In this document: positions 1 through 34,183 of the stretch, in pieces
How the letters are laid out: the number at the start of each line of letters is the position of its first letter
How positions within the stretch are numbered: the first letter of the stretch is position 1
Assembly: GCA_019113985.1 (NCBI GenBank)
Contig: DXGJ01000045.1
Span: 1-34,183 of the forward strand
DNA from: Candidatus Levilactobacillus faecigallinarum
GTDB taxonomy: Bacteria > Bacillota > Bacilli > Lactobacillales > Lactobacillaceae
Reading direction: 5' to 3'
DNA: 34,183 bases
Position numbers and translations under genes: made by a program
Notes under the pieces: model-generated
The model's database searches: none
The model's input: the letters and a program-made list of their open reading frames with translations, nothing else
What the model was told of the DNA's origin: nothing

Positions 1-345
1 ACACAAACCGTGAGTCTCCAAGCTCGACCTTTATGTAGGCCGGGAAAGGACCCCGACCAACATAAATTTCACCACTTGGCGCCCCCTGATCCGCCCTCTC
101 GGCTGACGGCCACGGTCATATTTCTACAGTAATGGGAAAAACTGACCGTTGTTAGAAGAATACGTCTTGATTATGGACGAAGGGTATTTGACACCAATGA
201 CGTTGCTGAAGGACGGTTATGGATGTGGTCAAAAGATAGTGTTGTGTGGCAATGTGGGTAGGGAACCGTTAGTATATCGAAGAATTAAATGGTAACCTTA
301 TCGGCGAACATGGTCCCCGCTAGCCATGGTATCAATACGTATGCA
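1..345. other. Non-coding left edge with GC-rich hairpin block
   Basis: No convincing gene is visible. The first 120 bases are GC-rich and fold well. One hairpin spans 31-65: arms TTATGT and ACATAA enclose a GG-C-CGGG / CCCG-A-CC stem. Bases 95-110 can form another short stem. The block could be part of a structured RNA continuing to the left, on either strand, but it matches no riboswitch or RNA class that I can name. Bases 121-345 show only short open frames, the longest about 48 codons at roughly 148-291 (+), with no clear ribosome binding site and no recognised product. Confidence 0.35.
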
Positions 346-380
346 ACAAAAAGGACTCGGATTGGCTCCGGGTCCTTTTG
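346..380 (-). terminator. Terminator of the DUF3042 gene
   Basis: Read on the minus strand, the arms AAAGGACCCGGA and TCCGAGTCCTTT pair with one mismatch and a short loop, and are followed by five T. It sits 12 bases past the stop codon of the minus-strand micro-protein. The plus-strand reading also ends in a short T stretch, so it may work in both directions. Confidence 0.7.
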
Positions 381-391
381 TGAACGTCTAA

Positions 392-568
392 CTAACCGTT
401 GTGAGCGGAATGGCTCTTGCGGTTGGCCCGCTTGCGGTTCTCTTCAAAACGGTCTTCTTGTTCTTCAATGGGTTGAACGACCTTTTTCTTGAAGGAGAAG
501 ACGGCACCGGCAACTGCACTGGCAGTGGCAACGACACCAAACAGGAATCCTTTAGTGAAATGCTTCAT
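392..568 (-). CDS. DUF3042 family small membrane-anchored protein
   Basis: A 58-residue protein starting MKHFTKGFLFG. Residues about 6-28 form one hydrophobic segment, followed by a basic and acidic tail (FKKKVVQPIEEQEDRFEENR, then KRANRKS). This layout matches the DUF3042 family of small lactobacillar proteins, which have no established function. The reading frame opens ten codons earlier at 598, but the start at 568 is preferred: AAAGGGG lies 8-14 bases upstream of it, and the family usually starts with MKxFTKGF. It is divergent from miaA and followed by its own terminator. The N-terminal segment should place it in the membrane with a cytoplasmic charged tail; that is inference. Confidence 0.8.
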   Translation of the reverse strand: MKHFTKGFLFGVVATASAVAGAVFSFKKKVVQPIEEQEDRFEENRKRANRKSHSAHNG

Positions 569-605
569 TGTGAGTAGCCCCTTTCCGTGAAAATTCAATT
601 AATCC

Positions 606-634
606 GCTTCCATTATGCAAGATTCTGGCGCAAA
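606..634 (-). promoter_or_regulatory. Possible promoter for the DUF3042 gene
   Basis: On the minus strand CATAAT (-10-like, at 611-616) is preceded 17 bases earlier by TAGCTA, a poor -35. It lies about 43 bases ahead of the preferred start codon. The -10 is reasonable and the -35 weak, so this is tentative. Confidence 0.3.
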
Positions 635-730
635 TAGCTAGTGATTTAGCTGGCAAACCTGAAACCACCCCCGCGAAGGGTCTCGAATTATGGTACTCTA
701 AAACTAAGACTAAGCAGGGAGACGGCAAGC

Positions 731-1648
731 ATGGAAAAAGTATTAGCGATCGTTGGCCCGACCGCCGTGGGTAAGACGGCGTTGGCCATTGGATTAGCAC
801 AAAAATTCAACGGCGAGATTATCTCGGGGGACTCGATGCAGGTCTACCGCCATCTAAACATCGGGACCGCGAAGGCAACACCACAGGAACAGGCCCAAGC
901 GGTTCACCACCTGATCGACGTCTGTGACGTCGATCAACAGTTTACGGTGGCCCGGTTTGTTGCCGCGGCCCAAGAACTGATTCCCGCGATTACGGCGCGG
1001 GGACACCTACCAATCATCGCGGGGGGGACCGGCTTTTATTTGCAGGCTCTGTTTGATGGGCTCGCCCTGGGGGCCGATGCCCCTGGAGATCCGGCCTTAC
1101 GGGAACAGCTTCGAGCCGTAGCGACAGAAAAGGGGCCTCAGGTGCTCTGGCAACGGTTAGCCGACCAAGATCCGGTGGCTGCGGCTAAGATTCCACAGAC
1201 CAATGTGCGACGAACCGTTCGGGCCCTTGAGGTCATTGCGGTCACAGGTGCCCCGTTCTCGAAGCAGCCCGACGCCGGTCCACAATACGATGAACGGTAT
1301 GTAGCGTTGAATACGGACCGCGACTTGCTGTATCAACGTATTAATCAACGCGTTGATCTGATGGTTCAACAGGGGCTTTGGGACGAGGTGCGGTGGCTTC
1401 AGGAACAGGGGGGGTCCGCGTTGCCAGCGGCCACCGGCATCGGCTATCGTGAGCTATTGCCGGTAGTGGCGCGAACGGACCAGTGGTCTAGGGCGATTGA
1501 GCAGGTCAAGCAGGACTCACGGCATTACGCCAAGCGTCAGCTGACCTGGTTTCGGAACCAAACCACGGCGAGCTGGTACGATTTGGTGCAACATCCTGAA
1601 GAACGCGCCCAGATTGACGCGCAGGTCGATTCATGGTTGCATCATTAG
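731..1648 (+). CDS. miaA: tRNA dimethylallyltransferase MiaA
   Basis: 305 residues, the usual family length. It transfers a dimethylallyl group from DMAPP to N6 of A37 in tRNAs that read UNN codons, which steadies codon-anticodon pairing. Visible motifs are the P-loop GPTAVGKT (residues 9-16), the substrate region GDSMQVYRHLNIGTAK (33-48, with the catalytic-site Asp-Ser and the Gln/Tyr tRNA contacts), and AGGTGFY (97-103). The start is supported by AGGGAGA 9-15 bases upstream. The gene lies just ahead of glnR-glnA, a common lactobacillar neighbourhood, but glnR has its own promoter, so miaA is probably a separate unit. No convincing promoter was seen between 569 and 730 on this strand. Confidence 0.95.
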   Translation: MEKVLAIVGPTAVGKTALAIGLAQKFNGEIISGDSMQVYRHLNIGTAKATPQEQAQAVHHLIDVCDVDQQFTVARFVAAAQELIPAITARGHLPIIAGGTGFYLQALFDGLALGADAPGDPALREQLRAVATEKGPQVLWQRLADQDPVAAAKIPQTNVRRTVRALEVIAVTGAPFSKQPDAGPQYDERYVALNTDRDLLYQRINQRVDLMVQQGLWDEVRWLQEQGGSALPAATGIGYRELLPVVARTDQWSRAIEQVKQDSRHYAKRQLTWFRNQTTASWYDLVQHPEERAQIDAQVDSWLHH

Positions 1649-1689
1649 TTCTTACGATTAACTAAAGATTCGGGTAAAATCAGCGCTGA

Positions 1690-1706
1690 TGTCATAAAAA
1701 GTAACA
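1690..1706 (+). promoter_or_regulatory. GlnR operator (TGTNA-N7-TNACA)
   Basis: TGTCATAAAAAGTAACA fits the GlnR/TnrA consensus TGTNA-N7-TNACA exactly. It lies eight bases upstream of the -35 of the glnR promoter, the usual arrangement for autorepression of glnRA by GlnR when glutamine is plentiful. A second operator, present in some relatives, was not found. Confidence 0.85.
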
Positions 1707-1713
1707 CAGAAAC

Positions 1714-1741
1714 TTGACGTGTTTTTTGGACGTGGTATGAT
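1714..1741 (+). promoter_or_regulatory. glnR-glnA promoter
   Basis: TTGACG (1714-1719), a 16-base spacer and TATGAT (1736-1741), preceded by TGG as an extended -10. It lies 29 bases ahead of the glnR start and immediately downstream of the GlnR operator. Confidence 0.8.
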
Positions 1742-1770
1742 ATCGGTATAGTTGAAGGGGGCCGGTAAAG

Positions 1771-2157
1771 GTGAAGGGAAAAGAACTGCGACGGTCGTTG
1801 GCCGTCCTACCAATCGGTACCGTCATGAAGCTGACGAGCCTTACTGCTCGGCAGATTCGCTACTATGAAGCACAGGGGTTAGTCTTACCCCAACGTAACG
1901 ACGGCAATCGGCGGATGTATTCGTTGAACGACATCGACCGGTTACTGGAAATCAAGGATTACCTGGATGACGGCGTGAACGTGGCCGGCATCAAGGCCAT
2001 TTACGAACAGCGGGAACAAGCGGAGGCAGCCCGAAAGCGCGCCACTCAGCGACCGCTAACGGATGCCGATGTCCGGCAAATTCTGCAGGACGAATTCATC
2101 CGGCAGGGGGGGTTGGGTCATACCCAAGATGGGATGGAACAACATCGGCCCTTGTAA
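1771..2157 (+). CDS. glnR: MerR-type nitrogen repressor GlnR
   Basis: 128 residues. In Firmicutes GlnR represses glnRA and ammonium or amino-acid uptake genes when feedback-inhibited glutamine synthetase signals nitrogen excess. The N-terminal MerR winged helix-turn-helix is clear (about residues 14-80): a helix-turn-helix around LTARQIRYYEAQGLV, a wing with RNDGNRRMYS, and DIDRLLEIKDYLDDG. The C-terminal tail (residues about 80-128) is where the family receives the glutamine synthetase signal. The GTG start is chosen because the MKxKELRRSL N-terminus is family-typical and GAAGGGGG precedes it; a downstream ATG at 1825 would remove the N-terminal arm. glnA follows 56 bases later and is probably co-transcribed. 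Confidence 0.93.
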   Translation: MKGKELRRSLAVLPIGTVMKLTSLTARQIRYYEAQGLVLPQRNDGNRRMYSLNDIDRLLEIKDYLDDGVNVAGIKAIYEQREQAEAARKRATQRPLTDADVRQILQDEFIRQGGLGHTQDGMEQHRPL

Positions 2158-2213
2158 AGCATATTGTGGCAACAATCTTTTGACAGTTAAAAATTTGATA
2201 GGGAGCGATTTGA

Positions 2214-3554
2214 ATGGCAAAACCGGCATATACCAAGGACGACATTCGTCAGATGGCGAAGGACGAAAACGTGAAGTTCTTGCGGTTGATGTTTACCGAC
2301 CTGTTTGGCACCATTAAGAACGTTGAAGTGCCCATTAGTCAATTGGGCAAGTTACTTGATAACAAGTTAATGTTTGATGGGTCATCGATCGATGGCTTTG
2401 TTCGGATCGAAGAAAGTGACATGTACTTGTACCCTGACCTGTCCACCTGGATGATTTTCCCGTGGAGCACGGAACGGGGCAAGATTGCCCGGGTCATCTG
2501 TGAGGTTTATACCCCAGATGGTAAGCCATTCGAAGGCGATCCCCGGAACAACCTGATTCGGGTCCTGAGCGACATGCGCAAGGCCGGCTTCACCGACTTC
2601 AACATTGGACCGGAACCCGAATTCTTCCTGTTCAAGATGGATGAAAACGGCAAGCCAACCACTGAGCTGAACGACAAGGGGAGCTACTTCGACATGGCCC
2701 CAATGGACTTAGGGGAAAATTGTCGGCGTGAGATTGTCCTGACCTTGGAGGAAATGGGCTTTGACGTTGAAGCTGCCCATCATGAGGTGGCCCCTGGCCA
2801 ACACGAAATCGACTTCAAGTACGCCGACGCATTGACCGCTGCCGACAACATCCAGACCTTTAAGTTAGTGGTCAAGACCATCGCCCGGAAGTACGGTCTG
2901 TATGCGACCTTCATGCCAAAGCCACTGGCGGGCATTAACGGGTCCGGGATGCATCTGAACATGTCGTTATTCCACGACAAGGGCAATGCGTTCTACGACG
3001 AGAAGGGTGAGCTGGCCTTATCCGAGGATGCCTACCACTTCTTAGGTGGCTTACTCAAGCATGCCCGAAGCTTTACCGCCATCTGCAACCCCATCGTCAA
3101 CAGTTACAAGCGGTTAGTTCCTGGTTACGAAGCCCCCGTTTACGTGGCCTGGTCCGGTTCAAACCGGTCACCACTGATCCGGGTTCCAAGTTCCCGGGGT
3201 TTGTCTACGCGGCTGGAACTGCGGAGTGTTGACCCCGCAGCCAATCCTTACCTGGCGATTGCAGCAGTTCTGGAAGCCGGCTTAGATGGCTTGCGGAACC
3301 AGTTGGCCCCACGAGAAGCCGTTGACCGGAACATCTACCGGATGGATGCTGAGGAACGGCAGGAGAATCACATCACTAACCTGCCAGACACCCTGCACAA
3401 CGCCTTGAAGGACTTAGCTGCCGACGATGTCATGCGTAACGCCATGGGCAGTCACCTGTACCAGAGCTTCATTGAAGCCAAAAACTTAGAATACAACTCC
3501 TACCGGACGCAAGTTTCCCAATGGGAACGTGATCAGTACCTGGAATTGTACTAA
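2214..3554 (+). CDS. glnA: Glutamine synthetase type I (GSI-alpha)
   Basis: 446 residues, the length of Firmicute GSI-alpha dodecamer subunits. It makes glutamine from glutamate, ammonia and ATP. Visible are [18 protein letters not shown] (54-71; Arg64 corresponds to the feedback-sensing Arg62 of Bacillus subtilis), metal ligands in EPEF (134-137) and [10 protein letters not shown] (189-198), and NGSGMH (242-247). Further on are [12 protein letters not shown] (Glu-flap region), the ATP-site SPLIRVP, and [16 protein letters not shown]. The last third has NIYRMD where enteric enzymes carry the adenylylation site, but Firmicute enzymes are controlled by feedback inhibition and GlnR binding. GGGAG lies 9-13 bases upstream of the ATG. 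A strong terminator closes the glnRA unit. Confidence 0.96.
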
Positions 3555-3577
3555 ATCTAATCATTGAATAAGTAGTC

Positions 3578-3612
3578 AGGGCCGTTATCCGCTAAGGGTA
3601 ACGGCCCTTTTG
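3578..3612 (+). terminator. glnRA terminator
   Basis: A perfect nine-base stem, GGGCCGTTA with TAACGGCCC, with a further CC/GG pair inside, followed by TTTT. It lies 24 bases after the glnA stop. Confidence 0.88.
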
Positions 3613-3698
3613 CACGCATTAAGAAATGGTTAGATAATTCAACGGAAGAATGGTCAATATTTTGTGTATCTTCTCACTTACTTCTCATGATGATTCGG

Positions 3699-3704
3699 TA
3701 TGAT
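3699..3704 (+). promoter_or_regulatory. Probable -10 of the yfcC-pepV operon
   Basis: TATGAT lies about 50 bases upstream of the transporter start. The -35 region is poor (ACTTAC at 3676-3681 with a 17-base spacer), as expected of a regulated promoter. A cre-like site begins six bases downstream. Confidence 0.5.
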
Positions 3705-3709
3705 GAATA

Positions 3710-3723
3710 AGGAAGCGCTTACA
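3710..3723 (+). promoter_or_regulatory. cre-like CcpA operator
   Basis: AGGAAGCGCTTACA matches the catabolite-responsive consensus TGWAANCGNTNWCA at 12 of 14 positions and keeps the central CG and the AAGCGCTT core. Its place over the predicted transcription start of the transporter-dipeptidase unit predicts repression by CcpA with HPr-Ser-P when sugar is abundant. Confidence 0.65.
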
Positions 3724-3753
3724 TTAACGATGAATTCAAAGGAGTGAGTAGTT

Positions 3754-5277
3754 ATGCAAGAACCAACCGTTGAACCACCGAAAAAACGACGACGTTTTAA
3801 AATGCCGTCGGCGTATACCATTTTATTTTTGATCATTATTGTTATTGCTATTTTAACCTGGATCATTCCGGCGGGGCAGTACGCGACCGATAAGTCCGGA
3901 AACATTATCGCGCACACGTATCGGTCCGTCCAAGCGAACCCCCAGGGCATCTGGGACGTCTTCATGGCGCCCGTGATTGGGATGATTGGGAACGACAAGA
4001 CTGGTGGGGCCATCGACGTCTCACTGTTTATCCTAGTCATTGGGGGCTTCCTGGGCGTGGTGAACCGGACCAAAGCACTCGACGATGGTATCGCCGCCAT
4101 CGTGCGCCGGTTCAAGGGCAAGGAAAAGTGGCTGATTCCCATCCTGATGCTGCTGTTTGCCGCCGGTGGGTCGACCTACGGGATGGCTGAAGAAACGATT
4201 GCCTTTTACCCGCTACTGATTCCCGTGATGATGGGGATTGGTTTTGACTCGTTAGTTGCCGTGTCGATTGCGTTGATTGGGTCACAGGTCGGGTGTTTGG
4301 CGTCGACCGTGAACCCCTTTGCAACGGGGGTCGCGTCGGCAACCTTAAACATTACGCCAGGGGATGGTATCATGTCCCGGGTCGTGTTACTCCTAATCAC
4401 CATCGGGATTAGTATCTGGTACGTTTACCACTACGCAGCTAAGATTGAGAAGGACCCGACCAAGTCACTGGTGTACGGGCAGCGTGATGAGGACCGTCAA
4501 CGGTTCCTGGTCAGCACCGATGCCGAACCCGGCAAGATGACCAAACGGCAACAGGGTGTCCTGTGGCTTTTCGCCGCCACCTTCGTGATTATGATCATGG
4601 GCCTGATTCCTTGGGACCAGATCAGTGCGAAATGGACCTTCTTCAGTAGCTTTGACCAATGGCTCAAGGGCATCCCGTTCCTGGGCAACCTGTTGGGCGC
4701 TGACATGACGCCACTGGGGACCTGGTACTTCTCCGAGATTACCATGCTGTTCCTGCTGATGTCCGTGATTATTATGTTCGTTTTTAAAATGAAGGAGAGC
4801 GACTTCATCGCGTCCTTTATGAGCGGCATGGGGGATTTCCTGGGCGTTGCCATTGTGGTGGCGGTTGCTCGGGGCATCCAGGTCGTGATGAACGACGGGA
4901 ACATCACCGCGACCGTCCTGCACTGGGGCGAAACCGGCCTGTCCGGCATGAGTTCCGTGTTATTTATCATTTTGACCTATATCTTCTACATTCCCATGTC
5001 CTTCCTGATTCCTTCCACCTCCGGCTTGGCCGCGGCGACGATGGGCATCATTGGGCCGTTGGGCAAGTTTGCTGACGTCGCCCCCAGTCTGGTGGTCACG
5101 GCTTATCAGGCCGCTTCCGGGTGGGTCAACCTGATTACGCCAACCTCTGGGGTCATCATGGGGGCCTTGGCCGTCGCCCACGTGAACATTGGCGTGTGGT
5201 GGAAGTACATGCTGAAGTTAATGATTTATTTGTTTATCGCCACCTGTGTTTTCTTAGGTGTCATGGCGATTCTATAA
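3754..5277 (+). CDS. YfcC/DcuC-family membrane transporter
   Basis: 507 residues, highly hydrophobic, about twelve membrane segments after a short basic cytoplasmic start (KKRRRFKMP). The first segment (about 22-43) ends in LTWIIPAGQY, a family-typical N-terminal feature of YfcC/DcuC-like (ion-transporter superfamily) carriers. Internal features include GGSTYGMAEETIAFYPLLIP, ASTVNPFATGVASA and, near the end, PSTSGLAAATMGIIGPLG and LITPTSGVIMGALA, the paired Ser/Thr-Gly hairpin motifs of this fold. Substrates of this family are poorly fixed; C4-dicarboxylates, arginine/ornithine and peptides have all been proposed. Here a dipeptidase follows 23 bases downstream, which argues for import of a small peptide or amino acid (inference). 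GGAGTGAG provides the ribosome site. Confidence 0.82.
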   Translation: MQEPTVEPPKKRRRFKMPSAYTILFLIIIVIAILTWIIPAGQYATDKSGNIIAHTYRSVQANPQGIWDVFMAPVIGMIGNDKTGGAIDVSLFILVIGGFLGVVNRTKALDDGIAAIVRRFKGKEKWLIPILMLLFAAGGSTYGMAEETIAFYPLLIPVMMGIGFDSLVAVSIALIGSQVGCLASTVNPFATGVASATLNITPGDGIMSRVVLLLITIGISIWYVYHYAAKIEKDPTKSLVYGQRDEDRQRFLVSTDAEPGKMTKRQQGVLWLFAATFVIMIMGLIPWDQISAKWTFFSSFDQWLKGIPFLGNLLGADMTPLGTWYFSEITMLFLLMSVIIMFVFKMKESDFIASFMSGMGDFLGVAIVVAVARGIQVVMNDGNITATVLHWGETGLSGMSSVLFIILTYIFYIPMSFLIPSTSGLAAATMGIIGPLGKFADVAPSLVVTAYQAASGWVNLITPTSGVIMGALAVAHVNIGVWWKYMLKLMIYLFIATCVFLGVMAIL

Positions 5278-5300
5278 AGTCTTAGAAGGAGGAAGTTTTC

Positions 5301-6641
5301 ATGGATAAAATCGTAACTGAGGTTGAAGAACAAGCCGCCGTTAAGGCCGCCGAACGGTTGATCAGCCACGCATCATTCACGCAACCAGTCGCGGCCGGTG
5401 CACCCTTTGGCAAAGAGATTCGCTTAGCCTTGGACGAGGTCGTGACCATCTGTCAGGAACTCGGTTACCAGACCTACACGGACCCGGATGGGTATTACGC
5501 TTACGCTGAAACGGGGACGGGCGATGAGACGTTTGGCATCATCGGTCACATGGACGTGGTCCCAGCCGGTGATCCGACGGAATGGGCCGCTGCGCCCTTT
5601 ACCGGTAGCGTTAAAGACAACGCCTTATTTGGCCGGGGGTCCCAGGATGATAAGGGACCGACCGTTGCCGCCTTATTTGCCGTCAAGGCCTTGGAGAACC
5701 GGGGCTACCACTTTAATAAAAAGATTCGGTTCATCTTCGGGACGGACGAGGAGACGCTCTGGCGGGGGATCGCCAAGTATAACGAAAAGGAAGACCCCAT
5801 CGACCTGGGTATCGCGCCGGATGCCGAGTTCCCATTGATCTACGCCGAGAAGGGCCTCCAACAGTCCTATCTGGTGGGTCCGGGGAGCGATGAGTTGGCC
5901 CTGAACCTCACCAATGCTTTCAATGCGGTGCCGGGCAAGGCCACTTACGACGGCCCCAAACAGGATGCCGTGGCAGCGGCGTTAGAACAACACGGGTTTG
6001 CTTTCGATAAAAGCGCTACGGGCTTGGTGGTCAAGGGCAAGTCGGTCCACGCGATGATGGCCCCGACCGGGGTGAACGCGCTGTTGCGGTTGGCAATTGC
6101 ATTGGACGACGTCTTTGCCTTACCAGTCCTGGACTTCATCGGCAAGTGCTTCAAAGAAGACGCAACCGGGACGAACCTGTTGGGGGACGTTAGCGATGAG
6201 CAGTCCGGGCACCTGACGGTTAACATCTCGAGTCTGACCATCACGCCGACCGAGTCCCGGATGCAGATCGATATGCGGATTCCGGTGACGGTCGACCACG
6301 ATGACCTCATTAAGCAGCTTGAGGCGGCGGTAAAACCGTATCAACTGACCTACGAACACTTTGACTACCTGGCGCCGCTCTACGTACCGACGGATGGTCA
6401 GTTGGTCAAGACGCTGATGAGCACTTACCGGGACATGACGGGGGACGACACCCAGCCGCAGATTTCCGGTGGGGCGACCTACGCCCGGACCATGCGCAAC
6501 TGTGTGGCGTTCGGCGCGATGCTACCGGGGACCCCGGACCGGATGCACCAGGTCGACGAGAATTGGCCGCTGGACCGGATGTTCAAGGCCATGGCCATCT
6601 ACGCTGAGGCGATTCGGCGGCTATGCTGTGATGAAAAATAG
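5301..6641 (+). CDS. pepV: M20 family dipeptidase, PepV/Sapep type
   Basis: 446 residues. Di-metal aminopeptidase of family M20A that cleaves dipeptides in the cytoplasm, the last step in using imported peptides. The metal and catalytic set is complete: HMD (His83, Asp85), GRGSQDDKGP (metal Asp116 or Asp117), DEE (catalytic Glu150, metal Glu151), PDAEFP (Asp174), and the C-terminal PDRMHQVDE with His416. A lid-domain region with KGKSVHAMMAPTGVNAL follows in the middle. It is somewhat shorter than the roughly 470 residues of Lactobacillus delbrueckii PepV. AGAAGGAGG gives a strong ribosome site. It shares an operon with the upstream transporter and ends at a terminator. The exact specificity (general dipeptide or carnosine-like) cannot be told from sequence. 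Confidence 0.88.
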   Translation: MDKIVTEVEEQAAVKAAERLISHASFTQPVAAGAPFGKEIRLALDEVVTICQELGYQTYTDPDGYYAYAETGTGDETFGIIGHMDVVPAGDPTEWAAAPFTGSVKDNALFGRGSQDDKGPTVAALFAVKALENRGYHFNKKIRFIFGTDEETLWRGIAKYNEKEDPIDLGIAPDAEFPLIYAEKGLQQSYLVGPGSDELALNLTNAFNAVPGKATYDGPKQDAVAAALEQHGFAFDKSATGLVVKGKSVHAMMAPTGVNALLRLAIALDDVFALPVLDFIGKCFKEDATGTNLLGDVSDEQSGHLTVNISSLTITPTESRMQIDMRIPVTVDHDDLIKQLEAAVKPYQLTYEHFDYLAPLYVPTDGQLVKTLMSTYRDMTGDDTQPQISGGATYARTMRNCVAFGAMLPGTPDRMHQVDENWPLDRMFKAMAIYAEAIRRLCCDEK

Positions 6642-6686
6642 TGACAACCCGCGAGTCGTGTAACCCATAAACTAAGGAACTTGTGA

Positions 6687-6728
6687 GGGCTTCCCCAGAC
6701 GAATTTTCGATTCTGGCGAAGTCCTTTT
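6687..6728 (+). terminator. Terminator of the transporter-dipeptidase operon
   Basis: GGGCTTC pairs with GAAGTCC (one G-U pair). After a C/C mismatch CCAGA pairs with TCTGG, with an AT-rich loop, and TTTT follows directly. Confidence 0.8.
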
Positions 6729-6943
6729 GGCGTCCAACTTTAAGTTGCAAACAATTGCGATGATGATTCAATCACGAAAAATTTATTTGTGATAAGGGTA
6801 GAAGCCCCCCGAAGACAAGCTGGACGCAGGTGCGGCAGACTGGGCCCAAGCCAATTTGTAAAGTCACCGTTAAGATTGGACGGGAAACCCCGATGGCGAT
6901 TTCAAAAAAATATTTGTTTTCGCGTAAAAATCAGCCAAAGTGC
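6729..6943. other. Non-coding stretch with palindromes, no gene
   Basis: No open frame with a start and ribosome site was found. Two symmetric elements stand out: CAACTTTAAGTTG at 6735-6747 (perfect six-base arms) and a 23-base imperfect dyad at 6771-6793. The rest (about 6800-6900) is mixed-composition sequence without an obvious fold or match. Confidence 0.5.
6771..6793. promoter_or_regulatory. 23-bp dyad, possible operator
   Basis: ATCAC at the left and GTGAT at the right frame an AT-rich centre. Ten of eleven position pairs are complementary, counting one G-U type pair. The size and ATCAC/GTGAT arms resemble sites of dimeric CRP/FNR-type regulators, but I cannot assign a protein. A weak promoter-like pair (TTCAAT, 17 bases, TGATAA) overlaps it on the plus strand. 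Confidence 0.4.
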
Positions 6944-6971
6944 TTTATTCTCCGGTATTTTTTGGTAACAT
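6944..6971 (+). promoter_or_regulatory. Promoter of the dUTPase cluster
   Basis: TTTATT, a 16-base spacer and TAACAT preceded by TGG (extended -10). It lies about 58 bases before the first gene of the three-gene cluster. Confidence 0.5.
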
Positions 6972-7028
6972 GAACGTATAACCAATGTTCACGGCAGTGC
7001 CTAAGAACATGAGAATGAGGGATAATTC

Positions 7029-7907
7029 ATGGAAAATCAAGAACAGCAAGCCAGTGCTGCCGACGTCTTAACCCAGGCAATTGCCAACAAACTCGATTAC
7101 TTGAGCACATTACAGGCGGCGGTGCAGCACGGAAACGACCGCAAGGTTTACGAACTTCTCGACCAGGTTCGTTATTATCAAGAAGTTAAGAAGACCCGTG
7201 TGAAGCAAACCGTTAACCATTTAGCTGAGTTGGTCGATAACATTCATCCCCAGATTAGTCATTACCTGAGCGATAATTTAATTGACTATTTAGGTCACAT
7301 TTACCCATTTTTCTACTACGAAGAATACACCACCGGCCGGTTCCACATCTACTTTGGAAACTGGTGGGATCGCCGCTTGTTCGGGGATCTCGACGTCGTC
7401 AACGTCCAGTTCATGTTTGATCAGACCGAGTACCAGAAGCTCCAACAGTCCTTCGAACTGGAGGGGCGGCATCAACGGTTAAACACCGCCAAGATCGAGG
7501 CCATCTCGTCGGAGAGCGAACAGCTCCAGAAGCTGATGGACGCTCAGTCTGTGCGGGACAACAAGAAGACGGAGTTACGCGAACAGCTTAAGGAAAACAG
7601 CCAAAAGAGCGGGATGCCTTGGGAAACCAGTAAGATCAAGGACGAACGTCAGGGAATCATTGACCAACTGACTAAGCTGGCTGACGAGGACGAACAGGCA
7701 TTGAACGCCCACAAGACCATCAAGGCCAACGACGACCGAATTCTGGTCTTATCCAAGGAAGACACGATTTTGAATTACGAAAAGCAGAGTATTCGCGACG
7801 CTTTCGACGATTTCGAACACTTTGAAGCACACAATCAGAGCCTGTATACCGACTATCTGAACAGTCTAGTTGGCAAGGGTGAGGGCGAGGTGAACGTCGA
7901 TGATTAA
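7029..7907 (+). CDS. Unrecognised protein with C-terminal coiled coil
   Basis: 292 residues, no signal peptide or membrane segment, so probably cytoplasmic. I do not recognise a named family. The N-terminal 100 residues are helical with several aromatic residues, followed by a patch rich in Tyr, Phe and Trp (YPFFYYEEYTTGRFHIYFGN, then WWDRRLFGD, about residues 96-120). From about 145 to 255 the sequence is Lys/Glu/Gln-rich, heptad-like and probably coiled coil, which could cause false matches to SMC or SbcC ATPases; no Walker motif is present. GAGGGAT precedes the ATG. Its last eight bases overlap the next gene, and a dUTPase follows, so the three are probably translated together. A nucleotide- or DNA-related role is only suggested by context. 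Confidence 0.8.
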   Translation: MENQEQQASAADVLTQAIANKLDYLSTLQAAVQHGNDRKVYELLDQVRYYQEVKKTRVKQTVNHLAELVDNIHPQISHYLSDNLIDYLGHIYPFFYYEEYTTGRFHIYFGNWWDRRLFGDLDVVNVQFMFDQTEYQKLQQSFELEGRHQRLNTAKIEAISSESEQLQKLMDAQSVRDNKKTELREQLKENSQKSGMPWETSKIKDERQGIIDQLTKLADEDEQALNAHKTIKANDDRILVLSKEDTILNYEKQSIRDAFDDFEHFEAHNQSLYTDYLNSLVGKGEGEVNVDD

Positions 7908-8841
7908 CGAAAACGATCCGTCCACGCTCACGACCAGCGGACGGCTACTGAACTATAACGAAGCCATTAAGTCCGGTTTGGAGATTGGTCTGACCTTTAC
8001 CAAGCTGATGGATCAGCTGATCAAGACTACGGATGCCGACGAACTGGTCGACGCCGCGACTCAGCTAGCAGACTTTCATTTAGACTCCGACTACGTGACG
8101 TTCCCCCACCAGTACAGTAACGCGGACTATTACCTGTTATTCATGTCGCGGATGCTGGAACTGCACGACCAGGGAAACCAGGTCATGTTGCAGTCGCGGG
8201 ATGCCCACGAGGAGTTGGTCCAGCAGTTGACGCCGCTGGGTGACCGGGGCGCCTTCAACTTCCGGGTTGAGACTTCGGAGAATGGCGGCGTGTTCTATCG
8301 CGAGCGTGTGACCGGCCAATCCTTGTTCTACTTGAACCTGGAACGGAAGATGTTCCGCTTCAACAGTCACGCCTTAACGCAGTTGTTCGTCATTGACCTG
8401 CACGACACGGTTCCGGCCGAGACGGTCAAGACCTCCGTTCAGATTTTGGTGGACTTTGCGCGGTACTTAAAAGAAGATTACGGGTATTCCGTGGACTTCA
8501 ACATCTTGGACGCAGCCAACCGCCAGAACTACGCGGTTCACTCCGCCAACTTACCCGCAGGCGTGGTTGACCAACTCTTCGTGACGGCCGCCAAAAACGA
8601 CTACATGTTGACCAACGGGGTGAACGGTAACGGTGCCCGGATTGCGTTGGACAAGGGAGTCGTGGTCGATATCTTTAATAACCAATTAGAGGGTCAGCCG
8701 GAATGGGTACTGACCGTCCACGACGAAAATCAGAAGGTCTCTTGGTTCGACGTCCTGCTACAATACCCGTTTATGCGGGATTGGTACTTAGAAAACTTAA
8801 CGGATTTGGAGATCAAGTCCGATCCATTGATTTTTGGTTAG
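7900..8841 (+). CDS. Unrecognised cytoplasmic protein
   Basis: 313 residues, acidic, without signal peptide or membrane segments. No family is recognised and no nuclease, ATPase or helix-turn-helix motif is visible. The first half is helical (residues about 15-110). The middle has alternating hydrophobic strands (about 120-165, FYRERVTGQSLFYLNLERK), and the C-terminal half resembles an alpha/beta domain ending in WFDVLLQYPFMRDWYLENL. The ATG at 7900 overlaps the upstream stop, and GGGCGAGG lies upstream within the preceding gene, consistent with translational coupling. The dUTPase gene begins 12 bases after its stop. It may act as a partner of the upstream coiled-coil protein; that is inference from the tight overlap. 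Confidence 0.8.
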   Translation: MINENDPSTLTTSGRLLNYNEAIKSGLEIGLTFTKLMDQLIKTTDADELVDAATQLADFHLDSDYVTFPHQYSNADYYLLFMSRMLELHDQGNQVMLQSRDAHEELVQQLTPLGDRGAFNFRVETSENGGVFYRERVTGQSLFYLNLERKMFRFNSHALTQLFVIDLHDTVPAETVKTSVQILVDFARYLKEDYGYSVDFNILDAANRQNYAVHSANLPAGVVDQLFVTAAKNDYMLTNGVNGNGARIALDKGVVVDIFNNQLEGQPEWVLTVHDENQKVSWFDVLLQYPFMRDWYLENLTDLEIKSDPLIFG

Positions 8842-8853
8842 GGAGGAATCTGT

Positions 8854-9396
8854 GTGTTAGAACTGGCAAAATTGGTCCAGCAGTCGATTGCGTTGGATAC
8901 CCAGATCACCAACGACCGGGATATCGAGATGACCCGCGAACATCAAATCGAAAACGCCTACGTGGCGTTGGACGTGGAGCTCGCCGAGGTCGCCAACACG
9001 TCGGAGTGGTTCAAGGTCTGGAAGACCCACCGGGGCAAGGCCGATGCAGGGCAAACGCCGCGTGAAACGCTTCTGACTGAGTACACCGACGCGATGGACT
9101 TTTTCTTCCTAGTTGCGGCTAAGAAGACCTGGACCCAGCTGATTATGCTGACCGAAGAGGACCTGACCACGCTCGAACAGAGCCGACCTGCCAAGGACCC
9201 CGATCAGCAGTACTTGATTTTAAAACGCATGGTCTTCAACAGTCACTTTTCTCATCGTCAGGAAGATTTCCGGCACGCATGGCGGTTATTCCTGAAGTGG
9301 GGCTTCGTCGACTTTGGATTCAGCCAAGACGAGATTCAGGCGGCCTATGAGGCCAAACGTCAAGTGAACCTGGATCGTCAGGCTAACAATTATTAA
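8854..9396 (+). CDS. Dimeric all-alpha dUTPase (dUTPase_2/MazG-like)
   Basis: 180 residues. Expected to hydrolyse dUTP (and probably dUDP) to dUMP, keeping uracil out of DNA and feeding thymidylate synthesis. The all-alpha NTP-pyrophosphatase signature is present: ALDVELAEVANTSEWFKVWK (38-57), with metal ligands Glu42 and Glu45 in ExxE, then ExxD (Glu76, Asp79) in EYTDAMDFFF. The third part carries a segment rich in His, Arg and Trp (HRQEDFRHAWRLFLKWGF). This is unrelated to the beta-sheet trimeric Dut family. The GTG at 8854 is chosen because GGGAGG lies 7-12 bases upstream; GTG at 8852 is out of frame. It is the last gene of the cluster and is followed by a terminator. Confidence 0.8.
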   Translation: MLELAKLVQQSIALDTQITNDRDIEMTREHQIENAYVALDVELAEVANTSEWFKVWKTHRGKADAGQTPRETLLTEYTDAMDFFFLVAAKKTWTQLIMLTEEDLTTLEQSRPAKDPDQQYLILKRMVFNSHFSHRQEDFRHAWRLFLKWGFVDFGFSQDEIQAAYEAKRQVNLDRQANNY

Positions 9397-9409
9397 GCGC
9401 GTTCTAAAG

Positions 9410-9440
9410 GCGTAGTCGATTTCGGTCGGCTACGTTTTTT
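9410..9440 (+). terminator. Terminator of the dUTPase cluster
   Basis: GCGTAG pairs with CTACGT-side bases and CGA with TCG around a short loop, followed by TTTTTT, 14 bases after the dUTPase stop. Confidence 0.82.
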
Positions 9441-9461
9441 GACGTCTTGGGGCAAATCACT

Positions 9462-9489
9462 TTGCGTTAGTCGCTAAATGCGGTATCAT
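9462..9489 (+). promoter_or_regulatory. Possible upstream promoter of rplU
   Basis: TTGCGT, a 16-base spacer and TATCAT. It lies about 100 bases upstream of a much better promoter, so it may be a secondary start. No open frame lies between them. Confidence 0.35.
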
Positions 9490-9565
9490 CACAAGGTATG
9501 CGGTGGTTCTTACCAGGGATGAAGCGGTGCGCCTAAGCGATTTTAGGGTTGTCAACGAAAACTCC

Positions 9566-9594
9566 TTGACAGGGGCCGAGACTTCCGGTACAAT
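9566..9594 (+). promoter_or_regulatory. Main rplU-prp-rpmA promoter
   Basis: Consensus TTGACA, a 17-base spacer and TACAAT. It is the strongest sigma-A-type promoter seen in the window, fitting a ribosomal protein operon, and leaves a leader of about 110 bases. Confidence 0.88.
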
Positions 9595-9600
9595 TTTCAT

Positions 9601-9686
9601 GTTGTATTTGTGGACTTCCACAGCTGCAACCGCTCGGAACAAGCCTTAAGTACCTACGGGTCACTTGTTTTCGGCGAGTCTAAGTC
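9601..9686 (+). ncRNA. Ribosomal protein L21 leader
   Basis: The transcript ahead of rplU folds into two stems. The first pairs GTTGTA with TGCAAC and TGTGG with CCACA (9601-9630). The second pairs CGGAACAAG (near 9634) with CTTGTTTTCG (near 9664-9673), extended by CTC/GAG. Position, size and two-stem layout fit the Firmicute L21 leader motif, through which excess L21 is thought to repress its own operon. Identity is by position and fold, not by alignment. Confidence 0.65.
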
Positions 9687-9711
9687 TAATATCATAAGGA
9701 GGTGCACATCG

Positions 9712-10020
9712 ATGTACGCAATTATCGTAACTGGTGGTAAGCAGTACAAGGTCGAAGCAGGCCAAGCTGTTTACGTCGAAAAGTTAAACGTTGAAGCTGG
9801 CGAAAAGGTCACTTTTGACCAAGTTGTTCTTGTCAGCGGCGACACGCCCAAGATTGGTACGCCAACTGTAGAAGGCGCAACTGTTACCGGGACTGTTGAA
9901 AAGAACGGTCTGGAAAAGAAGGTTGTGACTTACAAGTACAAGGCCAAGAAGGGTTCTCACACCAAGAAGGGTCACCGTCAACCATATACCAAGGTTGTCA
10001 TTGACGCTATCAACGCGTAA
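9712..10020 (+). CDS. rplU: 50S ribosomal protein L21
   Basis: 102 residues beginning [18 protein letters not shown], the standard L21 N-terminus. L21 binds 23S rRNA in the large subunit. The C-terminal basic segment ([20 protein letters not shown]) is the rRNA-binding end. The open frame extends upstream to 9610, but that part is leader RNA; the start at 9712 is preferred because AAGGAGGTG precedes it by the right distance and because of family length. prp and rpmA follow with short gaps, giving the conserved Firmicute L21-Prp-L27 order. Confidence 0.97.
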
Positions 10021-10041
10021 AGATTAAAGGAGCGAACCCGG

Positions 10042-10380
10042 ATGATTCATGCGACGATCCATCACGGATCTAATCGAATCGATTCATTTCAAATCACTGG
10101 CCACGCCGATTCCGGCGAATATGGTCAGGACATCGTGTGTGCTGCGGTTTCGGTGCTTGCGATTACGACGGTCAACGGGCTACAACGAGTCGCTAAGATT
10201 CCGGTAGACGTTGAGAATCGTGATCAGGCAGGGGGCTTTCTGGAAGTTCACCTACCACCAAAGCTGGAAGCAACGACCGAACTTAAGGGACAGACGATCC
10301 TCCAGAGTTTTGCGGATGGATTACGGGATGTCGCGACTAATTATTCAGACTTCGTCACTTATGACGAAGTCACCCAATAA
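10042..10380 (+). CDS. prp: Ribosomal-processing cysteine protease Prp
   Basis: 112 residues, YsxB/Prp family. In Firmicutes Prp removes the N-terminal extension of ribosomal protein L27, a cleavage shown to be essential in Staphylococcus aureus. The catalytic pair is visible: His21 in GHADSGEYGQDIVCAAVS and Cys33 in the same stretch, at the family's 11-12 residue spacing. AAAGGAG precedes the ATG. It lies between rplU and rpmA, and the L27 encoded next to it carries the matching cleavable extension. Confidence 0.93.
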   Translation: MIHATIHHGSNRIDSFQITGHADSGEYGQDIVCAAVSVLAITTVNGLQRVAKIPVDVENRDQAGGFLEVHLPPKLEATTELKGQTILQSFADGLRDVATNYSDFVTYDEVTQ

Positions 10381-10400
10381 TCTACCGGAGGTGAAACAAT

Positions 10401-10700
10401 ATGCTGATGAACATGAACTTACAATTCTTCTCTCACCATAAAGGGGGTGGGTCCACTGCCAACGGTCGGGACTCAGCTGGTCGTCGTCTTGGGACGAAGG
10501 CTGCTGACGGTTCGACTGTAACCGGTGGCTCAATCCTTTACCGTCAACGTGGTACGCACATCTACCCAGGTGTTAACGTTGGCCGCGGCGGTGACGATAC
10601 GTTATTTGCTAAGGTTGCTGGTGTTGTTAAATTCGAACGTTTAGGTCGCGACAAGCGCCAAGTGTCCGTTTACCCAGTTGCCGAAGAAGCAGCTAAATAA
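10401..10700 (+). CDS. rpmA: 50S ribosomal protein L27 with cleavable N-terminus
   Basis: 99 residues. L27 lies near the peptidyl-transferase centre. It begins [19 protein letters not shown]. The NLQFF-S segment is the Prp recognition site, and cleavage after the second Phe would expose the Ser-His-His-Lys N-terminus that reaches toward the tRNA ends. The body ([36 protein letters not shown]) is typical L27. GGAGGTG precedes the ATG. A strong terminator follows. Confidence 0.97.
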
Positions 10701-10724
10701 TCACGGGGTTTTCCTCGTACGACT

Positions 10725-10768
10725 GAAGAGCTTGAGGCGAGACCAATTCGCTTTGAGCTCTTCTTTTG
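10725..10768 (+). terminator. rplU-prp-rpmA terminator
   Basis: A 16-base-pair stem with three G-U pairs: GAAGAGCT...GCGA pairs with TCGC...AGCTCTTC, followed by TTTT. It lies only 25 bases ahead of the next start codon. Confidence 0.88.
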
Positions 10769-10792
10769 CTCAATACCTGGGAGGGATGTTGG

Positions 10793-11857
10793 ATGGCAAG
10801 TCGAGTGGAACGTTTGCGGGCAGAGTTTGCCCCGTTAAGTATTGATAGTTTTTTGGTTCAAGCACCTAGTAACCAAGCATATCTCACCGGAACCAGTGTG
10901 GAACCGGGCGATGGCTATGTGTTGGTGACCGCCAAGCGGTTGGTCTTCATCACGGATGCCCGTTACGAAACGGAACTCAAACACACGATTCCAACTATTG
11001 ACCGCGTGATTACCCGGAACTACTTACAAGCCGTTAACGACGTGTTGGTGGCGGACGGGGCGACGGTCATGGGATTGGAAGATACGGTGCCGTTGGTTAC
11101 GTTTAATTGGCTGGATGAGCACTTAGACGCCGATCCCGTCCCGTTGACCAACGTGGTCGATGACTTACGTCAGGTGAAGGATGCCGATGAACTTGCGGCC
11201 ATCCAACACGCTACGCAGTTGACCAGCGAAGGCGTCCAGGCCCTGTTTGGTGTTCTACGCCCCGGTATGACCGAACGGGCCGCCGCCCTATGGTTAACAC
11301 GCTGGATGCAAGACCACGGTGCGACCGGTGAGAGTTTTCCCACCATCGTCGCCAGTGGCCCCCGCTCGGCTTGGCCCCATGGGCAGGCCAGCGACAAGGC
11401 CTTAGCCGCTAACGAACTGGTCACAATCGATTGTGGCTTCTACGTGGATGGGTACACGTCCGATCTGACCCGGACGGTGGCGTTGGGCGATCCTGGTGAC
11501 TTCCTCAAGCAGGCTTACCAGGCCGTTCAGACCGCTCAGGAAAAGATTATGGCGGCGGTTCAACCCGGTGTGACGGGCGGTGACTTGGACCGAATAGGAC
11601 GGGATTACCTGACCCAGCAGGGTTACGGTGAGGCCTTCATCCACGGGACTGGGCATGGGATTGGCCTGGACATCCACGAGGGTCCCAACATTGGGCGGGG
11701 GTGGCCCGACGTCCTAACGCCCAACCAGGTGGTAACGGTTGAGCCTGGCGTTTACTTCCCTGAACGGGGCGGTATTCGAATCGAAGACGATTTGCAGGTT
11801 ACCACGACGGGGCATACCGTTCTCACCACGGTTCCCCGAAATTTAATTATCTTGTAA
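10793..11857 (+). CDS. pepP: Xaa-Pro aminopeptidase (M24B)
   Basis: 354 residues. Releases N-terminal residues that precede proline, needed to finish breakdown of proline-rich peptides. The N-terminal domain (1-125) is creatinase-like, and the C-terminal pita-bread fold carries the five metal ligands: two Asp in [17 protein letters not shown] (from about 212), His in [14 protein letters not shown] (about 285), Glu in VEPGVY (about 316) and Glu in GGIRIEDD (about 329). The frame is open from a TTG at 10766, but ATG 10793 is preferred: GGGAGGG lies 7-13 bases upstream, and the longer form would start inside the preceding terminator. PepQ-type prolidases have a similar fold, so the dipeptidase alternative cannot be fully excluded. 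Confidence 0.88.
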
Positions 11858-11871
11858 GCTCACCCCTTGTC

Positions 11872-11901
11872 TTGCTTTTTAGGGGGTAGAATTGATATTA
11901 T
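11872..11901 (+). promoter_or_regulatory. Promoter of efp
   Basis: TTGCTT, an 18-base spacer and TATTAT, about 30 bases ahead of the efp start. No terminator separates pepP from efp, so read-through is also likely. Confidence 0.5.
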
Positions 11902-11931
11902 AAAGAAGACATCTTTTAGGAGGCTGACATT

Positions 11932-12492
11932 ATGGCAATTTCTACTGCTAATTTTAAAAATGGTTTAACTATCGAAGTGGATCACGCAATCTGGCGGATT
12001 TTGGAGTTCCAACACGTTAAACCAGGTAAGGGTGGCGCGTTCGTCCGGACGAAGCTGAAGAACTTACGGACCGGTGCCGTTCAAGAAAAGACTTTCCGTG
12101 CCGGCGCTAAGATGGAACAAGCTGACATCCAAACGCGTTCCATGCAATACCTGTACGAAGACGGTGACCAACGCGTCTTCATGGACACGGATAACTACGA
12201 ACAAATCTCCGTTCCAGACGATTCCATCAAGGAACAACTGCAGTTCTTACAAGAGAACATGAACGTTGACTTGGTTCAATACAACTCCGAAGTCTTAGGA
12301 ATTGAAGTTCCGAATACGGTTGTTTTGGAAGTTGCTTCAACGGAACCAAGTATCAAGGGGAACACGGCTTCTGGTGGCTCCAAGCCAGCAACCATGACCA
12401 CTGGTTTGGTCATCCAAGTACCGTTCTTCGTTAACGAAGGCGACAAGTTATCCATCAACACCCAGGATTCGACTTACATTTCTCGGGCCTAG
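11932..12492 (+). CDS. efp: Translation elongation factor P
   Basis: 186 residues in three beta-barrel domains. EF-P binds between the P and E sites and rescues ribosomes stalled at consecutive prolines. The domain I loop reads [12 protein letters not shown]; Lys33 corresponds to Lys32 of Bacillus subtilis, which carries a 5-aminopentanol modification there. The C-terminal domain with the usual signature region (about 150-180, [20 protein letters not shown]) is complete. TAGGAGG lies 8-14 bases upstream of the ATG. In Bacillus the acc genes follow; here asp23/yqhY and nusB follow directly. Confidence 0.96.
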
Positions 12493-12546
12493 GGTCGTTT
12501 TTCACTGACATTACCCGAAGTTCAACTCGTAAGGGAGGGTCTACGA

Positions 12547-12987
12547 ATGGCAGAAGATACGAATATTATTTTAGAATCAAAGGAACCCGCACTGGGGAAG
12601 ATTGAGGTGGCACCACAAGTCCTCGAGATTATCGTGGGCATTGCGGCTAGCCAAACCGATGGTGTTGCACGGATGCGTGGTTCTCTGGCCAACAGCGTGA
12701 ACGAACTCTTCGGTCGTAAGGAACACGGGAAGGGCGTTAAGCTCATGTTCGACGGTGATGAACTCGCCGTTGACGTTTACGTGTACCTGAACTACGGCGT
12801 TGCGGTTCCCAAGGTTGCTTTGGCCATTCAGGACAGCGTCAAGCAACAACTGTTGTTCATGACAGACCTCGACTTACGTGAAGTCAACGTTCACGTGGAA
12901 GGCGTCATTCCCGAAAAGACGGCGCAGCAGGTTGACCCAGATAACCTGTTCAACCAGCCAGATGAAGGAGACAGTGAACAATCGTGA
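12547..12987 (+). CDS. Asp23/Gls24 envelope-stress family protein (YqhY-like)
   Basis: 146 residues. The Asp23/YloU core is visible: IEVAPQVLEIIVGIAASQTDGVARMRG at about 20-45, then LFGRKEHGKGVKLMFDG and VDVYVYLNYGVAVPKVALAIQDSVKQ. Its place directly before nusB matches Bacillus yqhY, linked there to control of acetyl-CoA carboxylase and lipid balance. It has no membrane segment. The ATG is preceded by AAGGGAGGG. Its stop overlaps the nusB start by four bases (GTGA), indicating coupled translation. The acidic C-terminal tail (about 120-146) is variable in the family. Confidence 0.88.
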   Translation: MAEDTNIILESKEPALGKIEVAPQVLEIIVGIAASQTDGVARMRGSLANSVNELFGRKEHGKGVKLMFDGDELAVDVYVYLNYGVAVPKVALAIQDSVKQQLLFMTDLDLREVNVHVEGVIPEKTAQQVDPDNLFNQPDEGDSEQS

Positions 12988-13418
12988 CACTTACACGACA
13001 TCAAATTCGGGAGCGGGCATTTCAAATGCTGTTCGCCCTTAACGCCAACGCTGACGCCGATCAAGATGCGTTGTACCAACGGGTCTTAACCGATGACCCC
13101 GACCAGATCGTTCCGGTACCTGAGTACCTGACGACGCTGGTCACGGGTGTGTTGGCCCACCAGAGTGAACTGGACGTTCAGATCAGTAAGTATCTGAGTG
13201 CCGGTTGGCAGTTGCAACGAATCGCCAAGACCGACTTGATCATCTTGCGCGTTGCCTTTTTTGAAATTGAACATGTGCCGGACGTTCCTAACCGGGTCGC
13301 CGTGAATGAAGCCTTGGAATTGGCCAAGAACTTCAGCGACGACCGGTCACGTCGGTTCATCAACGGGGTTTTGGCCCATACGTTGGATGACGATGACGCG
13401 GCGGACACCCAAGCATAA
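12984..13418 (+). CDS. nusB: Transcription antitermination factor NusB
   Basis: 144 residues, all-helical. NusB with NusE (S10) binds boxA in rRNA leaders and supports antitermination. It starts with TLTRHQIRERAFQMLFALNA, and contains LPD-type helices with LQRIAKTDLIILRVAFFEIE and the end motif VNEALELAKNFSDDRSRRFINGVL (in two parts, about 107-132), all NusB hallmarks. The GTG start overlaps the upstream TGA; GGAG within the upstream gene's end serves as ribosome site. A terminator follows six bases downstream. Confidence 0.93.
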   Translation: MTLTRHQIRERAFQMLFALNANADADQDALYQRVLTDDPDQIVPVPEYLTTLVTGVLAHQSELDVQISKYLSAGWQLQRIAKTDLIILRVAFFEIEHVPDVPNRVAVNEALELAKNFSDDRSRRFINGVLAHTLDDDDAADTQA

Positions 13419-13423
13419 TAACG

Positions 13424-13462
13424 AAACGCTATTCTTGAGAGTACTCGGAATGGCGTTTTTTT
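13424..13462 (+). terminator. Terminator after nusB
   Basis: AAACGC pairs with GCGTTT, ATTC with GAAT and GAG with CTC, with single mismatches between segments, then a run of seven T. Confidence 0.85.
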
Positions 13463-13608
13463 GTACCACGAATTGTGGGCAGACGGCACGCCCTTTTGGG
13501 CATCGCTTGGTAAATTGTTCAAAATAAACAGGGACGACTTGCGGAACTTAAGAAGTGCTGTCGGTTTGTTTTTTGTCGGGGTCGTGCGTCCCGTTTTGGG
13601 GACAACTA

Positions 13609-13617
13609 TGCTAAAAT
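13609..13617 (+). promoter_or_regulatory. Extended -10 promoter of the folD operon
   Basis: TGCTAAAAT forms an extended -10 about 40 bases before folD. No good -35 lies at 16-18 bases. A small hairpin (GTCCC/GGGAC around 13589-13604) is just upstream. The stretch 13463-13608 otherwise holds no gene. Confidence 0.5.
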
Positions 13618-13657
13618 CGAAGTATAACTTTGAAAAATATACGGGGGGACTAACTTT

Positions 13658-14521
13658 ATGACGACCATCATTGATGGAAAACAATTGGCCAAGGATCAAA
13701 ACGACCAAACCAAGCAACGGGTCGCAGCGTTAGCAAGTCGGGGCATCGTTCCCGGACTAGCTGTGATCATCGTGGGGGAAGACCCAGCGAGTGCCATCTA
13801 TGTCCGCAACAAGCACCGCAAGGCCGAACAACTGGGTATCAACTCGATTGTTCGCCGGTTGCCCGCGACCATCAGTCAGGCTGACTTACTGGCCGTTGTC
13901 GCTGATTATAACCAAGACCCCACGATTCACGGCATTCTTGTGCAGTCCCCGCTCCCCGCTGGCCTGGACGAGCCGGCAGTCATCAATGCCATTGATCCAC
14001 GCAAGGATGTGGATGGGTTCCACCCGTTGAACGTGGGGCGGATGTATACCAACTTGCCAGGGAATTATCCAGTCTCCTGTACGCCGCGGGGCATCATGAC
14101 CATGCTAGAGAGTCTTCACACCCCCTTGCGTGGCAAGCACGCGGTGGTAGTTGGTCGCAGTAACATCGTGGGCCGGCCCATGGCGGCCTTGCTGTTGAAT
14201 GCAGACATGAGCGTGACCATTACCCACAAGTTCGGCTCGAACCTCCGAGCGTTGACCACCACGGCCGACGTGCTGGTGGTAGCGACTGGGGTAGCCCATT
14301 TAATCAAGGAAGTCGACGTCAAGCCCGGCGCCATCGTGATCGACGTGGGGATGGACCGTGATGAGAATGGTAAGCTGACCGGCGATGTTGACTTTGATGG
14401 TGTGAAGGATAAGGTTGCGGCTATCACGCCGGTTCCCGGTGGGGTTGGTCCCATGACCATCGCGACGTTAATGCGTCAGACGGTGGATCTCTGTGAGTGG
14501 AGTGAGCAACGTGCCAAGTAA
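13658..14521 (+). CDS. folD: Bifunctional methylenetetrahydrofolate dehydrogenase/cyclohydrolase
   Basis: 287 residues. Interconverts 5,10-methylene-THF, methenyl-THF and 10-formyl-THF, supplying one-carbon units for purines and for initiator formylation by Fmt (also in this window). Catalytic elements are AIYVRNKHRKAEQLGI (Tyr48 and Lys52, matching Tyr50/Lys54 of the Escherichia coli enzyme) and VQSPLPAGLD. Also present are PRKDVDGFHPLNVGR, the NADP-binding VVGRSNIVGRPMAALLL, and the C-terminal PVPGGVGPMTIATL. GGGGGG ahead of the ATG is an unusual G-run ribosome site. The last 11 bases overlap xseA. Confidence 0.95.
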   Translation: MTTIIDGKQLAKDQNDQTKQRVAALASRGIVPGLAVIIVGEDPASAIYVRNKHRKAEQLGINSIVRRLPATISQADLLAVVADYNQDPTIHGILVQSPLPAGLDEPAVINAIDPRKDVDGFHPLNVGRMYTNLPGNYPVSCTPRGIMTMLESLHTPLRGKHAVVVGRSNIVGRPMAALLLNADMSVTITHKFGSNLRALTTTADVLVVATGVAHLIKEVDVKPGAIVIDVGMDRDENGKLTGDVDFDGVKDKVAAITPVPGGVGPMTIATLMRQTVDLCEWSEQRAK

Positions 14522-15863
14522 TGATTATCTGACGGTCACAGCGCTGACCCAGTATATTAAACGAAAATTCGACGTGGACCCGTACCTGGGAAAAGTCTAC
14601 CTGACTGGTGAGATCTCCAATTTCCGGTTGCGGCCTCACGCCCACCAATACTTTAGTCTCAAGGATGACCACGCGAAAATTAGTGCCATCATGTTCCGGG
14701 GCGCCTTTGAGAAGTTGAAATTTCAACCGGAGACTGGGATGAAAGTCCTGGTGACTGGGCGAATCTCCCTGTACGAACCTAGTGGAAGTTATCAAATCTA
14801 CGTGGAACGGATGGAGCCGGACGGCGTGGGTGCCCTGTATCAGGCCTATGAGCAGTTGAAGAATAAGCTGGCCCAAGAAGGACTCTTTTCGGCGCCCAAG
14901 CGGCCATTACCACGCTTCCCGAAGCGCATCGCCGTGGTCACCAGTCCTAGTGGTGCCGTGATTCGCGATATTATCACGACGGCGCGGCGGCGTTACCCGA
15001 TTGCTCAAATCGTCTTGTATCCGGCCGTGGTTCAAGGGGATGCGGCCGCGCCCGACATCGTTCGCCAGATTCAACGGGCAAACGCGAACGGCAGTTTTGA
15101 TACCCTGATCATTGGTCGGGGTGGTGGCTCGATTGAAGACCTCTGGCCGTTCAACGAAGAGACGGTCGCCCGGGCCATCGCGGCCAGTCAGCTCCCCGTG
15201 ATCTCCTCGGTGGGCCATGAAACGGACACGACCATTGCCGATTTGGTTGCCGACGTGCGGGCGGCAACGCCCACGGCCGCAGCTGAGCTGGCAGTGCCCG
15301 TGCTAAATGATGAGTTGCTGAAAATTCAGCAGCAACGAACCCGCTTATTTAACGCGATGGGCAACCGCATCAAGTACCAACAGGAGCGGTTGAACCGGTC
15401 GCTGGGCGCCTACGTGTTCCAGCAACCACAACGGCTGTACGAAACTTACGTTCAACGTCTCGACCGGGCCCAGCAGGGACTTCAGCAACGGATACAGACG
15501 CAGCTGCAAGGCTGGCAACAACGGGTGCAGCTTGACCAACAACGGCTACTGGGACAATCTCCGGTGCCACGCGTGCAACAGGCCCAGCAAGCGGTCGATC
15601 AGACGCAACAGCGGTTAAGAACCGAGATGCGGCGTTATTTGACTGCTCAGGAGGATCACGTGAGCCAACTTGCGAGCGGGCTGGATTATCTGAGTCCCTT
15701 AAAGATCATGAGTCGGGGTTACAGTTACGTGACCCAGGAAAACCACATCGTTCGACGGACGGCCGACTTGAAGGTCGCCCCCGCGACGTTGCACCTGAGC
15801 GACGGGACGGCCGCCGCACAAATCACAAAAATCACACCAGCAACGGAGGAACAGGACAAATGA
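14511..15863 (+). CDS. xseA: Exonuclease VII large subunit
   Basis: 450 residues from the chosen start. With XseB it forms exonuclease VII, which degrades single-stranded DNA from both ends. The OB-fold lies at about 5-105 ([40 protein letters not shown]). The catalytic domain has [13 protein letters not shown], the [16 protein letters not shown] motif near 202, and [18 protein letters not shown] long Gln-rich coiled-coil region (about 265-395) binds the small subunits. Three in-frame GTG codons occur (14493, 14502, 14511); the last is preferred because GGAGTGAG lies eight bases before it and family members start close to DYLTV. It overlaps folD by 11 bases. Confidence 0.93.
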
Positions 15864-16108
15864 GTGAAGAACAAAAACCAACCTTTGAAGAAAATTTGAA
15901 TACCCTAGAAAACATCGTTGCCCAACTCGAAAAGGGTGACGTGCCGTTGGAACAGGCCCTCGACCAGTTCCAAAAGGGGGTCGCCCTGAGCAAGGACCTC
16001 CAAACGACGCTCCAGAACGCCGAGAAGACGTTGACGACCATGATGAACGACAACGACCAAGAAGTTGCGTTTGAGACGCCACAAGGGGGCAACGGGGATG
16101 CCAAGTAA
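15860..16108 (+). CDS. xseB: Exonuclease VII small subunit
   Basis: 82 residues, the normal size. Several copies wrap the XseA coiled coil and activate it. It has the typical pattern [34 protein letters not shown], and helical EKTLTTMM. Its ATG overlaps the xseA TGA in an ATGA junction, so translation is coupled, and GGAGGA lies just upstream. The C-terminal tail is glycine- and acid-rich and overlaps the ispA start. Confidence 0.95.
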
Positions 16109-17009
16109 CAACGACCGGCAACGGCTAAGTGCCTTCGAGGTGACGTGGCTGCCGACGTTAAATGGCCCCTTACAAGCGGCGGTGTTGACAGACACGACCG
16201 ATCAACGCTTGGCTGATGCCATGACCTACTCGCTCTTAGCGGGTGGCAAGCGATTGCGGCCACTGCTGACCGTTGCGACGTTGACCACAGTTGGCGGGAC
16301 CTTCGATAAGGCGTGCGACTGGCGGCCGGTGATGGCGTTGGAATTGCTACATACCTATTCCTTGATTCACGACGATCTGCCGGCCATGGACAACGATCCG
16401 TTACGGCGGGGCGAACCGACCAATCACATGAAGTTTGGCGCCGGAATGGCGACGCTAGCGGGCGATGGCTTACTGACCTTGGCGTTCCAGTGGCTGACCG
16501 CCACGGCGTTACCGGCAGCGACCCAGGTCGCCTTGGTCAACGGCTTGGCCCACGCTGCCGGTCCCAATGGGATGGTGGCAGGTCAGGCGCGCGACGTGCA
16601 GTCGGAACACGTTAACTTGCCATTTGAACAACTACGGACGTTACACCGGGAGAAGACCGGGGCTCTGTTGCACTACGCGGTCTTGGCCGGGCTGATTCTC
16701 GGTAACGTCACGGAAGACGACCGGCAGCCGTACCTTGACTTCGCAGATGCGTTTGGCTTGGCCTTTCAAATTTACGACGACATCTTAGATGTGGTTGCCA
16801 CGCCCCAGGAACTGGGCAAAGCCACGCAGAAGGATGCCGGCGAAGCGAAGAACACCTACCCTGGGAAACTGGGACTAGCCGGGGCCAACCAGGCGCTGAT
16901 TGACACGATTGCGGCGGGACGGGCGGCCCTTGACCGTATTCCCGCTGGAACGGACATTAGCCTACTAGCGGCGTTCTTTAGCTACTTTGACACGAATCGG
17001 GTGAAATAA
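16098..17009 (+). CDS. ispA: Farnesyl/geranyl diphosphate synthase
   Basis: 303 residues. Condenses IPP with allylic diphosphates to make farnesyl diphosphate, the precursor of undecaprenyl carriers and quinone side chains. The first aspartate-rich motif DDLPAMDND lies near 92 and the second, YDDILDV, near 227; GGKRLRP at about 50 and [10 protein letters not shown] fit trans-prenyltransferases. The frame is open from 16065, but ATG 16098 is preferred because AAGGGGGCAACGGGG precedes it and the earlier part lies within xseB. It overlaps xseB by 11 bases. Bacillus has dxs next; here tlyA follows at once, as expected for an organism making IPP by mevalonate (inference). Confidence 0.93.
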
Positions 17010-17825
17010 ATGAAGAAAAAACACGTTGCCGACCTGTTAGTCGAGCAGGGGTTGTATACGTCCCTGGATGACGCGAAGCGCGCCGTCATGGCCGGCGAGA
17101 TTTTGGGAACTAACGAAGAACGGCTAGATAAACCCGGCGAACTGATTCCCATCGATACCGAATTACACCGGAAGGGCCATCCGTTGCCCTACGTCTCACG
17201 GGGCGGCTTCAAGTTGGCCAAGGCCCTGGAGGTCTTTAACATTGATTTGACCGACCGAACCGTTTTAGACATTGGGTCGTCGACCGGTGGCTTTACCGAC
17301 GTGATGCTGCAGAACGGGGCCAAGCTGAGTTACGCCCTAGACGTGGGCAGTAATCAGCTGGTCTGGAAGCTTCGGCAGGACCCCCGGGTCGTTGTGATGG
17401 AGCACACCAATTTCCGCTATAGTAAGTTGAACGACTTTACTCACGGGCAACCAACCTTTGCGTCAATCGACGTGTCGTTCATCTCACTGCGGTTAATTTT
17501 GCCGCCATTAAAGGCCATTCTTCCGGAAAACGGTGAGGTCGTGGCGCTGATCAAGCCACAGTTTGAGGCCAATCGCGAGGATGTAGGGGCCCACGGCATC
17601 GTTCGGGACCCCGCGGTCCATCAAGCGGTGGTTCAAGGAATCGTTGATTTTGCGGTGACGACCGGGTATGCCGTGCAGGGCCTTGATTTTTCACCCATCA
17701 AGGGTGGCGAAGGGAACATCGAGTTCCTGATCCACTTGCAGTCAGTTGATAAAAATGCAGTTTGTGCGCATACCGTATCAGTCGATAAAACGTTATCAGC
17801 AGCTTATGAGAGCCTAAAACAATAG
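17010..17825 (+). CDS. tlyA: TlyA family rRNA 2'-O-methyltransferase / hemolysin-like protein
   Basis: 271 residues. It has an N-terminal S4 RNA-binding domain (about 4-60, KHVADLLVEQGLYTSLDDAK) and an FtsJ-type SAM methyltransferase domain (about 60-245). The SAM motif VLDIGSSTGGFTDVML is at about 85-100, and IKPQFEANREDVGAHGIVRD is a TlyA landmark. In mycobacteria TlyA methylates 16S C1409 and 23S C1920; Firmicute members (YqxC/YqxC-like) are less studied. The ATG follows the ispA stop with no gap, so it depends on coupled translation. It sits in the usual ispA-tlyA-argR-recN order. Confidence 0.9.
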   Translation: MKKKHVADLLVEQGLYTSLDDAKRAVMAGEILGTNEERLDKPGELIPIDTELHRKGHPLPYVSRGGFKLAKALEVFNIDLTDRTVLDIGSSTGGFTDVMLQNGAKLSYALDVGSNQLVWKLRQDPRVVVMEHTNFRYSKLNDFTHGQPTFASIDVSFISLRLILPPLKAILPENGEVVALIKPQFEANREDVGAHGIVRDPAVHQAVVQGIVDFAVTTGYAVQGLDFSPIKGGEGNIEFLIHLQSVDKNAVCAHTVSVDKTLSAAYESLKQ

Positions 17826-17855
17826 ATTATGAGAAAAATATTAGAATTTCCTTTC

Positions 17856-17882
17856 CAATTCCTAAGCTCTGGTATATGATAG
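17856..17882 (+). promoter_or_regulatory. argR promoter (-35/-10 region)
   Basis: TATGAT just before AGGTTTATGC acts as the -10, with TTTCCA 17 bases upstream as a partial -35. The coordinates mark the approximate extent. It lies in the 92-base gap between tlyA and argR. Confidence 0.5.
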
Positions 17883-17884
17883 GT

Positions 17885-17905
17885 TTATGCATTTTTACCA
17901 CATAA
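17885..17905. promoter_or_regulatory. ARG-box-like operator ahead of argR
   Basis: TTATG and CATAA form inverted arms around GCATTTTTACCA. The left half, ATGCATTTTTA, fits the Bacillus ARG box (reverse form TTGMATTTTTATTCATG) well; the right half fits poorly. It sits just after the -10, which would suit autoregulation by ArgR. Confidence 0.45.
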
Positions 17906-17917
17906 GGGGGGCTAGGA

Positions 17918-18373
17918 ATGAAAAAGCAGGAACGCCAGCAATTGCTGAAACGATTACTTACTACCCGGGAAATTGAACGTCAGGAAGACTTCGTCGATTT
18001 ATTGGCCGCAGACGGGATTCACGTCACGCAAGCGACCATCTCCCGGGACATCAAAGAAATGCAGCTCGTCAAGCTTCCGGCTGAGTCCGGAGGTTACCGT
18101 TATAGTTTGCCCGTCCAAAAGAAGATTGATACGCAGAAGAAACTTCAACGAACCCTGCGAGATGCCTACGTCTCCTTTGCGGTCCAGGACCAGTTTGGCT
18201 ATTTAAAGGTCTTACCGGGTAACGGACCAGTGGTGGCGTCGTTGATCGACCAGATGCGTTATGATTTTGTCTTTAGCACGGTTGGCGATGACAGTAAGAT
18301 CCTGACGATTTGTGTTTCCCATCAGGGTGCTTTACAATTAGAAAAGATGATCGACCGCATGCTTGCGGATTGA
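17918..18373 (+). CDS. argR: Arginine repressor ArgR/AhrC
   Basis: 151 residues. Arginine-binding hexameric regulator that represses arginine biosynthesis and may activate catabolism. The N-terminal winged helix is clear (1-65, with VTQATISRDIKEM as recognition region). The C-terminal core (about 80-150) has VLPGNGPVVASLIDQMRYD and TVGDDSKILTICVS, the arginine-contacting Asp-Asp pair being retained (GDDS). AAGGGGGGC precedes the ATG. The place between tlyA and recN is the classical ahrC locus. Lactobacilli often carry two paralogues, so the division of labour cannot be told from this one. Confidence 0.93.
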   Translation: MKKQERQQLLKRLLTTREIERQEDFVDLLAADGIHVTQATISRDIKEMQLVKLPAESGGYRYSLPVQKKIDTQKKLQRTLRDAYVSFAVQDQFGYLKVLPGNGPVVASLIDQMRYDFVFSTVGDDSKILTICVSHQGALQLEKMIDRMLAD

Positions 18374-18377
18374 TTAG

Positions 18378-18430
18378 ACGACCACGACTCCCGAGCAGCC
18401 CTAAGCTGACGATGGGGTCGGTGGTCGTTT
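18378..18430 (+). terminator. Hairpin between argR and recN (terminator or attenuator)
   Basis: ACGACCAC pairs with GTGGTCGT, then GAC with GTC and CC with GG, around a loop of about 22 bases. A T-rich tail (TTTATTTT) follows, and the recN ribosome site begins within ten bases. It could end argR transcripts or moderate recN expression. Confidence 0.65.
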
Positions 18431-18449
18431 ATTTTAGGGAGGCCTGACC

Positions 18450-20144
18450 TTGTTACAGGAGCTGTCAATTAAGAATTTTGCGATTATTGATCACTTGGAC
18501 GTGACCTTTAAGAACGGGATGACCGTGCTGACCGGGGAAACTGGTGCCGGGAAATCCATCATTATCGATGCGGTAGGCCTCTTGGCCGGGGGTCGGGGGT
18601 CGGCGAGCTTCGTGCGCACTGGTACCGCCAAGGCGGTCATTCAGGGGAGCTTTGTGTTCCCCGACGATGGCGTAACGTACCGGGTCCTTGATGAGCTCGG
18701 TATCGACCATGATGATGGCAGCGTCATCTTACAGCGCGAGATTCACACCAACGGGCGCAATATTTGTCGGGTCAACGGGATGTTAGTCAACACCAATACG
18801 CTAAAACGAATTGGGGAGACCGCCGTCGATATTCACGGGCAAAATGAACATCAGGAGTTGATGCGGCCCGAGAAGCATCTAGGGATGCTCGACGAGTTTG
18901 CGGGGAAAACCGTGGCAACTCTGAGCAAGCACTATACCACCACCTATCAGGACTACACACAGCTGCGGGCGACACTAGAAAACCGGCGAGCGAACGAGAA
19001 AGAGTGGGCCCAACACCTCGATATGTTGACGTTCCAGGTCAACGAGATTGAATCGGCGCAGCTCCAGCCTGGTGAGGAAGACCAGTTGACGGCGGAACGT
19101 GACCGTCTGGATAACTATCAGAAAATTAACGACGGGTTGCAGAAGACCCAGGCCATCCTGACCGGGGAGGAAGCCGCACCTGGAGTTAACGATCAGCTCA
19201 GCGATGCCCTGCAGGCCATGCGGGGGATTGCTGACTTTGATCCGGCTTTCCAGCAGATCACCAGTGGGCTGGAGACGGCTTATTATGCGCTGACGGACGC
19301 TGTGGGTGATGTCTCGTCGCAGTTGGATCTACAGGACTGGGACGAGGGCCGCTTGGACGAAATCGAACGCCGGCTAGAGGTTATCAATCAATTAAAGTAT
19401 AAGTATGGAGATTCCGAGGAACAGGTCTTGAAGTACTATGACCAGATTGCCGCGGAACTCAAACAAATGGAGGCCACCGACGAGAGTGCCGATGACTTGG
19501 AGGAACGGGTTAGTCAACAGGAGTCCCAGCTACGGCAGTTAGGTGAACAGTTGAGCCAGGCCCGGCAGAAGACCGCCAAGAAGTTGGAGAAGGCGATTCA
19601 TCAGGAACTCGCCGACCTTTACATGGACAAGACGGTCTTTGAGGTCCACTTCGACCGGTCAAAGACGCTGTTGAGCTCGGGACTGGACCACGTTGAGTTT
19701 TACTTGCGGACCAATCCCGGCGAAGCGATGTTGCCGTTAGCAAAGGTCGCATCCGGCGGGGAGCTTTCCCGAATCATGCTGGCCCTCAAGACGATTTTCT
19801 CCGAGTCCCAGGGGGTCACGTCGATTATCTTCGACGAAGTGGATACCGGGGTCAGCGGCCGGGTCGCCCAGGCGATTGCCGAGAAGATCAGCGGTATCGC
19901 CAGCGATTCGCAGGTCCTGTGTATCACGCATTTACCGCAGGTGGCGGCGATGGCTGACCACCACTACTTCATCTCGAAGCAGATTACGGGCAACCGGACC
20001 AAGACTCAACTGACGCGGCTCGATGCCGATAAGCGGGTCGATGAGCTCGCCCGAATGTCGGCAGGGACCCAGGTCACCAAGCTGGCGATTGAACACGCCC
20101 AAGAATTATTGAATTTAGCGGATGAGGCGAAGGCAAAACGATAA
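18450..20144 (+). CDS. recN: DNA repair protein RecN
   Basis: 564 residues. SMC-like ATPase that acts early in double-strand-break repair. The Walker A motif GETGAGKSIIID is at 29-40. A coiled-coil middle follows (about 150-370, rich in Glu, Gln and Leu), then the ABC signature ASGGELSRIML near 434 and Walker B SIIFDEVDTGVSGR near 458. The TTG start is chosen because AGGGAGG precedes it and the product begins LQELSIKNFAIID, as expected. No LexA-type box was seen upstream, in contrast to the YolD-like gene 3 kb away. A strong terminator follows the stop. Confidence 0.94.
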   Translation: MLQELSIKNFAIIDHLDVTFKNGMTVLTGETGAGKSIIIDAVGLLAGGRGSASFVRTGTAKAVIQGSFVFPDDGVTYRVLDELGIDHDDGSVILQREIHTNGRNICRVNGMLVNTNTLKRIGETAVDIHGQNEHQELMRPEKHLGMLDEFAGKTVATLSKHYTTTYQDYTQLRATLENRRANEKEWAQHLDMLTFQVNEIESAQLQPGEEDQLTAERDRLDNYQKINDGLQKTQAILTGEEAAPGVNDQLSDALQAMRGIADFDPAFQQITSGLETAYYALTDAVGDVSSQLDLQDWDEGRLDEIERRLEVINQLKYKYGDSEEQVLKYYDQIAAELKQMEATDESADDLEERVSQQESQLRQLGEQLSQARQKTAKKLEKAIHQELADLYMDKTVFEVHFDRSKTLLSSGLDHVEFYLRTNPGEAMLPLAKVASGGELSRIMLALKTIFSESQGVTSIIFDEVDTGVSGRVAQAIAEKISGIASDSQVLCITHLPQVAAMADHHYFISKQITGNRTKTQLTRLDADKRVDELARMSAGTQVTKLAIEHAQELLNLADEAKAKR

Positions 20145-20163
20145 GAGTAGCCTCCGGTTAGTT

Positions 20164-20207
20164 AAAACGGTTCATTTCCCAGCAGTTATGGGAAATGAAC
20201 CGTTTTT
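20164..20207 (+). terminator. recN terminator
   Basis: AAAACGGTTCATTTCCC pairs perfectly with GGGAAATGAACCGTTTT around a nine-base loop, ending in T. It marks the end of the conserved folD-recN cluster and the start of the AT-rich adhesin interval. Confidence 0.92.
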
Positions 20208-20305
20208 ATATGTATAATTTATCAATTCTCCGGTTTACGTCTTAAAATAAGCTTTTGCTTAACGATAACTGATAAAAATGTTTTTAGCTATATATTAATT
20301 TTCCG

Positions 20306-20334
20306 TTAATATAATTATCTATTAGCGTTATACT
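20306..20334 (+). promoter_or_regulatory. Possible promoter of the adhesin gene
   Basis: TTAATA, a 17-base spacer and TATACT, 44 bases before the adhesin start. The whole stretch 20208-20377 is strongly AT-rich, so chance matches are more likely here. Confidence 0.4.
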
Positions 20335-20377
20335 TGAAATAAATAATGTAACACTTTTAGTGAGAGGTGCAGGAATT

Positions 20378-23269
20378 ATGTGGCGAAAAATAGGTTGGTT
20401 ATTAATACCATTGGCAGCAACAATTATAATATTTTTAGGTAATTCGGTCGTTCGAGCGGATAATACGGCCAGTAGCAACGGGACAACAAATATAGATAGT
20501 CATATTACGGGGCTATCTGCACCTAGCTCAATTGGTTTGTTACATGATGATAAGGAAACGCCAATTGAGGATATCAATGCACCCTTAAAAAAGGGTGATC
20601 AGTATAAACTACATTATGCATTTAGCATTGATGATGACAGCAATGCTTTTAAACTGAAAGCCGGGGATACGGCTACGGTCACTTTGCCCAAGACGAGTCT
20701 ATATTCGGGAAATGCGACTGGAACAATTGTCCAAAAGGGGACGGGAGCAGTTATTGGAACCATTGCTATTACCGGTGCCACTAACACAGGAGTTATCACC
20801 TTTACGGATGCGTTAACTAGTATGACGTCACGATCGGCAACATTTGAAATCCTGACCAGTGGTTCTTATGATGCCGGTGGGACGTCGACAGATTCAACGG
20901 CTCGAGCAATTTCGAAGGTTGGCTGGGTCAGTGATAATGACCGGGATGCTAACGGCGTACCAACGAAAATTACTTGGAATATTTCGATTAATAACGAAGG
21001 TAAAGATTATGGGAATACGACGGTTGTTGATTACTTAGGGGAAGACCAAGAATATATCAATGATTCAGTTAACATGGTTACCGCCGGAGATCAAAAACCA
21101 ACAGTTACCGTTGAGGGTCAGAAGATTACATTTCGTTTTTTGAATGTTAAAAAAACAACGGCGTTTACATATCAAACAACACCAGGAGACCTAACGGGTA
21201 AAGATACAGCGACCTTTACGAACCGGGCAGACTTAACGGCAGATAATGGAACGACAGGAGCAGTTGGTAACGATGGAACGACGACCAATAAGACCCCAGT
21301 TGAGGTTAATTCTAGCTACACGTGGCAACGGCCCGGTGGGGTTGGAGACGGTCAGTATTCCGCTCAATTGACTAAAACTGACAATGGTAAGACGCCAGTA
21401 CCTCTGGAAGGCGCTGAATATACACTAAAACAGTATACGGACAGTAACTATACGGCTTCCACAGCTACGATAATTGGAACCCAAAAGACGGATAATAAGG
21501 GACAGGTACTGTTCAAAGATTTGACTGCTGGGTATTATGCCTTCAGTGAAACTACGCCACCAACTGGCTATAAGCTTAATTCAGAGTTGGTTAAATTTGA
21601 AATTAAGAAGGCAAATATGACGGTTTCGCAGACGGATGAACCGAAGGACGCCACTGGTAATATTACTTTGACAAAAGTTGATAAGTCAGATGCAACCAAG
21701 GTCCTATCTGGCGCGGTGTTTGATTTGCAACGTAAAGATGCTGATGGTCATTACGTTGACAATAAAACCGGGCTTACAACGGATGAAAAGGGTCAAATTC
21801 ACGTTGATAACTTATCAGTTGGCGATTATCGTTTTGTCGAAAAGACCGCACCAAATGGTTATAGTCTGAATCAGGATACACCACAGGTGGTCACTGTAAC
21901 CAAGGATGCTACAACTTCAGTTACGGTTCAAGATGCGCGGAAGCCTGAAGAAGATAAAGGAAGCATTACGCTGACAAAAGAAGATGCGGCTAATTCAGCA
22001 ACCAGGTTAAAGGATGCCGTATTTGATTTGCAAGAAAAAGGCACGGACGGGGCTTACACTAATGTTAAAGGTAAGACCAGTCTGAACACGGACGAAAAGG
22101 GCCAGATTCATGTCACAAATTTACCTGCTGGTACTTATCGGTTTGTTGAAGTGAAAGCGCCGAAAGGGTATGAAAAGGATAGTAGTGCCCCTCAAGAGAT
22201 TGTAGTCGCCAAAGATACTGAGGCAACGGTGACGGTCAAAGATGTGAAGACGATTGATAAGGGAAGTATCACGCTGATAAAGACTGATGCGACCGATACA
22301 GCCACGAAGCTCGCCGGTGCCGTGTTTGATTTACAACTAGAAAACACCGATGGTAGCTATAGTAATGTGACGGACAAGACTGGTCTGACCACAGATACGC
22401 AGGGGCAGATTCATGTCACAAATCTCCCTGTTGGAAATTATCGGTTTGTTGAAGTCAAAGCACCAGCTGGCTATCAGTTGGCTCAGCCAACCGAGGCCTT
22501 TAAGGTTGGCACGGACGCAACAACAATGGTCACAGTTAAGGATGCTAAGACGATTACGCCACCCATCAAGAAACCGGGTCAAGTGATGCTTACCAAAGTT
22601 GATGCTGTCGACATAAACACAGTCTTATCCGGAGCGACATTTACATTGCAACAGAAAAATACTGACGGTAGCTACAGTGATGTATCAAAGGCAACAAAGC
22701 TGACGACGGATGATCGTGGTCAAATTTATGTTGGTGATTTAGCAGTCGGCGAATATCGATTTGTTGAGATTACGCCACCAGCTGGCTATGATCTTAACAA
22801 TCAGGCTGCTACTTTTACAGTTAAAGTTGATGCAACAGCAGTGCAAACAGTGATGTTTAAGGATCAACAGACTCCAACGACACCAATTACACCGACAACG
22901 CCAACGAACCCGACAAATAATGGATCGTCATCTTCAGGTTCAAACGGTTCTAGCAGTTTAAGTTCTTCCAGTTCCTCAAGTTCTTTAAACGAAACATCGA
23001 GTTCTTCGACGCCAGCAGCTGGTGGTAGCGGAGAAAATAATGCAACTGGCAATGGCCAGTCTGATACGCCGGTTTCATCGACCCAACGCGTGATGACTAG
23101 CCAGCAAGCCAATACACCTACGGCAACGGCTAAACGACATGCTACAGTGGGACGGTTACCACAAACTAGTGAACAGAAAATGGCAGGAATGATTATTTTT
23201 GGTCTTGTTTTGTTAGTCGGTGGCACGTTAAGCTACACGGCTTGGCGCCGCAATCGGTCCAAGAATTAA
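20378..23269 (+). CDS. LPxTG-type surface adhesin with SpaA/Cna-B modules
   Basis: 963 residues. A signal peptide (MWRKIGWLLIPLAATIII then FLGNSVVRA, cleavage near 29) is followed by an Ig-like adhesin region (about 35-320) resembling the ligand-binding N-terminal part of Cna/SDR-type adhesins. Five SpaA/Cna-B-type modules of about 100 residues start near 324, 426, 527, 626 and 734. Each has a Lys in ITLTKxD and Glu in YRFVExxAPxGY, the residues that form isopeptide bonds. A Thr/Pro/Ser-rich wall spanner (about 833-900), the LPQTSE sorting signal (about 927), a hydrophobic helix and a basic tail complete it. It should be anchored to peptidoglycan by sortase. ATG 20378 is preferred over GTG 20360. 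It is visibly AT-richer than its neighbours, suggesting transfer. Confidence 0.9.
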   Translation: MWRKIGWLLIPLAATIIIFLGNSVVRADNTASSNGTTNIDSHITGLSAPSSIGLLHDDKETPIEDINAPLKKGDQYKLHYAFSIDDDSNAFKLKAGDTATVTLPKTSLYSGNATGTIVQKGTGAVIGTIAITGATNTGVITFTDALTSMTSRSATFEILTSGSYDAGGTSTDSTARAISKVGWVSDNDRDANGVPTKITWNISINNEGKDYGNTTVVDYLGEDQEYINDSVNMVTAGDQKPTVTVEGQKITFRFLNVKKTTAFTYQTTPGDLTGKDTATFTNRADLTADNGTTGAVGNDGTTTNKTPVEVNSSYTWQRPGGVGDGQYSAQLTKTDNGKTPVPLEGAEYTLKQYTDSNYTASTATIIGTQKTDNKGQVLFKDLTAGYYAFSETTPPTGYKLNSELVKFEIKKANMTVSQTDEPKDATGNITLTKVDKSDATKVLSGAVFDLQRKDADGHYVDNKTGLTTDEKGQIHVDNLSVGDYRFVEKTAPNGYSLNQDTPQVVTVTKDATTSVTVQDARKPEEDKGSITLTKEDAANSATRLKDAVFDLQEKGTDGAYTNVKGKTSLNTDEKGQIHVTNLPAGTYRFVEVKAPKGYEKDSSAPQEIVVAKDTEATVTVKDVKTIDKGSITLIKTDATDTATKLAGAVFDLQLENTDGSYSNVTDKTGLTTDTQGQIHVTNLPVGNYRFVEVKAPAGYQLAQPTEAFKVGTDATTMVTVKDAKTITPPIKKPGQVMLTKVDAVDINTVLSGATFTLQQKNTDGSYSDVSKATKLTTDDRGQIYVGDLAVGEYRFVEITPPAGYDLNNQAATFTVKVDATAVQTVMFKDQQTPTTPITPTTPTNPTNNGSSSSGSNGSSSLSSSSSSSSLNETSSSSTPAAGGSGENNATGNGQSDTPVSSTQRVMTSQQANTPTATAKRHATVGRLPQTSEQKMAGMIIFGLVLLVGGTLSYTAWRRNRSKN
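21650..22865 (+). repeat. Four similar ~300-base SpaA/Cna-B coding modules
   Basis: Modules start near 21653, 21957, 22255 and 22577 (spacing 304, 298 and 322 bases). They share the order ITLTKxD, AVFDLQ, TTDxxGQIHVxNL, YRFVExxAPxGY. The two middle modules are closest at DNA level, sharing the stretch CAGATTCATGTCACAAAT, which suggests duplication. A fifth, more divergent module precedes them near 21349. Confidence 0.8.
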
Positions 23270-23292
23270 CCGCAGAATAGAAGAACGGTATG

Positions 23293-23342
23293 AAAAATAC
23301 GCGTTAACCGACATGGAATAGGGATGTTGGTTAACGCGTATT
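23293..23342 (-). terminator. Convergent terminator between adhesin and YolD-like genes
   Basis: A perfect 14-base stem, AATACGCGTTAACC with GGTTAACGCGTATT, and further ACAT/ATGT pairing inside. On the minus strand the stem is followed directly by TTTTT, so it ends the YolD-like transcript; the plus side has only TTGGTTT, so it may also stop adhesin transcripts less cleanly. Confidence 0.8.
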
Positions 23343-23357
23343 GGTTTGAAGGACGGT

Positions 23358-23690
23358 TTAGTGTAAACGCAGGCGCTGAATCGACCGCAGCATCGTGGGG
23401 ACCACGATGGTGGTGAGCTTGCCGGAGCGCAGGATCAAATGGTCGGCGGCATCTTGTTGAAGATACCCACTGACCGTCATGGGGGCGACCTCTGGTGCCG
23501 CCTTGAATTGGAGTTGGACCCGGTAGTGCCGGGTCACAGCCTGTTGGATGAAATAATCTAATTGAAAAGCGGGCATTTGCGGATAAACGACTTGGCCATT
23601 GACCATGGGCAGGTCACCAAAAAATTCTTGATAGACGGTGGCAACCCGATTCGTAATCGTTGCCAGTCGACGGGCAGTAGAGTCTTCCAT
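23358..23690 (-). CDS. YolD-like protein under SOS-type control
   Basis: 110 residues, small and soluble. The C-terminal half (about 45-108) has the alternating strand pattern and HYRVQLQF, TVSGYLQQ and TTIVVPTMLRSIQRLRL endings that I associate with YolD-like proteins. That family is often encoded beside Y-family DNA polymerases (UvrX/UmuC-like) in Firmicutes. No polymerase gene is next to it here. The ATG at 23690 is preferred over GTG 23699 because GAGGTGAT lies just upstream. Its promoter carries two LexA-type boxes, which supports a DNA-damage role more strongly than the weak sequence family assignment. It is convergent with the adhesin gene and divergent from gmk. Confidence 0.68.
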   Translation of the reverse strand: MEDSTARRLATITNRVATVYQEFFGDLPMVNGQVVYPQMPAFQLDYFIQQAVTRHYRVQLQFKAAPEVAPMTVSGYLQQDAADHLILRSGKLTTIVVPTMLRSIQRLRLH

Positions 23691-23701
23691 GCTGATCACC
23701 T

Positions 23702-23715
23702 CGAACGTTTGTTTG
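23702..23715 (-). promoter_or_regulatory. Second LexA/SOS box
   Basis: CGAACGTTTGTTTG keeps both CGAAC and GTTYG half-sites of the Gram-positive SOS box (CGAACRNRYGTTYG), with one mismatch in the centre. It lies just downstream of the expected transcription start, 29 bases from the first box. Confidence 0.65.
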
Positions 23716-23724
23716 TGTATTTCT

Positions 23725-23753
23725 ATTATACGAACACGTGTTCAAGATTGCAA
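23725..23753 (-). promoter_or_regulatory. Promoter of the YolD-like gene
   Basis: On the minus strand TTGCAA, a 17-base spacer and consensus TATAAT (23730-23725). A LexA-type box fills the spacer, so repressor binding would exclude RNA polymerase. Confidence 0.8.
23731..23744 (-). promoter_or_regulatory. LexA/SOS box in the promoter spacer
   Basis: CGAACACGTGTTCA matches the Gram-positive LexA (DinR) consensus CGAACRNRYGTTYG at 13 of 14 positions, with the perfect palindrome GAACACGTGTTC at its core. It lies between the -35 and -10. Confidence 0.83.
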
Positions 23754-23891
23754 GTCTTTTCTTGATTTTGGTTTTTTCGACATCGAAGCACGCATAAACC
23801 GTTAAAGAGTGGTAATATAGTAACCTATAGATTATAGAATGCCGGTCGTGACGACTCGGTCAGAATTTATTCATGAAGGGATTTTTGAACA

Positions 23892-24506
23892 ATGGCGAAA
23901 CGTGGAATGCTCATTGTGCTCTCGGGTCCTTCGGGAGTCGGTAAGGGAACTGTTCGGAAGGCACTTTTTGAAACGGGTGACACCGACTTTTCCTACTCCA
24001 TCTCAATGACGACCCGGAAGCCCCGCGAGGGTGAAGTAAACGGTGTCGATTACTACTTTGTTTCTAAAGAAGAGTTCGAAGAAAATATTCGTAACGGTGA
24101 GATGTTGGAGTACGCCAAGTATGTTGACAACTACTACGGTACCCCGTTAAAATATGTTAATGAGACCCTTGATCAGGGTAAGGACGTTTTTCTGGAAATC
24201 GAAGTGAACGGTGCCATGCAAGTTCGGGCCAATTGTCCCGATGCCGTTTTCGTTTTCCTGACGCCGCCTGATTTAATGGAATTAAAGCACCGCTTGATTG
24301 GTCGGGGCACGGATGCCATGGACGTGATTAACAAGCGGATCAAAAAGGCCGTGGGTGAGATTCGGATGATGCGGAATTATGATTACGCCGTGGTAAACGA
24401 CGAGGTCAGCAATGCCGTTGACCGCATCCAGATGATCATTCGCAGTGAACGTTTACGGGTAACCCGAGTAATGCCGGATTACGAACAGATGATTGGAGAC
24501 GAATAA
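23892..24506 (+). CDS. gmk: Guanylate kinase
   Basis: 204 residues. Converts GMP and ATP to GDP and ADP. The P-loop GPSGVGKGT is at 12-20. The GMP-binding region has [21 protein letters not shown] (about 37-57, in two pieces) and [13 protein letters not shown], followed by the lid [15 protein letters not shown] precedes the ATG. No clean promoter was seen in 23754-23891, although that stretch has several AT-rich -10-like words (TAATAT near 23814). It heads the gmk-rpoZ-coaBC-priA run, as in Bacillus, and may be needed for GTP and (p)ppGpp balance. Confidence 0.96.
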
Positions 24507-24508
24507 AC

Positions 24509-24724
24509 ATGCTACTTTATCCCTCAGTTGATGATTTATTAGCGCAAGTTGATTCCCGGTACTCATTGATTATGCTGGCTAGCAAGCGGGCACACGAATT
24601 AGATGCCGGTGCCAAGCCACTCTTGACCGAATATAAGTCGCCCAAGACGATTGGCCGAGCATTAGAAGAAATCGCGGCCGGTGCTTTAATGATCGATCCG
24701 GACGAAAAAGATTTAAACGCCTAA
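24509..24724 (+). CDS. rpoZ: RNA polymerase omega subunit
   Basis: 71 residues. Omega stabilises the beta-prime subunit and aids RNA polymerase assembly. It begins [20 protein letters not shown] and carries [12 protein letters not shown] and [17 protein letters not shown], the typical omega pattern. The ATG lies two bases after the gmk stop, with GGAGACGA at the end of gmk as ribosome site. The gmk-rpoZ-coaBC order is conserved in Firmicutes. Confidence 0.95.
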
Positions 24725-24737
24725 GTTGGGTGCTAGG

Positions 24738-24773
24738 AAAGACCAGGTTGCCGGTAGGTAATCTGGCCTTTTT
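24738..24773 (+). terminator. Weak terminator-like hairpin after rpoZ
   Basis: AAAG, CCAG and TT pair with AA, CTGG and CTTT with one mismatch and one wobble, followed by TTTTT. It lies only 21 bases ahead of coaBC, so it probably reduces rather than ends transcription. Confidence 0.5.
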
Positions 24774-24794
24774 AGTCAGAAAGGGAGGTTCAGG

Positions 24795-26015
24795 ATGCTT
24801 CAAGACAAACACGTTACCTTAACAGTTAGTGGCAGTGTTGCCAGTTATAAAGCAGCGGCACTTGCTCGGGCCCTGCAACGCGCCGGGGCACAAGTTCGGG
24901 TGGTCTTGACCGAGGCGGCTAGCCGGTTCATCACGCCGGCGACCTTTGCCGCTCTGACCAAGCAACCCGTTCTAACGGACGCCGGCTGGTGGCAGGCCGA
25001 TGGCAACATCGAGCACATCGAACTCGCGGATTGGACGGAGCTGGCCTTAGCCGCGCCGGCCAGTGCCAACCTAATGGCCCAATTCGCCAACGGTCTGGCC
25101 AACGACGCTGCTAGTACGACCTGGTTAGCGACCGCGGCCCAGAAGGTCGTGGTTCCTGCCATGAACAGTCACATGTGGGCGGCTCCCGCGACCCAACGCA
25201 ACCGCCAACAGTTAATCGCCGACGGGGTCACGGTCCTGGAACCAGCAACCGGGGCCTTAGCTGAGGGTTACAGCGGTCAGGGGCGTTTCCTTGAGCCCGA
25301 CGAGATTGTTGCCCAACTCCAGGCCTTGCCTGCACCCGCGGCGGCCCACGGTGATCTCCGCGGCAAACGCGTCCTGGTGACTGCCGGGGGGACACGTGAG
25401 CGGCTCGACCCCGTTCGTTTTTTGACCAACGATTCCTCTGGCAAGATGGGGTATGCCGTCGCAGCGGCGGCTCAGCAAGCTGGGGCGGACGTCACGTTGA
25501 TCACGGCCCCGACTAAGCTGACGGCACCCGTGGGGGTTACCACGGTGCCCATCGAAAGTACCCAGGACCTGGCCGACGCCGTGAACGCCCGTTTTCCTCG
25601 GACTGATGTCTTGATTATGGCGGCCGCGGTGGCGGATTTCCAACCCGTCACGGCCGCCGATCAGAAGATTAAAAAGACGCCGGACAACGACCAACTGACG
25701 TTAACCCTCAGAAAAACACCCGATATTCTGCAAGGGGTGGCGGACCAAAAGCGTCCCGGCCAGATTGTGGTCGGTTTTGCTGCCGAGACCCAGAATCTCT
25801 TAGCGAACGGTCAAAAGAAGTTGACCAAGAAGCACCTCGACTTACTGGCAGCCAACGACGTTTCGCGAGCCGACATTGGCTTTAACGGGGACAATAACCA
25901 AGTCACGTTCCTGTTTCCCGATGGTCACCAGCAACAGACGCCCGTGGCCGCCAAGCCGGTGATTGCTGGCCTTCTAATCGAACAGGTCGCCGGATTACTG
26001 AACACCAAAAAGTGA
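24795..26015 (+). CDS. coaBC: Bifunctional phosphopantothenoylcysteine synthetase/decarboxylase
   Basis: 406 residues. Makes 4'-phosphopantetheine for coenzyme A in two steps. The N-terminal flavin-dependent decarboxylase CoaC (1-180) keeps catalytic His74 (IEHIELADW), PAMNSHMW with Asn124, and the flavin-binding SGSVASYKA. The place of the usual catalytic Cys (Cys158 of Escherichia coli Dfp, in an ACGD context) is Glu157 here (ALAEGYSGQGRF). The C-terminal CoaB synthetase (about 190-400) keeps VTAGGTRERLDPVRFLTNDS, SGKMGYAVA and the Lys-rich KIKK. GGGAGG precedes the ATG. The next gene, priA, follows after 11 bases. Whether the Cys loss is normal for lactobacilli I cannot settle here. Confidence 0.92.
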   Translation: MLQDKHVTLTVSGSVASYKAAALARALQRAGAQVRVVLTEAASRFITPATFAALTKQPVLTDAGWWQADGNIEHIELADWTELALAAPASANLMAQFANGLANDAASTTWLATAAQKVVVPAMNSHMWAAPATQRNRQQLIADGVTVLEPATGALAEGYSGQGRFLEPDEIVAQLQALPAPAAAHGDLRGKRVLVTAGGTRERLDPVRFLTNDSSGKMGYAVAAAAQQAGADVTLITAPTKLTAPVGVTTVPIESTQDLADAVNARFPRTDVLIMAAAVADFQPVTAADQKIKKTPDNDQLTLTLRKTPDILQGVADQKRPGQIVVGFAAETQNLLANGQKKLTKKHLDLLAANDVSRADIGFNGDNNQVTFLFPDGHQQQTPVAAKPVIAGLLIEQVAGLLNTKK

Positions 26016-26026
26016 GGTGAGAAACG

Positions 26027-28432
26027 ATGGCACAAATTGGGCAGGTTTTAGTCGACGTGCCAACCATGCAAACCAATGACCCTTATTCCTATGCGATTCC
26101 GACAACCCTTCAGGACCAAGTTGAACCCGGTATGCGGGTGACCGTGCCCTTTGGCCATCGCGTCGTCTCCGGGTTCGTCGTGGGAATTAGCGATGACACC
26201 CAGTATGACGGCGAGTTAAAGCCCATCCAGTCAGTCCTGGACTTAGCGCCCGTACTGAATCGCGAGTTGCGGCAGCTGGCCGATTGGTTGGCCACCACGA
26301 CCTATGCCTTTCGCATTACCTGTATTCAGACCATGCTACCGAATCTCTTGAAGACGCAGGTCGAACGCCAGATTACGCCGACTGATGACATGACGGCCGC
26401 CGAGCGGGCCACATACTTCCCCGAGGCGGACGTCCGCGATTTTGACAGTGAGAAGCTCGACGACCAGACCCTGGCCGCGTTCTTAAAACTACGGCGGGCG
26501 GGCAAGGTCACGGTGACCTATCAAGTCAAGGACCACGCCGCCGTGAAGACCACGCCGGGTATCGTCCCGGCCCTCCCGGTGAATAAGTTAAAAGAAATCG
26601 AGACCGCCGTTAGCAAGCGGGCGCCAAAACAGGCACAACTGTTGGCGTATCTCCAGACCCTGACCAGTGAACCGGTCGCCCAGGCACAGGTCGGCCAAGC
26701 CGCCGGCGTCAGTGCCGAGGTCATCCGGACCGCCGTCACTAAGGGCTGGGCCAACAAGCAACCCTTGGAGGTTTATCGTGACCCGTTTGCCCGACCCGTT
26801 AAGCCAACGCAGCCACTGACCCTAAATACCGAACAACAAACGGCCGTCGACGCCATCGGTGGGGCCGTGACTGCCCAGCAGGCGACGACCTTCCTAGTGG
26901 AAGGCGTCACCGGTAGTGGGAAGACCGAGGTCTACCTGCAAAGCATCGCGCAGGCATTAGCCATGGGGCGGACGGCCCTGATGTTGGTGCCGGAAATTGC
27001 CCTGACGCCGCAGATGACCAACCGGGTCAAGGCGCGCTTCGGCCACCAGGTCGCCGTGTTGCATAGCGGCCTATCTAAGGGGGAACAGTACGACGAGTGG
27101 CGGCGTATCGACCGCGGCGAGGCCACGGTGGTGGTCGGCGCTCGGTCGGCCGTGTTTGCCCCCGTCCACGACCTCGGCATCATCATCATGGACGAGGAAC
27201 ATGAGAGTAGCTATAAACAAGATGAGAATCCCCGGTATCATGCCCGTGACGTCGCGTTGTGGCGGGGACAGTATCACAACTGTCCGGTGGTTCTGGGGAG
27301 CGCGACCCCATCGCTAGAGACCCGTGCGCGGGCTGCTAAGGGCCTGTATCGGCGTCTGACGCTGGCCCACCGGGTCAACGATCACCCGTTGCCTACCGTG
27401 CACGTCGTGGACATGCGTGAAGAGATGAAGCAAAACGGTAACGGGGATTTTTCTCAGCCCCTGTTGACCGCGATTCAGGAACGCCTCGACCGCCAGGAAC
27501 AGGTGGTCTTGATGCTTAACCGACGGGGCTACTCGTCGTTTATGATGTGCCGAGACTGCGGCTTCGTGTTAAAGTGTCCCAACTGTGACATCTCGTTGAC
27601 CCTCCATGTCGACACCCACAGCATGAAGTGTCACTACTGTGGTCACGAAGAGCCGATTCCCCGGGTCTGCCCCAACTGCAAGAGTCACAAGATTCGGTAC
27701 TACGGGACTGGAACCCAAAAGATTGAAAAGGCGCTTCACGAGTTGTTACCAGCCGCACGAATCCTGCGGATGGACGTGGATTCCACCCGGCGTAAGGGCG
27801 CTCATGAACGGTTACTCAAGCAATTTGGCGACCATCAGGCTGATATCCTCTTGGGGACCCAGATGATTGCTAAGGGGCTTGATTTCCCAAACGTGACCCT
27901 GGTCGGCGTGCTGAACGCCGACACCGCGTTGGGGTTGCCCGACTTCCGGGCCAGTGAACGGACTTTCCAGCTGCTGACGCAGGTCAGCGGCCGGGCGGGC
28001 CGGGCCGAAAAACCCGGTGAGGTCTACATCCAGACCTTTAACCCCGAGCACTACGCAATTCAGCTGGCCCAAAGCCAGGACTACGAGCGGTTCTTCGTGA
28101 CCGAGATGCACATGCGGCACCAGGGGAATTACCCACCGTACTACTTCGCCGTCCAACTGACCGCGAGCCACGAGGACGAGCAGGTTGCCGCTAAGGCGAT
28201 GTATCAAATCGTGAGCGTCCTGAAAAAAGGGCTGAGTGCCAACGCCATTGTCTTGGGTCCCACACCCAAGGCGATTGCGCGGGTCAAGCGGAAGTATTAT
28301 TATCAAGTTGTGATTAAATACAAACAGGAGCCGCAACTCAGCGCGGTCCTGGAACAGATTCGTCAGGGCGCGCAGAAGGCCCAACGGGGGCTGGCGATTA
28401 CCATTGACCCCGAACCCATGAACTTTATGTAG
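26027..28432 (+). CDS. priA: Primosomal replication restart helicase PriA
   Basis: 801 residues. 3'-5' helicase that recognises stalled forks and reloads the replisome. The N-terminal 3'BD domain (1-110) is followed by the helicase core with Walker A EGVTGSGKTEVYL near 291, DEEH in IIMDEEHESSYKQDENPRYH near 388, and the later motifs LGTQMIAKGLDFPNVTLVGV and VSGRAGRAEKPGEV. Between the two helicase lobes are eight cysteines in four CxxC pairs (about 508-551) that bind two zinc ions. The ATG is preceded by AGTGAGG. In Bacillus def follows priA; here fmt follows directly after 26 bases. Confidence 0.96.
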   Translation: MAQIGQVLVDVPTMQTNDPYSYAIPTTLQDQVEPGMRVTVPFGHRVVSGFVVGISDDTQYDGELKPIQSVLDLAPVLNRELRQLADWLATTTYAFRITCIQTMLPNLLKTQVERQITPTDDMTAAERATYFPEADVRDFDSEKLDDQTLAAFLKLRRAGKVTVTYQVKDHAAVKTTPGIVPALPVNKLKEIETAVSKRAPKQAQLLAYLQTLTSEPVAQAQVGQAAGVSAEVIRTAVTKGWANKQPLEVYRDPFARPVKPTQPLTLNTEQQTAVDAIGGAVTAQQATTFLVEGVTGSGKTEVYLQSIAQALAMGRTALMLVPEIALTPQMTNRVKARFGHQVAVLHSGLSKGEQYDEWRRIDRGEATVVVGARSAVFAPVHDLGIIIMDEEHESSYKQDENPRYHARDVALWRGQYHNCPVVLGSATPSLETRARAAKGLYRRLTLAHRVNDHPLPTVHVVDMREEMKQNGNGDFSQPLLTAIQERLDRQEQVVLMLNRRGYSSFMMCRDCGFVLKCPNCDISLTLHVDTHSMKCHYCGHEEPIPRVCPNCKSHKIRYYGTGTQKIEKALHELLPAARILRMDVDSTRRKGAHERLLKQFGDHQADILLGTQMIAKGLDFPNVTLVGVLNADTALGLPDFRASERTFQLLTQVSGRAGRAEKPGEVYIQTFNPEHYAIQLAQSQDYERFFVTEMHMRHQGNYPPYYFAVQLTASHEDEQVAAKAMYQIVSVLKKGLSANAIVLGPTPKAIARVKRKYYYQVVIKYKQEPQLSAVLEQIRQGAQKAQRGLAITIDPEPMNFM

Positions 28433-28458
28433 ACAATTCAAGAAAGTATGGTGCAACG

Positions 28459-29403
28459 ATGACTTCAGTTATTTTTATGGGAACGCCGGAATTTTCCGCG
28501 CCGATTCTCCAAAGCTTGATCGACCACGACTACGATGTCCTGGCCGTTGTGACCCAACCCGATCGTCGGGTCGGTCGGAAACACGTGTTGACCGCGTCGC
28601 CGGTGAAACAAGTGGCCGTGGCCAATGACATCGAGGTCCTCCAACCCGAAAAGATCAGTGGCAGTCCCGAAATGGCCCGCGCGATTGACCTGGCACCCGA
28701 CCTCATCGTGACGGCCGCCTTTGGGCAATTTTTACCGACTAAGCTGTTGAAGGCGGCCAAGGTCGCTGCGGTCAACGTCCACGCCTCCCTGTTACCTAAG
28801 TATCGGGGCGGGGCACCGGTCCACTACGCCATCATGAATGGTGACAAGGAGACCGGGGTGTCCATCATGTTCATGGAGAAGAAGATGGATGCTGGCGCCG
28901 TGCTTTCCCAAAAGGCGATTCCCATCACCGGCCAAGACGACGTCGGCAGTATGTTTGATAAGTTGAGCCTGGTGGGCCGAGACCTGTTACTGGCGACTCT
29001 GCCGAAGCTGTTGGCCGGCGAAATCACGCCAACGCCGCAGGATGAAAGTCAGGTCACCTTCGCGCCAACCATCAAGTCGGACGAAGAACGGATCGACATC
29101 ACGTTGCCCGCGCGGCTGATTGACTGCAAGGTCCGGGCTTTACGGCCGTTCCCAACGGCGCACATCTACTTGAACGATGTCCGGACCAAGCTCTGGCACG
29201 TGACGATTTTGGATCAGACCACCGACCTTGCGCCGGGACAACTGGTCAGCAAAGACAAGCACCACTTGGCCATCGCAACCGGTGACCACGGGGTCTTAAG
29301 CATTGACGAACTTCAACCAGCTGGGAAGCCGAAGTTAAGCATCACGGACTTTCTGAATGGGACAACAGACGCGCTCCAAGTGGGCGAACAGGTGGCGAAA
29401 TAA
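28459..29403 (+). CDS. fmt: Methionyl-tRNA formyltransferase
   Basis: 314 residues. Uses 10-formyl-THF to formylate initiator Met-tRNA. The catalytic triad is visible: Asn106 and His108 in AVNVHASLLPKYRGGAPVHY and Asp144 in KKMDAGAVL. SLLPKYRG is the folate-binding loop. The C-terminal OB-like domain (about 210-314) binds tRNA. The ribosome site is weak (AAGAAAG), so translation may be coupled to priA at a distance. Its stop shares one base with the rsmB start (TAATG). No def gene for removing the formyl group lies next to it, unlike Bacillus. Confidence 0.95.
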   Translation: MTSVIFMGTPEFSAPILQSLIDHDYDVLAVVTQPDRRVGRKHVLTASPVKQVAVANDIEVLQPEKISGSPEMARAIDLAPDLIVTAAFGQFLPTKLLKAAKVAAVNVHASLLPKYRGGAPVHYAIMNGDKETGVSIMFMEKKMDAGAVLSQKAIPITGQDDVGSMFDKLSLVGRDLLLATLPKLLAGEITPTPQDESQVTFAPTIKSDEERIDITLPARLIDCKVRALRPFPTAHIYLNDVRTKLWHVTILDQTTDLAPGQLVSKDKHHLAIATGDHGVLSIDELQPAGKPKLSITDFLNGTTDALQVGEQVAK

Positions 29404-30746
29404 TGGACGAATTAGAAACAGCACGGTCAATGGCCGTTGATGCGTTGACCCGGGTCGCGGGCGGCGCTTACTCAAACTTACAATTAGATAAAATGATTGC
29501 GCACAGTACCTTAAACGATGCCGACCGGCGCTTGCTGACCAACATCGTGTACGGGACTATCCAGCACCAACTGACCCTGGAATATTACCTAAGTCACTTC
29601 ATCAAGCCGAATCAGAAGGTCCAGACCTGGGTCAAGATGACACTCCTGATTTCGTTATACCAGATGCTCTACCTGGACCGGGTACCGAACCGGGCCATCT
29701 TCAACGAAGCCATCGAGATTGCTAAGGACCGGGGTCACGAAGGAATTCGTCGGTTTGTGACCGGTGTCTTGCACGCCGTCGACCGCGAAGGGGTTCCCGA
29801 CGTGAACGCCATTACTGATCCGACTGAACGGCTCAGTGTGACCTACTCGATGCCCCAGTGGTTGGTCTTAGACCTGCAAAAGCAGGTGGGTGACCAGAAG
29901 ACCACCAGTATTTTGGAGACCATCAACCAGCCGGCCGCCCAGTCGGTGCGAGTCAACGCCGCCGTTTCAACGGTCGCTGACGCTCAAGCCGCTTTAGAGG
30001 CCGCGGGTTATGACGTTCAGGTCAGCGAGGTTGCTGGGGATGCGCTGCGGGTTGACGGTCAACCCGCCAACCACAGTGAACTCTTTGAGAATGGTCAGCT
30101 GACGATCCAAGACGAGAGTGCCATGTTGCCGGTCGAAGCCTTACAGATTCAACCCGGTGACCAGGTCCTCGACGCCTGCGCTGCGCCTGGTGGGAAGACC
30201 ACCCAGATTGCCGCGGCCCTCGACCCAGCAGCTGGTGGCTTAGTGACGGCCCTGGACCTGCACGAAAAGAAGGTTAAGTTGATTGCCAAGAACGCCGCAC
30301 GGTTGCACGTGGCCGACCGGGTCGACGCGATGGCGCTAGACGCCCGTAAAGTGGACAACGAATTCAAAAATGACACCTTCGATAAAATCTTGGTCGACGC
30401 ACCGTGTTCCGGAATCGGTCTCATTCGCCGGAAACCGGAAATTCGGTACGATAAGACACCAGAGGACAGCCAGCACTTACAACAGATTCAACTGGCCATC
30501 CTAGATGCCGTGAGCCGGAAATTGAAGCGCCAGGGGACCCTGGTCTACAGCACCTGCACGATTCTGGATACCGAAAACAACGACGTGGTGAACCAGTTCC
30601 TGGCGACCCACCCGAACTTTGAGTTGGTTCGGGTCACGACCACGCGGGGCGTGAAGGACGACCGGACCACGGATACGTTGACCATTTACCCCGATGACTT
30701 TGACACCGACGGTTTCTTCGTCAGTGCGATGCGGCGGAAAGCGTAG
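29403..30746 (+). CDS. rsmB: 16S rRNA (cytosine-967) methyltransferase RsmB/Sun
   Basis: 447 residues. An N-terminal NusB-like RNA-binding domain (about 1-135, GGAYSNLQLDKMI, FVTGVLHAVDREG) is joined to a SAM methyltransferase domain. The motifs are CAAPGGKTTQIA near 259, DAPCSGIGLIRRKPEIRYD near 333, and YSTCTI near 383. The two cysteines in APCSG and STCT are the release and catalytic residues of m5C methyltransferases. The ATG overlaps the fmt stop by one base, so translation is coupled. stp follows after ten bases. Confidence 0.95.
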   Translation: MDELETARSMAVDALTRVAGGAYSNLQLDKMIAHSTLNDADRRLLTNIVYGTIQHQLTLEYYLSHFIKPNQKVQTWVKMTLLISLYQMLYLDRVPNRAIFNEAIEIAKDRGHEGIRRFVTGVLHAVDREGVPDVNAITDPTERLSVTYSMPQWLVLDLQKQVGDQKTTSILETINQPAAQSVRVNAAVSTVADAQAALEAAGYDVQVSEVAGDALRVDGQPANHSELFENGQLTIQDESAMLPVEALQIQPGDQVLDACAAPGGKTTQIAAALDPAAGGLVTALDLHEKKVKLIAKNAARLHVADRVDAMALDARKVDNEFKNDTFDKILVDAPCSGIGLIRRKPEIRYDKTPEDSQHLQQIQLAILDAVSRKLKRQGTLVYSTCTILDTENNDVVNQFLATHPNFELVRVTTTRGVKDDRTTDTLTIYPDDFDTDGFFVSAMRRKA

Positions 30747-30756
30747 GTGACGCACG

Positions 30757-31503
30757 ATGGAAGTAGCCTATCGAACGGCGATTGGGAAGCAACGCGCCGA
30801 TAATCAAGACTACGTCGATGTATTCACCAACCAAGCCGGACAGCACCTAGCCCTGATTGCTGACGGTATCGGGGGAAACCAGGGCGGGGACGTTGCCAGT
30901 GCCATGGCCGTTTCTCACCTGGGTCACGCCTTCGAGCTGACCGAGTGGGCGACCACTCAGGATGCGCGGGCATGGATCAGCCACCAGATTACGGCGGAGA
31001 ATCGGTCGATTATTGAAAAATCGAACCAGTTTGCCGACCTGAACGGCATGGGGACCACGCTGGTCGCGGCGGTCTACTTCACCAATGAAGTGGTGATTGC
31101 CAGCATCGGTGATTCACGGGCCTACCTACTCCGGGATGGGCAACTCCGGCAACTGACCGAGGATCATTCCCTGGTCAACGAGCTGGTCAAACGCGGCGAA
31201 ATCAGTCGCCAGGCGGCTCGGCACCACCCCCAGAAAAACGTGATTATTCGGTCACTGGGCATCTCCAGCGACGCGAACTTCGACCTGAACACCTACCCGT
31301 TGGTCTTAAACGACCAGCTCTTGCTCTGCACGGATGGTCTGACCAACATGGTCGATGATCAGCAGATTGCCACGGTATTAATGAGTCATCAAACACCGGA
31401 TGAGAAGTGTGATCAGCTGGTCAAGATGGCCAATGATGCCGGTGGCCTGGATAACATTACCGTCTTGATTGTGACCGCTAACGGTGGAAAGGCGGCGAGT
31501 TAA
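30757..31503 (+). CDS. stp: PP2C-type Ser/Thr protein phosphatase
   Basis: 248 residues, PrpC/Stp family. It reverses phosphorylation by the PASTA kinase encoded next. Metal-site motifs are RADNQDYV (13-20), ADGIGGNQGGD (35-45, with Asp36 binding the metal pair), GMGTTLVAAV, ASIGDSRAYLLRDG, TEDHSLVNELVKRGEIS, and the late GLDNITVLIV with its metal Asp. There is no membrane segment, so it is cytoplasmic. GTAGGTGA precedes the ATG. Its stop is directly followed by the kinase start, giving tight stoichiometric coupling. Confidence 0.94.
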   Translation: MEVAYRTAIGKQRADNQDYVDVFTNQAGQHLALIADGIGGNQGGDVASAMAVSHLGHAFELTEWATTQDARAWISHQITAENRSIIEKSNQFADLNGMGTTLVAAVYFTNEVVIASIGDSRAYLLRDGQLRQLTEDHSLVNELVKRGEISRQAARHHPQKNVIIRSLGISSDANFDLNTYPLVLNDQLLLCTDGLTNMVDDQQIATVLMSHQTPDEKCDQLVKMANDAGGLDNITVLIVTANGGKAAS

Positions 31504-33540
31504 ATGCGCGCGGGATACACCTTGAGTGGCCGCTACCGCATTATTCGCGCCCTAGGCGAAGGCGGAATGGCCAACGTTTATCTAGCACACGACCTGATTT
31601 TAGACCGCGACGTTTCGGTGAAGCTTCTCCGGTTAGACCTCCGCGATGATCCCAGTACCATCCGGCGGTTCCAACGGGAGGCCTTAGCCGCAACTGAGCT
31701 GGTCCACGACAATATCGTGCAGGTCTACGACGTGGGTGAGGAAAATGGGATGCAGTACATCGTCATGGAGTACGTCGAGGGGACTGACCTCAAAGCGTAC
31801 ATCAAGGACCACTTCCCGATTCCTTACCGTGAAGTTATTCAGATTATGGAACAGATCCTGGGTGCCGTGAAACTGGCACACGAACACAACATCATCCACC
31901 GGGACCTGAAGCCGCAGAATATCTTGATCGATCAGCATCAAATCGCCAAGATTACCGACTTTGGTATCGCGGTGACCCTATCGGAGCACAGCCTGACCCA
32001 GACCAACACGGTCCTGGGGTCGGTTCATTACCTCTCCCCGGAACAGGCTCGTGGCGGAATGGCGACCAAGCAGTCCGACATCTATTCGTTGGGGATTATC
32101 CTGTATGAAATGTTGACGGGTACCGTGCCCTTCGAGGGGGAAACGGCGGTCTCCATTGCACTTAAACACTTCCAGTCGGATATTCCGGCCGTGCGGGACA
32201 CGGATCCCCGAATTCCCCAAGCGTTGGAAAACGTGGTCTTTCGGGCCACGTCCAAGCGTCCTCAGGACCGCTATGCGACGGTGGGGGCCATGGCGCAGGA
32301 CCTGCGGACGGCCTTATCGCCTGACCGGGCTGATGAGGCACGGTTCGTGCCCCAGAGCGACGACGATGGCGAGACCAAGGTTTTGCCCCTCAGTGCGCTG
32401 AACGACTTGTCGGCGGTTAGTCAGCCAACGACCAGCGCCAAGGCGGCGACTCAGCCGCAGGCGAGCACGGCCAGTGCGTCCGATGCCAAGACCGCAGCCG
32501 ACGAGAAGGAACATCGGAAGTACAAGTACCGGCATCCTCGCCGGCGAAAGTTCATGATGGCCGGGCTAATTATCCTGTTGCTACTTTCGGGCGTTGGTAT
32601 CGGGGTCGCTCTATTCCGGCCCCAGATGGTCAGCGTGCCGAACGTGGTCGGTCGGCAACAGGCCAGTGCTCAGTCGGCGCTGGTCGCGACCCATCTTAAG
32701 GTGGGCCGGATCCATAAAACGGCCAGTGCCAGCATCAAGGTCCACCGGGTGGTCCGGACTGAACCGCAATCGGGCACCCAGCTAAAGCGCAACACGGCAG
32801 TTGATCTCTGGGTCAGTACGGGGCCCAAGCAGGTAACCCTGGACAATTATCAGGGGGATTCCTACACCAGTGTTGCGGCGAAGCTTGATGCATTGGGCTT
32901 CACGGTCCACCGTGAGTCGGTTCATTCAACCAGCGTTCCGGCGGGGAAAATCATCCAGCAAAGCGTGGCAGCTGGTCGTAAGGTCGTCCCCAAGGCGACG
33001 TCGATCACCTTCACGGTCTCGACCGGGACCCAGACGGTGACGTTAAGTGATCTGACTGGGAAGACCAAGACCCAAGCCCAAGACTACGCGGCCAGTCATA
33101 ATCTGAACCTGGCCTTTAGCTACGCCTATTCTAGCGACGTCGCCAAGGGCAAGGTCATCCGGCAGTCGCCGGGTGAGGGCGCCGTGGTCCAGGAGGGTGA
33201 CGAGATTACACTGACCATGTCCCGGGGTGAGCAGAGTGCGAGCCCCGCGACGGACCAGTTCAGTGTCCGGGTCAAGATTCCGTTCGATAGCAGTTCATCC
33301 AGTACCAGCAGTAGTGACGATGATAGCAGTAGCGATAGCGCCGCTACGGAGAACCTGGTGCAGATTTACCTGAAGGATCAGGACCACGACCTGGGGTCTG
33401 TTTATAAACAAATGACGATTACCGATGACACGACTGTGACCCTACCGTTTACGGTCAGTCACGGGAAGTCCGGGGCGTACAAGATTGTCCGCAACGGCGA
33501 AGTGATTGGTGAGGATAGTCACGTCACGAAAAATTCGTAA
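31504..33540 (+). CDS. prkC: PASTA-domain Ser/Thr kinase (PrkC/StkP type)
   Basis: 678 residues. It senses muropeptides or lipid II and regulates cell-wall synthesis and division. The kinase domain (about 10-275) is complete: LGEGGMANVYLAHD, Lys40, HRDLKPQN near 132, DFG near 152, and a Thr-rich activation loop (LTQTNTVLGSVHYLSPEQ). A Ser/Thr/Ala-rich juxtamembrane linker (about 280-340) is followed by a membrane helix (about 350-371). Three PASTA repeats (about 377-445, 446-513, 514-580) come next, then a Ser-rich stretch (about 596-617) and a compact C-terminal domain (about 618-678). This last part is not PASTA and may be Ig-like. The ATG directly abuts the stp stop. Confidence 0.94.
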   Translation: MRAGYTLSGRYRIIRALGEGGMANVYLAHDLILDRDVSVKLLRLDLRDDPSTIRRFQREALAATELVHDNIVQVYDVGEENGMQYIVMEYVEGTDLKAYIKDHFPIPYREVIQIMEQILGAVKLAHEHNIIHRDLKPQNILIDQHQIAKITDFGIAVTLSEHSLTQTNTVLGSVHYLSPEQARGGMATKQSDIYSLGIILYEMLTGTVPFEGETAVSIALKHFQSDIPAVRDTDPRIPQALENVVFRATSKRPQDRYATVGAMAQDLRTALSPDRADEARFVPQSDDDGETKVLPLSALNDLSAVSQPTTSAKAATQPQASTASASDAKTAADEKEHRKYKYRHPRRRKFMMAGLIILLLLSGVGIGVALFRPQMVSVPNVVGRQQASAQSALVATHLKVGRIHKTASASIKVHRVVRTEPQSGTQLKRNTAVDLWVSTGPKQVTLDNYQGDSYTSVAAKLDALGFTVHRESVHSTSVPAGKIIQQSVAAGRKVVPKATSITFTVSTGTQTVTLSDLTGKTKTQAQDYAASHNLNLAFSYAYSSDVAKGKVIRQSPGEGAVVQEGDEITLTMSRGEQSASPATDQFSVRVKIPFDSSSSSTSSSDDDSSSDSAATENLVQIYLKDQDHDLGSVYKQMTITDDTTVTLPFTVSHGKSGAYKIVRNGEVIGEDSHVTKNS

Positions 33541-33557
33541 AAATGCCTGCATTTATG

Positions 33558-33596
33558 GCTCAGTTCTTTTATAATAAAAGAGGACTGAGCTTTTTT
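33558..33596 (+). terminator. Terminator after prkC
   Basis: GCTCAGT pairs with ACTGAGC, and CTTTT with AAAAG inside, with AT-rich loop bases, followed by TTTTTT. A TATAAT word inside the loop region could double as a -10 for rsgA, but no good -35 was found. Confidence 0.85.
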
Positions 33597-33618
33597 AGTC
33601 GATAAAAGGAGGTGCTTC

Positions 33619-34183
33619 ATGGCAGAGGGACAGATTCGTCAATCGCTAAGCGGCTTCTACGACGTGTTTAGCGACGGACAACTGTATCGGACACGCGCCC
33701 GCGGAAACTTTCGTAAGCGCCGCATCACGCCACTAGTAGGCGATCGGGTGCGCTTTGAGAGTTCAACGCCCAAGGAAGGGTATATCTTAGAGATTTTACC
33801 GCGGGATAACGCGTTGACCCGGCCGCCGGTGGCCAACATCGACCAGGGCGTCGTGGTAACTGCGGTCGCGTCACCGGAATTTTCAACGAACCTCTTAGAC
33901 CGGCAGCTGATTGCGTTAGAGGTCAGCCACATCAAACCGGTGATTTACTTTACCAAGACCGATCTAATCGACGACGACCGGTATCAGACGTTCGTTGACC
34001 TTGCGGCGGCATACCGTCGGGTGGGGTATCCGGTGGTGCTGACCCGTGACCCCTTCGCGGAACCGGGTTTGGATCATCTGCGGGACTTGCTGGCCGACCA
34101 GGAGACGGTCATCATGGGGCAGACTGGGGCCGGAAAATCGACCCTGTTGAACCACATTGTGCCCGGCCTGACCCTAGCGACCG
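33619..34183 (+). CDS. rsgA: Ribosome small subunit GTPase RsgA (partial)
   Basis: The first 188 residues are present; the gene runs off the window (normal length is about 290-300). RsgA/YjeQ/YloQ checks late 30S maturation. The N-terminal OB-fold (about 1-70, SGFYDVFSDGQLYRTRARG and the GDRVRF loop) is followed by the circularly permuted GTPase with FTKTDLI and the P-loop GQTGAGKST near 167. The zinc-binding C-terminal domain lies outside the window. AGGAGG precedes the ATG. The place directly downstream of prkC is typical of Firmicutes. Confidence 0.94.
   Translation, partial: MAEGQIRQSLSGFYDVFSDGQLYRTRARGNFRKRRITPLVGDRVRFESSTPKEGYILEILPRDNALTRPPVANIDQGVVVTAVASPEFSTNLLDRQLIALEVSHIKPVIYFTKTDLIDDDRYQTFVDLAAAYRRVGYPVVLTRDPFAEPGLDHLRDLLADQETVIMGQTGAGKSTLLNHIVPGLTLAT

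Follow-up and report, generated by a model that had tools for sequence, protein, structure and literature searches.

The 110-residue barrel protein analysed here is best read as the product of a single-gene SOS unit of the Lactobacillaceae that is repressed by LexA and inherited vertically, a stand-alone protein that would act through its barrel; we put the probability of this reading at roughly 55%. The gene is probably an undescribed part of the DNA-damage response of these bacteria. The window, that is, the whole 34,183-nucleotide stretch of DNA analysed, is a complete contig (G000:C16) of a draft genome that is 72% complete. Its relevant features are the following:

23358..23690, minus strand: gene for the 110-residue armless YolD-barrel protein (open reading frame listing and translation)
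23697..23701, minus strand: Shine-Dalgarno sequence AGGTG, read from the sequence
23702..23715, minus strand: LexA box 2, CAAACAAACGTTCG, in the 5' leader, immediately preceding the Shine-Dalgarno sequence, one mismatch to CGAACRNRYGTTYG
23725..23753, minus strand: promoter TTGCAA-17-TATAAT, from a motif scan
23731..23744, minus strand: LexA box 1, TGAACACGTGTTCG, in the -35/-10 spacer and abutting the -10, one mismatch to CGAACRNRYGTTYG
23291..23342, minus strand: intrinsic terminator, a hairpin at 23296-23342 plus a U run (-22.5 kcal/mol, z -9.2)
23892..24506, plus strand: gmk (guanylate kinase; Pfam Guanylate_kin), a divergent conserved neighbour outside the unit
18450..20144, plus strand: recN-like gene (Pfam SMC_N), a conserved neighbour outside the unit

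The reading frame opens with an ATG at 23690 and closes with a stop codon at 23358-23360 (110 codons, minus strand); this ATG is favoured over a GTG at 23699 because of the AGGTG Shine-Dalgarno sequence at 23701-23697. An earlier note on this DNA had proposed a consensus promoter with a 13/14 SOS box in its spacer, and both were recovered. TTGCAA-17-TATAAT is the sole sigma-70-like match between 23200 and 23950, where shuffled sequences average 0.6, and box 1 occupies its spacer. The second box described in that note is indeed near-consensus, with the starts of the two palindromic boxes 29 bp apart, but it lies in the leader rather than over the start codon. At up to two mismatches, the window contains 10 boxes against 12.5 expected from shuffles. 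Single near-match boxes are unremarkable here; the pair is remarkable. At up to one mismatch, the draft genome yields 45 box matches, corresponding to 34 distinct places with palindromes counted on both strands, against 17 for a backward control pattern. The gene's own pair is the only one within 100 bp among these 34 places (list read by eye). The predicted strong terminator of its own was also confirmed, none of 200 shuffles folding as well as its hairpin; a simple terminator scanner passed over this hairpin, its loop limit being 8 and the loop here 9.

Within the genus, the protein is present in 35/35 genomes searched, and both boxes recur at no more than one mismatch in all 34 other loci, always 27 bp start to start, two bases less than in the window. 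Across 33 aligned upstream regions, box 1 reaches a majority-base fraction of 0.84, the -10 one of 1.00 and box 2 one of 0.98; the stretch between box 2 and the ATG stands at 0.99, and the sequence upstream of the promoter is unconserved (0.44). The coding sequence is under purifying selection, judging from dN/dS values of 0.03-0.12 in 10 of 13 compared pairs (dS < 1.5), the other three being saturated at synonymous sites. A hairpin and T run follow the stop codon in most of the 34 genus loci (by eye, unscored). One copy (L009:1408-1749; G018:C1:1205070-1205406) is split over two frames with its boxes intact, and is either frameshifted or the result of a sequencing error. The genus profile, A1, comprises 28 of the 35 proteins, leaving out this frameshifted copy and six sequences close to rows that were kept.

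Beyond the genus, A1 matched 163 of 397 Lactobacillaceae genomes (19/40 genera). Matches outside the genus came from 138 genomes, out of which 38 outside loci were hand-picked for genus spread. A wider profile, A2, built from 44 proteins (11 from the genus and 33 of the 38 outside, without L097, which has an internal stop, L115, L119, L121 and L123), raised the count to 281 of 397 genomes and 31 of 40 genera. The gene is a locus common to most Lactobacillaceae genomes searched, not a local oddity. The box pair was found in 37 of the 38 outside loci at up to two mismatches: 36 were detected by script around a -10, and L119 was added from the script's printed boxes (27 bp apart), its -10 having been missed by the script filter. 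Spacing among the 36 is 27 bp in 27 loci, 28 bp in six, and 31, 34 and 36 bp in one each, and in 27 of them neither box exceeds one mismatch; the script found no good pair at up to two mismatches in L121. The same pair rule applied elsewhere in the 38 outside stretches returned no pair in 773,076 strand-bases, both strands included. At the level of sequence, this conservation settles that the pair is more than chance. In one outside locus (L097; G270:C1:718720-719028), an internal stop interrupts the matched stretch and the paired boxes are intact.

Across the Bacilli, the wider profile matched 9 of 299 genomes. A match in another family of the order (G649, 1.9e-16) has two boxes 28 bp apart in a different neighbourhood. 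In a distant Lactobacillaceae genus (G070), a match at 0.006 lies between genes reading as recN and gmk, again with boxes 28 bp apart; because this locus has paired boxes at so weak a match, some genomes without a match are suggested to hold copies too diverged to find.

In its genomic neighbourhood, the minus-strand gene is flanked by an LPXTG surface-protein gene (20360-23269) on one side and by gmk (23892-24506) on the other. The latter is found in 20/20 genus stretches and 38/38 outside stretches fetched; in all 38 outside loci, which were chosen from protein matches, it is divergent and within ~2 kb. The SMC_N gene, which we take to be recN, is present in 33/38 outside stretches and in 18/20 genus stretches, the other two of which end early. 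The surface protein between recN and the YolD-barrel gene carries a SpaA domain, and a variable but similar protein (28-42% identity) fills the same slot in most fetched relatives; the slot seems to be a hot spot for changes of surface protein. The protein family led to 31 named relatives, 29 assigned to Levilactobacillus and two entered as Lactobacillus sp.; L. namurensis and L. spicheri come closest, at 75% identity, ahead of L. acidifarinae and L. zymae at 72%. Levilactobacillus brevis ATCC 14869, a laboratory strain, also carries the gene. A phage or plasmid origin received no support from tblastn, which gave no plasmid match to the protein and a single weak match to phage (E 8e-3, covering 55% of the query). 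A Foldseek search against viral models reached at best E 7.3e-3, to unnamed proteins.

The same genome encodes LexA (G000:C17:14871-15470; TIGR00498, 217 bits in a profile search), with a box ~53 bp upstream of the lexA start. The genome-wide LexA-box scan proposed in the earlier note also placed single boxes ahead of dinB, at 91 bp, and ahead of a uvrB-like gene, presumably uvrB itself, at 93 bp (distances measured from the box centre). Downstream of the lexA box and divergent from lexA lies an 82-codon reading frame (L039:1619-1864; G000:C17), which we take to resemble the YnzC family, encoded in the lexA region of B. subtilis. The LexA control put forward from the window alone is supported, still as a prediction from sequence, by the paired boxes conserved in relatives and by the LexA in the genome, and SOS control of the gene appears well supported.

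Structurally, the earlier description of the protein as YolD-like stands for its barrel and fails for the protein as a whole. The family aligns with the YolD proteins encoded beside umuC at an hhalign probability of 96.6% (score 58.15), with the match in the C-terminal barrel; the maximum in 100 column shuffles was 18.66, and a reversed control reached 10.96. Predicted folds of the family and of YolD share the same order of helix and five strands. In a structure search, Hfq, Lsm and WYL domains were among the solved folds nearest to the family, and Hfq-like matches were returned for YolD as well. The profile search for YolD that had been suggested did not recover it: the Pfam YolD model (PF08863) matched 0/28 members at E up to 10 and 0/44 at E up to 0.16, and YolD was absent among 25 of the 27 families listed at E up to 10 for the 44-protein alignment. 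This is a weak test, as the same model misses the umuC-operon YolD of L156 and scores that of L163 just below the cut-off. It has no match in the window's own genome. Searches of the protein against Pfam, NCBIfam and PHROGs returned no family. The Pfam family CRS1_YhbY, matched by 8/28 members (best E 0.039), was dropped when only 2/44 matched in the wider alignment.

The N-terminal segment of YolD is the part that is missing. Neither DRG nor DRGxxKW occurs in the first 75 residues of any of 71 members (34 from the genus, 36 from outside and the window); that region holds a stray KW in L115 and a stray L-P/S-E/D-H in L123. The N-terminal part of the YolD profile A3 aligns with A2 at an hhalign probability of 0.2%. 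A3 comprises 21 of 32 DRGxxKW proteins found by motif, and its 21/21 motif count holds by construction; in an unselected count, a DRGxxKW YolD neighbour is present in 13 of 14 umuC loci. According to the consulted part of PMC12926913, a 2026 study, the N-terminal arm of YolD-type small subunits is predicted to insert into the polymerase and is the only part shared by the three small subunits reported for this type of polymerase. From its position, N-terminal and before the barrel, and from that text, the DRGxxKW segment is taken to be this published arm. On that reading, the family would be the converse of the published arm-only small subunits, with the barrel kept and the arm lost. The charge differs too, with a median pI of 9.6 (range 5.4-10.4) in the family versus 5.5 (4.8-9.3) in 21 YolD proteins; K/R is conserved at R54, R102 and R106 in 82, 75 and 77% of 44 rows, respectively.

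The note had described the gene as standing alone and as possibly partnering a polymerase encoded elsewhere. Its isolation was borne out: no DinB or UmuC was detected in the 38 outside stretches of ~10 kb (tblastn, E up to 1e-8) or among the neighbours scanned in the window, and the gene has its own terminator. Co-occurrence was assessed with a Y-family catalytic profile in the 397 Lactobacillaceae genomes, only those with zero or one match being transcribed individually. Single matches were labelled, in this analysis, DinB-range at E 1.8e-42 or better and UmuC-range from 1.9e-32 to 1.2e-25; G096 (2.3e-34) was left out as ambiguous. The gene is present in 26 of 42 genomes with a single DinB-range match (17 at E up to 1e-6), in 19 of 41 with a single UmuC-range match (17 at E up to 1e-6; a low-scoring match may come from a diverged DinB), in 236 of 305 with two or more Y-family matches, and in none of the eight with no Y-family match. 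Because genomes with the gene include some whose sole Y-family match is DinB-range and others whose sole match is UmuC-range, neither DinB nor UmuC seems obligate for the gene. Given also the missing arm-equated segment, a partner polymerase elsewhere is unsupported in the form in which it was stated. The absence from all eight polymerase-less genomes and the higher share with two or more matches are compatible with a looser link.

Seven of these eight genomes, all of them small, belong to genus g23, with LexA above the curated cut-off, and nine more g23 genomes that do have a Y-family match are also without the gene (listings read by eye). The 0/8 count may be a property of genus g23. The eighth polymerase-less genome (G067, genus g34) shows only a weak partial LexA match. 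The window's genus cannot separate the polymerase readings because every other genus genome (34/34) has at least two Y-family matches. The window's own genome yielded DinB alone; with the assembly 72% complete, the absence of UmuC there is no evidence.

Two further arrangements were observed around Y-family genes. In seven close relatives of the window's genome (L203:2698-4676, also L200, L201, L202, L204, L205 and L206), a Y-family polymerase of ~500 residues has a lengthened catalytic domain (PF00817, 86-94 bits). In 6/7 stretches the next gene, of ~150 codons, contains the conserved sequence RAAQFAPFAAL (the script did not list this gene in L202); its L203 copy has no Pfam match. An ordinary UmuC match is missing in 5/7 of these genomes, and 4/7 of the stretches have no LexA box at up to one mismatch. 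Separately, an extra unnamed gene of ~103-115 codons is present in Lactobacillaceae umuC operons (L150-L161, e.g. L156:390-722), in most cases separating umuC from yolD; no credible Pfam match was obtained for the copy in L156.

From this architecture we infer LexA binding, induction and every step of biochemical function in the mechanism that follows. In the undamaged cell, one LexA dimer would sit in the promoter spacer beside the -10 and a second in the leader, just downstream of the transcription start, the two blocking initiation and early elongation. DNA damage would lead, through RecA-stimulated LexA cleavage, to the freeing of both sites, and the gene would give a single-gene transcript that ends at its own terminator. 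The product would be a small basic SH3/Sm-like barrel after a helix, without the N-terminal DRGxxKW segment, its barrel being descended from, or sister to, the YolD barrel domain. Through the surface of this barrel, the protein would serve damage tolerance at DNA or the replisome as an accessory factor that stands alone, instead of being docked into one particular Y-family polymerase like a UmuD-type subunit. Retention of the 27-28 bp spacing in different genera suggests a joint role for the two sites. Spacings of 27-29 bp amount to 2.6-2.8 helical turns and would set the two dimers on different faces of the DNA; because the dimers would not share one face, classical side-by-side cooperativity is not to be assumed, and the tight, cooperative control that the note predicted from paired operators is unsupported in that form.

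That the boxes are chance matches or the sites of another regulator, leaving the gene outside the SOS regulon, is extremely improbable: single one-mismatch boxes are common enough (the 17 control matches in the draft genome), but the pair is kept at near-fixed spacing across genera with no such pair elsewhere in the 38 outside stretches, it recurs in another family at another locus (G649), and LexA and other boxed SOS genes are encoded in the same genome. The more substantial question is what the protein does. It could be a polymerase helper in trans, its barrel binding a DinB or UmuC encoded elsewhere and regulating translesion synthesis. Homology to the umuC-operon YolD barrel fits this idea, as do the lack of a copy in 8/8 genomes without a Y-family match and the peak in genomes with two or more. 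There is also a precedent in S. aureus, where, in the excerpts of PMC6511836 and PMC11442139 available to us, a YolD gene lies away from umuC with both under LexA control, and the distant YolD of Staphylococcus is proposed to bind a Y-family polymerase and regulate translesion synthesis. We nevertheless consider a helper in trans rather unlikely: the N-terminal segment equated with the inserting arm is missing (on the consulted text of PMC12926913), the gene occurs with only DinB-range or only UmuC-range matches, the umuC loci already hold a full YolD (13/14 read), and the family is mostly basic where YolD is mostly acidic. We prefer the stand-alone reading to a polymerase helper on three grounds: the loss of the arm-equated segment, the reversed charge and the full YolD that umuC already has as a neighbour.

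Two other roles for the protein were weighed against the stand-alone accessory factor. An Sm/Hfq-like regulator, whose basic barrel would bind RNA or single-stranded DNA and adjust expression or DNA handling after damage, would agree with the Hfq, Lsm and WYL domains among the nearest solved folds, with the median pI of 9.6 and with the conserved K/R at R54, R102 and R106; we regard it as doubtful. Clamp motifs bind in extended form, and the stretch QMPxxQLxxF, which would have to serve as a beta-clamp motif if the protein competed for the sliding clamp during SOS, is a confidently predicted helix. Its Q43 (44/44 rows) and F47 (42/44 rows) are almost invariant and recall the clamp consensus QL[S/D]LF, of which UmuC carries the form QLNLF in the portion of PMC3716654 at hand. 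A loose form of the motif fits 60/71 members and a strict form only 17/71 (both worded in this analysis), and Q43 aligns to a position that is often E in YolD and may be a helix cap; clamp binding is accordingly a very improbable role. Returning to the stand-alone protein, a bolder version can be offered only tentatively: the family might constitute a core Lactobacillaceae SOS effector that arose from the YolD barrel when the polymerase arm was lost and positive charge was gained, a LexA-controlled Sm-like protein contacting DNA, RNA or the replisome directly and serving in damage tolerance or as a damage checkpoint without relying on any one Y-family polymerase.

A widespread family that has the barrel and LexA operators and no arm would indicate that the barrel is selectable on its own, and it offers a clean way to ask what the barrel does. 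The gene is likewise a candidate addition to the SOS regulon of food and gut lactobacilli. Among the matches listed (titles and abstract openings, with supplements and most subscription journals outside this scope), the literature on the gene or on YolD in lactobacilli contains no description of the family. A 2013 reconstruction reports, in the section consulted, 13 LexA target operons in Lactobacillaceae (PMC3616900), and the regulatory prediction for this gene may already lie within it. The role of YolD is itself disputed: modelling makes YolD proteins polymerase subunits via the N-terminal arm (PMC12926913), and B. subtilis genetics indicates that YqjX may be dispensable, with no interaction detected in unpublished data (PMC13335488), as far as the excerpts of both sources extend.

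A LexA-controlled yolD away from umuC is already known in S. aureus (SACOL1986; partial texts of PMC6511836 and PMC11442139). This yolD-type gene resembles the present one in its location and its LexA box, but differs in that one SOS box is quoted and the product is called a presumed umuD counterpart, the comparison being by description only. E. coli UmuD is similarly a small SOS-controlled protein, and in published models UmuD' and YolD alike contain an SH3 barrel; the same part of PMC6511836 reports that no relationship was detected between the sequences of YolD and UmuD. Hfq, other Sm-like proteins and WYL domains share a small five-stranded barrel after a helix, and YolD has been placed in the WYL superfamily (PMC4012209, in part); no such family appears among the sequence-profile matches of the protein. 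The closest counterpart is YolD/YqjX (PF08863), encoded by the small-subunit gene of Gram-positive umuC-like operons. Unlike it, the family is without DRGxxKW (0/71), is mostly basic rather than mostly acidic, adjoins no polymerase and has no Pfam YolD match, yet the two have in common a homologous barrel, the order of their secondary structure and LexA-box control.
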